Below the pieces are notes generated by a model that had not been told where the DNA came from, searched no databases, and saw only the letters and a program-made list of their open reading frames with translations. Shown here piece after piece: positions 1-64,000 of a stretch of 64,000 bases of DNA (position 1 is its first letter; the number at the start of each line of letters is the position of its first letter). Source of the DNA: an uncultured Pirellulaceae bacterium (lineage in GTDB: Bacteria > Planctomycetota > Planctomycetia > Pirellulales > Pirellulaceae); contig CALFWR010000052.1 of the NCBI GenBank assembly GCA_937928555.1, forward strand, positions 1 through 64,000, written 5' to 3'. Both the position numbers and the translations under genes were made by a program.

Positions 1-3
1 GGC

Positions 4-24
4 TCACCGCCGGGGAGGGTTGCG
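4..24. repeat. copy of a hairpin-associated intergenic motif
   Basis: The 21 bases at 4-24 are identical to 51960-51980. There they form the right half of a hairpin cluster between two convergent genes. Here the left half lies outside the window. This is probably a small dispersed intergenic repeat of this genome. Confidence 0.6.
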
Positions 25-30
25 TCTCTG

Positions 31-211
31 GCACTGCAAAGGGAGAGCACTGCCAAAGGAGAGCACTGCCAAAGGAGAGCACTGCCAAAGGAGAGCACTG
101 CCAAAGGAGAGCACTGCCAAAGGAGAGCACTGCCAAAGGAGAGCACTGCCAAAGGAGAGCACTGCCAAAGGAGAGCACTGCCGAAGGAGAGCACTGCAAA
201 GGGAGAGCACT
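31..211. repeat. 16-bp tandem repeat array, about 11 units
   Basis: The unit GGAGAGCACTGCCAAA repeats head to tail from about 42. Units are identical up to 169; the unit at 170 has one change, and those at both edges (31-41, 186-211) are degenerate. The period is not a multiple of three, so any reading through it gives a 16-residue periodic peptide in all frames. It lies between the end of the gene starting at 1393 and the window edge. It is not a CRISPR because there are no spacers. Confidence 0.95.
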
Positions 212-247
212 CGCATCGCGGTGAATAAAATCACGGGCTCACCCGTG

Positions 248-1393
248 TTAGTCCGGCTGCCAGTCTTCGATGTTCCGGTCGACCTTGAATCTCTGCCGCT
301 CTTCCAGTTCCGTCGCAATCCACTCGGCCTCGGCGAGAGTCAGCGGCGAGATCTTCAGCTCTCGCGGAAAAGTTTTGGAAAAGAACATCAGTTCGTAATC
401 ATCGCCTTGGGCCGGTTCGTCCAAGCTACTGTCGAAAGTGATCAGGACATTTACTTCACCTACCATGGCCAGTGTTTTTGAAATTCCTATTCCAAAATAA
501 GCGTGCCGCCATTTGATTTCGCGATGGGAAAAGGTGTATTCAATCAGGCGAAACGGATCGCACCAAATCGCGAGTGTGACAACAAGGAACACGAGTCCGA
601 TGAGTATGAACGGAATCAGAAACAGGGCTTTTCCCCATTCGGGATTTCCAGCGAATACTTCAGCGACCGTCTGGACGACGAACGAGCCGACGATTCCATT
701 CCAAAACAGGCAGATTCCCATGGTGACCAGAGCAGCAGCAGGCGCGAAGCTTCCCGGGTTTACCAAACGGGTTTGACCGAACTTGTTTTCAAATTGCCAC
801 GTGGTTTCTTCCGGCCTGGTGGTGCGGTGCTTTGCAATTTTAGGGCGGTCGACTTTCGATTCATCGACTCTCGATTCATCGGCGTCCGGTAATGTGTGTA
901 GAGTTGGGATCTTCTGTTGAAGAATCTCGCGAATCGATTCAAGGGATTCTTTTCTGTGACTTTGGAACAGTGTCGCGTCGTTGCCTGAAGATTTGACGAT
1001 CAGGTCGTAGCTGTTGTCTTCGAACTCGACGAGCACCTGTGAAATCTCCTTGAAGGCAATTCGTCTGTTCATCGATTTGAGCAAAGGGATATTGCGAAAC
1101 TCAAGTTCCGTTCGGTTCAAAGTCACCGACGCCCCTGGTGAAAACGACGCGACCAGCGCCGTCGCCCCCGCCAGCCAGCCAACGTAAAAGGGAATCGCAA
1201 ACAGAAGACTAAAAAATGCAAATTGATTGACCAAACCCACCGTCAAAGCAACGCAGCCCACAGTCCAGCCGGTCATCCATACCGATATGAAAGCCAAAAG
1301 AAAAATCCGCAAGAAGAGCCCGACTTTCTGTCGCACCGTCGTCACGCCATTTTCGTCGTGGATCGTGAAGCCCTTGATTTTTATTTCGTTCAT
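248..1393 (-). CDS. multi-pass membrane protein of unknown function
   Basis: This 381-residue protein is not one I recognise. It has a short polar N-terminus, then two or three hydrophobic segments at about residues 25-85. A soluble stretch of about 120 residues follows, with beta-rich character reminiscent of bacterial PH-like membrane domains. Two more membrane segments come at about 215-280, then a soluble tail. No catalytic motif is visible. The start is the first Met, MNEIKIKG. The gene stands alone: the next gene upstream starts 600 bases away and the tandem repeat lies beyond its stop. That it is a membrane protein is clear from hydrophobicity; its role is unknown. Confidence 0.7.
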   Translation of the reverse strand: MNEIKIKGFTIHDENGVTTVRQKVGLFLRIFLLAFISVWMTGWTVGCVALTVGLVNQFAFFSLLFAIPFYVGWLAGATALVASFSPGASVTLNRTELEFRNIPLLKSMNRRIAFKEISQVLVEFEDNSYDLIVKSSGNDATLFQSHRKESLESIREILQQKIPTLHTLPDADESRVDESKVDRPKIAKHRTTRPEETTWQFENKFGQTRLVNPGSFAPAAALVTMGICLFWNGIVGSFVVQTVAEVFAGNPEWGKALFLIPFILIGLVFLVVTLAIWCDPFRLIEYTFSHREIKWRHAYFGIGISKTLAMVGEVNVLITFDSSLDEPAQGDDYELMFFSKTFPRELKISPLTLAEAEWIATELEERQRFKVDRNIEDWQPD

Positions 1394-1833
1394 TTCCCGA
1401 CCATTCGTGTCCAGCGGTGGCGGCTTGGAAAAATTGTCCTACGAAAAATGAACTTTCGCCGTGAACGTGCCACCAAAAGAGGTTGGCGCATGAAAAAACC
1501 GCAAAGCAAAGCGATGCGGCAAAAGTTCATCTGGCGATTTCGCAGCGATGGGAGTCGCTGGGAGAAAAACGGAAGTCGGACGTGCTGAGCACTAGCCACT
1601 AATGACTCCGGTTAACCCGAAAATTGGTCCCTCAGCCGTAATTGCCAAATGACTTAACCGACTGACGAATCAGTCAGGTGTGTTCAAACAATAGCTTAAG
1701 GACAATGAAAAGCAAGAAGATGCAAATCGGATGCCCGAGCAATTATTTTGGTCGCGGAGCGTATCAACTTTTAGCTGAACACCAAAGGTGTATCGGCGGG
1801 TTTTTCCAAAAAGTTAAAAAGCAAAGAACTTAA

Positions 1834-1911
1834 CCCGAATTATTTGTGACGCGGGTGTTGATTGGCTTCCGGGGCTTAACGGTCACCGGCACGATTGCTG
1901 GACAATCCGGG
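1834..1911. mobile_element. probable degenerate, internally deleted MITE copy
   Basis: The left end CCCGAATTATTTGTGACG resembles the terminal repeat of the MITE family found seven times in this window. The right end CAATCCGGG matches the other terminus. The flanks CTTAA (1829-1833) and CTCAA (1912-1916) agree at four of five bases, as expected for an aged 5-bp target duplication. Only 78 bp remain between the ends. Confidence 0.5.
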
Positions 1912-1925
1912 CTCAAAAATGCGGA

Positions 1926-1964
1926 ATTGACTTTGGCCATTGACTTCGGCCATTGACTTCAGGC
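1926..1964. repeat. 13-bp tandem repeat, three units
   Basis: ATTGACTTTGGCC, ATTGACTTCGGCC and ATTGACTTCAGGC follow one another directly, just beyond the stop codon of the DUF3127 gene. Confidence 0.85.
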
Positions 1965-1986
1965 AGTGCGATGTTTCGTTCTGGAG

Positions 1987-2382
1987 CTAGAACGGAATGT
2001 CGTTCTCGTCGTAAGATTCAGAGAACGCGTCGTTTGCATTTTTTTCCCCTGGGCCGGTGGAAGAGCCATCGCTCGAGGAACCGCCAGAACTCAGAACCTT
2101 AAAGCTGAACGCTTCGGCGGACAGAAAGAATTTGACTTCGCTGTTTGGGTCTCGCTGCCACTTGCGACCCGAAAGCTGGTAGGTAATTTCGACTTCGTCG
2201 CCCACGTTCATGTCATCCACGGTGTCGCAGGCGTCGCGCAGGAAATCGATCGGAATGTAGTTGGTAAAACGTCCATTGTCCTTTTCAAGTACCACCAGTC
2301 GCTTGCGAAAGCCCTTTTGGCCGTAGGTTTTGGTTTCTTCGATCAGGTGGACAATGCCGGAAACAGTTGTTGAATCGCTCAT
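1987..2382 (-). CDS. DUF3127 OB-fold protein, SSB-like acidic tail
   Basis: This 131-residue protein has a DUF3127-type core at about residues 5-95: a glycine-containing first strand, a VGDEVEITYQLSGRKW stretch and a final strand AFSFKVL. A low-complexity Gly/Ser linker follows, then an acidic tail ending DENDIPF. That tail copies the C-terminal DDIPF of single-stranded-DNA-binding protein, which recruits repair and replication partners. The core fold is established for the family as OB-like; a role in nucleic-acid binding with partner recruitment is inference from the tail. It is transcribed away from the selenoprotein-like gene at 2536, sharing a 153-bp intergenic region. Confidence 0.8.
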   Translation of the reverse strand: MSDSTTVSGIVHLIEETKTYGQKGFRKRLVVLEKDNGRFTNYIPIDFLRDACDTVDDMNVGDEVEITYQLSGRKWQRDPNSEVKFFLSAEAFSFKVLSSGGSSSDGSSTGPGEKNANDAFSESYDENDIPF

Positions 2383-2535
2383 TAAATCGTTGTGGCGATG
2401 CCACGAGAAAATTTGAATTGGGCCGTTAACATTTGCCGCGCAGGTTCAGATACTGTGCTCGCAACAATCAATATTTGACGGGCTGCCAGGTGGATTGTCA
2501 AACCGCTGGCGCAGCGACCCAGGGAGAATCGCAAA

Positions 2536-2886
2536 ATGGCAAAAAAAGTTGACTGGAGCTACCTTCGCAATGGCTGAAAGACCTGTGTAAAAACGCAAGA
2601 GTTTCTTGCCAATGCCGGGATCGAACCCAAAACCAGCGTTAACGCGAAAAAAGATGTTCATCAAAAAGATCAGGCCGCCGGACTGATCGACAAATCGAAA
2701 AAGTTATTTGCCGCCAGGGGGAAGAAGGTGGTGGAGGTCGATTTGACGAAAACGGATTTGACCCGGGAGGAAATCCTCAAACTGGTGCTCGGTCCGACGG
2801 GAAACTTGCGGGCACCGACGCTGCTGACCGGGAATGTCATGGTGGTGGGGTTCAATGAGGAAATGTACGCCGGGCTGTTTGGGTAG
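2536..2886 (+). CDS. ArsC-like thioredoxin-fold (seleno)protein with in-frame UGA
   Basis: Translation from ATG 2536 runs 116 residues to TAG 2884 with one internal TGA at 2575-2577 (codon 14). The TGA lies in LRNG-U-KTC, the position of the first catalytic residue of a CxxC-type redox motif (UxxC). After it the frame continues without interruption, through NAKKDVHQKD and LGPTGNLRAPTL, up to VVGFNEEMYAGLFG; the RAP stretch with its cis-proline fits the ArsC/Spx-like fold. A GGGAG ribosome site lies nine bases before the ATG. A 6-bp hairpin with a G-starting loop sits 17 bases after the UGA, as in bacterial SECIS elements. I recall ArsC-family (seleno)proteins from planctomycetes. The alternative is a Cys-to-stop pseudogene, but the intact frame and the hairpin argue against it. 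Substrate is unknown; thiol/selenol redox chemistry is likely. Confidence 0.8.
2595..2609 (+). promoter_or_regulatory. candidate bacterial SECIS hairpin
   Basis: GCAAGA (2595-2600) pairs perfectly with TCTTGC (2604-2609) around the loop GTT (2601-2603). The loop begins with G and lies 23 bases after the UGA. Known bacterial SECIS elements have a small G-containing apical loop about 16-37 bases after the codon. It sits inside the coding sequence. Confidence 0.65.
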
Positions 2887-2914
2887 CGTATGGAATGGAG
2901 CGTGCGGAATTCAG

Positions 2915-3101
2915 CCCGGATTATTCACGACGACGGGCGTTGACTCTACGGCTGGCCAACGGGAGCAAAAGAAAAGCTGAATTTCAACAAGAATTGCGAA
3001 TCATCTGACAGATGAAAACCGCAGCGATCGTTTCATCGCATCAGAGCTGCGGATCACTTTCGGAACTGATTCTGACGCCCACGCCTCGTGAATAATCCGG
3101 G
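2915..3101 (-). mobile_element. MITE copy 1 (187 bp)
   Basis: The element begins CCCGGATTATTCACGACG and ends GTGAATAATCCGGG. The 5-bp duplication TTCAG lies at 2910-2914 and 3102-3106. It sits 28 bp after the selenoprotein-like gene and 18 bp beyond the stop of the convergent esterase gene. It is in reverse orientation relative to copies 2, 3, 6 and 7. Confidence 0.9.
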
Positions 3102-3119
3102 TTCAGAGTGCGATCCGCG

Positions 3120-4613
3120 TTAGAAGTGTTTGCCTTCGGAAGCGATCGGAAAGTCGTCCGAGCGAAACGGGGATGCGGGAAGGCCGCTTTCGTTCACAAG
3201 GTTCGGTGTGACTTCTAGGTTCCATCCAAAGCGGACTGCAATCGGTTGATCGACTTTCGGGCTACTGACTTCAACCGCGATATCCTCCACGATCGTCGCC
3301 GAGGCGGGGTGGAACACTTTGTCTTGGCCGCAAATCTCGAAACCAATTAACTCGGGATTAGTTTCGCCGATGCGAAGCTGATTGCCGGTTTGTGAAAAGG
3401 CGACCCGGATTTTGGATCCCTGGTTTGAGATGGATTGAAACATCGGGCCTCTGGCTGCGGATGCGGATTCAATCCCGTAGACATCTGCGAGAGCAAGTTT
3501 CGCCAGGCGTTGGGCGACGGACTGTTTGTTTCGCGGTTGAATGTCGTCCATTTTCCCGACGTCCAAAAGAACGGCCATGCTGACCGCTGGAACATCCAGC
3601 GCTGTTTTGAGTTGCGTTTCCCAGGCTTCCTGAAGCGCAAATTCACCACGGTCCAGGTACTGAAACGGAGCCAGTTGGGCGAATACAAATGGTAAATTCG
3701 GTTGGCCAAAATTTTTCCGCCAATCGGCAATCAGGGCTGGAAACAGAGAGCGATACTGATGCCCGCGTCCCACGTTGGCTTCGCCACCATACCAGATGAC
3801 GCCTTTGACCGGAAAGCGTGTCATCGGGGCCACCATGGCGTTGTACAAATTCGCCGGATGGCTCGGTCCGGTGACTTCCTGGCTTTCGTCCCAGTGCTTC
3901 AGCAGCGGAGCAAACTCTTCAACAGAATCAAGCGCCGGACGCGAGATCCATGCTTCGCAAGTCGAACCCGGCATCGACGCGTTGATCAACCCGATGGGTA
4001 CATCTTCAATATCCTTGCGAATCCGTTTGGCGAAAAAGTAACCAACCGCCGAAAAGTCCGCCACACTGTCGGGCCCGCAAACCGCCCAGGGCTTTACCAC
4101 GCCAAAGGCATCCAGTGGCTTGGGGGACGTGGTTCGCTCGATCGAAAACAGCCGGATCTTTGGAAAGTTTCTCGAATGCTCAATTTCAGTTTCCGGATTC
4201 AGGGCCTTGGAAACTGGCCAGGCCATGTTGGATTGTCCCCCGCAGATCCAAACGTCGCCGACAAGAATATTTGCAACTCCGACGGTCAACTCTGATCCGT
4301 CTTCGTTGACCTGCAGTTCAAATGGCCCGCCTGCTTCGCCGGTCACGATCGAGGTGCTCCAGCGTCCTTTGGCATCGGCGGTGGCGGTGTATTTATTTTC
4401 AGCAAACGTGATCGTCAGGTTGACCCCGGGCGTTGCCGTCCCCCAAACCGGCAGAGAGCTTTGCCGCTGCAACACCATATGATCCGAAAAAAGTTTCGAC
4501 AGCGTGATGTCTGCCATCACAGTTTTGGCAGTCGAAAAGCTCGCCGCAACGACTGCAAAGACAAGCAGCAGACTGCGCAACGGGACCGTGCTGAAAAATC
4601 GGACTGGCGACAT
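3120..4613 (-). CDS. sialate O-acetylesterase family protein, secreted
   Basis: This 497-residue SGNH-type esterase would remove acetyl groups from sialic acids or related acylated glycans outside the cytoplasm. A signal peptide covers about residues 1-34. The family opening LSKLFSDHMVLQRQSSLPVWG follows, with a beta domain to about residue 115. The catalytic-serine block is GGQSNMAWPV, preceded by VGDVWICGG. A second block, GVIWYGGEANV, holds the position of the oxyanion or late catalytic motif of the family. Length is normal. The gene stands alone. In planctomycetes such enzymes usually belong to polysaccharide degradation, but no sulfatase or glycosidase lies nearby here, so the substrate is uncertain. 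Confidence 0.9.
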   Translation of the reverse strand: MSPVRFFSTVPLRSLLLVFAVVAASFSTAKTVMADITLSKLFSDHMVLQRQSSLPVWGTATPGVNLTITFAENKYTATADAKGRWSTSIVTGEAGGPFELQVNEDGSELTVGVANILVGDVWICGGQSNMAWPVSKALNPETEIEHSRNFPKIRLFSIERTTSPKPLDAFGVVKPWAVCGPDSVADFSAVGYFFAKRIRKDIEDVPIGLINASMPGSTCEAWISRPALDSVEEFAPLLKHWDESQEVTGPSHPANLYNAMVAPMTRFPVKGVIWYGGEANVGRGHQYRSLFPALIADWRKNFGQPNLPFVFAQLAPFQYLDRGEFALQEAWETQLKTALDVPAVSMAVLLDVGKMDDIQPRNKQSVAQRLAKLALADVYGIESASAARGPMFQSISNQGSKIRVAFSQTGNQLRIGETNPELIGFEICGQDKVFHPASATIVEDIAVEVSSPKVDQPIAVRFGWNLEVTPNLVNESGLPASPFRSDDFPIASEGKHF

Positions 4614-4735
4614 GCGGATGACAGAAGGAGAAGTGATTCAGAGGTGGCTTGAAGCTTACTGCCACCTTTTCTTATGATAATTGATGATTCCAGCCCCATC
4701 CACCAGAGGCACCTTGCAATTCGCGGGTCCAGCAG

Positions 4736-5404
4736 ATGTCAAAAGAAGAACACATTCCCTTGGAGAACTTCCCGTCGCTTACCCCAGCACAAATGGAGGA
4801 AAAAGCTTTGGAGTTTTACGGAAAAATTCAAAACCGGAGAAGTATTCGAAGCTTTTCCGATCGGATGGTGCCTCGAGGGGTGATTGAGAACTGCCTGTTG
4901 TCTGCCGGCACGGCTCCCAACGGAGCCAATTTGCAGCCATGGCATTTTTGTGTTGTCCAGGATCCGGCAACCAAAGCGGAAATCCGCAAAGCCGCCGAAG
5001 CCGAAGAGTACGAGTTCTATCACGGCAAAGCGCCACAGGACTGGCTCGACGCGTTGGCACCGCTGGGCACCGATGAGAGCAAGCCTTTTCTGGAAGTGGC
5101 TTCAACATTGATTGTCGTGTTTGCCAAATCCTTTGGTGTGGACCAAGAGGGTGAGAAAGTGAAACACTATTACGTCAATGAATCGGTTGGCATCGCGACA
5201 GGCTTTTTGATCGCGGCGCTTCACGACGCAGGTTGCGCGACGTTGACTCACACTCCCAGCCCCATGAAGTTCCTCAACCGGATCCTTGACCGACCCACCA
5301 ACGAAAGGGCCTTTCTTGTGTTGGTGGCTGGGTTTCCGTCGAAAGACGCGACAGTTCCCAACATCACGAAGAAACCTCTGGGTGAGATTTCTTCGTGGCA
5401 TTGA
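4736..5404 (+). CDS. nitroreductase-fold flavoprotein, iodotyrosine-deiodinase-like
   Basis: This 222-residue FMN protein of the nitroreductase superfamily has [10 protein letters not shown] at about 33 (phosphate binding), the [16 protein letters not shown] block at 56-71 and [12 protein letters not shown] near 178. The last two are characteristic of the iodotyrosine deiodinase (IYD) branch. E91, Y95 and K116 have the same spacing as the substrate-lid residues of human IYD (E157, Y161, K182). This points to reductive dehalogenation of halotyrosines or a related phenol rather than nitro reduction. The start ATG 4736 gives the family's normal bacterial length. Membership in the fold is certain; the deiodinase-like activity is inferred from these residues. 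Confidence 0.88.
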
Positions 5405-5589
5405 GCGACATGATTCACGTTTCTGGATAACAATTAGAGCATGAAGGCGGGCTTAAAACCCCGGTCGCGAACGGGATTTTGGATGATCCTCTGAACTCAC
5501 ATCGATGGATGCATTTCAGGGGAAGCGACAAGCTGCGGCTGGGCTGCTATTGCAAACGCCGGGTGACCCAATCCTTCAAGTCTTTCGAC
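5405..5589. other. intergenic region between convergent genes
   Basis: No gene is seen. Several GGA motifs (for example in TTTTGGATGATCC at about 5477 and TTCAGGGGAAG at 5515) precede the terminator at 5590. This could be the 3' untranslated region of the flavoprotein gene or a short RNA. Confidence 0.4.
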
Positions 5590-5614
5590 GCCGCCAGAAT
5601 CAGGCGGCTTTTTT
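5590..5614 (+). terminator. rho-independent terminator
   Basis: GCCGCC and GGCGGC pair around a seven-base loop and are followed by six T. It ends plus-strand transcription coming from the flavoprotein gene, and it overlaps the last codons and stop of csrA on the other strand. Confidence 0.7.
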
Positions 5615-5791
5615 GTTCTCGCTACTTCGGGTGTCTGCTGCGGTATCCTCCAATTCCTTTCGTAGAATAAGCATCTCCGAAGGTGCTTCGATACCCAATC
5701 GAACACGGTCTCCGGAAACTCGAACTATGGTTAAAACGATTTCCTCACCCAAGAGTACTTTCTCACTTTCCTTCCTGGAAAGAACTAACAT
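5600..5791 (-). CDS. csrA: carbon storage regulator CsrA
   Basis: This 63-residue RNA-binding protein carries the family signature MLVLSRKESEKVLLG, the VRVSGDRVRLGIEAP core with the conserved RVRLGI strand, and a basic tail. CsrA binds GGA motifs in hairpin loops of mRNA leaders to block or alter translation and mRNA decay. Length is typical. An AAGGAT ribosome site lies upstream of the ATG. The next gene on the same strand starts at 6132 and ends 60 bp before csrA, so csrA is likely the second gene of a short operon. Its final codons (Lys-Lys-Ala-Ala) are encoded by one arm and T-tract of the plus-strand terminator. Confidence 0.96.
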   Translation of the reverse strand: MLVLSRKESEKVLLGEEIVLTIVRVSGDRVRLGIEAPSEMLILRKELEDTAADTRSSENKKAA

Positions 5792-5850
5792 ATGTATATC
5801 CTTGTAGTTATTTTTAATTGGTGACGCGAGTCGCTGTCAAAGCTCCGACT

Positions 5851-6132
5851 CTACGCTTCCCAAATCGTGGTTTTGAATTTCTCGCCGTTTGATCCATAAA
5901 AGCGAACCGAATTGTGGGTGCTTTCCCAGATCGCGGTAAGCTTCACGCTGCGTGGTCCGTGCAGACAAAAAAAGATGCCGCACATTTTGTTGCCACGCTT
6001 CAGTAGCTGTTCCGTAATCTGAAAAATGCCTTCTTCGAAATCGCTTTGTTGACAGAGGACTTTTGAGACGAGTTTTCTGAGCGAATCAAGTTGTTGCAAG
6101 CCGTTGGGCTGACGACTTTTTCGTGGTTGCAT
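5851..6132 (-). CDS. small conserved planctomycete protein, unknown function
   Basis: From ATG 6132 the product is 93 residues. The C-terminal half, with MCGIFFCLHGPRSVKLTA and SVRFYGSNGEKF, is the part I recognise from short hypothetical proteins of planctomycetes; no function is known to me. An open frame extends upstream to 6294, but that part is rich in unlikely residues and lacks a ribosome site, whereas GGAG lies 11 bases before 6132. It is encoded just upstream of csrA in the same direction. Confidence 0.65.
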   Translation of the reverse strand: MQPRKSRQPNGLQQLDSLRKLVSKVLCQQSDFEEGIFQITEQLLKRGNKMCGIFFCLHGPRSVKLTAIWESTHNSVRFYGSNGEKFKTTIWEA

Positions 6133-6510
6133 GCTGTGGAGGACTCCAAAACAATTTTTGCGAAACTTGTTGCGATTGACCTTCCCGCTGACCAGTTCGG
6201 GGGGGATTTGCAATTTGCCAATTCCGATCAGGCAACATGGGGGATATCGGCAGCTAACAAAAGTGCTTGCATTGAAAAGTTGTGTATTTTCCAAAGCTTT
6301 TTGGGGTCAGGCAATGTTTGAAAAACAACCAATATAATCGGGTTAGTCAAAAGATCGGGGCGCGTTGCGATGATCGATTCGAGACCCACAACGCGATCGC
6401 GCATTGAAACGGTTTTGCGTTTTGTCAAAGCCCGAATCCGGCTAACCTGTGGGGCCGACAATTCCCGATCCGGTTTACAAAAACATTCTCAGTTTGGTTG
6501 AAGTACGCAT
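6133..6510. other. divergent intergenic region
   Basis: These 378 bases separate the small minus-strand gene from scpA and must carry promoters for both. No convincing gene or promoter consensus was found. Confidence 0.5.
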
Positions 6511-7308
6511 TTGAGTTTTCAGGTTACAAGTTCTGTCTTTCGCGGTCCGGTGGACTTGCTGTTGTACCTAGTGAAACGCCACGAGGTAGAAGTCACCGAA
6601 ATTGCGCTTGCCAAAGTGACGCATGAATTCCTCGAACACCTGGAAGTGCTCAAGGAAATCTCAATCGATTCAGTGGGCGATTTCGTGGACGTCGCCAGTC
6701 GCCTGGTCGAAATTAAAGCGAGAGCTTTGTTGCCTCGCAACGAATTCGAAACGTCGGAACCCGGGGAACAACTGGAAGATCCCCGCGAAGACCTTGTGCA
6801 TCGTTTGCTGTTGTACAAAAAATTTCGCGATGCAAGTTCACTGTTGAGCGATCATGCGGCAGACTGGCGAAGTCGTCACGCACGGGTGGCCGACGATCTG
6901 CCTGCCAGGGTGATTGACATTTCCGATCAGCCGATTGGCGAAATAGAGTTGTGGGATCTGGTGAGTGCTTTTGGCCGCGTGCTTCGCGACAGAACCGTGG
7001 TCGAAGATGCGAGCATTGTGTACGACGACACTCCGATTCACGTGTACATGCAGCGGATCCACGCGCGGATCGTGGAACAGAAAAAGTTGTCTTTCTTTGA
7101 GCTGTTCGAAATCGGGATGCACAAGTCATCGATGGTTTCAATTTTCCTCGCCATTCTGGAGTTGGCCAGGCACCACGGCGTGGAAACGAAACAGGATGAC
7201 TTGTATGGCGATTTGGTTGTCGTGGCGGGTGGGGGATTCAAGGAAACACTCTACGTGTCGGCGGTGGATGACTATGAACATGGTCAGTCTTCGAACGACG
7301 CGTCCTGA
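6511..7308 (+). CDS. scpA: segregation and condensation protein ScpA
   Basis: ScpA is the kleisin subunit bridging the heads of an SMC dimer in chromosome condensation. The 265-residue product shows the family N-terminus VFRGPVDLLLYLVKRHEVEV, the helix IDSVGDFVDVASRLVEIKARALLP, and a C-terminal winged-helix region (VSIFLAILELARH, GVETKQDDLYGDLVV) that contacts SMC. The start is TTG. A partner scpB is not in the window, which is unusual because the two are often adjacent. A MITE sits 24 bp past its stop. Confidence 0.93.
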   Translation: MSFQVTSSVFRGPVDLLLYLVKRHEVEVTEIALAKVTHEFLEHLEVLKEISIDSVGDFVDVASRLVEIKARALLPRNEFETSEPGEQLEDPREDLVHRLLLYKKFRDASSLLSDHAADWRSRHARVADDLPARVIDISDQPIGEIELWDLVSAFGRVLRDRTVVEDASIVYDDTPIHVYMQRIHARIVEQKKLSFFELFEIGMHKSSMVSIFLAILELARHHGVETKQDDLYGDLVVVAGGGFKETLYVSAVDDYEHGQSSNDAS

Positions 7309-7332
7309 TCGCTTCCCGATCGCGTTTCTTAT

Positions 7333-7516
7333 TCCGGATTATTCACGAGGCGTGGCATCAGAATCAGTTCCGACAGTGATCCGCAGCGCTGATGCGATGA
7401 AACGATCGCGGTGGTTTTCATCTACCGGATGATTCGCAATTCTTGTTGAAATTCAGCTTTTCCCTTGCTCCCGATGGCTGGACGTAGAATCAGCCCGTCG
7501 TCGTGAATAATCCGGG
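7333..7516 (+). mobile_element. MITE copy 2 (184 bp)
   Basis: Ends TCCGGATTATTCACGAGG and GTGAATAATCCGGG, with target duplication CTTAT at 7328-7332 and 7517-7521. It lies between scpA and the convergent permease gene, whose stop codon (7518-7520) falls inside the right-hand duplication. Confidence 0.9.
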
Positions 7517-7517
7517 C

Positions 7518-9167
7518 TTATTCCGGGATGTTGGCCACGACCTGAACGATCTCTGTTTCCTGGTCCCACAGGCTGTTGCCAAGCGGTGCCTGGCAGAGTT
7601 TGTACACTGGCAGCACGATGCCAAGTTGCACCAGTGACAGCAGAAGATACGCCCATCCGGATGGAAAGGAGATGGATGAAAAGTACAACAGTTTCGCGAG
7701 GCTCCAGCAGATCGACGTGGGAGTCATCGCGAGTGCTGGCCCGATGAGCACGCCGACGTAAATCGCCACCATCGGCAGGATCTTTACGTTGACCGGTGTC
7801 ATGGAACCGCGTTTGAATCCAATCGGAAGAAAAACCGAAATCAGGTTCCCCAGCAGTGCCAACAGAAGGTAGGAGGATAAAATTTGAATCAGGTGACCAA
7901 GAAACCAGCCTGGTCCGCACGGAAAGAAACACTGAACCAGTCCAAGCGTCGCTGCGCCGCATGCAAACGTAAGGATTCCGATCCCGACATTGTGGCCGTG
8001 GAGGATTTCTTTTCTGGGCGCTGGCGAGAGCACGTAGGCACGAAATCCGTCGCGGTCGTAGCTGAATGTACTGAATAGAAACGCCGGAAAGCCGATCAGC
8101 GTCAGAAAGATCGACATCATTGGGATCGATTCCCGAACAAGTTCTGACACCTCGTAGCCTTCCCAGCCCAGCAAGTAGGGCGCGCCAAGGAACAGGGCAG
8201 CGGCCACCGGCAGCAGTGCGGCCAGGACTTCGGGCGCGCGAAGCAGGCTCTTGATCGTGCAGTTGGCGACCGCAGAAGCGTAAGGCGACATCAGCGGGAG
8301 TTGGGTGAACTGCCGCATGTTGATCCAGTCCTCGCTTTTTGCAGATTTGGTGTTCGCCGTTGCCGCTGAGCTTTCGCCAGTAAGCTTTTTCAGGCTCGAT
8401 CGCCAACTGAAGACGAGGGCTCCGGCGGCAACTGCCAGCATGCTGCAGGTGCCCAGGGCAGCGTTGACAAGGCTGCCGTCGGTCATGGCGGATTCGATGC
8501 CAAGTGAAATCGGGCCCACGGGTGACTTTCCAAGAAAGCTATACGGCGAAACAAAGTCAGCGTATTCCGCGACGAGCATGAAAACGGCGATCATCGCAAA
8601 GGGCAAAGCAATCGCCAGCCATCCTCTGACGCGTTGGTTTTGGGCCCGGGCCATCAGCCATGCACGAGCCCAGTAGGTGGCTGAAAAGATCATCAGGATA
8701 AAGGCAGCGGCCAGCGGCACTGCGACTGCGCAGGACCAGCCTTTGGCCAGCGGCATGGCTACGGCCAATCCCATGATCGCCGGGAAAAGCACCATCGTCT
8801 GAAAGTTGACCATGGAGCTGAGAAAGTTGATAACAAACGCCCCGCCAAATCGGGTCGGTAAGTGCAGCAGCCTTTCAATTTCAATGACGTCGTTCTTTTG
8901 AATCGTTCCAATGAAATCAAAAAAGGCGACTGCTGCGACGCTCACCGTGACCAGATTCCAGACGAAAAAGATGCCAGGATCCCTGATCCGGCCAAAGAGA
9001 AAATAGCCTCCCCAGGCAGCGACAAAAAACGCGACCATGGAAAGCCCCATCGCCACGAAACAAACGATCGAGTAGAGAAGCGCGTTAAATCGCCCTCCCT
9101 TGCCGACCTGATTTTTTGTGAGCTGGAAGCGGACTTTGATCAGCGCCAGCAGTTGTCTCCAGTTCAA
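7518..9167 (-). CDS. ABC-2 type exporter permease
   Basis: The protein has about 549 residues, a short cytoplasmic start (LNWRQLLALIKVRFQL), and many hydrophobic segments in two halves joined by a polar loop near residue 280. This is the permease partner of the ABC ATPase encoded immediately upstream. The first recognisable residues are out of frame with any good ATG; TTG 9167 overlaps the TGA of the ATPase gene (TTGA), so translational coupling is the likely arrangement. An open frame to 9350 only reads through the end of the ATPase gene. The transported substrate cannot be told from sequence. The stop lies in a MITE target duplication. Confidence 0.85.
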   Translation of the reverse strand: MNWRQLLALIKVRFQLTKNQVGKGGRFNALLYSIVCFVAMGLSMVAFFVAAWGGYFLFGRIRDPGIFFVWNLVTVSVAAVAFFDFIGTIQKNDVIEIERLLHLPTRFGGAFVINFLSSMVNFQTMVLFPAIMGLAVAMPLAKGWSCAVAVPLAAAFILMIFSATYWARAWLMARAQNQRVRGWLAIALPFAMIAVFMLVAEYADFVSPYSFLGKSPVGPISLGIESAMTDGSLVNAALGTCSMLAVAAGALVFSWRSSLKKLTGESSAATANTKSAKSEDWINMRQFTQLPLMSPYASAVANCTIKSLLRAPEVLAALLPVAAALFLGAPYLLGWEGYEVSELVRESIPMMSIFLTLIGFPAFLFSTFSYDRDGFRAYVLSPAPRKEILHGHNVGIGILTFACGAATLGLVQCFFPCGPGWFLGHLIQILSSYLLLALLGNLISVFLPIGFKRGSMTPVNVKILPMVAIYVGVLIGPALAMTPTSICWSLAKLLYFSSISFPSGWAYLLLSLVQLGIVLPVYKLCQAPLGNSLWDQETEIVQVVANIPE

Positions 9168-10003
9168 ACCGCGGACTCCCCGGTGGTAGGTGGTTGTGGA
9201 TCGGTTGGAGATTGGGCTGTCGCAGGAGAATCTCGGTCGTTGTCGGCGCTCAGCCATTCGAGGCTTGTCGAAACCTCCGCAGACTCGCCGACCAGTTCCA
9301 CGAATCGGTTTTCCAGAGTCGTCCGCTGACGAAGGCTGTCGAGTGAGCACTGTTCGACCAGTCGGCCGCCGGCAATGATGCCCACGTGAGTGCAGATTCT
9401 TTCCACGATTTCCATGACGTGCGAGGTGACAAAGACGGTTCCGCCTTTTTCGACGTAGCTGCCAAGGATGTCACGGATCACGCGCGCGGTGACCACGTCG
9501 ACGCCTTCGAAGGGTTCGTCCAAAAATAGCAGTGACGGATTGGGAAGCAGAGCGCAGGCGAGTGCCAGTTTCTTTTTCATGCCGTGTGAGTACTCGACGG
9601 TAAGCTTGGTGTCGACGTCTTCGAGCTTGAGTAGTGCGAGGAGTTCTTCGCCGCGCTGGACGATGGTCTTTTTGTCCATCAAGTGCATTTGGCCAACAAA
9701 GGCCAGTTGTTCGCGGGCTTTGAGGTTGTCAAACAGGGCGAGATCTTCCGGGACGACGCCAATTTTTTGCTTGATCGAAATGGCCTGGCTTCGATTCCAC
9801 GGGTCGCCGCCGAGCAGTTGGATCGAACCCGATGCGGGTTTGAGAATGCCGGTGAGCATTTTGATGGTGGTCGATTTGCCGGCTCCGTTGGGGCCAAGGA
9901 ATCCATAGAGCGTCCCCGGCGCGACCAGCAGATTGACTTCTTTGACGGCCTGGAAGTCACCGTAGTTTTTGCTTAGAGCTGTGGTTTGGATCGCAGGCGT
10001 CAT
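9164..10003 (-). CDS. ABC transporter ATP-binding protein
   Basis: This ATPase of about 279 residues has Walker A GPNGAGKST, Q-loop region GVVPEDLALFDNL, signature YSHGMKKKLALACAL and Walker B LLFLDEPFEGVD followed by the H-loop VTSHVME. The subtype matches ABC-2 exporters. ATG 10003 (MTPAIQTTALSKNYGDF) begins directly before the first family strand. The frame stays open to 10360, but that part shows no ABC feature and reaches the edge of a MITE, so it is left out. The gene is coupled by overlap to the permease. Confidence 0.93.
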   Translation of the reverse strand: MTPAIQTTALSKNYGDFQAVKEVNLLVAPGTLYGFLGPNGAGKSTTIKMLTGILKPASGSIQLLGGDPWNRSQAISIKQKIGVVPEDLALFDNLKAREQLAFVGQMHLMDKKTIVQRGEELLALLKLEDVDTKLTVEYSHGMKKKLALACALLPNPSLLFLDEPFEGVDVVTARVIRDILGSYVEKGGTVFVTSHVMEIVERICTHVGIIAGGRLVEQCSLDSLRQRTTLENRFVELVGESAEVSTSLEWLSADNDRDSPATAQSPTDPQPPTTGESAV

Positions 10004-10673
10004 GCAGGGCTTACCTGTTTGGGCTGGGCATGGTTTCAGATGGACGACGTCGTTTCGCGATTGCAAGGATACCACGAAAGTGAGCCGCTGGTTGTGCGGG
10101 CCGTGCGCGGTGGCGAATCGTGAGCCGTTTGCCGTGAGGCCACGGGTTTCAGAGACCGAAAGGAAGTTCAGAAGCTGAGATCGCCGCGGCGATTCTCCGA
10201 GTGGAGGTCGCAAATCAGTAGGCCGGATCAAGGACGCTGAACTTACTCCAACACTTAAACACGTCCTTCGATTTCGAACCTCCTGAACATCATCCAACCT
10301 CATTGCCGCGTCCGACGCTCCGGCAATCGCTCCCTCCGGATCCGGCGATGCGTGTTTCACCCCGGATTATTCACGAGGCGTGGGCGTCAGAATCAGTTGA
10401 GACAGTGATCCACGTCTCTGATGCGATGAAACGATCGCTGTGGTTTTCATCTACCGGACGATTCGCAGTTCTCGTTGAAATTCAGGTTTTCCCTTGCTCC
10501 GGTTGGTCAGACGTAGAATCAACGCCTGTCGTTGTGAATAATTCGGGTTCACTCACGCTCCACATGCAAGCGCAAAACATTGCCGCAACGGCGGACGCAT
10601 CAAAGAAGTTCAATGTTGTCCGGCTTGCTTTTGCGCAAAAAATCACTTGGGCACACAAACCACCTGCGACCTG
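10004..10673. other. intergenic region with MITE copy 3
   Basis: There is no gene in these 670 bases. At 10080-10150 lies a motif (TGAGCCGTTTGCCGTGAGGC) that recurs at 35639-35708. MITE copy 3 occupies 10361-10547. The rest shows nothing recognisable. Confidence 0.6.
10361..10547 (+). mobile_element. MITE copy 3 (187 bp)
   Basis: Ends CCCGGATTATTCACGAGG and GTGAATAATTCGGG, with target duplication TTCAC at 10356-10360 and 10548-10552. Confidence 0.9.
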
Positions 10674-11210
10674 TCACCCTTTGCCGCAACCGCCCCTGAG
10701 CCCACAACTCGAACAGTCGCCGCAGCTTTTCCCGGTGCCGCAATCGGGCCCGCAGCCATTGGCAAGGGCTTCTGCGAACTTGCGAAACTTGACCTTCGCC
10801 TCGTAGGTCGCGGCAAGTTCATCGGTCAACGCTTCAATCTCCGGACCAACTTCGCCAAGAAAATAAAACCAAATCGAACCGCCATCGAACGTCTGCTCGA
10901 CATCCACCAAACTGGCACTGATCCGGTTCTCCTTCAGTTTCACCTGACAGGCCTCAAATGCGCGATCCCGGAACCGCCCCAGTCGCTCAGCGATCGCGCG
11001 ATCTTCAGCAGCCATTTTCCGCAGCAATTCTCCATCGACAACTTCCGAGTCAACTTCGCCATTCACGCGGCACAACACCGCACCGGTTTCAAGCCCACGA
11101 CTGGTTCGGCAAATGACTTGATCGTCTCGACCAAACGACGCACCACCTGCGCTTCGGAACCTCCCCACGACGCCCAGCAACCCAATGCGAACCAGATAAC
11201 AACTACTCAC
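10674..11210 (-). CDS. PSP1-domain protein with cysteine-rich tail (RicT/YaaT-like)
   Basis: The 178-residue product contains the PSP1 C-terminal pattern, with SIWFYFLGEVGPEIEALTD and a following helix and strand AATYEAKVKFR. It then ends in a tail with six cysteines in CxxxC- and CxxC-like spacing after residue 150. In Firmicutes, RicT/YaaT uses cysteines to bind an iron-sulfur cluster in a complex that affects RNA processing. Metal binding here is inferred from the tail alone. GTG 11210 overlaps the stop of the upstream propeller gene; ATG 11249 is the alternative. Last gene of the uvrA-like operon. Confidence 0.75.
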   Translation of the reverse strand: MSSCYLVRIGLLGVVGRFRSAGGASFGRDDQVICRTSRGLETGAVLCRVNGEVDSEVVDGELLRKMAAEDRAIAERLGRFRDRAFEACQVKLKENRISASLVDVEQTFDGGSIWFYFLGEVGPEIEALTDELAATYEAKVKFRKFAEALANGCGPDCGTGKSCGDCSSCGLRGGCGKG

Positions 11211-12255
11211 CGGATGGAACCTGCCCGTTGGAATCCTGCTGCTCTTCAATCACGATCTTGAGCAACTTCCCTTGCGGCGTCTGGTTCGCCGATTCGGCTT
11301 CGGCACCCAGTGACGTCACGTACAGCACACCGCTGGAATCAAAAGCCATCCCCGCACCAAAAGGAATGCTACAGATTTCTTTGACATCGCAGCGATCCGG
11401 GCCGTTGGCAATCAGCTCAAAAACGCCACCTTCCTGCGGGTTGGCAAAGCTGGCATCCAACACAAACATTCGACCTGACTTGCTGTAAGCAAGTGCAACC
11501 GGATCACGAAGTGCCAACGGATAATTCTGCAAACAGCGACCCGCCAGCGAATACATCGTCAGCACAGCATCTTTTTTTGCAGACCGTCCACCAATTTGCG
11601 TCGCGGCCAAGTACACACCAAGCGGATCAACCGCCATGCCGGAAAAGTTAAACGCACCCTCTCCTGATCGCTCCTGGTCATTGGGAATTCGCGGATGGAA
11701 ACCGGTCAGAGTCCTGCCAAAGACACCCAGCGAAAGCCAGCCTTTCTCACCGTTGCTCCCGATCGCGTAAAAGTTCTCTTCGCAAAACGTGATGCCACTG
11801 AAGTTGGAAAACTCAGGCATCCCGGCCACTTCCTTGGGCTTAAATGACTTCTCATATCCGTCTGCTTTGAGCACCGACTTGCTACCGCGTCGAAATGCGA
11901 ACAACGACAAACAGCCCCTGCCCTGTTCATTCGAGCAGCCCACCCACAGGTTCCCCGGGCCCATGAACCGAATCCCCATCGGGCCTGAAACGTACCCGTT
12001 CATCTCTGTTTTCCGGAATCCATCAATCGCCAGTTTTGGCTTGCCGTCTTCAATGAGAACCACCCGCTGCAAGCCGCTTTCGGCAATAAAGATTCGATCG
12101 CTCCTGTCCTCGATCGCGATCCCAAACGGATTGCTCAACCCCTCGCATACGACTTCCGCGTCCACGAGCTGAGCCCAGATTTTGTCCGCAGGCAAAAATC
12201 CGGTCGCAATCACGACCGTCATCAAAACGGCTGACTTCCAGCTTCCAATCTTCAC
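11203..12255 (-). CDS. secreted beta-propeller (NHL-like) protein
   Basis: This 350-residue protein has a signal peptide at residues 1-28. It then shows repeated blade-like segments such as GLSNPFGIAIEDRSDRIFIAES, NGYVSGPMGIRF, FSGMAVDPLGVYLA, DPVALAYSKSGRMFVLD and AGMAFDSSGVLYVTS, the alternating pattern of NHL/SMP-30-type propellers. No catalytic set was identified, so binding or enzymatic function is open. Its start overlaps the stop of the uvrA-like gene by four bases and its stop overlaps the start of the PSP1 gene. Confidence 0.8.
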   Translation of the reverse strand: MKIGSWKSAVLMTVVIATGFLPADKIWAQLVDAEVVCEGLSNPFGIAIEDRSDRIFIAESGLQRVVLIEDGKPKLAIDGFRKTEMNGYVSGPMGIRFMGPGNLWVGCSNEQGRGCLSLFAFRRGSKSVLKADGYEKSFKPKEVAGMPEFSNFSGITFCEENFYAIGSNGEKGWLSLGVFGRTLTGFHPRIPNDQERSGEGAFNFSGMAVDPLGVYLAATQIGGRSAKKDAVLTMYSLAGRCLQNYPLALRDPVALAYSKSGRMFVLDASFANPQEGGVFELIANGPDRCDVKEICSIPFGAGMAFDSSGVLYVTSLGAEAESANQTPQGKLLKIVIEEQQDSNGQVPSGE

Positions 12256-15068
12256 AGCAATGGCCTCAAGAATTTTCCGGTCAAAGATTCTTCGTTCGCA
12301 GCAACGTCCTCAGGAGTCCCTTCGGCGACAACATGCCCTCCAGCTTCGCCTCCATCAGGGCCAAGGTCAATCAACCAATCGGCCGACTTGAGCATATCCA
12401 GATGATGTTCAATCACGATCACGCTATGTCCCTTTTCAACCAACCCCTGCAAAACGAGCAACAGCTCCCGCACGTCAAGCACATGCAGCCCCCGAGTGGG
12501 CTCGTCCAACAGGTAAAGCGTATGCGCATCCTCGGCTCGCGACAGCTCTTTGGCAAGCTTCAACCGTTGCGACTCGCCGCCCGAAAGCGTCATCGCGGGC
12601 TGACCCAATTTAAGATAACCCAGCCCAACAGAACTCATCACGTCCAGCGTCCGCATAACTTTGGTGATTTCGGAAAACTGCTCCCGGGCTTCGTCAACCG
12701 TTAGCTCCAGCACATCGGCCATCGAAAGGCCCCCAAAGCGAACCGCGAGAGTCTGACGATTGTACCGCCCACCCCTGCACGTCTCGCACGCCACCAACGC
12801 ACCGGGCATAAAGTCCAGCTTGACCTGTCGATAGCCATGGCCAAGGCAATCGCTGCATCGGCCTGCTTTGGCGTTGAAGCTGAACCGGCCGATCCCGAAC
12901 CCGCGCTGCTTCGCCAGCTTCGTCATTGAAAACAGTTTCCGGATCGGATCCAGAAGCCCACAAAACGTCGCCGGGCAACTGCGAGCCGACCTTCCGATTG
13001 GCTTCTGATCCACCACGATTGCCTTGTCGATCTGCTCCGCCCCCTCGAGCCGCGAAAACGGCTCGGGCCTCCGTCCAAAAAATCCGAAATGATCCGCCAG
13101 AGCCGGACCAAGCGTTCGATTGACCAGCGTGCTTTTGCCACTGCCACTGACACCCGAAACGCAAACCAATCGCCCCAACGGAAAGCGAACGTCGACCTTT
13201 TTCAGATTGAATCCTTCCGCCCCAACTACCTTCAACCACCTCGCATCGTCACCAACGGATCGCCGCTGAGGAACCGGCACCACAACATCGCTCGCAAGCG
13301 CCTCTCCGGTCGGGCTCTGCTCTATCGCCGCCAGCTCATCGGGCCGGCCTTCGGCCACAACCCTGCCGCCTGCTCGCCCAGCACCCGGCCCCAGATCAAT
13401 CACATGATCTGCTTTGCGAATCAAATCCGTATCATGCTCCACCACGATCAACGAATTTCCATTGTCCACCAAACCACGAATCGTCTTCTCCAGCCGCAGC
13501 GAATCGCGAGAATGCAAACCCACCGACGGCTCATCCAGAACGTAGCAGGCCCCCGTCAAGCCCGAACCCAGCGACGCACACATCCTCACCCGCTGGAGTT
13601 CACCGCCGCTCAACGAATCCGCGGCGCGTGAAAGCGTCAAATAGGAAATACCCATCCCCGTTAAACACTCCAGTCGTTGATTGATATGCCCAACGATCCG
13701 CGACACCGCTTCTCTTTCGACGGCGTCTCCGTCAAAATCCGATTCGCACTTCGAAAACCAATCCGCCAACTCATCCAGCGGCATCGACAAAAGCTCTCCC
13801 GGCGTCGCGCCGCAAAACCGAACCGAATTGGCATCCCGATTCAGCCTCGCGCCGCCGCACCCCTCGCAGTTCATCTCTGCTTCGAAAGAACAGAGCGTTT
13901 CGTACCAGTCATCGTCATCGGTGATCGCGATTTCTCGCCGAAGGACAGCAAACAGACCCGCTGCGTCTTTGTCAGTTGAATTCAAAAACTGCCCCCAAGC
14001 CTCCTCCAGCACGTCGCTGAGATTCGTTTCCACGGAAAAGCCACATCGATCCAGAATCGCACCGAGCCCTTTTAGCCGCGCCGCCAAACCCGACGCCGAC
14101 AGTTCTCGCCACGGCACCACCGCGCCGTCGGCAAGCGACCGTTTCCGATCCACCAAACGCTCGACCGCAAACTGCAACTGCAGCCCCAAGCCCTCGCACT
14201 CGCGACACGCGCCTTCAGCAGTGTTAAAGCTGAACAGCCTTGGACTCACTTCGGAAAATTCAATCTCGCACTCGCCACAGGCATACCGCGTACTGTGCTT
14301 GTCCAAGCTCCACCGCGAAGGATCGCTTTTGATCGAAGCATCGCCCTCCATTGACGCTGGATCGACATGGCTAATCCAGACCTGGCCACCTCCGAATTCC
14401 GCAGCGACATCGATCGCCTTGAGCAACCTTTCGCGAATGTCATCCCGCACAATGATCCGATCCACGATCGCAGAAACACTTTCGGGATTCAAATTCCCGG
14501 GTGGCAACTCGTCGATATCAAAAATGGCACCGTCGATTTGGACACGCAGCAGCCCCTGTCGTCGGACCGCCCTGATTTGGTCTTCAAAGTTTTTCTCACT
14601 GGCGAGCGGCGTGGCAATCATCACGCGGGTGCCTTCGGCAAAGCCCTCGACCTGGTCGGCGATCTCTGCGGGAGTCTTCTGCCGGACCTCTTTGCCACAA
14701 CCCGGACAATGCACCACGCCCACCCGGGCGTACAGCAACCTCAGAAAGTCATGAATCTCCGTCAGCGTGCCAACGGTGCTTCTTGGACTGCCGCCCCTGT
14801 TCTGTTGAGTACAACAAACCGTCGCAGGAAGGCCCTCGACGCTGTCGACATCTGCTCTTGGATACTGGCCTACAAATTGCCTTGAATACAACGACTGGCA
14901 TTCGAGAAACTGACGCTGGCCTTCGGCAAAGATCGTATCGATCGCAAGTGAACTTTTCCCGCTTCCACTACGACCGCTGATCACCACCAACTTGCCGCAG
15001 GGAATATCGACGCTGACATCCTGAAGACAATTCGTCCTCGCTCCACGCACTTTGATGAATTTGCTCAT
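12252..15068 (-). CDS. UvrA-like ABC ATPase, divergent (class II-like) excinuclease A
   Basis: The protein has 938 residues and the UvrA layout: first Walker A SGRSGSGKSS near 32, zinc module CPGCGKEV near 120, second zinc module with two Cys pairs near 265, signature SLSGGELQRVRM near 490, second Walker A SGVSGSGKST near 650, third zinc module CSDCLGHG...CETC near 735, and signature TLSGGESQRLKLAKEL. Sequence between the motifs (for example LYSRQFVGQYPRADVDSVEGL) departs from housekeeping UvrA, so it may be the second UvrA of the genome. Class II UvrA proteins are linked to resistance to DNA-binding compounds. It heads a coupled operon. Confidence 0.88.
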   Translation of the reverse strand: MSKFIKVRGARTNCLQDVSVDIPCGKLVVISGRSGSGKSSLAIDTIFAEGQRQFLECQSLYSRQFVGQYPRADVDSVEGLPATVCCTQQNRGGSPRSTVGTLTEIHDFLRLLYARVGVVHCPGCGKEVRQKTPAEIADQVEGFAEGTRVMIATPLASEKNFEDQIRAVRRQGLLRVQIDGAIFDIDELPPGNLNPESVSAIVDRIIVRDDIRERLLKAIDVAAEFGGGQVWISHVDPASMEGDASIKSDPSRWSLDKHSTRYACGECEIEFSEVSPRLFSFNTAEGACRECEGLGLQLQFAVERLVDRKRSLADGAVVPWRELSASGLAARLKGLGAILDRCGFSVETNLSDVLEEAWGQFLNSTDKDAAGLFAVLRREIAITDDDDWYETLCSFEAEMNCEGCGGARLNRDANSVRFCGATPGELLSMPLDELADWFSKCESDFDGDAVEREAVSRIVGHINQRLECLTGMGISYLTLSRAADSLSGGELQRVRMCASLGSGLTGACYVLDEPSVGLHSRDSLRLEKTIRGLVDNGNSLIVVEHDTDLIRKADHVIDLGPGAGRAGGRVVAEGRPDELAAIEQSPTGEALASDVVVPVPQRRSVGDDARWLKVVGAEGFNLKKVDVRFPLGRLVCVSGVSGSGKSTLVNRTLGPALADHFGFFGRRPEPFSRLEGAEQIDKAIVVDQKPIGRSARSCPATFCGLLDPIRKLFSMTKLAKQRGFGIGRFSFNAKAGRCSDCLGHGYRQVKLDFMPGALVACETCRGGRYNRQTLAVRFGGLSMADVLELTVDEAREQFSEITKVMRTLDVMSSVGLGYLKLGQPAMTLSGGESQRLKLAKELSRAEDAHTLYLLDEPTRGLHVLDVRELLLVLQGLVEKGHSVIVIEHHLDMLKSADWLIDLGPDGGEAGGHVVAEGTPEDVAANEESLTGKFLRPLL

Positions 15069-15162
15069 TCACTCAATCCTTTGAATGCGACCGCAACCCG
15101 GGATGCCCACTCGCGGCGGGCCGAATTCGCTGCAATGGTCTGACCAACCGGGAATGCAAACA

Positions 15163-15591
15163 TCACGCCAACTCCCCCTGAACAGTCAGCGTTAGCCGCC
15201 TCGAACCGCCACGATTGCGGTGCTCACACAAGTAGATTCCCTGCCAGGTTCCCAGCGCCAGACTCCCGTCGCGAATCGGGATCTGAAGCTGACAACCAAA
15301 CATGGATGACTTCACGTGAGCCGGCATGTCGTCAGGCCCCTCACAGGTGTGAATAAAGGGCATCGACTCCGGAGCGATCAGATTCGCGGCCGTTTCCATG
15401 TCGACACGGACATCCGGATCCGCATTCTCGTTGATCGTCAGACTCGCCGAAGTGTGCATGATGAATACCTGTAACATGCCGATCCGGTACGAAGCCAGTT
15501 CTGGCACGGCCCGGACGACCTCTGACGTGATCAAATGAAAGCCCCGCTCGTAAGCGGGAAGGCTAATTTGCTTTTGAGACCAATGTGTCAA
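15163..15591 (-). CDS. yjbQ: YjbQ family protein (UPF0047)
   Basis: The 142-residue product spans the whole UPF0047 family: HLITSEVVRAVPEL, FIMHTSASLTINENADPDVR, HTCEGPDDMPAHVKSSMFG and the C-terminal GTWQGIYLCEHR. Some members have weak thiamine-phosphate synthase activity; the natural role is unsettled. Histidines of the HTSAS, HTCEG and CEHR motifs form the conserved pocket. It is transcribed 94 bp upstream of the uvrA-like gene and may share its transcript. Confidence 0.93.
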   Translation of the reverse strand: MTHWSQKQISLPAYERGFHLITSEVVRAVPELASYRIGMLQVFIMHTSASLTINENADPDVRVDMETAANLIAPESMPFIHTCEGPDDMPAHVKSSMFGCQLQIPIRDGSLALGTWQGIYLCEHRNRGGSRRLTLTVQGELA

Positions 15592-15859
15592 ATGAGCGCC
15601 CTCGTTTGGATAGTATTACGAATTACCGTTTTGGTTTCCGACTGCTCCGAAGGTTAACCTGGGAGAACAGTCTGAAATTGACGTTGTCAGCACACAATGC
15701 CAACGACGACGCCCCTGTCTGCGGTTAAGGGAATTTTCAAAGGCCCGCAACAGTTACCATTGGTATTCCTTATTTGCTCCGCATAGTTACCGCAGAAAGT
15801 GCAACAAACCACCATTTTGAAGACAACCAAATGGGCCGGGAAATCTTCATCAAATTTTC

Positions 15860-15887
15860 TTGACATTGGATTGAGGGCGTGAATAAT
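15860..15887 (+). promoter_or_regulatory. sigma-70-type promoter
   Basis: TTGACA (15860-15865) and AATAAT (15882-15887) are separated by 16 bases. This is the best -35/-10 match noticed in the window. Transcription would start near 15894, leaving a leader of about 145 bases before ATG 16039. Confidence 0.6.
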
Positions 15888-15900
15888 GCTTGCGAATCGC

Positions 15901-15938
15901 GGTTACGCACGTCATGTGTAACCGGGGAAGGACTCCCC
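15901..15938 (+). promoter_or_regulatory. two leader hairpins, the second with GGA in its loop
   Basis: 15901-15923 folds as a 9-bp stem with a five-base loop. 15924-15938 folds as GGGGA/TCCCC around loop AGGAC. A GGA displayed in a hairpin loop is the CsrA recognition form, and csrA is present in this genome. Regulation by CsrA is inference. Confidence 0.4.
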
Positions 15939-16038
15939 AAACTCCTTATTCCGACCGAGCGACTCGCATAAATGGATTGCCGCATATTTTTACTCTTTCT
16001 CGCTCGGATCAAGACCCCAATTGACAGGTTATACGTTT

Positions 16039-16272
16039 ATGTCTTCGCGCAAGCAGATCAACAACGTTTTTGAAGCAATCCTTGAGTACGGCCACGATGA
16101 GGACTTCGTTCCTCACGAGGGAGAGACATTCATTCCCACGGACGCACCTGCGGGAAGTGCTGAAAAAATCGAGGCATTGCGTAAGCGTGTTCTTTCCGGA
16201 ATGCCTCTTTGGCACATGGAAGATCGCTGCGACTACACTGGGCTGACGGGTGCCATTCGCCCTCGCGAGTAA
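16039..16272 (+). CDS. small conserved acidic protein, unknown function
   Basis: The 77-residue product begins MSSRKQINNVFEAILEY and contains PHEGETFIPTDAPAGSAEKIEALRKR in two parts, a helix-rich middle, and PLWHMEDRCDYTGLTG near the end. I recognise the pattern from short planctomycete proteins without assigned function. ATG 16039 is preferred over the upstream TTG 16021. It has its own consensus promoter, a structured leader and a terminator, so it is monocistronic and probably strongly expressed. Confidence 0.8.
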   Translation: MSSRKQINNVFEAILEYGHDEDFVPHEGETFIPTDAPAGSAEKIEALRKRVLSGMPLWHMEDRCDYTGLTGAIRPRE

Positions 16273-16289
16273 CCCCGCTGCCGACTCTT

Positions 16290-16313
16290 GCCCGTTCACT
16301 GCGGGCTTTTTTT
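16290..16313 (+). terminator. rho-independent terminator
   Basis: GCCCG and CGGGC pair around a seven-base loop, followed by seven T, 18 bases after the stop of the small gene. Confidence 0.85.
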
Positions 16314-16488
16314 ATGCGCCCATTGGAATCGCGAAGCGTAAGCGAGAACAGGACAGCCTGGACGGCCTTCTAATTCCCACACGCCCGTCTCAAAGTGTCC
16401 TTGGGGGAACAACGGCCCAAAAAGCGGCACCCAAGCGCCGCGATCAGTGCATTACCCTACAATTGGTCATCCGCCTCCGCTCCCCTCG

Positions 16489-17721
16489 ATGATGCCAATG
16501 TCCAGACGACAAAGAATTTTGATCGCCGTCCTCGTCCTTGTCGGGCTGATCCCACTGGCAGCCCAACCCACCGCCGCGGATACCGCCTTGCTGGCCGAAG
16601 CTCCACAGCTCTCGGGACTGCGGGACTCGGATCAGAACAAAGCCCAACAGTTGTCCGCCCGGATCACCGATTCCATTTCCGCCGTTGAGTGGCTTGGCCC
16701 CCTGGCCCCGATTGCACTTTCGCCATTCTTCGGCATCGCCTGCCTTTGCGCGATCAGCCAGTATGGCGGCGACGCGCTGCCATTTAATTCATTCATCAGC
16801 AACAATCCGGTCCTTCAAAATTCGACCATCCTTTGGATTTTCGTCGCCCTCACGGTTTTGACTTCACTGCCGCGGCTTACCAAAGTCTCCAAGCCTGCCG
16901 CCCAAGCCATCGACCAGCTCGAAGCATGGGCCGGCATCATCACGATTTTGGTCATCCGCTTTGGCCCCAATTTACTTGCACCCGACGCCGGCACCGCGAC
17001 CGACCCCGCCGTCGCCATCGCCGCAATCCCGGTCGCCCAAATCGCAGGTTTCACGTTGCCATTGGACATCCTGATGGGCATCGCTGCGGTCATCAACATT
17101 ATCGTGATTAACACGATCAAGTTCCTCTTCGAAGTCACCATCTGGCTGATACCTTTCCCCAGCGTCGATGCGATTCTCGAAGCCGCCAACAAAAGCATCT
17201 GCGTGGGATTGATGGCCATCTACGCTTATAGCCCGTTTCTGGCAACCGTTTTGAATCTGCTGATTTTCGTTGCCTGCCTGGTGGCCTACCGTTGGGCAAG
17301 TCGACGGGTGACGTACATGCGAGCGATCGTCTTCGATCCAATCTGGGCTCTGATTCGCCCTCAATACGGCACCCCAACAGCCGACAGCCTGACCGTGTTT
17401 TGCCACGATGACTTTGCCAGTTTCCCGGCACGCACAAAACTGAACCTTCAGAAAAAAGAAAACGGCTGGACCCTGACCCGGAAAAGCTGGTTTGCCCCGC
17501 CGAAAACCATTGACCTGGAATCGTCGGAAAATCATTTGGCGATCACCAAAGGTCTGTTCGTCAACAAGCTCTTGCTTACCGGTCCCGAATCGGGAACCTT
17601 CCACTTCACCCGACGCTTCAGCGGCCAACTCCCTCAACTGGCCAGCCTGATCGGTGCCGACTTTGAAGCCCCCGAATCACAAGCCGGCAACCCCGCCGTG
17701 TCCAACCTCGAGATGACTTAG
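16489..17721 (+). CDS. multi-pass membrane protein of unknown function
   Basis: About 410 residues from ATG 16489. A signal-like segment covers residues 5-28, then come hydrophobic segments at about 65-85, 110-130, 150-175, 190-235 and 255-280 of the mature part. A soluble C-terminal domain of about 120 residues starts near RPQYGTPTADSLTVF and looks like an all-beta PH-type domain. I do not recognise a family securely. The frame opens 42 bases earlier, but a proline-rich start there is less likely than the Met before the signal segment. It is convergent with the polyprenyl synthetase gene. Confidence 0.75.
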   Translation: MMPMSRRQRILIAVLVLVGLIPLAAQPTAADTALLAEAPQLSGLRDSDQNKAQQLSARITDSISAVEWLGPLAPIALSPFFGIACLCAISQYGGDALPFNSFISNNPVLQNSTILWIFVALTVLTSLPRLTKVSKPAAQAIDQLEAWAGIITILVIRFGPNLLAPDAGTATDPAVAIAAIPVAQIAGFTLPLDILMGIAAVINIIVINTIKFLFEVTIWLIPFPSVDAILEAANKSICVGLMAIYAYSPFLATVLNLLIFVACLVAYRWASRRVTYMRAIVFDPIWALIRPQYGTPTADSLTVFCHDDFASFPARTKLNLQKKENGWTLTRKSWFAPPKTIDLESSENHLAITKGLFVNKLLLTGPESGTFHFTRRFSGQLPQLASLIGADFEAPESQAGNPAVSNLEMT

Positions 17722-17856
17722 AGTCGCAACCGGCAGCGATTGCGGCCGCAGGCAACCAATTCGTGGTGGCAGCTTCCAGCCGTCCTTTGTGGCAATACAA
17801 ACACAGGGCAGCGATCACCACACAATCTGGCAGGCCACGCCTTCGCCTGCCTTCGC

Positions 17857-18933
17857 CTACCTGGCTCGCTGCACCATCATCCGGGCAATCGCAGCGAGCG
17901 AAGCATTTGCTTCGCTCTCGGGCAGCGATGCGACAAATCGAGCCGCCGATTCGGCACACTCGCGGGCCTTGTCACGTGCGTATTCGATGCTGCCTGATTC
18001 GGTCAGGATCTTTAGCACCGCATCGACATCAACCGTTTCCGCCTTGAGCAACCCCAGCAACTGCTCTCGCTGCTCATGCTCACAAACGCGAAGCGCGTGA
18101 ATCACCGGCAGCGTCGGCTTGCGGTTCTGCAAATCGGTGCCGAGCGTTTTGCCAACTTTCGTGGGATCACCGACCAGATCCAGCACATCATCAATAATCT
18201 GAAACGCCACACCAAGCTCACGGCCGTAGTCCTCGAACTGCCCGACAAGCCTTTCGTCGGCTCCCGAAAGCACCGCCCCAATGCCGCAGGCCGCCGCACA
18301 AAGCTCGCCCGTCTTTCGTGAAACGATCCCGAAGTAACTTTCTTCGCTCAACCCAAACTCCGATGCCGACGCACCCTGGGAAATTTCCCCCTCGCAGACA
18401 AGGTTGCTCGACTGAGCCAACTTTTGAATCGAAACCAAACAGCCCGCTTTGCCGACAACCGAAAACGAGTGCGTAAACAGATAGTCACCCAGCAGCACGC
18501 CCGCCCGGTCACCAAACTTTTCGTGTACCGTAATTTTGTGTCGACGCGTCCTCGATCCGTCCAGCACGTCATCATGAACTAGCGTCGCAAGATGCAGCAT
18601 CTCCAACGAAGCCGCCGCGTACACGTGGCCCCGACTGACGCTCCCCAACGAGCGGGCGACCAACAGCAGCAACGCCGGTCGCAGCCTTTTCCCACCCAGG
18701 CTACGACTGTGAGCCAGCAACTCTTCTACCGCCGGCGAGTCGCTCCGAAGCTCGCTTTGGATCGTTGATTCAGCCTCCGCCAAATCTCCGATTACTGGAC
18801 CGTAGACCTGGCTCCAGATGTCTGCTTTACTTTTCTTGCGAGTGGCAGGCTCCACCAAAGTCACCTTGGTTTTGACTGCTTCGCTCTCTGTTGCCGTTGG
18901 GCCAATTGCGTTTGACACTGACTTATTCCTCAT
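17857..18933 (-). CDS. long-chain polyprenyl diphosphate synthase
   Basis: This 358-residue trans-prenyltransferase condenses isopentenyl diphosphate into a polyprenyl chain, for example for the menaquinone tail. It shows GGKRLRPALLLL, the first aspartate-rich motif LVHDDVLDGSRTRR, GDYLFTHSF, and the second motif FQIIDDVLDLVGD followed by KTLGTDLQNRKPTLP. Chain length cannot be read from sequence with certainty. The N-terminal 55 residues are extra relative to the family core. Its start overlaps moaC by four bases, so it is translated from the same message. Confidence 0.93.
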   Translation of the reverse strand: MRNKSVSNAIGPTATESEAVKTKVTLVEPATRKKSKADIWSQVYGPVIGDLAEAESTIQSELRSDSPAVEELLAHSRSLGGKRLRPALLLLVARSLGSVSRGHVYAAASLEMLHLATLVHDDVLDGSRTRRHKITVHEKFGDRAGVLLGDYLFTHSFSVVGKAGCLVSIQKLAQSSNLVCEGEISQGASASEFGLSEESYFGIVSRKTGELCAAACGIGAVLSGADERLVGQFEDYGRELGVAFQIIDDVLDLVGDPTKVGKTLGTDLQNRKPTLPVIHALRVCEHEQREQLLGLLKAETVDVDAVLKILTESGSIEYARDKARECAESAARFVASLPESEANASLAAIARMMVQRAR

Positions 18934-19433
18934 CCAGTACTCGACGACCTTGCGTCGGGTGTTCTCTTAAAGTCACCAGACTTGCCGCCGGTTTTTTGAT
19001 CAAGGCAAATATTTCGAACCACCATCTCACGGTCCACGCTTTTACACATGTCGTAGACCGTCAGAGCAGCCACCGAAACAGAAGTCAACGCCTCCATCTC
19101 GACCCCCGTCCGATCCATCGCTGAAACGATCGAAACAATCTTCAGAGTTGAATCGTTTTCGAATTCAAACCTGATGTCCACCGAACTCACGCTGATGCTG
19201 TGGCACAACGGAATCAGATTTGGAGTCTGTTTTACCGCCATGATTCCAGCAATCCTCGCGACCTCGAACACATCGCCTTTGGACAACTTTCGATCGCCGA
19301 TCAATCGGGCCGTTGCAGGATCCATCTCCACACTCGCCGAAGCCACCGCGACTCGCCGCGTTGCAGACTTGCCGCCGACATCGACCATTCGCGATCGGCC
19401 GGACTCGTCAAAATGAGTCAATGATTCGGACAT
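18930..19433 (-). CDS. moaC: cyclic pyranopterin monophosphate synthase MoaC
   Basis: MoaC makes cyclic pyranopterin monophosphate in molybdenum cofactor synthesis. The 167-residue product has MVDVGGKSATRRVA, the KGDVFEVARIAGIMAVKQTPNLIPLCHS core with the conserved PLCH, GVEMEALTSVSVAALTVYDMCK (seen as two blocks) and the KTGGKSGDF end. It lies upstream of and overlapping a polyprenyl synthetase gene, an unrelated pathway. No other moa gene is in the window. Confidence 0.96.
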   Translation of the reverse strand: MSESLTHFDESGRSRMVDVGGKSATRRVAVASASVEMDPATARLIGDRKLSKGDVFEVARIAGIMAVKQTPNLIPLCHSISVSSVDIRFEFENDSTLKIVSIVSAMDRTGVEMEALTSVSVAALTVYDMCKSVDREMVVRNICLDQKTGGKSGDFKRTPDARSSSTG

Positions 19434-19675
19434 CGATCATCGTCCAAAAGGAAAACCGGTTAGAGTCCCCCAGAGTAACGAATGCTCCTGGCATCCAGTA
19501 GGCGAATCCCGGCAACGACGCTGGAATCAGGGTTTACAGGCCATAGACAAGCCTCTTGTGCGACATTTTGACCCAAACAAAAATCCCCAAGCTTCGTCAG
19601 ACCTCCGCAACGAAGCGGTCGTCAGTTGGACACCCACGCACAGAACATCGGTTCGCCGCATGCAGTTTCCGCCAT

Positions 19676-20572
19676 CTAGCGGACCGCCACCACGTAAGCA
19701 ATCCAGCTTGAGTGGCTTGGGTATTCTTCCATTCGCACCCACTCGCCGGTGTCTTCACCGTCGTCATCTTCCTTGTCGAAGTACACATGGCTGTCACTGA
19801 AACCCGCCTCCTGGAGCATCTCGCGGACTTCGGGAATCGTCCAGAACCGCCACCGGTAGGTGAACGCATTTTTCAGCTTGCTGCCGTCGTTGAACTTGAA
19901 TGAGATATTAAAACAACAATCCGACGTTACCGGATTGAAACTCTCCTGCTCCCAAAAGTAGCGAAAGCCATTCTTGCCCTTTTTGATTCGCCGCTTGTCG
20001 ACCTTGCCTTCTTCGTAGCAAGCCCCGCCACCCATCATGTCCATCACCAACACGGACTGTTCGGCCATGTTGGCCCGGGCGGTGCAAAAGTACTCAATGA
20101 CTTCTTCGCGAGTTTTGAAAATCCAGAACGAAAAATTCTGCGCCGCCAGCACATCCACCCTCGGGCGATTGCGTTTGCGAACGTCCTGCTCAAGGATCGT
20201 AATTCGTTCCTGTTGCTGCTTGTTCAGTTTGGAAAAGTTATTCGCGGTTCCCCATTCAAGAGGCGCCGGATCCAAGTCGACTCCGATCGCGGTTCGACTC
20301 CGACCGAGCTTCACCCACTCGCAGCAGATGGAGTACGTTCCACAAAAGTCCTCTCTGAGAGTTTTCGGCTTGCGGCCAAACTCTTCTTTGAACGCTTGGT
20401 CAAAGAACTCGACTTCGTGCTCGGGAGACTGCACGGATTCCTGGTAACACAGATACTTGTCAGCCGTAGCCGCAAGCGAATTCTTTTTTGGTTTTGCCAC
20501 GATTGACTGTCTATCGGTTTCAGGTTGCTGATTCAGGATGCGCCGCAGGAATGTTCCCGCTTGCCGGGACAT
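19676..20572 (-). CDS. class I SAM-dependent methyltransferase
   Basis: The product has up to 298 residues and the Rossmann-like methyltransferase order: LREDFCGTYSICCEWV (a variant of the glycine-rich SAM loop), AIGVDLDPAPLEWG (acidic end of strand 2), VDVLAAQNFSFWIF (motif IV region), and a C-terminal beta part WRFWTIPEVREMLQEAGFSD. Substrate unknown. Two starts are possible: ATG 20572 or GTG 20500 directly before AKPKKNSLAA. The first 24 residues are arginine-rich and unlike the rest, so the shorter form (274 residues) is plausible. Confidence 0.85.
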   Translation of the reverse strand: MSRQAGTFLRRILNQQPETDRQSIVAKPKKNSLAATADKYLCYQESVQSPEHEVEFFDQAFKEEFGRKPKTLREDFCGTYSICCEWVKLGRSRTAIGVDLDPAPLEWGTANNFSKLNKQQQERITILEQDVRKRNRPRVDVLAAQNFSFWIFKTREEVIEYFCTARANMAEQSVLVMDMMGGGACYEEGKVDKRRIKKGKNGFRYFWEQESFNPVTSDCCFNISFKFNDGSKLKNAFTYRWRFWTIPEVREMLQEAGFSDSHVYFDKEDDDGEDTGEWVRMEEYPSHSSWIAYVVAVR

Positions 20573-20702
20573 TGTATCTTAGACGTCCAACAGCCCGATT
20601 CAACAACCCTCACGCTCCGGGCACCGACAAGCCCGCCATTTTCCCATCAACCGCAGCGGGCGCACAAAACAGGCCGCCCCATGACGGGCAGCCTTATCTG
20701 AA

Positions 20703-20889
20703 CCCGGATTATTCACGACGACGGGCGTTGATTCTACGTCTGGCCAACAGGAGCAACGGAAAAGCTGAAGTTCAACAAGAAATGTAAATCATCCGGTAGA
20801 TGAAAACCACAGCGATCGTTTGATCGCATCAGAGTCGCGGATCACTGTCTCAACTGATTCTCACGCCCACGCTTCGTGAATAATCCGGG
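20703..20889 (-). mobile_element. MITE copy 4 (187 bp), beside tRNA-Ser
   Basis: Ends CCCGGATTATTCACGACG and GTGAATAATCCGGG, with target duplication CTGAA at 20698-20702 and 20890-20894. The right-hand duplication ends one base from the 3' end of the tRNA gene. Confidence 0.9.
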
Positions 20890-20895
20890 CTGAAG

Positions 20896-20977
20896 CGGAG
20901 AGCACGAGATTCGAACTCGCAACCCCTTGCGGGGCACTTCATTTCCAATGAAGCCGCTAACCATTCGCTTACTCTCC
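20896..20977 (-). tRNA. tRNA-Ser (GGA)
   Basis: Read on the minus strand, the acceptor GGAGAGT pairs with GCTCTCC (last pair T-G) and the discriminator is G, as in serine tRNAs. The anticodon stem CTTCA/TGAAG carries loop TTGGAAA with anticodon GGA. A variable-arm stem CCCC/GGGG and a T-arm with loop TTCGAAT follow. CCA is not encoded. The D-arm pairs poorly and position 8 is A, not the usual T, so it may be atypical. Confidence 0.8.
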
Positions 20978-21189
20978 GGGGCGTGGTTCGCCACAGTCAA
21001 GAAGTTTAGCAGAAACGGCCTCTCAAAAAAGACTCCTCTACATCAAGCCGCCAAATTTTGGACACAACGGCCGTCTTTCAGGTTCACGCCATACGGTTGT
21101 GGCTTCCAGCGGCAGTCGATCCCCCTTGGTCGCCCCCAACATGGTTGTGGATTCCAGCGTTCGAATCCCTCAAACATGGCGGACCCCAT

Positions 21190-23445
21190 CTACAAATCAA
21201 ACTGGAACGTCTTGCACATCAACCGCCAAAGCCTTCCTCCCACCGTCTGACTTCCGGTGCGAATCTTCGCCATCCCCGTACTCCCGGGATGGATCGTTCC
21301 CTCCAAACCACCACTCAACTCAAAAGGAACATTCACCATATAAGTCGCACTCATTGGCTCGTCGTCCCCGTTGCGGTTCTTCTGCGTCACCAGATCACCC
21401 CCGGACTGACTCGAAAGTGCCTTCGGGACTTCCTTCATTTTCGCCGGCGAGATCTCACGGGTAGTCGCTTCGATGATCCTGGTGGCGTTCTGATAAACCA
21501 GCAGCGAAACTTCTTGATCATTCTGCACAAATTCCACTTCCGATTGGTCGATCGCAAGGACCGCATTAAGCCGATTCATGTCAGGCACCACCTGACCAAT
21601 GACCGTCTCTTCGTCCAGCAAAGCCCCACGATTGGCCGGATCAAGGGGCGTTCCATGCCAACCATGCAGCGACCCATCCGACTCCGGAACAGGCCGCCTG
21701 TGCCCGGCAAGGAAAAATCCCGCCCTAGGCGCACGCACGACCAGACGTTTTCGATCCGCTTCCTTTTTTTCCCAGTTCGACGTCGCAGCCGCAAACGCCG
21801 CCTTGGCCTCCGCGGTCGTTGTTCCCAATTCGGTACCCATCGAACTGGCCCGGGCCGCAATATCGACTTCCAACGCTGCGGTCCAGTACGCCGATTCCAT
21901 CTGCTCAAGCTGCTGGTCAAGCTCCCCGCTGACCAACTGAATCAACTCTTGGCCTTGGTCGACGTATTTGTTGGGCTGAACGAAAACCCCGGACAACACT
22001 CCCGGTTGATCCACATACACGTTCGCCACATCCCGTGGCTGAACCACAAACGGACAGTAGACATGCCGCGGAATCGGAATCAGCATCACGAAACCCAGAA
22101 CCACCGCCAGGGCAACCAGCGTCAAACCGGCACGACCTTTTTTAACCATCGAAGTCCTCCCAGGAACGGAGAAGAATTTATACGTTTTGTAAATCGGCAT
22201 TCCCATCAAGCCCCAGATGGCCAGCATGGCCAATCCCTGACCAATGATTTTCAGCCCATAGGGCTCCAGCAGGCTGTACACAAACCAGAAAATCGCAAAC
22301 GTGATCAGCCAGCGGTACACCACCGCCGCCACCGCGTACAGCACAAAAGCCCACTGGTTCCGAGACGGCAAAAAAGGATCTTCCTGCGACGGCAGCCCCA
22401 AAAAGAAACTTCCCGCGAACCGACTCAGCACCGACGAAGCCTTCTGCCGCAAGTTCGGAATCTCCATCAGGTCCGACAGGATGTAATAGCCGTCATATCG
22501 CAACAAAGGATTTGCATTGAACAACAGCGTGCTGGCACTGCAAACCACGATCAGGTTCAGCGCCAATTGATTCACAATTCCCGGCAGCGTGAACCACCAA
22601 ACGAACACCGCGATCGAAGCCAACACAAGCTCGACGTACATTCCCGCCGCGGCAATGAACGCCCGCTTCCATTTGCTGTTCAACAGCCACGAGTCGCTCA
22701 CATTGGCGTACAGGCAAGGCGTGAACACCAGCAGCATCACACCCATTTCGTGACACTGCCCACCGAATCGCTTACACGCCAGCCCGTGCCCAAACTCGTG
22801 CAGCACCTTGCTCAACCCCAACACAATCGCCAGCAGAAACCAGTTCTTGGCCGCAAAGAAATCCTGGAACGACGGAAGCTTGGCTTGAAAGGACTCGAAA
22901 TTCGACACCAATAGCGATCCGGCACCCATTCCCATGCACAGCACCAGAAAAAATGCCGGCCACGTAAAGAACCATTTGGTGAACGAGTTCAACCACGTCA
23001 GCAGGCCATCGGGATCGAAACCCCGGAACTTAATCGACATCAGATTTGTCAGCGAGGCCCGACGTTTGGCCGTTTCGTTTTTCTTTGACCTTTCAACCAG
23101 AGCCTTCCCCTGCCCCGCGCTGTCGGACACCAACAGCGAATTGCGATACAGCATCCCGATTAGCTGAAACAGTTCCTGCATCGAGATCTTTTGCGGCGCA
23201 TACTGATAGTCAAAATCCCGCTTGATCTGGTCGGGACTCAGTTCGCCGTCGAGCATCATCAGCAGGCGATACTCTTCCTCTTCAAAGCGATAGTACTTCA
23301 TCGCCACAGGATCCTTGACGATCCAGTAGTCCCTTCCCTGCCACGTCTGCCGCTTTGCTTCCAGATCCTTCCTTGCGCGCATTTTCAGCGGCCGCCCACT
23401 ACTGGACGCCATCGCATTGGAAGTTTTCGAAGAAGTATTCAGCAT
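21190..23445 (-). CDS. PqqD-like / M50 metalloprotease / HlyD fusion membrane protein
   Basis: The 751-residue protein has three parts. Residues 30-110 resemble a PqqD-type peptide-binding domain (YWIVKDPVAMKYYRFEEEEYRL in outline). Residues 150-450 are a multi-pass M50 site-2 protease, with zinc motif HEFGH at 216-220 and the third-ligand motif NANPLLRYDG near 310. Residues 450-750 are an HlyD-like periplasmic arm with a lipoyl half (GVFVQPNKYVDQGQELIQL), a helical hairpin and a second lipoyl half (VVRAPRAGFFLAG). It may process and hand over a peptide or act in membrane export. A homologue lies at 55621-57837. The start is ATG 23445; Met 12 is also possible. Confidence 0.85.
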   Translation of the reverse strand: MLNTSSKTSNAMASSSGRPLKMRARKDLEAKRQTWQGRDYWIVKDPVAMKYYRFEEEEYRLLMMLDGELSPDQIKRDFDYQYAPQKISMQELFQLIGMLYRNSLLVSDSAGQGKALVERSKKNETAKRRASLTNLMSIKFRGFDPDGLLTWLNSFTKWFFTWPAFFLVLCMGMGAGSLLVSNFESFQAKLPSFQDFFAAKNWFLLAIVLGLSKVLHEFGHGLACKRFGGQCHEMGVMLLVFTPCLYANVSDSWLLNSKWKRAFIAAAGMYVELVLASIAVFVWWFTLPGIVNQLALNLIVVCSASTLLFNANPLLRYDGYYILSDLMEIPNLRQKASSVLSRFAGSFFLGLPSQEDPFLPSRNQWAFVLYAVAAVVYRWLITFAIFWFVYSLLEPYGLKIIGQGLAMLAIWGLMGMPIYKTYKFFSVPGRTSMVKKGRAGLTLVALAVVLGFVMLIPIPRHVYCPFVVQPRDVANVYVDQPGVLSGVFVQPNKYVDQGQELIQLVSGELDQQLEQMESAYWTAALEVDIAARASSMGTELGTTTAEAKAAFAAATSNWEKKEADRKRLVVRAPRAGFFLAGHRRPVPESDGSLHGWHGTPLDPANRGALLDEETVIGQVVPDMNRLNAVLAIDQSEVEFVQNDQEVSLLVYQNATRIIEATTREISPAKMKEVPKALSSQSGGDLVTQKNRNGDDEPMSATYMVNVPFELSGGLEGTIHPGSTGMAKIRTGSQTVGGRLWRLMCKTFQFDL

Positions 23446-23789
23446 TCAGCTCCCGTTAAATGGTTCGCCCGAAATGGTTCGCCCGAAATGGTAACCCGAC
23501 GCGTCAGCGAGGCAGAACCAGAAACCCGCTCTTCCCTCGCTCACGCCTCGGGTTAACACCGGCCAGCGCAATCGTGATGAGGGCTTCCGGTCCTCTCCAA
23601 TTACCAGACCGCAACCGCAGCAAGGCCTTTCAGCCACCGAACCTTCGCCCTCTGCCGCACACTACAGAAACCCCCCTCCAACTGCAATTCTCACCCCGCT
23701 AGCAAACCTCAAACCCAACTACATCTCTCCGCCGTCGATCGCTAAAGTCCCACCCAACAACCGCAGTACCGTCCAATCGGACCTTCAAC
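23446..23789. other. divergent intergenic region with repeats
   Basis: 344 bases between the M50 fusion and the glycosyltransferase. It holds a 14-bp motif ATGGTTCGCCCGAA in tandem from 23459 and the palindromic repeat at 23492. No gene is seen. Confidence 0.6.
23492..23556. repeat. palindromic intergenic repeat
   Basis: TAACCCGACGCGTCAGCGAGG at the left pairs with CCTCGCTCACGCCTCGGGTTA at the right; read each as about 20 bases with one or two mismatches. I recognise this palindrome from planctomycete intergenic regions. A hairpin of about 20 bp could form. Confidence 0.7.
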
Positions 23790-24776
23790 ATGGCATCCAA
23801 ATCCGTTTCCGTCGTCATTCCGGTCTACAACGAACGCGAAAACACGCCCCTGATGCACGACGAACTGACAACGGTCCTTTCCGCTTGTGGTCGCGACTAC
23901 GAGCTGATTTTTGTCGACGACGGCAGCACCGACGGCACCCGCGAGTGCCTCAAAGAACTCGCCGCCACCGACGCGAACACCAAATCCATCTTTTTCCGCC
24001 GCAACTACGGGCAGAGTGCCGCCATGCTCGCCGGTCTGCAACACGCAAATTGTGACTACGTCGTCACCATCGACGGGGACCTTCAAAACGATCCCGCAGA
24101 CATCCCCATGATGCTGGCCAAACTGGACCAGGGATACGATCTCGTTCATGGTTGGCGTAAAGACCGACAGGACAAACTGTTCAGCCGCAAGCTTCCTTCC
24201 CGCGCCGCCAACTGGCTGATTTCAAAGACCACCGGGTTCCCGATCAACGACCTTGGCTGCACCCTCAAAGCCATCCGCCGCGAGATCGCATCCCAAATCG
24301 AACTCTACGGCGAGATGCATCGCTTCATCCCGATCCTTGCCAACCGGTTGGGCGCCAACAGCACCGAAGTCATCACCAACCATCGCGCTCGCCAGTTCGG
24401 ATCGACCAAATACGGCATCGGCCGCACCACCCGGGTGCTGATGGACTTGATGACGGTCAAGTTTCTCACCAGCTACCTCGCCAGCCCGATGAAGCTGTTC
24501 GGCAAACTTGGACTTTGGGTTTTACTGATCGGCTTCCTTTCCTGCCTGGTCACACTCGGCATGAAGCTTTTCAGCGGCATCGACATGACCGGCAACCCGT
24601 TGCTGCTTCTTGGTGCCATCTCTGCGATCCTCAGCGTGCAGTTTTTCAGCCTTGGCCTGCTGGGTGAAATGTGCGTTCGCATCTACTACGGTCACGAAAA
24701 TCACAGCCCCTATCAGGTGCGTGAACTGATTAACTTTGAACAGCCACAGATCATCCCGTTTCGAAAGGTCGCCTGA
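23790..24776 (+). CDS. GT2 glycosyltransferase, bactoprenol-glucosyltransferase-like
   Basis: The 328-residue membrane enzyme has a GT-A domain with [17 protein letters not shown], nucleotide-binding [10 protein letters not shown], the metal motif [10 protein letters not shown] and [15 protein letters not shown]. Two C-terminal membrane segments are at about 228-255 and 265-292. The layout is that of GtrB/DPM1-like enzymes that move a sugar from a nucleotide to a polyprenyl phosphate at the inner membrane. Sugar identity is unknown. It is divergent from the M50 fusion gene with no obvious functional link. Confidence 0.9.
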
Positions 24777-24976
24777 TCCGAAACCACGATCGCAGCCACG
24801 AGCCCTCGCAGCCACTGGTCCCGCCGACGCAAACGAATCAATCCGTTTCGCAACGTCCCCTTGCTGCTGGACTTTTATCCACGCCCCTGCCCCGAAACTG
24901 GCGGATTTTTTGCTCACAGAGATAACTGAATCCCAAGCCAGAACTAATTTTGAGCTACGCTTAAAGCGTACTGATA

Positions 24977-27337
24977 TTGGATGGGAATCAAATGAGAAAA
25001 ATTATCAGCGCTCTGAATTCGCAAAGTCAACTATTTGGCAGTTCCCGGCTCGGAAGAGCCGTTTGCATTTTTGCGGTGGTAACCGGTTTGGCGACGTCGC
25101 CGTGCGATTGTCCGGGTTCGCCGACCCCCCTTTTTGATGAACCGGTCATCGTAACCAGAGCCGACCAGAAACCCAGGACCATCGAGGCTCATTCTGTCGT
25201 TCTGATTGTTAAAGATGGTCAGGTGTATACCAGCGGCGAAGCGGAACCCTTCCGCGGCGATGACGACGATGAGCCAAGAAATCAGTTCAAGCCCATCGCA
25301 TCGCTCAGTAACATCAGGGAAGTCGCCCTCGACGCGAACTCCGGCCTCCGGGCCGCGGCGCTTGATCAGGAAGGCTTCGTTTGGGTTTGGGGCCCGGGCT
25401 GGCAGGAAATTCCCGCACTCGCCGGCGGCAAACCACACATCCCCTTTCGGCACCCAAAACTAAAAGACATCGCATCGATCGCGATCGGAGAAGACCACCT
25501 GGTGGCTCTGGAAAAATCCGGATCGGTCCTTACCGTAGCCGCGATCGATTTCGACTCCGCCAACCAATACGGAGTCATGGGCAACGGAAAATTTGGCATC
25601 ACCAACAAAGAACGCACCGTACATCGACTGCCCGGAATTAACGATGCCGTCGCAGTAGAAGCCGGCCAATACGTCACGCTGGTCCTCCGCTCTGATGGAA
25701 CCGTCTGGGGGTGCGGACACAAAGTGATGCTGGGCTACCCAACCTTTTACCTGGAAGAACCTCCCAAACCCGACGACGACGCCCCCCATAAAACATCAAT
25801 CGCCAGGCCCACCAAAATCGCTGGCCTCAAGAACATCAAATCGATATCGGTCGGGTACAACTTTGCCGTCGCCCTCGACAACAGCGGTCAGGTTTGGGGC
25901 TGGGGCATCAACGAGTATGGAGAACTGGGAAGCAGGGTCAATGAAGAACAAACCTTTGCACCCACGAAACTCAAAGGGCTGAACAACATTGCCGCAATCT
26001 CGGCAGGATACGATTTCCTTCTCGCCTTGACGAACTCCGGCGAAGTGATCGCACAGGGGTGCAACACCTACGGTGGATTGGGAGATGACCGGGACGAATG
26101 TCCAGGCAAGCAGCGCAAGATCGCCGGGCTCACTTCCATCGCGCAGATCTCTGCGGGAAATTACAACGCCTTCGCTCGCGACACCCACGGCCAACTCTTC
26201 GGATGGGGGCGCAACAACGGTGCGGTCGGTGGCTTTGCCGTCAACAAACCCCCTCTGCGTCTGGACGCCACCCGATTCAACGTAACCGACGTCCCGCAGC
26301 CCAGTGAAATCATTTCCAGTGGTGGCGTTAAAGTAGTCGTTTCCATGGACCACAACGACTACTACTTCAAAAGCGAAAAACTCCAGCTCACGATCGGCGA
26401 TTCCACGCTCAACTTTGACGTCGATGATTCAAACGAAGACGAGGAATACTTCATCGAGATTCCGGCAGGAACCACGAAGTACAGTATTCAGGGCACGGTG
26501 ATGATGGACGAGGGTCGGAAGCACGACGTCCAAGCCAGCGGTACGATTGTTGTCTCGGATGCTTCGTTCGAAAAACAATTTTACAAACTTGTAGCTCAGC
26601 AGGGCCTTGTGCCAACGATCCAGGCGATAGCAAAAACGTACCTTGCCAACGGAGTCCGGCCACCGTTTGAACTGCGAACTTACGAACCCTGGAGCGAGAT
26701 GGAACTGGAAGCCTTCGAGGGCAAGGCGAAAGTGAAACTTTCCCCGGCCTACAAGAAAGCAGCTTTGGAGACAGGGTTCTTCAGCCTCGGCTACAAAGAC
26801 TCGCCGCACCCATTGGTTTCCCTGCTACCTCCGGACACCGAAAGGAATCTTCACCGTTACACCACAACGGCACTGAATACCGACAGCGAGTCGCTTTCCG
26901 GCGGCGGCGAATTCGCCATTGTGTGCCACGAAATTCAAACCGAGCAACCAAATTTTCCTGCCGACTGGACTGACTGGAAGAAACACCTGCTCGTTGGGAC
27001 CGCAGGCGACCAGCTTTTCCTGCTGGTAGACACAAAAAAGAACAGTTCGCTAACGAGCACCTGGACGCGATTTCTCTACTATGACCCTGACGACTTTGAC
27101 GACCCAAAACGTTATTTCAAATGGGAAAGCCGCGGCGACGAAAAAGTCGACATCAACAAGAAGCTCTCCCGGGCCGCCTATCGGAAACTGATCAGAATTC
27201 TACAAGCCCACAGTGTCGCACCACTTGCTTCGAGCCCAACCAACCAGCCGGCGTACATCAACATTGTCGGGACCGGATCTGATGAACCCAAGGAAGGCGA
27301 GACCATCCATTATCTGTTGCATTCCGATGGCTGGTAG
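24977..27337 (+). CDS. secreted RCC1-repeat protein with uncharacterised C-terminal half
   Basis: The 786-residue product (781 if ATG 24992 is used) begins with an export signal near residues 20-45. At about 140-445 it has RCC1-type propeller repeats: AVEAGQYVTLVLRSDGTVWGCG, SISVGYNFAVALDNSGQVWGWG, AISAGYDFLLALTNSGEV and QISAGNYNAFARDTHGQLFGWG. The second half (from about 450) has a beta-sandwich-like stretch and then a domain with WKKHLLVGTAGDQLFLLVD that faintly recalls SMI1/KNR4-type folds; I cannot assign it. RCC1 propellers bind proteins. It stands alone between two intergenic repeats. Confidence 0.8.
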   Translation: MDGNQMRKIISALNSQSQLFGSSRLGRAVCIFAVVTGLATSPCDCPGSPTPLFDEPVIVTRADQKPRTIEAHSVVLIVKDGQVYTSGEAEPFRGDDDDEPRNQFKPIASLSNIREVALDANSGLRAAALDQEGFVWVWGPGWQEIPALAGGKPHIPFRHPKLKDIASIAIGEDHLVALEKSGSVLTVAAIDFDSANQYGVMGNGKFGITNKERTVHRLPGINDAVAVEAGQYVTLVLRSDGTVWGCGHKVMLGYPTFYLEEPPKPDDDAPHKTSIARPTKIAGLKNIKSISVGYNFAVALDNSGQVWGWGINEYGELGSRVNEEQTFAPTKLKGLNNIAAISAGYDFLLALTNSGEVIAQGCNTYGGLGDDRDECPGKQRKIAGLTSIAQISAGNYNAFARDTHGQLFGWGRNNGAVGGFAVNKPPLRLDATRFNVTDVPQPSEIISSGGVKVVVSMDHNDYYFKSEKLQLTIGDSTLNFDVDDSNEDEEYFIEIPAGTTKYSIQGTVMMDEGRKHDVQASGTIVVSDASFEKQFYKLVAQQGLVPTIQAIAKTYLANGVRPPFELRTYEPWSEMELEAFEGKAKVKLSPAYKKAALETGFFSLGYKDSPHPLVSLLPPDTERNLHRYTTTALNTDSESLSGGGEFAIVCHEIQTEQPNFPADWTDWKKHLLVGTAGDQLFLLVDTKKNSSLTSTWTRFLYYDPDDFDDPKRYFKWESRGDEKVDINKKLSRAAYRKLIRILQAHSVAPLASSPTNQPAYINIVGTGSDEPKEGETIHYLLHSDGW

Positions 27338-27385
27338 GCCCATTGTGGATGGACAATTTCGTCTCGCAGATCAGCCGTTTTTAAG

Positions 27386-27575
27386 CCCGGATTATTCACA
27401 AGGCGTGGGCGTGATTTTCAGTTCAGCCAGTGAACTCGGTGTCAGTCCGAAAAAGTCCTATTTTGGAACTCATCAGCGAGGTGAACCGAATTCCCGGGCG
27501 ATCCAGCTTTGGGGTGGTGCGCCAAGAAAGATTTAACCGCGTCGGCGCCCGAGCGCCCGTCGTGAATAATTCCGG
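27386..27575. mobile_element. MITE copy 5, variant with unrelated core (190 bp)
   Basis: Ends CCCGGATTATTCACAAGG and CGTGAATAATTCCGG match the family. The target duplication TTAAG is at 27381-27385 and 27576-27580. The central 140 bases do not resemble the other copies. Confidence 0.8.
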
Positions 27576-27590
27576 TTAAGTGGTGACCAA

Positions 27591-29123
27591 CTACAGCACA
27601 CAAAAGCTCGTGTCTTCAGTAAGCATCCTACACGGATTGCGCCACGTCAGCTCTTCCGGTTCAATCATCGCGTCGGCGACCTCCGGACCCCACGTGCCCG
27701 CCGGGTAACCATAAACCGGAATCGAATCGTCATTCTGCCACGCGTTAAGGATCGGTTCCACAAACTGCCACGAATACTCAACGCTTTCACCATGCGCATA
27801 AAGCGTTGGGTCACCCTTGATGCAGTCCAACAGCAATCGCTCATAAGCCTCCGGCACGTCTTCCTGTGCCAGATCCGAATAATGAAAGTCCATCCCCACG
27901 TTTTTCACATTAAATCCTTCGCCGGGAACCTTCATACCAAACCCAAGCAACAAACCTTCATCGGGTTGAATCCGCATCACAAGCTGATTGTTGGCCAACG
28001 AGTAGTCACACTCGCGACGGAAAATCTTGTGCGGCGGCTTGTTGAACGTAATCGCGACTTCGGTGACCTTGGTCGGCAAACGCTTTCCGGTGCGAACGTA
28101 AAACGGAACTCCTGACCAGCGCCAGTTGTCGATATGAAATTTCACCGCCGCAAACGTTTCCGTTTTTGAATCGCCCGGCACGCCCTCTTCGTCGCGGTAG
28201 CCTTTCACCATCTCGCCACGCATGTTCGACGCCATGTACTGGCCGCGGATGCAGCTCTTGGCGACTTCTGATTCTTCGATCGGCCGCAACGACTGAAACA
28301 GCTTGATCTTCTCCGCGCGAATCGCATCCGCTGACGGCGATATCGGAGGCTCCATCGCGACGTGAGCCACGATCTGCATCAGGTGATTTTGCAGCATGTC
28401 CCGCAAGGCCCCCGACTGGTCGTAGTAGCCGCCACGATTACCCACACCAATCGGCTCCGCGTTGGTAATCTGCACATGATGAATGTAGTTCCGATTCCAT
28501 AACGGCTCGAAAACCGAATTGGCAAATCGCGTCACCAGCAGATTCTGAACGGTTTCCTTGCCCAGATAATGATCGATCCGGTAAATCTCGTTCTCAGGGA
28601 AAAACTCGGTCAACGAACGGTTCAGCGAACGGGCCGACTCCCGGTCGTAGCCAAACGGCTTTTCGATCACCAGACGGCGAATGCAGCCTTGGGCTCTGTT
28701 CAAGCCGTGCGCCGTGAGGAACTTTGGAATCTTGTCGTAGAGAACCGGCGGCGTGGACAGATAAAAAATGAAGTTCCCAGCGGTCGCAAAATCGGCATCC
28801 AGCTTTTCCAGACGCTCGCGAACTTTGGCGTAGTCATCCGCTTCGTTGGTATCGATCGGCTGGTAAAACAGAAGCTGTGCAAACGCCTCCACCGTTTCTT
28901 TGGGCTCGTCCGAAACGTCGAATAGGTCATTCGCCAGCAGGCCTTTTTGTCGAAAGTCATCATCCGACAGCTTGCTCCGACTCACGCCCAGAACGGCGAA
29001 TTTTTCGGGCAGCAGCTTGTGCTTGAAAAGATCGTAAATGGCCGGGATCAATTTGCGGCGTGTCAGATCTCCTGACGCCCCAAAGATAACAAAAATCACA
29101 GGCTGAATTCCTTCGCGACTCAT
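27591..29123 (-). CDS. zwf: glucose-6-phosphate 1-dehydrogenase
   Basis: It oxidises glucose-6-phosphate with NAD(P), the first step of the oxidative pentose phosphate path. The 510-residue product has the nucleotide-binding IFGASGDLTRRKLIP and the active-site RIDHYLGKETVQNLL with its catalytic His. ATG 29123 (MSREGIQPV) is preceded by a GGAG site; the frame opens earlier, to 29192, without support. It lies downstream of a DinB-like gene and gnd on the same strand, so two of the three oxidative-branch enzymes are clustered. The lactonase is not here. Confidence 0.97.
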   Translation of the reverse strand: MSREGIQPVIFVIFGASGDLTRRKLIPAIYDLFKHKLLPEKFAVLGVSRSKLSDDDFRQKGLLANDLFDVSDEPKETVEAFAQLLFYQPIDTNEADDYAKVRERLEKLDADFATAGNFIFYLSTPPVLYDKIPKFLTAHGLNRAQGCIRRLVIEKPFGYDRESARSLNRSLTEFFPENEIYRIDHYLGKETVQNLLVTRFANSVFEPLWNRNYIHHVQITNAEPIGVGNRGGYYDQSGALRDMLQNHLMQIVAHVAMEPPISPSADAIRAEKIKLFQSLRPIEESEVAKSCIRGQYMASNMRGEMVKGYRDEEGVPGDSKTETFAAVKFHIDNWRWSGVPFYVRTGKRLPTKVTEVAITFNKPPHKIFRRECDYSLANNQLVMRIQPDEGLLLGFGMKVPGEGFNVKNVGMDFHYSDLAQEDVPEAYERLLLDCIKGDPTLYAHGESVEYSWQFVEPILNAWQNDDSIPVYGYPAGTWGPEVADAMIEPEELTWRNPCRMLTEDTSFCVL

Positions 29124-29222
29124 CGTGTCTCCGTTCTTGTTGCTTGCCAATGTCGCAAGATAGCCAAAAAATGGCCGATCCGGCTTTCTCATGAAAACCG
29201 GACACCATATTTCGCGTCAACC

Positions 29223-29717
29223 TCAAATCGCGACTTCGCGACCAAGTTCCCGCCTGACGATAACCCACTGACCGGCATGCATCAGCCAGTGGCTACCGAG
29301 CATGTTGAAAACGGCTCCAACTGTTGGAGCAAAAGCCCGCATCGCCTCGGGGGCTTCCGCGTCAAGCTTCTCCTCCGGGAACCCGTCGATGGCACTCAGG
29401 ATCGCAGCACGATTGCTTTTCGCCAACGCTAACAGCTCGTTGAACGGAACAAAGGCCGCCGCATCGTCATTTCCAGCGGTGCCCTTTTCGTACTTTTCCC
29501 TGAAACCTTCAGGCAACTCAGGCAAACCACCAGGAACAATTCCGGTGAACATCCCGTGATCCGCTGCAATCAAGTGACCGACTTGCCAGTTGATGTGGTT
29601 GCATCCCGGGTGCGGACGCTTCATGGCTTCTTCGTTACTGAGGTCGCCCATGTAAGTTCCGCAGACCATGTCTGCCATTTGAATGCTGTTCTTGATCGCG
29701 TCTTTGGCGTTCATCAT
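29223..29717 (-). CDS. DinB-like four-helix protein
   Basis: About 164 residues with the DinB/YfiT layout: a long first helix, then CNHINWQVGHLIAADHGMF with a His in the metal position, and NMLGSHWLMHAGQWVIVRREL with two further His, giving a three-His metal site. DinB-like enzymes are metal-dependent thiol transferases or similar. AGGGAA lies before the paired ATGs at 29717/29714, so the longer frame to 29744 is not used. It sits between gnd (33 bp upstream) and zwf (100 bp downstream). This position may hint at a thiol-related detoxification role tied to NADPH supply, which is inference. Confidence 0.85.
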   Translation of the reverse strand: MMNAKDAIKNSIQMADMVCGTYMGDLSNEEAMKRPHPGCNHINWQVGHLIAADHGMFTGIVPGGLPELPEGFREKYEKGTAGNDDAAAFVPFNELLALAKSNRAAILSAIDGFPEEKLDAEAPEAMRAFAPTVGAVFNMLGSHWLMHAGQWVIVRRELGREVAI

Positions 29718-29749
29718 TTTGTTCCCTGAAAAGAAATCATGCACAACAA

Positions 29750-31201
29750 CTAAACGTTGTACGAAGTCGAAGACGTTGTGCCGCCCCGGCCGGTCCAGTT
29801 GGTATGAAAGAACTCGCCACGTGGCTTGTCCAATCGCTCGTACGTGTGCGCCCCGAAATAATCCCGCTGTGCCTGAAGCAGGTTCGCGGGCAATCGCTCG
29901 GTTCGGTAACCATCAAAGTAATTCAATGCCGAACTGATCGCCGGTAGCGGAATTCCCAGTTTGACGCCCGTCGCGACGACGTTTCGCCACGACGCTTGTG
30001 CATTTTCGACGGCTTTCTCGAAAAACGGATCCAGCAGCAGGTTCGTCAGCCCGGAGTTTTTCTCGAACGCGTCGCGAATGTTGTTCAGGAACACGCTGCG
30101 AATGATACAACCACCACGCCACATCAAAGCGATCCCGCCAAAGTTCAATTCCCAGTCACGCTCATCCGAGACCGCACGCATCAACTGGTAACCCTGTGCG
30201 TAGGAAACGATTTTCGACGCGTAAAGCGCCTGTTCGAGGTCATCAATGAAAGCCGCCTTGTCGCCATCGAATTTGGCATCGGGGCCATTGAGAACTTTCG
30301 CGGCTTGAACCCGTTCGTCTTTCAGTGCCGACAGGCAGCGAGCAAAAACGGCTTCACCGATCAAAGTCAACGGCTGCCCGATATCCAGCGCCGAAATGGC
30401 AGTCCACTTGCCGGTCCCTTTTTGACCCGCACGATCCAGAATCACGTCAACCGTTTCGTTTCCGTCGTCGTCTTTGTAGCCAAGGATATCCCTGGTGATT
30501 TCGACAAGGTAACTATCGAGCACCCCGTCGTTCCACTTCGCGAACACCTGGTGCATCTCGTCATTCGACATGCCCAAGCCATCCTTCATCATCTGGTACG
30601 TCTCGCAGATCATCTGCATGTCGCCGTACTCGATGCCGTTGTGAACCATTTTCACAAAGTGCCCTGCCCCGCCGCGACCGACCCAGTCACAGCATGGCTC
30701 GCCCTTGTCCGTTTTGGCAGCGATCGCCTGAAAGATAGGCTTCACATGCTCCCATGCTTTCGGGTTTCCGCCCGGCATGATGCTGGGCCCTTTGAGAGCA
30801 CCCTCTTCACCGCCAGAGACGCCGGTGCCGATATACAGAATGCCCTTCTCTTCCAGGTCCGCAGTGCGGCGAACGCTGTCCGGGAATTCGCTGTTGCCGC
30901 CATCGATGATGATGTCGCCTTGTTCTAGCAACGGCAGCAAGCTTTCGATCACCATGTCAACCGGCTTGCCGGCTTTGACCATGATCATCACCCGTCGCGG
31001 GCGTTTCAGGTTCTTGCAAAGCTCTTCTACAGAATGTGTTCCAACGATGGACTTGCCGGCTGCGCGTCCGGCGACAAAGTCATCAACTTTCGAGGTGGTC
31101 CGGTTATAGACCGCCACAGTAAAGTCATGACTGGCCATATTCAGGACCAGATTTTCACCCATCACAGCAAGGCCAATCAGGCCGATATCAGCGTCTGCCA
31201 A
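29750..31201 (-). CDS. gnd: 6-phosphogluconate dehydrogenase, decarboxylating
   Basis: It converts 6-phosphogluconate to ribulose-5-phosphate, making NADPH. The 483-residue product has IGLIGLAVMGENLVLNM (nucleotide fold), YNRTTSKVDDF, the catalytic-lysine block GGAGHFVKMVHNGIEYGDMQ and the C-terminal RDYFGAHTYERLD with GRGG near the end. TTG 31201 is chosen because GGAG lies seven bases upstream and the product then has the family's length; an ATG at 31234 would add an unlikely start. First gene of gnd-dinB-zwf. Confidence 0.96.
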   Translation of the reverse strand: MADADIGLIGLAVMGENLVLNMASHDFTVAVYNRTTSKVDDFVAGRAAGKSIVGTHSVEELCKNLKRPRRVMIMVKAGKPVDMVIESLLPLLEQGDIIIDGGNSEFPDSVRRTADLEEKGILYIGTGVSGGEEGALKGPSIMPGGNPKAWEHVKPIFQAIAAKTDKGEPCCDWVGRGGAGHFVKMVHNGIEYGDMQMICETYQMMKDGLGMSNDEMHQVFAKWNDGVLDSYLVEITRDILGYKDDDGNETVDVILDRAGQKGTGKWTAISALDIGQPLTLIGEAVFARCLSALKDERVQAAKVLNGPDAKFDGDKAAFIDDLEQALYASKIVSYAQGYQLMRAVSDERDWELNFGGIALMWRGGCIIRSVFLNNIRDAFEKNSGLTNLLLDPFFEKAVENAQASWRNVVATGVKLGIPLPAISSALNYFDGYRTERLPANLLQAQRDYFGAHTYERLDKPRGEFFHTNWTGRGGTTSSTSYNV

Positions 31202-31358
31202 CTTTCTTCTCCACGTGGTTTGATGAAGCAGCAAAGTCTAACGCAAGCGGCCATTCCCCGTAAGGATGACTTTGCCAAGTGCTCCAATTCAACAGAATCC
31301 GAACCTACGGGCGGCAGTGGCCGCACAAACAATATCCGATCAAGCCAGCCGGCCTAAT

Positions 31359-31545
31359 ACCGGATTATTCACGAGGCGTGGGCGTCAGAATCAGTTGAGA
31401 CAGTGATCCGCGACTCAGACACGACGAAACGATCGCTGTGGTTTTCATCTACCTGATGATTTACATTTCTTGTTGAATTTAAGCTCTTCCCTTGCCCCTG
31501 CTGGTCAGACGTAGAATTAACGCCCGTCGTCGTGAATAATCCGGC
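31359..31545 (+). mobile_element. MITE copy 6 (187 bp)
   Basis: Inner ends CCGGATTATTCACGAGG and GTGAATAATCCGG, with target duplication CTAAT at 31354-31358 and 31546-31550. The stop codon of the next minus-strand gene (31546-31548) lies in the right-hand duplication. The copy stands upstream of gnd. Confidence 0.9.
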
Positions 31546-32196
31546 CTAATACCGCCGCAACTGGTCCCAAGCGATTTCCACGCCATTGGTGTCAACCATC
31601 ATCCACGCCGCAGCGCTAATCGCCAACGCACCGGCGGCGACCAGCAGCGGAAAGCAAATCAGGCTGGTAGTTGATTTCTGATCCTGTAACTCTTCCTTGA
31701 GCGCCGCCTCTAATTCGCGCCAACCGTCGAAGCTTTGCCGATTTCCCCCGGACGTCAACTGCACGACCTTCAACCAGCCTAGATTCTCCAGATGCAAATG
31801 GATTTGCTTGCCAGGGATCAGCAAACTGTCCCCGGCCCAGCGGCTTCCCGAATCAAGCTTCCTTGCCACGCCAGTCAAAATCGGACGCAGCGTTTCGCCG
31901 CTCATGTTGTAAACCACCAGTCGCGGACGCATCATCAAAACCAGCAGCGAAACCAACAGACCGTAAAACACGATCAACATCAGCCACACCCAGCCACCGA
32001 AATGGCTTGCCGCCGATTCGGGAAAGAACAACATCATCGGCCCAGAAACAACAAACCCGACCAACCCGATTCCCAGCGACGCCATATCCCGGGCACCGGT
32101 TGTGAGAAAGGGGCGACCGCTCAAATTCAGCCAGCCGATGTACGAAAGGTAAACCGCCAGCGGCGTAACCGCGATGCAATAGTGAAGAGGATCCAT
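31546..32196 (-). CDS. membrane protein of unknown function
   Basis: 216 residues from ATG 32196 (MDPLHYCIAV). Three hydrophobic segments lie in the first 105 residues. A soluble segment of about 80 residues follows, with SLLIPGKQIHLHLENLGWLKVVQL, and a last membrane helix comes near the end. I recognise no function. The frame extends to 32262 but the added part looks non-coding. MITE copies 6 and 7 lie on both sides in the same orientation, but their target duplications differ, so the gene was not moved as a composite unit. Confidence 0.7.
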   Translation of the reverse strand: MDPLHYCIAVTPLAVYLSYIGWLNLSGRPFLTTGARDMASLGIGLVGFVVSGPMMLFFPESAASHFGGWVWLMLIVFYGLLVSLLVLMMRPRLVVYNMSGETLRPILTGVARKLDSGSRWAGDSLLIPGKQIHLHLENLGWLKVVQLTSGGNRQSFDGWRELEAALKEELQDQKSTTSLICFPLLVAAGALAISAAAWMMVDTNGVEIAWDQLRRY

Positions 32197-32283
32197 GCTC
32201 CCAATTTTAACTGCCGGACCGACCTCACATAAGCCCGCAACAGGCACCCGTGTCGACGGCAATCGACGCCGCTGGCTTTCAAT

Positions 32284-32470
32284 CCCGAATTATTCACGAC
32301 GCGTGGGCGTCAGAATCAGTTTCGACAGTGATCCGCGACTCTGATGCGATCAAACGATCGCTGTGGTTTTCATCTACCAGACGATTTGCATTTCTTGTTG
32401 AAATTCTGCTTTTCCCTTGCTCCCGTTGGCCAGGCGTAAAATCAACGCCCGTCGTCGTGAATAATCCGGG
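32284..32470 (+). mobile_element. MITE copy 7 (187 bp)
   Basis: Ends CCCGAATTATTCACGACG and GTGAATAATCCGGG, with target duplication TCAAT at 32279-32283 and 32471-32475. Confidence 0.9.
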
Positions 32471-32484
32471 TCAATAATTCCGCT

Positions 32485-34380
32485 TTACAACCGATTTAAA
32501 AACCACACCCAGCGAAACGTCGTTTCCATCTCCTGTCCCATCGCCGCCGGATTCAGTGCAAACGGAAAGCCAGCTTTTTCGAATTCCTCCCTAGCCAGTT
32601 CGCCGGCAGCATCCAAACCCGCCTTTGAAAATACCAGCACCTGCATCGGCTGCGATGGCAAGTTCTCAAACGAGGGCAACCGGGCACCAAGCTGTCCATC
32701 GATCAACCCGACACCAGAAAATTTGCTCCGCTGCGAGAACCCGGTCAGCAACGCCATCTCGCCTCCGGTCCCCTTGCCCGCAATCGCGATTCGGCTCCGA
32801 TCCAAACTCAAACTCGCGCTGCCGGAAAGTTTCTCAATCGACGCCACAATCGATTCGATGTCGTCCGGCATCCAACTTTCGGAATCCAAAGACTGAGGCA
32901 CCAGGACAACCACATTCCACTTCAGGCAAAGCGGCTTGAGCTTTGCCACAAGGTCCTCCTGAAGAACCGGCCCGGGAGTCGGCAGCCAAACCATGAGCGG
33001 CATTTCTTCTTTCGACTCCCCGTCCTGCTGCGGCACGATCGCGAAACATACGTTGGCACTGCCAGCCATTTCCAGGCCAACGACTTCTGCTTTCTCGCTG
33101 CCGATCGGGCCTGGCAAATCTGCAGGCGGCGATGCGGCAAAGTTTCGTGGCTGAACTTCCAGCTTCAACGTCTCGCCATCGCGTTCAACGACAATCTCCA
33201 ATGTCGTTCCGGCAATCGTTTTCGACGTCGCGGACTGAAGCGATTTGAAGTCCGTCACTTCTGACGGGCCCACTGACTCGATCACGTCCCCGGGCTGGAC
33301 CTTTTCCGCACAAGGCGAATCTGGAACGACCGCAGCCACCGTAACACCCCTGACCTGAAACCCAAACTCCGGTCGCAGATAAGGATCGATCTCACCGGCC
33401 AATTCGACATCGAACTCCCTGTTCTGCGAGTCACGTTCGACGGTGACTTTTACGATTTCATTTTCGTACCTGGGACCAATCGCGTGCTTGAATTGCCCGA
33501 TCCGCGACACTACTTCGCTATCGATAGCGACAATCGTATCGCCTTCAACAATTCCCGCCTTCCCCGCCGGGCTGGTCGGCAAACAAAAAGCAACCGTCGC
33601 CGGATCGTCGTTCGGGTCGCTGCCTTCAAATTTGACGCCCAACAATCCCGATCGCAAACGTTCGCCAGCGGCCAGCCTTGCAAATGCCGCCGACTTTGGA
33701 TCGACAACTGCCGCAAAACCGATTCCCGAATCGTACCACTGGGCTCCCGCTGAAACGTCCGTCGAACCTGGCGACGCCGGCACCAGGATGCCCATCGCTT
33801 TTCCATCAATTCCCACCAACGGTCCGCCGTAGTTCTGACGCGAGACTTTACAGTCCGTTTGAACAGCCCGATTCCAAATCCGCCCCGTCGCGCTAACTAC
33901 ACCAACTGAAACGTTTGCCCATTGGCGATCAAAGTACTTTCCCACAGCAATGCATCGCGATCCCTGCTCCGGTTGTCCGTTTCCAAAAACGGCTGCAACC
34001 AAAGGTTCGTCGCAATCGATCTTCAGCAAAGTCAGATGGCGGCTTTCGTCTTTGGCAACAATTCCCGCAAGGTATCGCTTGTCCTGTTCTTTGCCCGAGA
34101 GCCGCACAAAGATGCTCGCCGGGTCATGCTTGAGACAAAAAGAAGCCGTCAGGATCAAGCCCGACTCTTCGACGACCGTTCCTGAAAACGGGCCCAACAC
34201 GGGCAATTGACCGGCTTCGGCAACGCCGCCGATCGTTTCGATTTGGACGACAGACCGCTGCGCATACTCAATCGCGGCATCGATCGCCTGCGAGTATTCC
34301 GCTGACTGTCCGCAGCACAAAACCGCAGCCACCAACCAGGCTTGAATTATCGAAATCAAAACAAAAGCAAATCGAATCAT
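32485..34380 (-). CDS. degenerate HtrA-like protein: trypsin fold, two PDZ domains, hydrolase-like tail
   Basis: The 631-residue protein has a signal peptide at residues 1-25. The trypsin-like domain at about 30-235 has lost its catalytic residues: the His motif reads ILTASFCLKHD and the Ser motif SRQNYGGPLVG has Tyr where Ser belongs. Two PDZ domains follow (about 245-335 and 345-420). The last 200 residues look like an alpha/beta hydrolase (MPLMVWLPTPGPVL, IAIAGKGTGGEMALLTG) whose nucleophile elbow has Gly or Thr instead of Ser. Probably a periplasmic scaffold rather than a protease. It follows another HtrA-like gene on the same strand by 154 bp. Confidence 0.8.
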   Translation of the reverse strand: MIRFAFVLISIIQAWLVAAVLCCGQSAEYSQAIDAAIEYAQRSVVQIETIGGVAEAGQLPVLGPFSGTVVEESGLILTASFCLKHDPASIFVRLSGKEQDKRYLAGIVAKDESRHLTLLKIDCDEPLVAAVFGNGQPEQGSRCIAVGKYFDRQWANVSVGVVSATGRIWNRAVQTDCKVSRQNYGGPLVGIDGKAMGILVPASPGSTDVSAGAQWYDSGIGFAAVVDPKSAAFARLAAGERLRSGLLGVKFEGSDPNDDPATVAFCLPTSPAGKAGIVEGDTIVAIDSEVVSRIGQFKHAIGPRYENEIVKVTVERDSQNREFDVELAGEIDPYLRPEFGFQVRGVTVAAVVPDSPCAEKVQPGDVIESVGPSEVTDFKSLQSATSKTIAGTTLEIVVERDGETLKLEVQPRNFAASPPADLPGPIGSEKAEVVGLEMAGSANVCFAIVPQQDGESKEEMPLMVWLPTPGPVLQEDLVAKLKPLCLKWNVVVLVPQSLDSESWMPDDIESIVASIEKLSGSASLSLDRSRIAIAGKGTGGEMALLTGFSQRSKFSGVGLIDGQLGARLPSFENLPSQPMQVLVFSKAGLDAAGELAREEFEKAGFPFALNPAAMGQEMETTFRWVWFLNRL

Positions 34381-34534
34381 GCCGACGAACGCAATAAGAA
34401 AGGAACCGGCAAATTATCGGCTCCCACGTCGTGCTGTCCAGCATCCGTCGCCCAAATTACTCCGCCACGTTGGTAGTCCTGGCTTTAGCCGGTTTCGCAA
34501 AGCCCCTGCCCAAAAACCCGATGCCTCGCCGCCG

Positions 34535-35533
34535 TTAATTCCCGGCAGCCGACTTTACCAACGACAGTTTCACCGAAACAAACGTGCTTCCTCTCTGTAG
34601 CGTCAACTTCACGGGCTCGTCGCGATCAATCTGCCCCAGCAATCTCGCCACATCCCGGCAACTCGCCGTGGCGATGCCGTTGATGTCCACGATTAAATCA
34701 TCCGGCAAGATTCCGGCTTCCGCTGCCACGCCGTCGATGAAAACCGAATCGACAAACGGCGGTGTTCGCCCCACAACATCCGGCACCAGCGAAAAGCCAA
34801 GCAACTCCGGACCCATTGGCTCGCTCGAACGCCGCGACGAAATCTGCCGCTGTTGCTGTTGCTTGCCCGACAGGATCCGCTGCACCGCATCGCCCAATTC
34901 CGAAAACGGAACCGCATAATTCAGCCACGCCCCGGTCCGATTGTCTCTGGATTCTTTCCCAATCAAAGCCACCGGCAGACCATCCAAAGTCGTCACCACG
35001 CCACCGGCGGCGCCCGGGTTACTCGTGATCGCGTCAAGGATCAACACCTTGCCATCAAAGGGCACTTTCCACTTACCGCGTCGGGCATCAAATTTCGTCA
35101 CCGCCACCACCGCCCCTTGCTGAACGCTGACCGGTTCATCGCCCGTTGCGACACCGTAGCAGTTGGTCAACGCGCGAATCCGGGTCCCCGGTTTGGCTTC
35201 GACGGCGGCTTCGATGTTGAAATGCTGCAGTCCTTCGGCTTCGATTTTCAACACCGCGATTTCAAGCTTCGAGTCGTGACCAACGAGTTTCGCTTCGAAA
35301 CGCTCACCCGCATCGGTCACCACGCGGGTGCCTTCAGCGTCCAGCACATAACTCCATGCAGTGAGAACGTAACCTTTGTCTGAAATCAGAATCCCGGTCT
35401 GGTACGCCTCCAGCCCACGCAGTCCGCCGGAACCAAAGATCTTCACGCAGGCCGCAGACGGTGTATTGCCTTGGGTTTGAGCATCAACAGAACCGGGCCC
35501 AACCGAAACGGCGACGGCAAGCAAAACACACAA
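34535..35533 (-). CDS. degenerate HtrA-like protein with one PDZ domain
   Basis: This 332-residue protein has a signal peptide, a trypsin-like domain and one PDZ domain (about 235-325, VDSVFIDGVAAEAGILPDDLIVDING). The catalytic His position reads VLTAWSYVLD with no His, and the Ser position SNPGAAGGV has Ala. It is therefore unlikely to cleave peptides. A Gln-rich linker (KQQQQRQ) joins the domains. It lies just upstream of the second, larger degenerate HtrA-like gene and downstream of acs, all on the minus strand. A role in binding unfolded or partner proteins is inference. Confidence 0.8.
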   Translation of the reverse strand: MCVLLAVAVSVGPGSVDAQTQGNTPSAACVKIFGSGGLRGLEAYQTGILISDKGYVLTAWSYVLDAEGTRVVTDAGERFEAKLVGHDSKLEIAVLKIEAEGLQHFNIEAAVEAKPGTRIRALTNCYGVATGDEPVSVQQGAVVAVTKFDARRGKWKVPFDGKVLILDAITSNPGAAGGVVTTLDGLPVALIGKESRDNRTGAWLNYAVPFSELGDAVQRILSGKQQQQRQISSRRSSEPMGPELLGFSLVPDVVGRTPPFVDSVFIDGVAAEAGILPDDLIVDINGIATASCRDVARLLGQIDRDEPVKLTLQRGSTFVSVKLSLVKSAAGN

Positions 35534-35638
35534 GCTGTGGGGACGGAGAAAACGAATGATGAGCTTTCTTTTGAGCGAGGGAAGTTTCTATTGTCGCAAA
35601 AATTGCTGCAACCGCAAACGCTCTCTTGCCTCATTCGT

Positions 35639-35708
35639 GACCCGTTGGCCGAGAGGCCTCCGGTGGCTGGAACTGTGAGCCGTTGGCCGTAAGGCCTCGG
35701 GTGGCTGG
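35639..35708. repeat. duplicated intergenic motif GAGCCGTTGGCCGTAAGGCC
   Basis: Two similar 32-34 base units lie side by side (about 35639-35670 and 35675-35708), and a relative is at about 10119-10150. Each can fold around GGCC. They lie between the degenerate HtrA gene and acs. Confidence 0.65.
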
Positions 35709-35793
35709 CCAGTTCGCGTTCCATTTGAATAGCCCTGAAACTGGATTCAACAAACCGCGTGAGCGCCCAACGCCCCACCCTCACCGAACAGCG

Positions 35794-37749
35794 TCAGTCC
35801 TCTGTCGAAGCCAACTTTGCCAGCGCCGTGTAATCCTCCAAAGTACTCACGTCCCCGGCGACTTGCCGCCCTGCAGCGATATCGCGAAGCAAACGGCGCA
35901 TGATTTTGCCGCTACGCGTTTTCGGCAGCGAATCGGTAAAACGAATGTCGTCCGGAACCGCCAACGCTCCAATCTCCTTGCGAACATGCAGCTTCAATTC
36001 CTTGCGAAGCTCTTCGGTAGGCTCGGCGCCGCGAAGCGAACAGAACACCGCAATCGCCTGGCCCTTGATCTCGTCCGGACGCCCCACCGCAGCACACTCG
36101 GCGACCGCTTCATGAGAAACCATCGCGCTTTCGACTTCGATCGTACTCAGACGATGCCCCGACACGTTGATCACGTCATCGATCCGGCCCATGATCCAAT
36201 AGTAGCCATCGTTGTCGCAGCGAGCATTGTCGCCCGTCAGGTAGTTGCCCGGAACCGTCGCCCAGTAAGTATCAAAGAACCGTTGGTCATCGCCCCAGAC
36301 ACCCCGCAGCATCCCCGGCCAAGGCTTGGCAATGCACAGCATCCCGCCCTGATTTTCACCGACCGGTTTGAGCGATTCGTCAACGATCGCAGGAACCACA
36401 CCCGGAAGCGGCTTGGTGCAACTTCCCGGCTTGGTCGCCGTCGCGCCAGGCAGTGGGCTCATCATGATCCCGCCGGTTTCGGTTTGCCACCACGTATCGA
36501 CGATCGGGCACCTGCCGCCGCCAATCTTTTCGTGATACCACATCCACGCTTCGGGGTTGATGCCTTCACCGACAGTCCCCAACACCCGCAAACTCGAAAG
36601 GTCGTGCTTCTCCACCTGCTCGTCACCCCACTTAATAAAGGCACGAATCGCCGTAGGTGCGGTGTAGAAAATGCTGACCCTGTACTTTTCCACCAGCTCC
36701 CAAAAACGATTTTCAGCCGGATAGTTGGGCGCACCTTCAAACATCAGACAGGTCGCACCTGCGGACATCGGCCCGTAGACGATGTAACTGTGTCCGGTGA
36801 TCCATCCGCAATCTGCCGTGCACCAGTAGACATCATCGGGCTTCCAGTCGAAAACCCATTTGAAAGTCATCTTGGCCCACAGGTTGTAGCCGGCGGTGGT
36901 GTGGCGGATGCCTTTGGGTTTTCCAGTCGAGCCACTGGTGTACAGAATGAACGATGTTGTCTCGCTGTCCAGGGGCAGGGCAGGGCAGTCCGCATCGACC
37001 GAATCGCAAAGCTCGTGCCACCAGTGATCGCGACCTTCGGTCCACTGCACTTCGTTGCCAACCCGTCTGAGCACAACCACGTGTTCGACGGTGGGTGACT
37101 TTTTCATCGCATCGTCGACGGTATCCTTGAGCGGCAAAACTTTGCCACGACGGTTGAGCCCATCGCTGGTCAATTGGATTTTGGCTTTGGCGTCGTTGTT
37201 TCGATCCGCAATCGCTTCGGCAGAAAAGCCCGCAAAGATCACCGAGTGAATCGCTCCGATTCGGGCACACGCCAACATCGCGATCGCAAGCTCGGGAGTC
37301 ATCGGCATGTAGATCGACACCACATCGCCCACGCCGACACCAAGCTTCTTCAAGCCGTTCGCGAACTTGCAGACTTCGCCATGAAGCTCACGGTAGGTCA
37401 ACGTCCGTGTATCACCGGGTTCGCCTTCCCAGATGATTGCCTTGCGGTCACCGTTGCCTGCTTCGATGTGTGCATCCAGACAGTTGTACGACAGGTTGGT
37501 CTTGCCGCCGACAAACCATTCCACATTGTGCCCATCCTGCTTCAGCACATCGCCGTAAGGTTCGAACCAATGCAGTTCGTCTTTTGCGATCCCGTCCCAA
37601 AACCGGGTCGGATCTTTTTCGGCCCGGTCCCAAAGCTCCTGGTACTGCTGCATCGATCCGATCGCGGCGTTGCCGGCGAATTCCGCACTGGGCGGGAAAA
37701 GCCGGTTTTCCTGCATGACGTTGTCGATTCCGCTGGATTGCTCTGACAT
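35794..37749 (-). CDS. acs: acetyl-CoA synthetase
   Basis: It activates acetate to acetyl-CoA through acetyl-AMP. The 651-residue product has the N-terminal Acs domain, ATP-binding [18 protein letters not shown], the WWQTETGG motif, [32 protein letters not shown] and the C-terminal [15 protein letters not shown], whose lysine is the usual site of acetylation control. Length and motifs are those of true Acs. It is divergent from rph with 236 bp between them. Confidence 0.98.
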
Positions 37750-37985
37750 CTTTGCTCCGTATCTTTCTGGGTAGAGCAGAGATTTTAGCTCAAAGGCGCG
37801 TTTGTTTCACGGGGCGCTAATCGCGATACCCTTCGTCATTTCGGTTTCCTCCATCGTCACCGACTCTCTGGACACCATCGCATCGATTTTCAAAATTTCC
37901 CCAACTTTATCCAACTCACCCCCCAACAGCCCACTTCTTCCAGCAAAGCGGTTCTCCAAACAACCCAGCCCGCTATCATGGTTCT

Positions 37986-38702
37986 ATGAAACGAAAACGA
38001 AATGAAATCCGCCCCGTAAAAATCAAACGGAACTTCACAAAAAAAACACCCGGCAGCGTGCTGTACCAATGTGGCGACACGGTGGTCCTTTGCACCGCCA
38101 GTGTCAGTGACGACGTCCCGCCCTGGATGCGTGACAGCGAAAAAGGCTGGATCACCGCCGAATACAACATGCTTCCTGGTAGCACCGATCCCCGCAAACG
38201 GCGAGACCGCAACAAAGTCGACGGGCGGACGACCGAGATCCAACGGTTGATTGGCCGATCCATGCGAGCGGTCGCCAACCTCGAAGCCCTCGGCCCAAGA
38301 CAAATCACCGTCGACTGCGATGTCCTTCAAGCCGACGGTGGGACGCGGACGGCGAGCATTACCGGCGGAATGATTGCGTTGATCGATGCGATAAATTCTG
38401 TCAAGAAACAGCTTCCAGATCCGAACACCTTTCCATTGCACGACTCCGTGGCGGCGATCAGCGTCGGCATTGTCGATGGCAAACCCACCACCGACCTGGA
38501 TTACCCGATGGACTTTGCGGCCGATGTTGACATGAACGTCGTGATGACGGGCAAAGGAAACTTCGTCGAAGTCCAGGGCACCGGGGAAGAAGCCACGTTC
38601 ACCGAAAAGGAACTCGGCTCCCTGATTGCACTGGCAAAAAAGGGCTGCAAAGAACTGACGGTTTTGCAGCAGTCAGCCGTTGGCAAGAAGTGGCCGTTTT
38701 AA
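37986..38702 (+). CDS. rph: ribonuclease PH
   Basis: This phosphorolytic 3'-to-5' exonuclease trims tRNA ends. The 238-residue product shows GSVLYQCGDTVVLCTASV, the phosphate-binding GRTTEIQRLIGRSMRAV, TVDCDVLQADGGTRTASITGG in two blocks, and the C-terminal VEVQGTGEEATFTEKEL. Length is normal. The fxsA gene follows by 68 bp on the same strand. Confidence 0.96.
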   Translation: MKRKRNEIRPVKIKRNFTKKTPGSVLYQCGDTVVLCTASVSDDVPPWMRDSEKGWITAEYNMLPGSTDPRKRRDRNKVDGRTTEIQRLIGRSMRAVANLEALGPRQITVDCDVLQADGGTRTASITGGMIALIDAINSVKKQLPDPNTFPLHDSVAAISVGIVDGKPTTDLDYPMDFAADVDMNVVMTGKGNFVEVQGTGEEATFTEKELGSLIALAKKGCKELTVLQQSAVGKKWPF

Positions 38703-38770
38703 CCAACCGCCACACCACCGTGCATGCTGAAACGATTCCCCGCGTCCACCGTTAACCCGAGAAAACATCC

Positions 38771-39262
38771 ATGCTAGGCAGACTTTTTCTCTTGATGGTG
38801 ATCGTCCCCTTGCTCGATCTGGCGTTGCTAATCTGGCTGGCGAGGTACACCGGCATCACCTTCACCGTCTGCTTGGCCGTGCTCACCGCAGCGATCGGAG
38901 CCTGGTTGGCGCGTCAACAGGGCAGTGCCGTCCGCAGTCGCTTCGCCGAACGACTTCAGCAGAACCAACTGCCCACCGAATTGCTCAGCGACGGAGCCAT
39001 GATCCTGCTCGCCTCGGGCATGTTGCTTTCGCCAGGCCTGCTAACGGACCTGTTTGGCTTTAGTCTGCTGACGCCTTTGTGCCGCAAATGGTACAAGCAA
39101 CTGGCGACGAAGTGGTTCAAGAAGAACTTCAAAGTCCACGTCATCAAACCTGACTTTGGCGGCAGCCCACACCAGGATCCCAACACCGTCGACGGCGAAG
39201 TCGTCCGCAGCGAACCCTCAGACGCCGCACCGGCGACACCCCGGAACCTTGAACAGGATTAA
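38771..39262 (+). CDS. fxsA: FxsA family membrane protein
   Basis: This 163-residue inner-membrane protein has the FxsA arrangement: a first segment LFLLMVIVPLLDLALLIWL, a second containing TAAIGAWLARQQG, a polar helix, a third segment (MILLASGMLLSPGLLTDLFG) and a basic cytoplasmic tail. FxsA is known from overexpression effects on phage exclusion; its normal role is unclear. It lies downstream of rph, likely in one transcript. Confidence 0.9.
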   Translation: MLGRLFLLMVIVPLLDLALLIWLARYTGITFTVCLAVLTAAIGAWLARQQGSAVRSRFAERLQQNQLPTELLSDGAMILLASGMLLSPGLLTDLFGFSLLTPLCRKWYKQLATKWFKKNFKVHVIKPDFGGSPHQDPNTVDGEVVRSEPSDAAPATPRNLEQD

Positions 39263-39266
39263 GCCA

Positions 39267-40604
39267 CTATTTCGAAGTTGGGAAAATTACCTTTTTGACT
39301 CTGGCAAAAATCCCGCGTTGCTCTTCGTCCAAAAGCTCTTCTACCTTGACCGCATGCTTCGCGTTGACATCGCTTCGTTTTTCTCTGAGAGATTTCCAGA
39401 TTAACCGTGACTCATTTGCGTACTTGTCTGAAAGTTCGCGAATGTCATCGACTTGCACATTCGTGAGTCCCAGGTGTGCAGAAAGCTGTGGGTGCAGGAG
39501 TCCAACAGAAGACTCATATTCACTGCACAGTATCTGGATCTCCATCTGTTTGAACCAGTTGATCTGCTCCGCATTCAATACCGCAGAGACAGCTTTTGGA
39601 AGCTCAGCGTCGCCGTGAAGCAGGTTTGTGATTCGATCCTGATGTCGATTGGACAGTCCCAAAGTTTTGAAAAACCGCACCTTCCGGATGTCATTTTTCT
39701 GCTCGTCAGTCAGCTCGAGCTCTTCCCAAACAAATGGATCGCGAATCATCCGCAGGACATGAGCACAAACAACTTGTACCTCATTTTGTTCAAGTTCCTC
39801 AGTAGACATTTCGTAAACACTACGCCCGTCTTCGGTTCTATCGTCAACTCCAAAGTTCATTACTTCGGTATTGACCGACGAGGTTATGCGTCGATAGGGC
39901 TGACTGCCATCGCTCGCGAACCACTGCACCGGTTCGCCTGGCAGTTCAACTGCCGACTTTTGTTGTTCTGTTGACAGAGTTGCCAACAGAGCACGCCAGT
40001 GCCGTTGAAGCAACGTTTCCAAGCGAGTCAAATCAGGCCTTGCGGCGGTTCTCGTATCTTTCTTTTGTTGCTCAGTGAGTTTCTCGAAATCTTCTTGCTG
40101 CTGTTTGGACAACTTGAGGATTTGAGCAATGACATCGGTATCGAGAGCTAGTGCAGGAGAAGACGCATTCGCTGATGCAGTAGCCAGGCTTTTGATGCTT
40201 TTGCCCATTCGCTCATAAACCAGCCTGACAGCAGTTTCTTCGCCCAGCGCATGAAAAACTGCTTCTGAAACGTCAGCGTTGGCAAACACGTCCTGCAATG
40301 AATCGCCGCCTCTCGAAGCCGTGGTTTGAAATTCAAGGATGTCCGCTAACGCCCGTTCTAGGGCAACCTTGCGGAACTGTGATTCGACATCAAGGCCTTC
40401 GGTTCTCTCCAGGTAAGTAAGTCGCTCAAGCTCATCTTGCCCCAATTGGTTGAAGAACAACGAAACAACCATATCGCTGGCAGCGTTCTGTTTTGACGAA
40501 AGCACATCCAGTTGATAGATGTCAGATTTTGTCAGTTGGGCATCTGCAGAAATGTTGGCCAACAAGGCCAAAAGCAGGCACAGCATTACACAGACTTTTT
40601 TCAT
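39267..40604 (-). CDS. secreted helical protein of unknown function
   Basis: 445 residues from ATG 40604 (MKKVCVMLCL), starting with a signal peptide to about residue 23. The rest is rich in charged helices with repeated segments such as LELTDEQKNDIRKV, LGLTNVQVDDIREL and LKLSKQQQEDFEKL. These match the LTxxQ-like pattern of planctomycete periplasmic proteins distantly like Spy/CpxP. The role is unknown. It converges with fxsA, with only four bases between the stops. Confidence 0.75.
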   Translation of the reverse strand: MKKVCVMLCLLLALLANISADAQLTKSDIYQLDVLSSKQNAASDMVVSLFFNQLGQDELERLTYLERTEGLDVESQFRKVALERALADILEFQTTASRGGDSLQDVFANADVSEAVFHALGEETAVRLVYERMGKSIKSLATASANASSPALALDTDVIAQILKLSKQQQEDFEKLTEQQKKDTRTAARPDLTRLETLLQRHWRALLATLSTEQQKSAVELPGEPVQWFASDGSQPYRRITSSVNTEVMNFGVDDRTEDGRSVYEMSTEELEQNEVQVVCAHVLRMIRDPFVWEELELTDEQKNDIRKVRFFKTLGLSNRHQDRITNLLHGDAELPKAVSAVLNAEQINWFKQMEIQILCSEYESSVGLLHPQLSAHLGLTNVQVDDIRELSDKYANESRLIWKSLREKRSDVNAKHAVKVEELLDEEQRGIFARVKKVIFPTSK

Positions 40605-40844
40605 GACAGCTCTCAATAATGCGTGAGGAAAAATGAAGCATCGGTCAATCACATCAAAACTTCAGTCATTCACCCAGTTTATCGCGCGACCTAAAAGCCG
40701 CAGTGGGATTCGGCAGAATTCTTTGCCAGATACAAAAGGTGTTCTGACGAATTTCGCTCCATTGATTGTCGATGGCGACGGTCTACACGATACCCTCTGC
40801 CTGCCAACATTTCTCTTTTACCCACGATGGATGCGACGAACGAT

Positions 40845-42887
40845 TTATTCCACCGTTTGGTCGATCAACCGACGAACATCGACCAGTCCCATTTCTTTCA
40901 CGCCAGCGATCACATTCTCACGCAGACGGTCGCGTTTTTTGGGCACCAACTCGCTGGCATCTGCGGACTTGAGGAACTCCAGAAAGGCCTCACCATAGAC
41001 ACGACCGGTATCGCGATCCATTCCCGCACGGCCGATTCTCATGAACCCGTCATGCTTCATTTCTGCCGCATCGATCTGTGTCCATCGTTTCAGCTCGTCG
41101 ACAGCATCAAGCATCGCGAACGCATCCTGAGCCCGATAGCTCAGTCGCACCGTTTCACGGATCGCCGCGATTCGCATCAAGGGGTCGTCGTAACTGGCCG
41201 TTGAAAACGCAGTCGCGAACTTTCTTGCATCACTTGGACTTACTTTCGCAACCTGCTTGTATCGTTGAGCCGTTAGCTTCTCGCCAAGCTCGGCCAAAAT
41301 CGAAGAATCCGAAGCCGTTCGCTCTGGGACAGGAATCAATTTTAGCCATTGTTGATCCATGTAACCGCGAATCGCGGACACGTCGTAGCCATCGGCCTCC
41401 GACAAACCAATTTGAGTTTCAATTTCTTCCTGGAGCGATTCAGCGGCTCCTTGGGAATGCAAATATTGAAACGCTGACTTTTGCAGACGCCAGTCGGAAA
41501 CATTTTTGATGGCATTCATTTCGGCAAGCTTGATCGCGAGGGCAGGGCGAAGTGACTGGTATGGAATCTCTACGTTTTCACCAAAACGAAGCACCACGTC
41601 CTGTTCGCGTCCCTCAACAAAACCAATGATCCTTCCGGAGTCCAACTGCACTTCGCCCACGGTAATTTTGCGAGAACTGCTTTTGACCTGTTTCCAAAAA
41701 CCCCTGACCAGCTCAAGAAACTTGCGGCTGTCGTCCAAACGCTTTTGCAACACGGATTGCTCGCCTTGCAGGGCACCGCCGATTTGGCTTTCCGCCGCGA
41801 TTAGCATCCTTTGGGCGTGTGCAAGTCTTCCACGCCGCATCGCCCGATGCGCCCGCTTGAGGCTGTAACGAACCGAATGAAGCTGCGGCCCTGTGAGAGT
41901 GACTGCGGCAGGCGATTCCGGTTCAGCCGCCGCAGCGGGTTTGGTATCTGAACCAGCGTTGGGCTTGGGTTGCGAATTGGAATCCGATCCCGATCCCGAA
42001 TCCGAATCCGAATCCGAACTGGACGCCTCACTGTTCCCTGAACCCACACCGTCCATGTTCACTTTGATGTTGCCGGGATCTTTCAGCTCCGGAACCGAAT
42101 CGCGCGAGTTCACCGCCGATTCCACCGATTTCCTTAACCCGTCGGCGCCCTTGTCAGCGATCCCCGTTTCAGAATCGTTCGTAGCAGTCGGTTGGGGTTG
42201 TGAATCTTTGCCATCCAAAAACTCATTCAGTCTGGTGGGAAAATTCGTCAACAGGTAGACAAGAATTGCGGTACCGAACACGGCCATCACGACGCAAAAC
42301 ACCGGGATCAACCGGGACTGCTTTCGCTTGATCCGCCTTGGCCTGATGCTGATCCGTTCGCTGGCCAGGCCGGAAAAGTCCGGCTCGTCACTCCCAGAGC
42401 CTGCCGCGGGGGCAGCAGGCGTCGCCACGTTTTTCAGCGGGATCGCCATCGGCACCGCAGGGGCAGCGGCTTCAGCTTCTGCCGCCGGCGCCTTCATTGC
42501 TACTGGCATGGATGGCTTCACTGCCGTCGGCTTGAGGGGCTTTTGCGGTGACGGCGTCGCCAGCGGCTGGCTGGCCTTTCCCTCTCTCGCCTTTTCACGA
42601 AGCTGCTTCAAGTAAGCCGCTCGCAGCTTGTCATCCATCAGCGTCGCGTGAGCTTTGACAACATGCTTGCGGATCCGAACGTGCAGTTTCGCACGATCAC
42701 CAATCTCCTGTTCGCTCATCCCTTCGAGTATGGCCAGCATGGATTTGGCTCGTGTATGAACCTTCTTGCGGAACCCGATCGGATCCTCGGACACCGACTT
42801 GACACCAAAAAGCTGAAAATGGTTTGGCAGATAGTTTTCCTCGTCCATGCCCAACCAGGCAGCAAAAGGATTAAATTTATCTGACAT
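40845..42887 (-). CDS. membrane-anchored planctomycete protein with J-like N-terminus
   Basis: The 680-residue protein begins FAAWLGMDEENYLPNHFQLFGV, a start I recognise from planctomycete proteins where a DnaJ-like helical module covers the first 100 residues. A Pro/Ala-rich linker comes next, with one membrane helix at about 193-215 (LIPVFCVVMAVFGTAILVYLL, seen in full at that place). A Ser-Asp/Ser-Gly low-complexity stretch spans about 285-305. A long helical C-terminal half follows, containing a small SH3-like strand pair near SGRIIGFVEGREQDVVLRFG. Function unknown. Confidence 0.8.
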   Translation of the reverse strand: MSDKFNPFAAWLGMDEENYLPNHFQLFGVKSVSEDPIGFRKKVHTRAKSMLAILEGMSEQEIGDRAKLHVRIRKHVVKAHATLMDDKLRAAYLKQLREKAREGKASQPLATPSPQKPLKPTAVKPSMPVAMKAPAAEAEAAAPAVPMAIPLKNVATPAAPAAGSGSDEPDFSGLASERISIRPRRIKRKQSRLIPVFCVVMAVFGTAILVYLLTNFPTRLNEFLDGKDSQPQPTATNDSETGIADKGADGLRKSVESAVNSRDSVPELKDPGNIKVNMDGVGSGNSEASSSDSDSDSGSGSDSNSQPKPNAGSDTKPAAAAEPESPAAVTLTGPQLHSVRYSLKRAHRAMRRGRLAHAQRMLIAAESQIGGALQGEQSVLQKRLDDSRKFLELVRGFWKQVKSSSRKITVGEVQLDSGRIIGFVEGREQDVVLRFGENVEIPYQSLRPALAIKLAEMNAIKNVSDWRLQKSAFQYLHSQGAAESLQEEIETQIGLSEADGYDVSAIRGYMDQQWLKLIPVPERTASDSSILAELGEKLTAQRYKQVAKVSPSDARKFATAFSTASYDDPLMRIAAIRETVRLSYRAQDAFAMLDAVDELKRWTQIDAAEMKHDGFMRIGRAGMDRDTGRVYGEAFLEFLKSADASELVPKKRDRLRENVIAGVKEMGLVDVRRLIDQTVE

Positions 42888-43102
42888 GCATGACTCCCAC
42901 CACGAAGGTATCCGCTGGAAAGCGGGTTCTCGTAAACACGAGGATTTCTATACTAAACCTGAGTTGATCACGACGACGAGCGTCGGTTGAACTCCGACTC
43001 ATCGAACCAGAATCCCTCGAAACGGTCGTGATTTCACAAATCGCCATGTTAACCATGGCGACTTTCATTCGCCATATTGATTGCTTCCCCCGACAGAACG
43101 AA

Positions 43103-44956
43103 ATGAGCACAAAGCCAGCAGAATCCGTGACTGACTCAAACCACTCCGAAAAATTCTGCAACATCTCCGCTTACAAGTTTGTCCCGGTGGACAACATTGC
43201 CGAACTCAAGGCCGCTTGGCTACCGGTCTGCAAATCCAAAGGACTCAAAGGAACCATTTTGCTTTCCTCCGAAGGCATCAACATGTTCCTTGCCGGAGCC
43301 GAATCCAAAATCGATTCACTGCTGGAATTGATCCAGAGTGACGCCAGGTTCGACAGCTTGCCGGTCAAGAAAAGCTTCAGCGACTATCAGCCCTTCAACC
43401 GGATGCTTATTCGCTTGAAAAAGGAAATTATTTCCATGGGCGTGGAAGAAATTCAACCCTCCACAAAAACCAGCCCCAAAATCTCGGCCCAGCAACTCAA
43501 GCAGTGGCTCGATGAAGGCAAAGAACTTACGCTGCTGGACGTCCGCAACGATTACGAAATCGAAATTGGAACCTTTGACGACGCGATCGACCTAGACATC
43601 GATCACTTTCGCGAATTTCCTGCGGCGACAAAAAAGCTGGACGATGCGGTCAAGAAAAAACCCGTTGTGATGTTTTGCACCGGCGGCATCCGCTGCGAAA
43701 AAGCCGGCCCTCTGATGCAACAACGGGGCTTCGAAGAAGTCTACCAACTCGACGGCGGGATCCTTCGCTACTTCGAAGAAGTCGGCGGCGCGCACTACGA
43801 TGGGGAATGTTTTGTGTTCGATCAACGCGTCGCGGTCGATCCGCAACTCAACGAAACCGGCACGACCCAATGCTACGCTTGCCAAGCCGTCATCACCGAA
43901 CAGGACCAACAATCCCAGCTGTACGACCCGCCACACGCTTGTCCGCATTGCTACCGTGAAGAAGACGAAAGACTGAACCAGATTCTGTCACAACGATCCA
44001 CGGCGCTGCATCAGGCAACATCGACCTTGCCCGGCAGCGAGCCCTATAACAACGTTCGCCCCATCAACGTACCGCTGCGTCACGACAACCAAACCTGTCT
44101 CGAGATGTTCGAGCAGATGCACTGTCATGTCGAAGCAGGCTACTGGGAAAGCGAATTCGAAAAAGGCCTGATTCGCTACAAAGACCAACCGATCACGGCG
44201 GACGCGATTGTTCGATCCGGCTACCGCATCGAGCATCTGCTTCCGCAAACCACCGAACCGGATGTTGCCAGAGACGTTGGCTTTCTCTTTGAGGACGACT
44301 TCCTGTTGGTGCTGAACAAACCCGCACCCCTTCCGATGCACGCCGGGGGTCGCTTCAACCGCAACACGCTCAACTGGTTTTTGGGTCTTGTTTATTGCGA
44401 CTGCCAACCGCGCATCGTGCATCGCCTGGACGCCAACACAACCGGCGTTGTTGTTTATGCTAAAAAGCGATCGGTCGCCAACGCGCTGCTGCCGCAATTC
44501 CGCGACGGCAAAGTCACCAAAACCTACCTTGCCAAAATACACCGCACGCCCGGCGAAAAACAATTTCATTGCGACGCATCAATCGGCCGTCAGCCCGAGC
44601 GTGCTGGTACTCGATTGGTCGATCCCGCTGGTGACGCCGCGTTGACAGAATTCGAAGTCCTCGACCAGGACGCTGGCGAAGAGAATCTCAGCCTGGACTC
44701 GGGTCAAAGCTTACTGGCCTGCTATCCAAAGACCGGACGCACCAACCAAATCAGAATTCACCTGTCGCATTTGGGCTTTCCCATCGTCGGCGATCCGGCA
44801 TACGGCCTGGCCGAAGAACGCAAAACCACCCAGACCCTTGCCGTGTCCGATCCTCCGATGTGCCTCCATGCTTGGAAACTCGAATTCGATCATCCCGAAT
44901 CAGGGAAACGAATGAAGTTCGAAGCTCCGCGTCCCAATTGGGGCAGCCGTGGGTAA
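43103..44956 (+). CDS. fusion of TrhO-type rhodanese and RluA-type pseudouridine synthase
   Basis: About 617 residues. Residues 15-300 match TrhO (YceA), which makes 5-hydroxyuridine in tRNA: an N-terminal acylphosphatase-like part, the rhodanese core with active-site MFCTGGIRCEKAG, and the Cys-rich end (CYACQ, CPHCYRE). Residues 380-615 are an RluA-family pseudouridine synthase with catalytic-Asp motif RIVHRLDANTTGVVV and GRTNQIRIHLSHLG. ATG 43103 begins just before the first domain; the frame extends to 43028 without a better start. It may modify the same or neighbouring tRNA uridines, which is inference. Confidence 0.9.
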   Translation: MSTKPAESVTDSNHSEKFCNISAYKFVPVDNIAELKAAWLPVCKSKGLKGTILLSSEGINMFLAGAESKIDSLLELIQSDARFDSLPVKKSFSDYQPFNRMLIRLKKEIISMGVEEIQPSTKTSPKISAQQLKQWLDEGKELTLLDVRNDYEIEIGTFDDAIDLDIDHFREFPAATKKLDDAVKKKPVVMFCTGGIRCEKAGPLMQQRGFEEVYQLDGGILRYFEEVGGAHYDGECFVFDQRVAVDPQLNETGTTQCYACQAVITEQDQQSQLYDPPHACPHCYREEDERLNQILSQRSTALHQATSTLPGSEPYNNVRPINVPLRHDNQTCLEMFEQMHCHVEAGYWESEFEKGLIRYKDQPITADAIVRSGYRIEHLLPQTTEPDVARDVGFLFEDDFLLVLNKPAPLPMHAGGRFNRNTLNWFLGLVYCDCQPRIVHRLDANTTGVVVYAKKRSVANALLPQFRDGKVTKTYLAKIHRTPGEKQFHCDASIGRQPERAGTRLVDPAGDAALTEFEVLDQDAGEENLSLDSGQSLLACYPKTGRTNQIRIHLSHLGFPIVGDPAYGLAEERKTTQTLAVSDPPMCLHAWKLEFDHPESGKRMKFEAPRPNWGSRG

Positions 44957-44991
44957 CGGCAGCTCGCTGGTGGTAAAGCAACACCTGTGGG

Positions 44992-45480
44992 CTATGTTTT
45001 GAGAAGTTGGACGAGGAAGGATTCGGCGACTTGTTGGAATCCTGGTGAAGTGGAGTCGCGTGGTCCGGCGATGTTGAGGACAGCGATGGCGTGTTCGACA
45101 ATCCACTGCTTGGCGGTGTCGATGGTTTGTTGAATTTCTTCCGGTTCCCAGTCCAAAAAACTGGTCAGGTCCAGGCAAAGGCAGGGTCGTTTGTGTTTGC
45201 GAGCGAGTTTGGCTGTGAGTTCGGTGCCGCGAGAGAGAACCTGTTCGTAGAGGATCAGAGTGGCGTCGGAATCGATCACATTGCGTTCGGTGCGGACGGT
45301 GTAGTTGCGGCTGTCAGTTTCTTTGAGTTGATACGTTGCCGGGATGCGGCCGTCTTCGCTGCGTCGGCCTTTTGGACACCAACCGCCGTGGGGAATCTCA
45401 AGAAAGATCGCGGCATCAAGTGCGGCACGGTCGACGCCGGTTTGGCCGCCCGAAACGATAGTCGAGATCGAGTGGGTCAT
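44992..45480 (-). CDS. putative molybdenum-carrier-like protein (SLOG fold)
   Basis: The 162-residue product has the family start TIVSGGQTGVDRAALDAA and GGWCPKGRRSEDG, then TERNVIDSDATLILYE and GTELTAKLARKHKRPCLCLDL. This is the Rossmann-like fold of putative molybdenum carrier proteins, related to lysine-decarboxylase-like nucleotide-binding SLOG proteins. Ligand unknown in bacteria. Its ATG overlaps the stop of the LysM gene by four bases. Confidence 0.85.
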   Translation of the reverse strand: MTHSISTIVSGGQTGVDRAALDAAIFLEIPHGGWCPKGRRSEDGRIPATYQLKETDSRNYTVRTERNVIDSDATLILYEQVLSRGTELTAKLARKHKRPCLCLDLTSFLDWEPEEIQQTIDTAKQWIVEHAIAVLNIAGPRDSTSPGFQQVAESFLVQLLKT

Positions 45481-46967
45481 TGAACGGTGGGAAGGAAGAG
45501 TTGGACGCCTTCGGGGAGTGGCGAAAGCTGGTCGATTCCAGGTTGCAGTCGCCTTTTGTTCAGGTTGAGAATATCGACGTACCGCGAAGCCTGACCAAGC
45601 TTTTGACGGGCGATATCGTACAGGGTGTCGCCGGCGACGGTGTCGTAAGTCTGAAGTTTTATACCCGTGGTTTTTAGATCGCGGACGCGCGCTTCTGGGG
45701 TCACGGTCGGTTGTTCGACTTCTGACTGAATGTCTGATTCAATCGCAGGGCAAAGTTTTGGGAATCGGCTGCGGAGGTTTTCGATCGCAGGTAGTTGAAG
45801 AATCGTGCCCGGTTGCAGATTTTCATAGTCGTCCACGGCGTGGCGATTGAATTCGTATAGGGCATGGAAGTAACGTCCGTCGTTGTAGTGCTTTTGTGCG
45901 ATCGACCAAAAATTGTCGCCGTCAATGACAGTGTGAGTTGTATCTTTTGAGGCTGCGGTCGCGGTGGGAGATTCCGTTTCGAAACTCACATGCTTGACAG
46001 CGATGGCCTTGCCCCCGGTTGGCTTTTGTTCGGGGGCGGTGTTGGCTTTGGGTGCGCGGGTGGATTTCAACTGGAGAGGTGGGTTGAGTTTCGGCAGGGC
46101 GGTAGGCTGATCCATCGGCAGCAGGAAATCGTCATCAGCGATGGGAGTTGGTCGGTCGAGGGGAGGGCTGCTGTTGTTGGAAGCTTTGGGAAAAGCGGGC
46201 GGGGCAGGTGAAGCAGTTGAAGTGGGTTGAAAGCTGGAGTTGCTTTTGGTGGCCAGCGGTGGAGCTTGGGTGGGAGGTGCGTTGAGCCCCGGTGCCGGAG
46301 CGGGGATTGGCGTAAAGGCTGTCGGTTTGCGTACGTTTGGTAGAGAGAACTGTTTTTTCGGTTGTTTCGCTGACGGTCTATTTTCGGACGGTTTCTTTGC
46401 TGGCGGTTTCTTTGCTGACGGTTTCTTTGCCGATGGCGTCATGAATTCTTTTGCCCCCGGTTTTGTGTCAGGGCAGGGCACAAAGGAGTCTTTCAGTGGC
46501 GAGGCGAATTGATTGGGTTTGAATGTGCCTGCTTGGGCTTTCACTGTTTTGGCAAGTTTCAATGGTGGGGCCGGGTTGAATGCCGATCCGATTCGCGATG
46601 CGATCGGCGTCTGTGTGGCAGGGGGCGCCTGTGTTGACTTGCCAGAGACGAGTCCAATATCCCGGTTTAGTGTGGGGGCGGTTTTTGGATTGGCCGACAC
46701 GATCGATTCGACCGCTGGCGCATAAGGCTGGGGTAAAGGAGAAGGGGCAGGGGCTTTCAGAGATTCCGGAGTGACGTGTTTGGCGACCGGTGCTTTGAGC
46801 ATCGCGTCGGGCACACGATCGAAGCGACCGCTGAGTCGGAACCAGGCGACGTAGATCAACAGCGCGGTGAGCGAACAGATGACCATGAACCCGATTTGGG
46901 CTTCGCGGACAAGCTGTCGGTCGGAGTTGGGTCGGAACGGATCGCGCATAGGACTTTTAGCCAGCAC
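45477..46967 (-). CDS. membrane-anchored LysM protein with long Pro/Lys-rich stalk
   Basis: The 496-residue protein has a cytoplasmic start, one membrane helix at about 27-46, a Pro/Ala/Lys-rich region to about residue 330 with a KKPSAKKPPAKKPS repeat, and two LysM-like domains. These are THTVIDGDNFWSIAQKHYNDGRYFHALYEFN in outline near 345, and DTVAGDTLYDIARQKLG near 445. LysM domains bind peptidoglycan-type glycans, so it probably spans the periplasm. The DNA for the Lys repeat is a 15-bp tandem repeat near 46380-46440. ATG 46949 (MRDPFRPN) is an alternative start. Confidence 0.82.
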   Translation of the reverse strand: MLAKSPMRDPFRPNSDRQLVREAQIGFMVICSLTALLIYVAWFRLSGRFDRVPDAMLKAPVAKHVTPESLKAPAPSPLPQPYAPAVESIVSANPKTAPTLNRDIGLVSGKSTQAPPATQTPIASRIGSAFNPAPPLKLAKTVKAQAGTFKPNQFASPLKDSFVPCPDTKPGAKEFMTPSAKKPSAKKPPAKKPSENRPSAKQPKKQFSLPNVRKPTAFTPIPAPAPGLNAPPTQAPPLATKSNSSFQPTSTASPAPPAFPKASNNSSPPLDRPTPIADDDFLLPMDQPTALPKLNPPLQLKSTRAPKANTAPEQKPTGGKAIAVKHVSFETESPTATAASKDTTHTVIDGDNFWSIAQKHYNDGRYFHALYEFNRHAVDDYENLQPGTILQLPAIENLRSRFPKLCPAIESDIQSEVEQPTVTPEARVRDLKTTGIKLQTYDTVAGDTLYDIARQKLGQASRYVDILNLNKRRLQPGIDQLSPLPEGVQLFLPTVQ

Positions 46968-47402
46968 TTTGAATAAAAAACCAAAGTACAGGAATCAGGA
47001 TGGGGCGCGAACGGAAAATTGGCGTCGTGCTATCAATTCGCCAGGAAGAGTCCGATGTTGGCGGTTGCGGGCTCGGATGGTGAATCGAGCCACTGATTGC
47101 AGGCGGAATCACGGTTTTGCGATGAAGCCACCAATTGCTTGGCGAAATTGTCGTCGGGTTTCGTTACGAATCCGAAGTTGATTTGCGAAATTTTTCGCTG
47201 ACACGTCGGGCTGCCATCGCAGGGGTATCGCGCGTTGATGGCCATCGTGACGTGATGGCCATCGTAACGTGAGGCAATCGGTCGCGTGTGGCGTAATTGT
47301 CAGTGTAGCACGCCTCTGGGAGGCGTTGAAAATGGGCCTTGGAGAGACGAACTGCGTCGTTGCCAACGGTAATCCGGGGTAATTACAGGCTGTCTCGGTG
47401 CA
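46968..47402. other. intergenic region with a 17-bp direct repeat
   Basis: No gene is seen in 435 bases. At 47237-47270 two 17-bp units (GATGGCCATCGTGACGT and the same with one change) lie in tandem. Confidence 0.6.
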
Positions 47403-48617
47403 CTAGCGAATTTCCGAGTGCTGGAAATTGGTGGCCGCCGAGTCTTGGAGACGAATCAGCTCATTGGTCAGGGCAGACAACTGAAAGAAGTTGTGTGGCC
47501 CTTGAGCGATGTAGCGGACTTTGCCGTTTGCATCGATGAACAGAACCGAAGGTAGCTTTTGATCAGGGTTAAGCTGGTTCATCATCGAACGAGTTCCCAT
47601 CGCGACCTCGTATTCGATATTTCGGTCATCGACAAACCTGCGAACTTTTCCGAAAACTTCATGGGGTGCATCGGGATCGTCCATCGATACGCCAAGGATT
47701 TCGACGTTGGCAATGGAAGCCATTTTCCCGTGCAGTTTTTCGATGTGCGGAATTGCCTCGATGCATGGCTGGCACCATGTCGCCCACAGATCCAAAACAA
47801 CGATCTTGCCGCGGAGGTCTGCGTTGTTAATTTGGCCGCCGTGAACAGAATCGACTTCGTAGCGGTAGTTGAACGAATTAAAACCGGCGACCGAATCACG
47901 AGCCCATTTCGCGAGACGGGTTTTGTAGTTGGCAAAGTTTTTGGCAATCGAAGCGTTGACTTTTTCGGAACCCAGTTTTTCAAACGTTTCCGATTCGAGG
48001 ATCGACTCGAAGTCATCAAAACCGCCATCGATGGCGGTTTGTAGTGCGGTCAGCGTTTTTGCTTCGTCTTTTTTGATGGCCCATGCTTTGGCACCGCCGA
48101 TCATGTGATTGCCAATCAGTGCGAGGGATTCTTGGGGATAGGCCGGGTTGGTTTTCAGGTTGTTGGCGACTTTGTATTGAGCGAGAAAAATTTGTGAAGC
48201 GATTCGCTGGTGCTTGGCTTCGATCGCGTTTCCAAGCTTGCCCATGACAAGCATGTAATGCCAGGCGATTTCGGGGTTGCCTTTGCCGTCGCAGTATTTT
48301 GATTTTTCGAGATTGTTGGCAGCCTTGATGGCTTCGTTGAGTAGCGAGACGCTGTGTCGGGCATCGGCTTTGGCGGCCATGTCGACGTTGGCCGAGATGT
48401 ATCGGACGTCAAACGCGAGGTCGCCACCGGAGCTTGAGCGGGCTTGTCTCGCGAGGTCCAAAGATTCGGAAAACGAACCTTTATCGGCGGCTTGTGTCGC
48501 CATCCGAATCAGATCGTCCGGCGAGAGGACTTCGGTTTGGGCGGTGGCCTGTGCCGATGCAAAAATGAAAAAACAAAGCGTAATCAGCGTTGCAAAGCAA
48601 CTGAATTTGGCGAGCAT
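47403..48617 (-). CDS. exported TlpA-like thioredoxin-domain protein
   Basis: 404 residues with a signal peptide at 1-27, a helical repeat-like middle to about 245, then a thioredoxin domain of the TlpA/ResA type. The domain has LRGKIVVLDLWATWCQPCIEAIPHIEKLH, whose WCQPC is the redox motif, GVSMDD and the cis-Pro segment KLPSVLFID. It likely handles disulfides or thiols in the periplasm. The helical N-terminal part (residues 30-240) has the look of TPR-like helices. It stands alone. Confidence 0.87.
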   Translation of the reverse strand: MLAKFSCFATLITLCFFIFASAQATAQTEVLSPDDLIRMATQAADKGSFSESLDLARQARSSSGGDLAFDVRYISANVDMAAKADARHSVSLLNEAIKAANNLEKSKYCDGKGNPEIAWHYMLVMGKLGNAIEAKHQRIASQIFLAQYKVANNLKTNPAYPQESLALIGNHMIGGAKAWAIKKDEAKTLTALQTAIDGGFDDFESILESETFEKLGSEKVNASIAKNFANYKTRLAKWARDSVAGFNSFNYRYEVDSVHGGQINNADLRGKIVVLDLWATWCQPCIEAIPHIEKLHGKMASIANVEILGVSMDDPDAPHEVFGKVRRFVDDRNIEYEVAMGTRSMMNQLNPDQKLPSVLFIDANGKVRYIAQGPHNFFQLSALTNELIRLQDSAATNFQHSEIR

Positions 48618-48947
48618 ATCAAACCGTGATTATCGACTTGTGAATTCAGTCTGAACTCTCGAACGCAGCAAATCGAAAACTTCGACAACGTGTGCGGCAA
48701 AGAATCTTCATCCTGAAGTGAATTAACGAGTTAAACAGATGGAAGGGACAACTCGTTGTGATTCGCCAGCCGGTTGGGTCAACCGCCCGGCGAAATCCAT
48801 CCGTCTGGCTAAGAGGCTACACTGCCCCGGCACGCGGTCCAGTGGGTGCAAGGAAAGCTTTGGCAAATTGCATGGTTTTTCACATAAGTTTGACTTTTTT
48901 CACCGGTATCGGGTTCCTTTGGCTGTGATTTTCTCATTGGGGCTTGG
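48618..48947 (+). other. intergenic leader region with a strong hairpin
   Basis: 330 bases between divergent genes. At about 48765-48805 a stem of roughly 11 bp (CGCC-GCCGGTTG with CAACCG-GGCG) can form upstream of the MATE gene. No known riboswitch consensus was recognised. Confidence 0.4.
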
Positions 48948-50357
48948 ATGAAGTCATTCTCCATCGTCGATTCCAAAGGGCACATTCGCCCGATGCTGCG
49001 ATTGGCTTTGCCTTCATTGGCCGAAGAAATGTTGGTTCTGGCGGTCACGTGGACCGATTGGTGGCTGGCGGGTCGGTATTTTCAGCATTACGGCGATGCC
49101 ACCAAAGCAGCGATGGGAACGATGGCTTACGTGATGTGGTTGATTCCGTGTCTGTTTGCCACTGTCGCAATCGGGGCCACGGCGATCATCGCTAGGCGGG
49201 TCGGAAAAGGCGAAATCGAGAGGGCTTCTTTGGGAGCGAATCAGGCGTTCCTGATCGGGACGGGATTGGCGATCGTGCTGACCGCGGCGCTTGTCTGTTT
49301 CGGTTCCGAGTTTTTGTCACTGATGCAGTTGAAGGGAGAAGCCCATCGGTTTGCCGTGGAGTACCTCGAAGTTGTCGCGGTGACGATTCCTTTGCTTGCC
49401 GTTTCACAGATCTCGGCGGCGTGCTTGAAGGGCGCCGGCGACATGGTGAGCGGGTTTCTGGTCAAAGGCGTTGTGGTGCTGGTCAACATCGTGGTGAGCA
49501 CCATGTTGGTGACCGGATGGGGGCCGGTGGAAGCGGTCGGCTGGAAAGGCATCGCGATGGGGACGGCTTGTGGTTACACCGTGGGCGGGCTGTTGCTGGC
49601 CTGCGTGATGCTTAAAGGGAGGGCGGGGTTAAGGTTAACGGCCGGACAGTTGTCGCCCAACCGCGCCGAGATTCGGGAGTTGGTACGGATCGGATTGCCT
49701 GGCGGTTTCGAGATGGGGGCTTTGATTGGTTGTCAGTTGCTGTTCCTTGCGATCGTCAACAGCCTCGGAAAGAACTCTGCTGCGGCGCATGGTTTGGCGG
49801 TTCAGATTGAAGCCTGTGCGTGGTTGCCGGGTGCGGCGTTTCAGGCTGCGGCGGCAACGATGGCGGGGCAGTTCCTTGGTGCCGGGATGCCCGAAAGATC
49901 CACGCGAGGAACGTTGAGCTGTTTGCTGGTGGGGATGACGATTATGTGTGTCAGCGGCGCGGCGTTTTGGTTGTGCGGAGATTCCGTTGCGTCGTTTTTC
50001 ACCGGCACCAGAGACGATGCGACGACAAGGCTGACGGCACGCCTGCTGCGGCTGGTGTCTTTTGCGATGCCAGCGTTGGCGATTGTGATGATCCTGGGTG
50101 GCGGCGCTTTCCGGGGAGCGGGCGACACGCTGTGGCTGTTTCTGCTAACGATGTTTGGGTTTGTGCTGGTTCGGGTTCCGCTAGCGGCGGTGCTTTCCCT
50201 GGAAGACCTTGGGTTTATTGGCCTGGCAGACGTAAAATTACTGGGCTGGGGCGTGATCGGGGCTTGGTATGCGATGGTTGCTGATCTTTGGATTCGCAGT
50301 GTGTTATTGGTCTGGCGATTTGCAAATGGAAAGTGGCGAATCGTACAGATTGACTAG
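48948..50357 (+). CDS. MATE family efflux transporter
   Basis: The 469-residue protein has 12 hydrophobic segments in two similar halves, typical of MATE antiporters: the start LRLALPSLAEEMLVLAVTWTDWWLAG, and GLPGGFEMGALIGCQLLFLAIVN at the start of the second half. They export cations, drugs or metabolites with Na+ or H+ exchange. The substrate cannot be told. ATG 48948 follows a GGGG-type site. It stands alone. Confidence 0.92.
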   Translation: MKSFSIVDSKGHIRPMLRLALPSLAEEMLVLAVTWTDWWLAGRYFQHYGDATKAAMGTMAYVMWLIPCLFATVAIGATAIIARRVGKGEIERASLGANQAFLIGTGLAIVLTAALVCFGSEFLSLMQLKGEAHRFAVEYLEVVAVTIPLLAVSQISAACLKGAGDMVSGFLVKGVVVLVNIVVSTMLVTGWGPVEAVGWKGIAMGTACGYTVGGLLLACVMLKGRAGLRLTAGQLSPNRAEIRELVRIGLPGGFEMGALIGCQLLFLAIVNSLGKNSAAAHGLAVQIEACAWLPGAAFQAAAATMAGQFLGAGMPERSTRGTLSCLLVGMTIMCVSGAAFWLCGDSVASFFTGTRDDATTRLTARLLRLVSFAMPALAIVMILGGGAFRGAGDTLWLFLLTMFGFVLVRVPLAAVLSLEDLGFIGLADVKLLGWGVIGAWYAMVADLWIRSVLLVWRFANGKWRIVQID

Positions 50358-50521
50358 CTGGCGTTGTTGAATCTTGTCGTGTGGCGGCGGTGAGCGTGCG
50401 AAAAAGCAGTCACAGGTTTGTCCCGGTTAAAAGCTGCTCGATTGCCTTGGACGGATATTGAGGTTCTTGCTACTGTCCCCGCGATGCCAGAAAGGAGTCT
50501 GGCGACGGATTCAGTTCAAGG

Positions 50522-51211
50522 ATGAAAATGAAGAGTTCAACCGGTATCAGTGGTTTGGCTTTGCTGGCATTGGGCGTCGTGTTTTTGGTGTCAACCGACA
50601 GGACCGTCGCCCAGGTTCAAGCTCCGGCAGACAAGGGAATGGCGCGCGGGTCTGCAACGTCTTCTTCGGCGCAACAGGGTGCGATGCAGGGCGGCATGAA
50701 GGGCGCGATGGACGCAAAGGAAATGTTGCCTTATAAGCCATCGGTTCGCGTCCACCTGGAAAAAGGAGCCAACAAAGGCTACCTCGTGTTGCAAGTCGAC
50801 CTCGCCAAGGGCCATCACCTTTACTCGCTCAACCCCAAGGGCTCCCCGGCTCCCACGCAGATCGTCGTTTCGCCATCGAAGGACATCAACGTGTTGGGTG
50901 CGTTTGCGGCTGACAAAAAGCCGCTTGTGATTGAGAAAGATCCCATCTTTCAGCGTCGCATTGAAAAGCACAAAGGCGTCGTGCAGTTTTTTGCTCCGAT
51001 CGAAGTGCGACCCGGCATGGACCTTTCCAAGCTCTCGGCCGAAGTCACCCTTACCGGCCAGGTTTGCTCGGACACGGCTTGCCGACAGGTCAAAGCCGAA
51101 AAGGTTGCAGGCAAGTTTGCAAGTTTCTTTGAGTTGCCCAAGGAGCCAGCCAGCAAGGCCGCGGCTTCGACAGCGCAGCAGCCTGTTGCTCCTGCCGCCA
51201 TGCCGAGATAA
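50522..51211 (+). CDS. exported DsbD alpha-domain-like protein
   Basis: 229 residues with a signal peptide at 1-30, a Gly/Ala/Met-rich linker to about 65, then an immunoglobulin-like DsbD N-terminal domain. That domain has LAKGHHLYSLNP and the redox pair VCSDTACRQV (Cys-x4-Cys, where DsbD-alpha has its two Cys). The membrane part of DsbD is absent, so it would take electrons from another carrier or only bind. The apt gene follows by about 65 bp. Confidence 0.8.
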   Translation: MKMKSSTGISGLALLALGVVFLVSTDRTVAQVQAPADKGMARGSATSSSAQQGAMQGGMKGAMDAKEMLPYKPSVRVHLEKGANKGYLVLQVDLAKGHHLYSLNPKGSPAPTQIVVSPSKDINVLGAFAADKKPLVIEKDPIFQRRIEKHKGVVQFFAPIEVRPGMDLSKLSAEVTLTGQVCSDTACRQVKAEKVAGKFASFFELPKEPASKAAASTAQQPVAPAAMPR

Positions 51212-51275
51212 CTTTGCGCACAAATCATCGTCGCTATAATCCGGGCTTGCATTCAATTCATGGAGCTTGCCACCG

Positions 51276-51806
51276 ATGCCGACTGACGCCAGTGAAAGTC
51301 TGACTGACTTCATCCGAACGATTCCTGATTTTCCAAAACCCGGGATTCAGTTCAAGGATATTACTCCGTTATTGCTGAATCCCGCCGCGTTCGAAAATGC
51401 GATCGATGAGATGGCCCGGATCGTCGCGGATTTGGAAATCGATGTGATCGCAGCGGCCGAAGCACGCGGATTTCTGTTCGCGGCGCCGCTGGCGCTGAAG
51501 CTTGGCAAGGGCATGGTGCCGATTCGCAAGCCCGGAAAGTTGCCGTACAAAAAACGTTCGTACAGCTACGAATTGGAGTACGGCACCGACACTCTGGAGA
51601 TGCATGTCGATGGGATTTTGCCGGGACAAAACGTTCTGGTGGTTGACGATTTGTTGGCCACCGGCGGAACGGTTCAGGCTTGTTGTCGAATGATCGAAGA
51701 CTGCGACGCAAAGGTTTGCGGTTGCCTGTTCCTGATCAATCTGTCGTTTCTCAATGGCGCCGACAAGTTGAAGCCGTATCCGATTTTTACTCTGGTTGAT
51801 TATTAG
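51276..51806 (+). CDS. apt: adenine phosphoribosyltransferase
   Basis: It salvages adenine to AMP with PRPP. The 176-residue product has the start IPDFPKPGIQFKDITPLL, AAAEARGFLFAAPLAL, KPGKLPYKK and the PRPP-binding VLVVDDLLATGGT. ATG 51276 gives a normal length; the frame extends to 51267. It converges with the RluA-family gene. Confidence 0.96.
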   Translation: MPTDASESLTDFIRTIPDFPKPGIQFKDITPLLLNPAAFENAIDEMARIVADLEIDVIAAAEARGFLFAAPLALKLGKGMVPIRKPGKLPYKKRSYSYELEYGTDTLEMHVDGILPGQNVLVVDDLLATGGTVQACCRMIEDCDAKVCGCLFLINLSFLNGADKLKPYPIFTLVDY

Positions 51807-51827
51807 TGCTTTATTTGTGCTGAGTAG

Positions 51828-51860
51828 CGGCAGTGTGCGGCAGTGTGCGGCAGTGTGCGG
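51828..51860. repeat. 10-bp tandem repeat, three units
   Basis: CGGCAGTGTG occurs three times in a row after the apt stop. Confidence 0.85.
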
Positions 51861-51901
51861 ATGCTGTTTGGATTCATTCCTCGCCCTATGCTCAGTTCCT
51901 G

Positions 51902-51980
51902 TCGCCGCTTCGCGGCTGTGCCTATTTTGATCACCCTCCCATTTGGGAGGGTCGGCGGTTCACCGCCGGGGAGGGTTGCG
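51902..51980. repeat. cluster of three hairpins between convergent genes
   Basis: GCCGC/GCGGC near 51903-51916, CCCTCCC/GGGAGGG at 51934-51951 and GGCGGT/ACCGCC at 51954-51967 fold one after another. Bases 51960-51980 are repeated identically at 4-24. It could help end transcription of apt, but no T-tract follows. Confidence 0.6.
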
Positions 51981-51990
51981 CTTGTGAATT

Positions 51991-52710
51991 TCAAGTGCCG
52001 TCATTGGCAACAGTCCATGTCGCCGGCGGCGGAAGTTGAAGGTCGACGTCCTGGTCGTCGATCGGGTGGCGGAGCTTGAGCTTCCACGAGTGCAACGCGA
52101 TCTGCCGTTTTCGCAAGTCGATCACTTTGGGGCCAAACGTCTGCGACGCGCCGTAGAGTTCGTCGCCCAAAATCGCGTGGCCGCGACTGCTGAACTGAAG
52201 CCGTATCTGATGGGTGCGACCGGTGATAAGCCTGATTTCAACACGGGTATGCGTCGCGTGACTGTCGAGGACGTTGTACTCCAACTGGGCATGCTTTGCG
52301 TTAGGTTGGTGCTGTTGGGCGATCTCGGATTTCGCCTGGTCGGGGATCTTCCGCATAAAATCTTCGAGGGTTCCGCTGGCATCAGGAAGGCTGCCTTCGA
52401 CCATCGCGATGTAGGATTTCTGCACGGTGCGTTGTTGGAACTGGGCTGAAACGCGTTTGGCGGCGCGGACGTTTCTGGCAAACGCCACCAATCCGGTGAC
52501 GGGTCGGTCAAGCCTGTGGATGGGCGTCAGATAAAACTTCGCACCAAGGTTGTCGCGGGCGCGGAGAAAGTTCTTGAGTCGCGTTTCGAGGCTGTCGATG
52601 CCAGGCGGGGCCTGAGTCAGCAGTCCGCCGGGCTTGTTGCAGACGATCAGCCCGCGCTGCTCATAAACGATAATGTCGGCAGATTCCGATATCTCTGATT
52701 CATTCGTCAT
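51991..52710 (-). CDS. RluA family pseudouridine synthase
   Basis: 239 residues from ATG 52710 (MTNESEISES). It has the catalytic-Asp motif PIHRLDRPVTGLV, LITGRTHQIRLQFSSRG and LHSWKLKLRHP. It lacks an S4 domain, so it resembles the RluA/TruC-type subgroup; the RNA target is unknown. The longer frame to 52785 adds an unlikely start. A second RluA-type domain in this window is in the TrhO fusion. Confidence 0.92.
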   Translation of the reverse strand: MTNESEISESADIIVYEQRGLIVCNKPGGLLTQAPPGIDSLETRLKNFLRARDNLGAKFYLTPIHRLDRPVTGLVAFARNVRAAKRVSAQFQQRTVQKSYIAMVEGSLPDASGTLEDFMRKIPDQAKSEIAQQHQPNAKHAQLEYNVLDSHATHTRVEIRLITGRTHQIRLQFSSRGHAILGDELYGASQTFGPKVIDLRKRQIALHSWKLKLRHPIDDQDVDLQLPPPATWTVANDGT

Positions 52711-52860
52711 ATCGGGATTGTAGAGATGGTCGGGGGTGTATCGTCGGGTTTGGGCTCCATTGTGCAAATTTACCCGGATCGGCAATGGCTGACGCAGCGG
52801 TGAGCTAACCTTTTTCAGTGTTTTGCTGCTCCAGACTCGACCAACCCGGACTCAAGTCCA

Positions 52861-53679
52861 ATGACAACAGCCAACTATTCCTCACGAATGCTTCCAGTGG
52901 TATTGCTGGCAGTGGTGTCTTTATTTTTGCCCGGCTCATCAACAGCGTCGGCGCAAATCGAAGGATTTACAGAGCCGTTTCGTAGTATCGACCTTTCGAG
53001 CGATGAAGCCGGTGCGATTGCATCATTGGAAGTTGAAGAAGGCGATTCGGTATCCGCCGGTTCGATCATTGCCCGATTGGACGATCGACTTCAGAAAGTC
53101 CAGTTGGAAATTGCCAATCAGTTGGCGTCAGCACAAAGTCAATTGGAGGCCGCAAAGCGAAGTTTTGAAAAACGGCAGATGATCACAAGCCGGCTGGCGA
53201 CCATGCGCGACCGGGGCCACGCCAGTGAGAGTGAAGTCATCCGCTCAGAGATGGAACTTTCGATCGCCCAGGCGAAATACGATGCGGCTCGCGAAGAAGC
53301 TGCCGTCAGAGAGATTGAAAAACAGAGAGCCGTCATTCAACTTGAACGCCGCTACGTGCGAAGTCCATTTGATGGTGTCGTCTCCGAGATTCATCGCCGC
53401 GAAGGTGAGTTCCTTTCTCCGGTCCGTCCGGAAGTCGTGACGGTCGTGCAGATCGATCGTTTGCTGTCCACGTTTGCGATTCCGGTATCGCAGGCTGGAG
53501 AATTAAAGGTTGGTAAAGAATTTGATTTGACTTTTGAAAATGGTGACACCGTCACTGCGGTGGTCCACTCGATGGGCGTCAGCACTGACGCGCAAAGCCA
53601 GACCGTCGAAGTGAAGCTTGTTTTCCAAAATGCAGAACTGAGAATTCGTGCAGGTGAAATCTGCACATTGAACATCTAG
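52861..53679 (+). CDS. HlyD/RND-type periplasmic adaptor
   Basis: This 272-residue adaptor has a signal peptide to about residue 30, a lipoyl half (EAGAIASLEVEEGDSVSAGSIIARLDD in outline), a helical hairpin at about 80-155, a second lipoyl half RSPFDGVVSEIHRREGEF, and a beta-barrel/C-terminal part. It is short for an RND adaptor. It is the first gene of a three-gene cluster with the two proteins that follow; no inner-membrane pump or outer-membrane channel lies nearby. Confidence 0.9.
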   Translation: MTTANYSSRMLPVVLLAVVSLFLPGSSTASAQIEGFTEPFRSIDLSSDEAGAIASLEVEEGDSVSAGSIIARLDDRLQKVQLEIANQLASAQSQLEAAKRSFEKRQMITSRLATMRDRGHASESEVIRSEMELSIAQAKYDAAREEAAVREIEKQRAVIQLERRYVRSPFDGVVSEIHRREGEFLSPVRPEVVTVVQIDRLLSTFAIPVSQAGELKVGKEFDLTFENGDTVTAVVHSMGVSTDAQSQTVEVKLVFQNAELRIRAGEICTLNI

Positions 53680-53737
53680 GAATTGGCAGCCATCGAAAGT
53701 GCGGCAACCGGAATGGCTTCCGGTTGCAGAGAGATTA

Positions 53738-55627
53738 ATGACGGAACATTCACAAACATCGATCAATCATCTCAGCCCCGGTGAAGCGTCGCCCGCGGAT
53801 TCGGTCGATTCGACCCGCGACGATTCTGTTTTCAGAAATCCGATTCTTGGGAACGTGCGGGAGGCTCTTGATACTTCCGAATCGATCAACGATTTGGTGC
53901 GCAAGATGGCGGTCGTGGTCTGTCAAAACACGCAGTGCTTGGCGTTGTGGTTTGCGCAGCGGGATTCCAGCGACGCGCCGTGGCAGCTTCACGCGGTTTC
54001 CGATGAAAACTCCAGTGCGGTCAGCGATATTGCGGGTGAACGTTTGATCGACGTTTTGAATACGGCCAAACGCGCGAGTACCGTTTGCAGTCTTGCGATG
54101 GAGCCCAATCATTCGATTGTCGGGGCTTCGGTGGAACCGACGGCAATGGAACAGCAAATGGCGTTGGTGGGCGTGTTTTCGTCCCAGACTCAATCGGGCT
54201 TGCGGCAGCAATGGATGGTCTCGATTGCGGTGCAGGCCATCGGCCAGTGGGTGCAGAAAAGGGGCTTGGTTCAGGCGGCTTCCAGTCAAAAGCTGTTGGC
54301 TGATTCTCTGAATCTTGTTGCATCGATGAATCAGTCGTCGTCGCGTCAGGAGGCGGCCAACAATCTTGTCAACCAGCTTCGCAAGTTACTTGCCGTCAGC
54401 CAGGTTGTGTGGTGCGAAGGAAAAGCGATCGACAAAGCAAAACTGGTCGCGGTTTCGGAAGTTGAAAAGTTTGATCCCTGGAGCGAGTCGTCGCGTATCA
54501 CCACTGCGGCAGCGGCGCGGGCGATTGCCGGCGACGAACCGTTGGTCCTTGATGAACACCGAAGGCCAGAACCAACAGACGCGTTGGCGATGGAAGCGTA
54601 CTGCAAGGCCAATCGTTTTTCGTCCTGCGTTTGCGTTGGGGTCAGAGATCGCGACGGCCGCGCGTGCGGCAGCCTGTTGGTGGCAAGCGACAAAGCGACC
54701 TTGTCAGAGCATCAGGTTTCGCAAATTCAGCAGTTCGCGAGCCTGAATGGATTGCATCTGCATGTCGTGCAGCGTGCCAATCTTTCGATGTCCGAATTTG
54801 TTGGCGAGCGAGTCAGTGCGGTCCCCGGCAAGAAATGGTTTCGTGCAGCGATGCTTGTGGCCGCGGCGACGGTGGGGCTGTTGCTGATACCGATGCCCTA
54901 TCGGGTTGGTTGTGAGTGCGAAATTCAGCCATCGATTCGACGGTTTGTGGCCGCGCCGTATCAAGGTGCACTTGAGGAGGCGTTTGTGAGCCCCGGCGAA
55001 GCCGTCGTCAAGGACCAAGTCATTGCGATGATGGACGGCCGTCAGCTTCGGCATGAATTGACCGGCCTGCAAGCCGAATACAATGCGGCACGCAAGCGCG
55101 GCGATTCGGCGTTGGCTCAAGGCGAAGTCGCCCAGTCGCAGATCGCGCGAAGCGAAATGCGTGGGCTTGATTCCAGAATCCAGTCGCTCGCCGACCAGCT
55201 TGGCCGCCTCGAAATCCGCAGTCCCTATGACGGGATCATCATCAGTGGCGACCTGAAAAAAGCTGAAGGCGCACCGATGGAAATGGGACAAACGCTTTTT
55301 GAGGTGGCTCCTGCGAATGCGATGTTGGCTGAAATTTCGATTCCCGAATCGGAGATCCAGTACGTGGATGACGACAACAAAGTCGACATCAAGCTCAACG
55401 CGTTCCCGTTTCAGACATTCAGCGGACAGATTCGCGCGATCCATCCTGTTGCAGAAATTATCAATGACGAATCTGTTTTTGTGGCCGAAGTCGATCTTTC
55501 GAATACCGGCATCGCGATTCGGCCGGGCATGAAGGGTTCGGCGAAGGTATCGACGTTTTGGCGTCCCTTGGGCTGGAACCTTTTTCACAACGCGTGGGAA
55601 ACCGTGCGCTGCTGGACGGTATGGTAG
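53738..55627 (+). CDS. soluble sensor-like domain fused to HlyD arm
   Basis: The 629-residue protein has a long cytoplasmic N-terminal region (about 1-360) with two GAF-like stretches, a single membrane helix at about 370-390 (AAMLVAAATVGLLLIPMP), and an HlyD-like periplasmic part. The latter has lipoyl halves GALEEAFVSPGEAVVKDQ and LEIRSPYDGIIISG around a short hairpin. The GAF assignment is from fold-like pattern only. It lies 58 bp after the adaptor gene and overlaps the M50 fusion gene by seven bases, so the three are co-translated. A sensor controlling an export arm is inference. Confidence 0.82.
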   Translation: MTEHSQTSINHLSPGEASPADSVDSTRDDSVFRNPILGNVREALDTSESINDLVRKMAVVVCQNTQCLALWFAQRDSSDAPWQLHAVSDENSSAVSDIAGERLIDVLNTAKRASTVCSLAMEPNHSIVGASVEPTAMEQQMALVGVFSSQTQSGLRQQWMVSIAVQAIGQWVQKRGLVQAASSQKLLADSLNLVASMNQSSSRQEAANNLVNQLRKLLAVSQVVWCEGKAIDKAKLVAVSEVEKFDPWSESSRITTAAAARAIAGDEPLVLDEHRRPEPTDALAMEAYCKANRFSSCVCVGVRDRDGRACGSLLVASDKATLSEHQVSQIQQFASLNGLHLHVVQRANLSMSEFVGERVSAVPGKKWFRAAMLVAAATVGLLLIPMPYRVGCECEIQPSIRRFVAAPYQGALEEAFVSPGEAVVKDQVIAMMDGRQLRHELTGLQAEYNAARKRGDSALAQGEVAQSQIARSEMRGLDSRIQSLADQLGRLEIRSPYDGIIISGDLKKAEGAPMEMGQTLFEVAPANAMLAEISIPESEIQYVDDDNKVDIKLNAFPFQTFSGQIRAIHPVAEIINDESVFVAEVDLSNTGIAIRPGMKGSAKVSTFWRPLGWNLFHNAWETVRCWTVW

Positions 55628-57837
55628 AAAATTCCAAAGCAGGAGTTCCAGCGGTGATGAGCGGCGGATTGCCTGACAACCAAAACGATCCCAAGCAGGC
55701 GTGGCTGGGCACGGTTCTTGAGCTGCGGAAGGAGCTCAAGTTCGAGCCACGTTGCCAGGCGGGTTCAAGTTTTGTGCTGGTCGAAGATCCGGTCCGCAAC
55801 AAGTTTTTTCAGATTGGCGAACGAGAATACGCCGTCGCAGCGACGCTCGATGGAACCCTGAGTGTCGACGAGATCGTGCAGCGGTTGGGTGACGTCGAAG
55901 AAGATTTTGTCGTTCGGGTAACACAGTGGCTTGTTCAGGGCAATTTGGCTTACGTGGTCGGCAGCGACAGTTCCAAACGGATCAACACTCAGGTCGCCAA
56001 CGCGGAAAAGGCAAAACTGATCGGCAAGCTCAATCCGGTGTCCTTTAAGGTAAAGCTTTTTAACCCGACGAAGGTTCTGGACGCGTCGGTGCCTTTCGCA
56101 AAATGGATATTTTCAAAGGCTTTTTTTGCGATCTGGTGCGTGATCGGAATCTTGGCATTGCAGACGATCCACGGGTCATGGGATCAAATGGGCGCCGCGT
56201 CGGCGGGGATCCTTTCGGGCGGAAGATGGGTCTGGATGATCGTTCTCTGGCTGATTCTGAAAGTCGTCCACGAGGGTGCCCACGGTGTGGCGTGCCGAAA
56301 GTATGGCGGCGAGGTGCCGGAGGCTGGCGTGCTGATACTGCTGTTCACGCCGATGCCGTATGTGAATGTGACTTCGATGTGGCGGTTTGCCAATCGTTGG
56401 CAGCGGATCGTGGTCTGTGCGGCGGGGATGTACGTCGAACTGTTTGTCTCTTTTGTGGCGATTCTTGTTTGGAAGCACTGCGACGCGATGGTGTCGAGCC
56501 TTGCGTTTGACCTGTTCATTATGGCCAGCGTGACCACGATTCTGTTCAACGCCAATCCGCTGATGCGATTCGACGGTTACTTTATTCTTGCGGACGTGCT
56601 GGGGATTCCCAACCTGTACCCCAAAGGAACAAAGTGGGTGGGTGATCGATTGAAGGCGTTGGTATTGGGTACGCCGAAGACGCCGAATTTGATACCTTCG
56701 GGTGAATTCTGGCAGGCGGCCATTTACGGATCGATGGCGTTTGTCTGGAAGATTCTGGTTTCTGTAAGTTTGACCATCGGAGCGAGTGTGCTGTTTCCCA
56801 ACTTCGGGATCTTTTTTGCGATCATCGGCAGCGTCTTTTGGGTGTTGATGCCGCTCTATCAGCAGTACAGGCAAACGCTCGGTGCGGCGGCAAGGCATCC
56901 GGTCAATCGAATTCGGGTCGTGATCAGCGGGGCGGTGATCGCAACGGCGATTGTGTTGCTGTTTGGATTCTTTCGCGGGCCGGCAACCAAATCCGCCCCG
57001 GCGATTGTCCAATTTGCAGACGAAACAATCGTGAGAACCGAAGCGTCCGGTTTCGTCGAAGAGATTCATGTCACCTCGGGGCAGACAGTGGAGGCAGGCC
57101 AATTGCTGGTCCGGTTGCGGAACAGGGCTTTGGAAGACGAAGTCACGGCACTGGATTGCAAAGTCAATGAATCCAAAATTCAGGTTCGCATCTACCAGCA
57201 AACCGGAGAGTCAGGGTTGGCCAGGTCCGAAGAAGAAACGTTGGCCGGGCTTGTCAGGCAGCTGAAAGACAAACGGGAACAGGCCAGGGCTCTCGAAATT
57301 CACGCGCCCTTCGCGGGGGTTGTATTCCAGCGGCAGCTTGAGAGTCTGCAAGGCCGATTCGTCGATAAAGGCGACACGGTTTTGACACTGGCCCGCAAGG
57401 ATACCAAAGAAATCGTCGTTCTAATCGACCAGCGTGACCTCGAGTCGGTCAAAGAGAATCGCGAGCAGACGGTGCGGGTGATGATCCGGGGAATGCCGAT
57501 CTTTGATTCGAATTTGATGGACTCGCAGATCAATCCTCGGGCATCGACGGCCACATCGTACCCGTCGTTGTGTGCCCATGCGGGCGGGATGTTGGAAGTG
57601 AAGCCTGTTTCAGATCCGGGCTCAGGCGAGGAATCAGGGTTTGAGTTGTTGGACCCCCGTTTCACGGCACGACTGCCGATCGGTCCCGACGTCGGAACGA
57701 GCCTTCATTCGGGTCAGCGTGGATGGGCGTATATCAAATCGCCGCAACAGTCGATGGGTGGGTACCTTTACATCGAAGCGTGCGATTGGCTGAAAAAGAA
57801 AATCGAACTCGCCACACAAGCTGCATTGATGCAATAG
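55621..57837 (+). CDS. PqqD-like / M50 metalloprotease / HlyD fusion membrane protein
   Basis: The 738-residue homologue of the protein at 21190-23445 has the same order. PqqD-like residues are at 45-110 (SSFVLVEDPVRNKFFQIGE). The M50 domain has zinc motif HEGAH at 217-221 and NANPLMRFDGYF further on. Several helices follow, then an HlyD arm with EEIHVTSGQTVEAGQLLVRL and EIHAPFAGVVFQRQ. ATG 55621 overlaps the end of the previous gene (TGGTAG). Site-2 proteases cut within the membrane; the HlyD arm could receive or move the product. Substrate unknown. Confidence 0.87.
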   Translation: MVENSKAGVPAVMSGGLPDNQNDPKQAWLGTVLELRKELKFEPRCQAGSSFVLVEDPVRNKFFQIGEREYAVAATLDGTLSVDEIVQRLGDVEEDFVVRVTQWLVQGNLAYVVGSDSSKRINTQVANAEKAKLIGKLNPVSFKVKLFNPTKVLDASVPFAKWIFSKAFFAIWCVIGILALQTIHGSWDQMGAASAGILSGGRWVWMIVLWLILKVVHEGAHGVACRKYGGEVPEAGVLILLFTPMPYVNVTSMWRFANRWQRIVVCAAGMYVELFVSFVAILVWKHCDAMVSSLAFDLFIMASVTTILFNANPLMRFDGYFILADVLGIPNLYPKGTKWVGDRLKALVLGTPKTPNLIPSGEFWQAAIYGSMAFVWKILVSVSLTIGASVLFPNFGIFFAIIGSVFWVLMPLYQQYRQTLGAAARHPVNRIRVVISGAVIATAIVLLFGFFRGPATKSAPAIVQFADETIVRTEASGFVEEIHVTSGQTVEAGQLLVRLRNRALEDEVTALDCKVNESKIQVRIYQQTGESGLARSEEETLAGLVRQLKDKREQARALEIHAPFAGVVFQRQLESLQGRFVDKGDTVLTLARKDTKEIVVLIDQRDLESVKENREQTVRVMIRGMPIFDSNLMDSQINPRASTATSYPSLCAHAGGMLEVKPVSDPGSGEESGFELLDPRFTARLPIGPDVGTSLHSGQRGWAYIKSPQQSMGGYLYIEACDWLKKKIELATQAALMQ

Positions 57838-57889
57838 CTGCAAAAGCTCGCCATGCCTGCGATTGATCCAGCCCTGATCAAACGTGCTG

Positions 57890-59176
57890 TTATTGCGCGG
57901 CCGAAGGAGCGAGTCGGCTTTTTCGATCGGCGACTGATTGACGGATGTACTGCTGGACCAAATGCTGCAACTGCTCCAGGGGTAAAGCGTAGGTTGCGGC
58001 CCGTCCGGCGCGTGCGATGTTGATGCCGATCACATTGCCGTCGAGATCGGTAACCGGTCCACCGCACTGTTCAGGAAACAGCGGGGCGTCGTGTTGGAAG
58101 ACCAGAGGAAAGTTGCTGGACCGTTTGCTTGGGATCGCACCCAACCGGCTCATCATCTTGAAACGCTGGGCTTGCACGCCGGAGATTTCCAGCGTGCCAA
58201 GGGTTGCTTCGGTGTCGGTGCTGACGCCGTCGCGCAGGTATTTGATGGCGATGGTCCGCCCGGGGCCTTTGAGCCGAATGGCTTTGACCAGTTCGGCAAC
58301 GGTGCGGATTTCGGTTCCGTCAATTGCGGTGATCACGTCACCGTCGCGCAGGCCGGCATTCCATGACGGTTCGCCTTTTTCGATTTGCGTGACCTTGATG
58401 CCGCCGGGGACTTCGTCTGGATCGACTCCCAGTTTGGCCTGTTGGCCAGTTCGCGTTGAACGGGCACCGACGCTGAACGTCCCGATCGAAAACGGTTTTC
58501 CGTTGGGGGCTGGGAGAAGCACAAACGCGCCCGGTTGAGTCTTCTTTTGATTCCACTCGATCGGTTCCAGTGCGTTGTCGACATTGAGGAAGGCGACGTC
58601 GTTCTGGTCATTCCAATACACAAGCTCGGCGTCGAATTCCCTCGCGTCGCTGGTGACGACCTTGAGATACTTTCGTTTTTTGACTTCGCTGAGTTTGGTC
58701 GCGATCAGTCCGCTGGCGTCAACGACGGTGCCGAGTGCAATCTGGCGTTTGCCGGACATAATCGCGACGCTTGAGGGCACGACTTTGGCGACCTGTTGGC
58801 TGAGTGCGTCCAGCAGGGCAGGGGATTGCCGCTCCAGTGGCCCCACCTTGCGGTTCCTCAGGCTTGGCAGTTCAAACTTGAGAGCGATGTTGCCACCATT
58901 TTCGTCGACTTTGATTCTGTCGAGCCCTTCGAAGGGATTGATGGGATCGTCGCGGAATCGAAGAAACTCTTCAGGTGTGAATTCGACGGTTGTCGTTTCG
59001 TCGTCGATGGCTTGTTGGAACTTGTCGCGAAGGTCTTCGTCAAGGTCTTCGAGCATGCCTTCGAACATGTCCTGAACATCACGCGGCAGCTGCGCGTGAC
59101 AGGGAGTTGTCATCATGGACATCGCCAGTGAACACAGGCAAGCAGACAAGAGATGACATGTTTTGAAGAACGGCAT
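57890..59176 (-). CDS. degenerate HtrA-like protein with Cys in the serine position and an internal PDZ
   Basis: 428 residues with a signal peptide to about 28. The first trypsin-like half (VPSSVAIMSGKRQIALGTVVDASGLIATKL) lacks the catalytic His. A PDZ domain follows (GIKVTQIEKGEPSWNAGLRDG, about 265-345), and only then the strand with the nucleophile motif FPEQCGGPVTDLDG near residue 368, where Cys replaces Ser. So the PDZ is inserted inside the protease fold. It starts 17 bp after an intact HtrA gene, and the two form an operon. Confidence 0.82.
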   Translation of the reverse strand: MPFFKTCHLLSACLCSLAMSMMTTPCHAQLPRDVQDMFEGMLEDLDEDLRDKFQQAIDDETTTVEFTPEEFLRFRDDPINPFEGLDRIKVDENGGNIALKFELPSLRNRKVGPLERQSPALLDALSQQVAKVVPSSVAIMSGKRQIALGTVVDASGLIATKLSEVKKRKYLKVVTSDAREFDAELVYWNDQNDVAFLNVDNALEPIEWNQKKTQPGAFVLLPAPNGKPFSIGTFSVGARSTRTGQQAKLGVDPDEVPGGIKVTQIEKGEPSWNAGLRDGDVITAIDGTEIRTVAELVKAIRLKGPGRTIAIKYLRDGVSTDTEATLGTLEISGVQAQRFKMMSRLGAIPSKRSSNFPLVFQHDAPLFPEQCGGPVTDLDGNVIGINIARAGRAATYALPLEQLQHLVQQYIRQSVADRKSRLAPSAAQ

Positions 59177-59193
59177 TGTTTTACTTCCTTGAA

Positions 59194-60165
59194 CTATCGC
59201 AGTCGAATTTCCATTTCCATAATTCGTTCGCCCCTGCGAATTTTAATGCGGGCGACATCGCCGGTAACCCGGGTTTTGATCGTGTCGATCAACTGTTGTC
59301 CGTTTTCGATTTTGATTCCGTCAAATTCGAGGACAACGTCTCCGCTTTGAATTCCTACGTCCGCTGCCGCTGAATTGACTTTGACTTGCGTCACTTCGGC
59401 GGTCCTTTTGTCGATTCGAATTCCAAGCCGCGGTGGTTTGGGGTCGCCGCCGTTGTCGGAAAGTTCGGGAAGTTGTCCCCATGTTTCGCCGCGACGCAGT
59501 CTTTTAAAATCGCGTTCAAAGATCTCGATTTTGACGTGCCGGTTTTCGGCAACCGAATCTCCGATCGAGCTGTGAATCGCGATCAGTTTTCCATCCAGAT
59601 CGAACAGTGGTCCACCGGAGTCGCCGCCGATCAGCACTGCATCGGTGACCAGCTGATGATTGTTGCGTGAGAGAATTCGTCCGGATCGAACCGGTGGCCG
59701 CCGCCCCAGTTCAAAACCTCCCGAGTGGCCCAGCGAAACGACCCAGCCTCCATCATCGATGGATGCCGATTTTCCGATTTTGACAAAGGGCCACGGTCCG
59801 GGGTCGGTGATCTTGATCAGGCCCGCGTCGATGTTCAGATTGCGACCCAGGGGAGTCGCGTTTGCGGTTCTTCCGTCGGGAAGCAGAACCCGGTACTCGT
59901 TTTGGCCAACCATCACGTGTCCGGCGGTCAGCACGTAACCCTCTTTGCTGATGATGACACCGCTGCCCATTCCGACGCCATCGTCGACCGCGACGCAGGC
60001 AGCCATGTTTTTGTCGGCCACTGCACGGATCTGATTTTGGACTTTCTGGAGTTGTTCAAGGACGGGGCTTGAGGGTGGCTGTTGCCCAGAAGCGGTGCCT
60101 GTCAGTGCAAGAAGTGCGGCCAGAGAGGTCGCCAAAAGCGATGCAACAAAAGATAACCTTGTCAT
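59194..60165 (-). CDS. HtrA/DegP-type serine protease with PDZ domain, catalytically intact
   Basis: 323 residues from ATG 60165 (MTRLSFVASL), with a signal peptide to about 27. The trypsin domain has GYVLTAGHVM (His near 81), NIDAGLIKI (Asp) and IGGDSGGPLFDL (Ser near 181), all three intact. One PDZ domain covers about 235-320 (AAADVGIQSGDVVLEFDGI). It should degrade or chaperone misfolded periplasmic proteins. It is paired with the degenerate relative downstream. The frame opens to 60243 without a better start. Confidence 0.92.
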   Translation of the reverse strand: MTRLSFVASLLATSLAALLALTGTASGQQPPSSPVLEQLQKVQNQIRAVADKNMAACVAVDDGVGMGSGVIISKEGYVLTAGHVMVGQNEYRVLLPDGRTANATPLGRNLNIDAGLIKITDPGPWPFVKIGKSASIDDGGWVVSLGHSGGFELGRRPPVRSGRILSRNNHQLVTDAVLIGGDSGGPLFDLDGKLIAIHSSIGDSVAENRHVKIEIFERDFKRLRRGETWGQLPELSDNGGDPKPPRLGIRIDKRTAEVTQVKVNSAAADVGIQSGDVVLEFDGIKIENGQQLIDTIKTRVTGDVARIKIRRGERIMEMEIRLR

Positions 60166-60390
60166 CAATGGTCCCGTGGGATTCGACAGGTGAGTCTGCT
60201 TTTTCTTTGATCGGACAACCGCCGCTGAAGACTTCACCCGCATATTCTAACCCTGAAGTTCCTTTTCCGCTTTGCAGAATGCCGGCAATCGACAGTCTGT
60301 GGTGAAATTGTTTGCAAAAAGTTGGTTAAGATATGCACTGCTATTTTTCCGCAAGCACAAAAAAGACAGCTTGGTAGATCATTTCGAAGG

Positions 60391-61533
60391 ATGAACATGA
60401 AAGACAATTCACAGCGACAAAGTAAATCCCATTCGTTTGTTTCACGTCGAAGTTTTGTCGCAGCGTGCAGTGCTTCACTGGCCGTGGGGGCTTCGTCGGT
60501 CGCAGCGGCAGCGCCGGCGATTCGGACCAGCACGCGAAAACGAGCGCAGGACAACGAGCAGGTCATCATCGGAACAGGCGACTACCGGTACAAAGTCGAT
60601 CACACGTTTTGCCAGTTACCGAAAAGATTCAAATGGCAGACGACGCACAATGTCTGCGTCGATTCGAAAAACAATCTGTACGTGATTCACGAAGGTAAAT
60701 CGAAACGCAAAGACCACCCTTCCATTTTTGTGTTTGACCCCACAGGCAAATTCCTGCGTGCGTTCGGTTCGCAGTTCCAGGGAGGTGGGCACGGCATCGA
60801 GATCCGCAAAGAAGGTTCCGAAGAAATGCTTTATGTGGCGGCCTATCAGGGCGTCAAAGCCATCGCCAAGATGACGTTGACGGGCGACATCGTCTGGTAC
60901 CAGAAGGCTCCGATGGAATCCGGGGTGTACAAGGAAGGCGAAGACGTATCGACGAAATCGAGTTGGAATCGCAAGGGCTTTCTGCCGACGAACTTTGCGT
61001 TTCTGGATGATGGAGGATTTCTGTTGGCTGATGGCTATGGATCGTATTTCATTCACGAGTACGACAAAGACGGCAACTGGAAACGTTGCTTTGGTGGTGC
61101 GGGTAAAGGAAATGGGAAGTTCAAACTTTGTCATGGTTTGTGGGTCGACGATCGCCCGGGCCGCGAACAGCATCTCTACGTTACCGACCGTAGCGTGAAC
61201 ACTGTCCAGGTACTTAAGCTTGACGGGACGCACGTCGAGACCAAGAAGGACTATTTGTTGCCGGCCAATGTCGATACCTACAAGAATCTGATGGTGATTC
61301 CGGAGCTCAAGGCACGGCTGACGATTTTGAACGAGAAAGACGAAATCGTGGCCAGGTTGGACGATGGTCAGGAACGGCTTGGCCAGATCGACAAGCTGCG
61401 GACAAAGCCGAAGCAATGGAAAGACGGCCAGTTCGTGCACCCCCACGATGCCTGCTTTGATCTGGAAGGCAATTTGTTCGTTGCCGAATGGGTGAGTACC
61501 GGTCGCGTGACCAAGCTGACGCGGGTCAGTTGA
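60391..61533 (+). CDS. Tat-exported beta-propeller protein
   Basis: 380 residues from ATG 60391. A twin-arginine signal SRRSFVAACSASLAVG is at about 20-40. Propeller segments follow: NVCVDSKNNLYVIHEG, GIEIRKEGSEEMLYVAAYQG, LWVDDRPGREQHLYVTDRS and DACFDLEGNLFVAEW. The pattern is like NHL or peptidylglycine-alpha-amidating lyase propellers, but no enzyme role is proven. Tat export implies folding in the cytoplasm, perhaps with a metal. Confidence 0.82.
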   Translation: MNMKDNSQRQSKSHSFVSRRSFVAACSASLAVGASSVAAAAPAIRTSTRKRAQDNEQVIIGTGDYRYKVDHTFCQLPKRFKWQTTHNVCVDSKNNLYVIHEGKSKRKDHPSIFVFDPTGKFLRAFGSQFQGGGHGIEIRKEGSEEMLYVAAYQGVKAIAKMTLTGDIVWYQKAPMESGVYKEGEDVSTKSSWNRKGFLPTNFAFLDDGGFLLADGYGSYFIHEYDKDGNWKRCFGGAGKGNGKFKLCHGLWVDDRPGREQHLYVTDRSVNTVQVLKLDGTHVETKKDYLLPANVDTYKNLMVIPELKARLTILNEKDEIVARLDDGQERLGQIDKLRTKPKQWKDGQFVHPHDACFDLEGNLFVAEWVSTGRVTKLTRVS

Positions 61534-61648
61534 GTTTCGCGCCAAGGTGACGATTTGGTTGGGCCGTTGCGGCTTGGTAAGCAAGCGGTACGCGTGATGT
61601 GTCGGGTCACTCGACGCGGCGTTACCGGGGATTTGATTGGCGATGTGG

Positions 61649-62539
61649 CTACATCTTTTCGCCACAGTACTTGCAATACAGCGCGTCTTCGTCGTGGCCT
61701 TCGGTGACGCATGAGGAGCACGAACGTGCAACGATGTTTTTCTTGCGCTTCTTTGAGTCAATAATCTCCGCCGATACGAAACCCGTTGGCACAATGATCA
61801 GGCTGTAGCCCAGTAGAATCACGAAAGCCGACAGGAACTTTCCGGCAGTAGTTCTTGGAACAATGTCACCGAAGCCAACGGTCGTCATCGTGACGATCGC
61901 CCAATAGATTCCTTCCGGGATGTTTTTGAATAATGAGTCATCCCCGTATTTTTCGACTTCATACATCAAAGTGCCGGCCATGGTCACGATGACCATCACG
62001 GCGAACAGGAACACGACGATCTTTGCGCGTGAACGCCAGATCGCAGAACCAAGCTCTTCGGCTTCGTCCTGAAACCAGCTAAGCCTGAGTATACGGAACA
62101 CACGCAGAAGCCTGAGGCTTCGAAGCACGCTGAATGACCGGCCAGTTCCTGAAACGATCAACAGGTAGTCGGGGAGAAATGAAAACAGGTCGATCAGTCC
62201 CCAAAAACTTGTGGCGTATCGAGTCGGCCGCCTGACGCAGTAGAGTCGCAGCAAGTACTCGATTGTAAACAGAATGGTAAATCCCCAACTGATCCAGTAA
62301 AGGTTCTTTGCGGCTTGGCTCTGAAACGTGTTGGTGTTTTTGTCAAATCCAAACCCTTCTACCGACTGCCAGCAAACGATGACTAGGCTTGCCAAAATCG
62401 CAAGCAGCAAGGCCACGTCAAAGACCGTGCCCCAGAACGTGTCGGCCTCAAAGATGATCTCGTGGATCTTTTCGCGAGTCGGCGAAAGGACCGGAGGTGC
62501 TTCGGCATCCTGTTCGTCGTTTTCGATTTCCTGGCTCAT
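61649..62539 (-). CDS. voltage-gated potassium-type ion channel with C-terminal zinc ribbon
   Basis: 296 residues from ATG 62539 (MSQEIENDEQ). Six membrane segments with an S4 voltage sensor (VLRSLRLLRVFRILRLSW with spaced Arg) and the selectivity filter TMTTVGFGDI mark a Kv-type K+ channel. The cytoplasmic tail ends in four cysteines as CSSC...CKYC, a zinc ribbon. Such a tail in a bacterial Kv channel is uncommon to my knowledge. The frame extends to 62698, but the start before the acidic segment is better. Confidence 0.9.
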   Translation of the reverse strand: MSQEIENDEQDAEAPPVLSPTREKIHEIIFEADTFWGTVFDVALLLAILASLVIVCWQSVEGFGFDKNTNTFQSQAAKNLYWISWGFTILFTIEYLLRLYCVRRPTRYATSFWGLIDLFSFLPDYLLIVSGTGRSFSVLRSLRLLRVFRILRLSWFQDEAEELGSAIWRSRAKIVVFLFAVMVIVTMAGTLMYEVEKYGDDSLFKNIPEGIYWAIVTMTTVGFGDIVPRTTAGKFLSAFVILLGYSLIIVPTGFVSAEIIDSKKRKKNIVARSCSSCVTEGHDEDALYCKYCGEKM

Positions 62540-62648
62540 CGTGGTCCCGCTGTTTCGGTGTGGTGTCCTGATTTTGGTGATCCGGGTTTTGGAGGCAAGA
62601 CGAATCTGGCACAATCGCACTTTCCTGTTCGCTAAAATTCCCCGGTTA

Positions 62649-63404
62649 TTGCCGAGTTTTCGTTTGGATTGTTCGCCCCAAAAATTGCTGGTTGTCATCG
62701 CGACCTACAACGAGATCGAGAACTTGCCGGAGCTGGTTGAGCAAATCGAAAGCTTGCTGCCGGTTGCCGATATCCTGATCATTGACGACCAGTCGCCCGA
62801 CGGGACCGGGAATTGGTGCGACGAAAGAAAAGCCGCAGATCCCCGTTTGAGCGTGATTCACCGCCCCGGCAAACTGGGGCTGGGGTCGGCCGCGATCACC
62901 GGATTCAAATACGCGATCAGCCACAGTCAAGAGTATCCCTTGGTGGCCACGATGGACGCCGATTTTAGTCACGATCCGCAAAGCCTTGTGGAGCTTGTGG
63001 CGTTTTTGGAGCAAGACCACGATCACGAGTTTGGGATGGCGATCGGGAGTCGCTACGTTCCCGGTGGTCGGATCGAGAACTGGCCATGGACCCGGCGGCT
63101 TTCCTCCAAAGCCGTCAACCTGTGGGCGCGACTGTGCTGCGGTGTTCCGACTCGTGACAACAGCGGTGCCTTTCGCGTGTACCGACGAAGCACCCTCGAG
63201 CGGATCGGCGTCGAGACCATTCAAAGCTCCAGCTATGCCTACCTTGAAGAGATTATTTGGCGGGCCAACAGAAGTGGGATTCGGATGCGGGAGCTACCAA
63301 TCGTTTTTCGCGACCGCGAGCTGGGCCATTCGAAAACTTCCCTGGCGTTGGGTGTGTCGGTATTTTGGCACCTGCTGCGAATTCGCCTTGGCCGGGTTCG
63401 GTAG
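62649..63404 (+). CDS. GT2 glycosyltransferase, DPM1-like polyprenol-phosphate mannosyltransferase
   Basis: About 251 residues from TTG 62649 (TTG 62664 is also possible; no ATG fits). It shows VVIATYNEIENLPELVEQI, LIIDDQSPDGTG, the metal motif ATMDADFSHDP and VPTRDNSGAFRVYRR. The C-terminal membrane segments of the full DPM enzymes are missing, as in DPM1. It would move mannose or a similar sugar to a polyprenyl phosphate. It is divergent from the channel gene with about 110 bp between starts; the start is uncertain. Confidence 0.85.
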   Translation: MPSFRLDCSPQKLLVVIATYNEIENLPELVEQIESLLPVADILIIDDQSPDGTGNWCDERKAADPRLSVIHRPGKLGLGSAAITGFKYAISHSQEYPLVATMDADFSHDPQSLVELVAFLEQDHDHEFGMAIGSRYVPGGRIENWPWTRRLSSKAVNLWARLCCGVPTRDNSGAFRVYRRSTLERIGVETIQSSSYAYLEEIIWRANRSGIRMRELPIVFRDRELGHSKTSLALGVSVFWHLLRIRLGRVR

Positions 63405-63518
63405 TGCTAGCTGCACGTCGGCAGTGGTTATGCGACGCAGCGGGCGCGGGGCGGACTTCTATTGAATCGAAAACGCGAAATGGCATAAAATTCTGGGAAA
63501 ATCCCCCTACTTTGAATC

Positions 63519-64000
63519 ATGGAAGATTCGATGATCCGTTGCCTCGCAATCATGGCGCTTATTTTTGCGCTACCGGCCACTTCGGCGAAACGAGTTAGTG
63601 CACAGGCTACTGCGCAGGCTTCGCTGCCGTTCACCGCCATGGTGCTCAACGATGGAGCCACGGTTCATTGCGGACCCGGCGGCAAGGACAGTTTCTATGC
63701 CACGCATTCACTGAAGCAGGGGGATGTGGTTCAGGTCTGGCGGCAGGATCCCGGTGGCTGGTGCGCGATCCGCCCGCCGGAGCAAAGCTTTAGTCTGGTC
63801 CCGGAGTCGGCTGTCAAGCTGTTGCAGGATGATGTCGGCGAAATCACAGACCCGGTTCCTGCCTTTGTCGGAACCAAGCTTGGACCGGTGGAAACGCCGC
63901 AATGGCAAGTCCGCCTTCGGCCTGGCGAGAAAGTGCTGATTGTCGGCGAAGTTTCCTGGCCAACGCCAAACGGCGGCGCAAATATCTGGTACCAAATCGA
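63519..64000 (+). CDS. exported SH3-like domain protein, partial at window edge
   Basis: The frame is open from ATG 63519 (or 63531) to the window edge, 160 codons. A signal segment LAIMALIFALPATSA is followed by an SH3b-type pattern (GATVHCGPGGKDSFYATHSL, QGDVVQVWRQDPGGWCAIRPPE) and the start of a second one. The family is common in planctomycetes as cell-envelope proteins. The C-terminus is outside the window. Confidence 0.75.
   Translation, partial: MEDSMIRCLAIMALIFALPATSAKRVSAQATAQASLPFTAMVLNDGATVHCGPGGKDSFYATHSLKQGDVVQVWRQDPGGWCAIRPPEQSFSLVPESAVKLLQDDVGEITDPVPAFVGTKLGPVETPQWQVRLRPGEKVLIVGEVSWPTPNGGANIWYQI

Follow-up and report, generated by a model that had tools for sequence, protein, structure and literature searches.

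A probable selenoprotein gene of the ArsC/Spx fold, with an in-frame UGA and a coding-region hairpin, in a Pirellulaceae genome

The reading frame at 2536-2886 on the forward strand of the window (the whole 64,000-nucleotide stretch of DNA analysed here) is very probably a working selenoprotein gene of the NF041106 family, in which SelB and a hairpin at 2595-2609 would decode the UGA at 2575 as selenocysteine (Sec), giving a product with an ArsC/Spx-type thioredoxin fold. The frame starts with ATG at 2536 and ends with a TAG stop at 2884-2886, leaving 116 residues between them. Its sole in-frame TGA, at 2575-2577, is codon 14 and lies in the motif G-U-K-T-C, in which the UxxC motif is U-K-T-C at residues 14-17. 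Judging from the codons of relatives and the Sec machinery of the genome, this TGA is most likely a Sec codon; the TGT at 2584-2586 encodes Cys17, the probable resolving cysteine, which is at least 90% conserved in a 37-row protein alignment (Ser in locus L045). A probable ribosome-binding site, AGGGAG, can be read at 2521-2526, 9 nt before the ATG. The preliminary description of this DNA had claimed just this arrangement, namely a UGA at codon 14 of an otherwise clean 116-residue frame with a ribosome site, and the frame is indeed as described. On the forward strand, no table-11 open reading frame of at least 60 aa covers 2536-2886.

When the TGA is read through, the match to the NCBIfam model NF041106, "ArsC family (seleno)protein", reaches 131.8 bits (cut-off 85) and covers model positions 1-107 of 107. 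This match is far beyond chance; it agrees with the earlier claims that frame and fold continue on either side of the UGA and that the gene encodes a selenoprotein rather than being broken. The Pfam ArsC model PF03960 is also reached (29.2 bits, gathering score 24), and an AlphaFold2 model built from the 37-row alignment, with Cys in place of Sec, has a mean pLDDT of 90 and a pTM of 0.80. The closest solved structure is the Spx protein 3l78, both by sequence (E 2.2e-8) and by fold (E 4.4e-4, TM about 0.5, rmsd 7). In the earlier name, an ArsC-like redox protein, "ArsC-like" describes the fold, and among solved structures it is Spx proteins that come closest. Invariant columns of the alignment are W7, Y9, R11, residue 14 (with Sec and Cys counted as the same), G62, L91, R92, P94, G105 and F106. 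The nearest relatives in the contig scan, L021 and L022, are 70-71% identical to the window protein.

What such a protein does allows two further possibilities in the following. First, it may be a true arsenate reductase in which Sec replaces the catalytic Cys, as the Pfam ArsC score and the name of the family in print (PMC13188914 and PMC2398784, in the tables concerned) would suggest. We consider this unlikely: the protein has UxxC, the type of motif seen in Spx or redoxins, a second Sec arsenate reductase family in print is of the UxxS type, and TIGR00014 is absent among the profile matches of the read-through protein down to E 1. The three window neighbours that were scanned (a DUF3127 protein, an acetylesterase and a nitroreductase-family protein) include no arsenic gene; the first two flank the selenoprotein gene, the DUF3127 protein at 1987-2382 and the acetylesterase, of the sialic-acid type, at 3120-4613, both on the reverse strand. 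Across 34 loci (open reading frames of at least 90 aa, some loci incomplete), the neighbourhood holds no recurrent partner beyond apparent synteny among near relatives, and the largest common neighbour family, which reads like a sulfatase, occurs at 8 loci in no fixed place. Second, the product may be a Sec-containing Spx-type regulator that binds RNA polymerase and is not an enzyme. Its best PDB matches by sequence and by fold are Spx proteins with CxxC at the same place, and the Spx model TIGR01617 gives 37.5 bits; that score is well short of the 75.05 bits at which membership is assigned, PRK01655 (123 bits) is likewise not reached, and the fold matches are modest, with TM-scores about 0.5 and high rmsd, making this reading quite improbable.

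The identity of the site codon in relatives supports the Sec reading. A DNA scan of genome contigs returned 36 loci, of which the distant L056 was dropped; in the remaining 35, the codon aligned to residue 14 is TGA in 33 and TGC in 2, so that homologues with Sec and with Cys at this residue, which the preliminary description had proposed to look for, are both present. Among 199 genomes of the same taxonomic family, 56 contain a match and 52 a match over the cut-off; 48 of these 52 members carry one in-frame TGA (one of them also a TAG) and 4 carry no stop. The aligned codon was read in 34 of the 52: it is TGA in 30, namely in L093, the window and 28 other loci, and Cys in 4. The assignment of the other 18 of the 48 TGA members comes from the stop tally instead of a codon reading. 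In 294 genomes of the phylum there are 65 over-cut-off matches in 64 genomes, with TGA at the site in 55 (all 55 with a stop) and, in the 10 without a stop, Cys in 9 and Asp in 1; L089, L090 and L188-L190 fall below the cut-off and are not alignable at the site. The earlier remark that ArsC-like selenoproteins belong mainly to planctomycetes needs qualifying: the family also occurs outside the phylum, the contig scan having returned records titled Desulfobulbaceae, Desulfocapsa, Desulfuromonas, Deltaproteobacteria and Gemmatimonadetes. A quickly made maximum-likelihood tree with 119 rows, 14 of them Cys forms, requires at least 11 changes between Sec and Cys (site masked, the Asp row L192 left out, and branch support not considered).

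Two individual cases may be mentioned here. Genome G243 holds a TGA form (L104) together with an open-frame copy, L192 (C12), which has Asp at the Sec site and keeps the second Cys; tRNA-Sec is present in this genome. L093 has a TAG five codons past the conserved TGA and is either a decayed copy or the product of an assembly error.

The genome of the window (4.87 Mb in 168 contigs, 91% complete) contains the full set of genes for Sec synthesis and insertion, which the preliminary description had named as the ones to look for; with these genes and the aligned homologues present, neither condition under which that description would have called the gene broken applies. SelB, with its winged-helix domain, is on contig C39 (360.4 bits, cut-off 242.25), SelA on contig C117 (565 bits, cut-off 267.9), SelD on contig C110 (249.1 bits, cut-off 125), and tRNA-Sec on contig C118 (70.1 bits, gathering score 47), where ARAGORN also calls SeC with the anticodon TCA. 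The SelD protein (L019 1390-3582, reverse strand) has 730 residues, with a pyridine nucleotide-disulfide oxidoreductase domain fused at its N-terminus.

The presence of tRNA-Sec is also linked to the TGA form across the taxonomic family. With the line between tRNA-Sec and its look-alikes set by us at 60 bits, a tRNA-Sec of at least 60 bits is found in 45 of the 48 genomes with a TGA form, in 3 of the 4 with a Cys form, and in 47 of the 147 without an over-cut-off match; for TGA-form against no-match genomes this gives a Fisher p of about 1e-14, with kinship ignored. The three TGA-form genomes without such a match (G014, G102 and G190) stayed without one on a second look covering 14 genomes, and are likely to be incomplete assemblies. 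In that second look, G143 and, in the phylum sample, 7 of the 10 genomes whose member has no stop likewise lacked a tRNA-Sec match of at least 60 bits.

The signal that would direct SelB to the UGA is best seen in the family as a whole. In 52 TGA forms (the window and those from the genome contigs and the genomes of the taxonomic family), alignment of the 60 nt from the UGA needs no gaps, and columns 20-26 pair with columns 30-36 around a 3-nt loop. On average 6.35 of the 7 pairs are kept, against 4.24 +/- 0.13 expected from 300 synonymous-codon simulations (highest 4.67); at least 6 pairs are present in 47 of the 52, and the loop is GUU in 43. In 51 distinct rows, 12 cells have changed on both sides and still pair, a number that none of 500 shuffles reaches. 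One of the five covariation measures, which counts the pairs altered in both arms, is matched by 57 of 500 shuffles, and kinship alone can exceed the shuffles.

In a broader set of 106 distinct TGA forms (including L093 with its further TAG), the p value of a G-loop hairpin against synonymous redraws is at most 0.05 in 79, above 0.2 in 20 and in between in 7, whereas it is at most 0.05 in 1 of 13 Cys forms (L050, L064 and L090 being excluded for the wrong frame). The stems vary widely across the 106, and the GUU or AGUU loops persist. Folding energy alone separates Sec from Cys forms poorly: the whole-fold z is -1.58 (s.e. 0.22) in the 20 TGA forms that lack a G-loop hairpin, -1.10 (0.12) in the remaining 86 TGA forms and -0.83 (0.49) in the 13 Cys forms. 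Two of these 20, L052 and L104, have in common a longer bulged hairpin with the loops AUU and CUU, and a second class of SECIS in the NF041106 family is possible.

The window hairpin itself, at 2595-2609 on the forward strand, consists of GCAAGA and UCUUGC around a GUU loop that lies 23 nt after the UGA. By itself it is not decisive: its 6 pairs in the fixed stem are matched by 10.6% of synonymous versions (p 0.106), and the hairpin search gives p 0.015. The 48 nt at 2578-2625 fold with -12.8 kcal/mol (z -2.20), and the 25-nt core with -6.1 kcal/mol (z -3.30). The bacterial SECIS model, as set out in the relevant part of PMC13188914, has a loop of 3-9 nt, a stem of 4-16 bp, a G in loop positions 1-2, a spacing of 16-37 nt and an energy of at most -7.5 kcal/mol. 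The window hairpin agrees with it in its GUU loop with G first, its 6 bp and its 23 nt, and in energy through the 48-nt fold only, because the core is at -6.1 kcal/mol. Rfam gives no match in the window at the gathering threshold, and none around the gene to E 1.

These data bear on whether the UGA is a defect. A TGA is one base away from TGC or TGT, and the genome is a draft, so that a pseudogene, or a sequencing or assembly error interrupting an ordinary Cys-type gene, has to be considered; yet the TGA stands at the same codon in most relatives of both the phylum and the contig sets, the frames are intact on both sides and the hairpin is conserved. A defect is accordingly very improbable, and we reject it on the conservation of the site TGA and of the hairpin. 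That the UGA is recoded in another way, by genome-wide reassignment or by a near-cognate tRNA reading through without selenium, would account only for its being read through, and is hardly credible considering that members without a stop never have Trp at the site but have Cys there in 9 of 10 cases in the phylum sample and in all 4 in the taxonomic family, that several relatives terminate at a TGA stop, that the Sec machinery is complete, and that the G-loop hairpins accompany TGA forms far more often than Cys forms. We reject genome-wide reassignment.

For a working Sec gene, we propose the following sequence of events. SelA, with selenophosphate from SelD, would make Sec-tRNA-Sec; SelB carrying Sec-tRNA-Sec would bind the hairpin at 2595-2609, so that the UGA at 2575 is decoded as Sec. 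The product would be a 116-residue protein of the ArsC/Spx-type thioredoxin fold, whose N-terminal part carries the active site U-K-T-C and which also has a conserved R-A-P loop. In catalysis, Sec14 may act as the nucleophile on oxidised sulfur or a similar substrate, Cys17 may resolve the intermediate, and recycling of the selenoprotein may fall to a thioredoxin-like thiol of the cell. Within this proposal the Sec insertion signals, the equivalence of Sec and Cys at the site and the predicted ArsC/Spx thioredoxin fold are supported by comparison.

The position of the hairpin inside the coding region raises a question about the protein. Of the two codons in the 5' arm, one stands for Gln in 50 of the 52 TGA forms and the other for Glu (GAG) in 43; at these places, 2 of the 14 Cys forms have Gln and 1 has Glu. 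The Q-E contrast is confounded by clade, as Q-E is missing from TGA forms of other lineages too. It is conceivable, although we hold it to be rather doubtful, that the RNA signal writes part of the protein: in most Sec forms the hairpin would dictate which residues follow the active site (such as Q-E-F-L-A), the Cys forms would be freed from this, and the 20 of 106 Sec forms with a different hairpin lacking the loop G would have a SelB that recognises another signal.

The surroundings of the gene contain repeats. An element of about 187 bp with 16-nt inverted ends (CCCGGATTATTCACGA) occurs in 7 copies in the window, at 2915-3101, 7333-7516, 10361-10547, 20703-20889, 27386-27575, 31359-31545 and 32284-32470, and one copy begins 29 nt past the stop codon of the selenoprotein gene. 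Its arms are 168-174 nt apart from start to start, 171 in 5 of the 7 copies. Genome-wide, the arms match 672 + 653 times (about 1,300) with up to 2 mismatches, against 1 + 0 for a reversed-pattern control, and in 20 further genomes of the genus the count is between 0 and 10 per genome; the element looks like a species-specific, MITE-like burst. At about 20-320 of the window, the list of open reading frames has repetitive frames on both strands, with ALPKESTAKGEHCQR-like units on the forward strand, which suggests a short tandem repeat.

The family is already in print. Table 1 of PMC13188914, a review of 2026, lists among high-confidence predicted selenoproteins an "Arsenate reductase-like protein, NF041106, UxxC, 1 Sec" and cites PMC2398784, whose table has the entry "Arsenate reductase 2, cd03032, UxxC, 42"; by our reading this is the entry that matches NF041106. 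According to the relevant passages of PMC1794560, Desulfotalea psychrophila has an ArsC-like selenoprotein and Desulfuromonas acetoxidans a distant homologue of ArsC; those of PMC1088965 describe an arsenate reductase of the UxxS type, the form that Table 1 of PMC13188914 gives as TIGR00014. In the main text file of PMC4807772, on planctomycete selenoproteins, "ArsC" appears once, in the reference list only. The consulted sections of PMC13188914, PMC2398784, PMC1794560 and PMC1088965 report no experimental function for NF041106, and the review states in the part concerned that it is unclear what most such selenoproteins do. As the family is catalogued in print and has a curated NCBI model, the window gene adds a member to a known family and does not found a new one; it is a real gene, but an ordinary one among its kind.

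The window gene by itself alters no established view, and a recoded gene was correctly recognised from its letters alone. The family is nevertheless a useful comparative set, with many switches between Sec and Cys, one Sec/Asp paralogue pair, and a SECIS in the coding region whose compensatory changes can be traced across the phylum.

Among known systems, the NF041106 family (ArsC_rel_Se_1) is alike in the full-length match over the cut-off, the UxxC motif and the single Sec; nothing essential differs, and the window protein is one more planctomycete member. Spx proteins (TIGR01617; PDB 1z3e and 3l78) have in common with it the ArsC-type thioredoxin fold, CxxC or UxxC at the same place and an Arg before the Pro loop, but the window protein is far under the curated Spx cut-off. 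The Sec arsenate reductase known from the Sargasso Sea survey likewise belongs to the arsenate-reductase family and has Sec at the catalytic position; the motif there is UxxS, in contrast to UxxC here, and its model is not among the matches of the window protein. Sec glutaredoxins and the UXX-star families also combine a thioredoxin-type fold with Sec, and to these the window protein gives weak scores only (NF041212 at 22.0 bits, cut-off 66).
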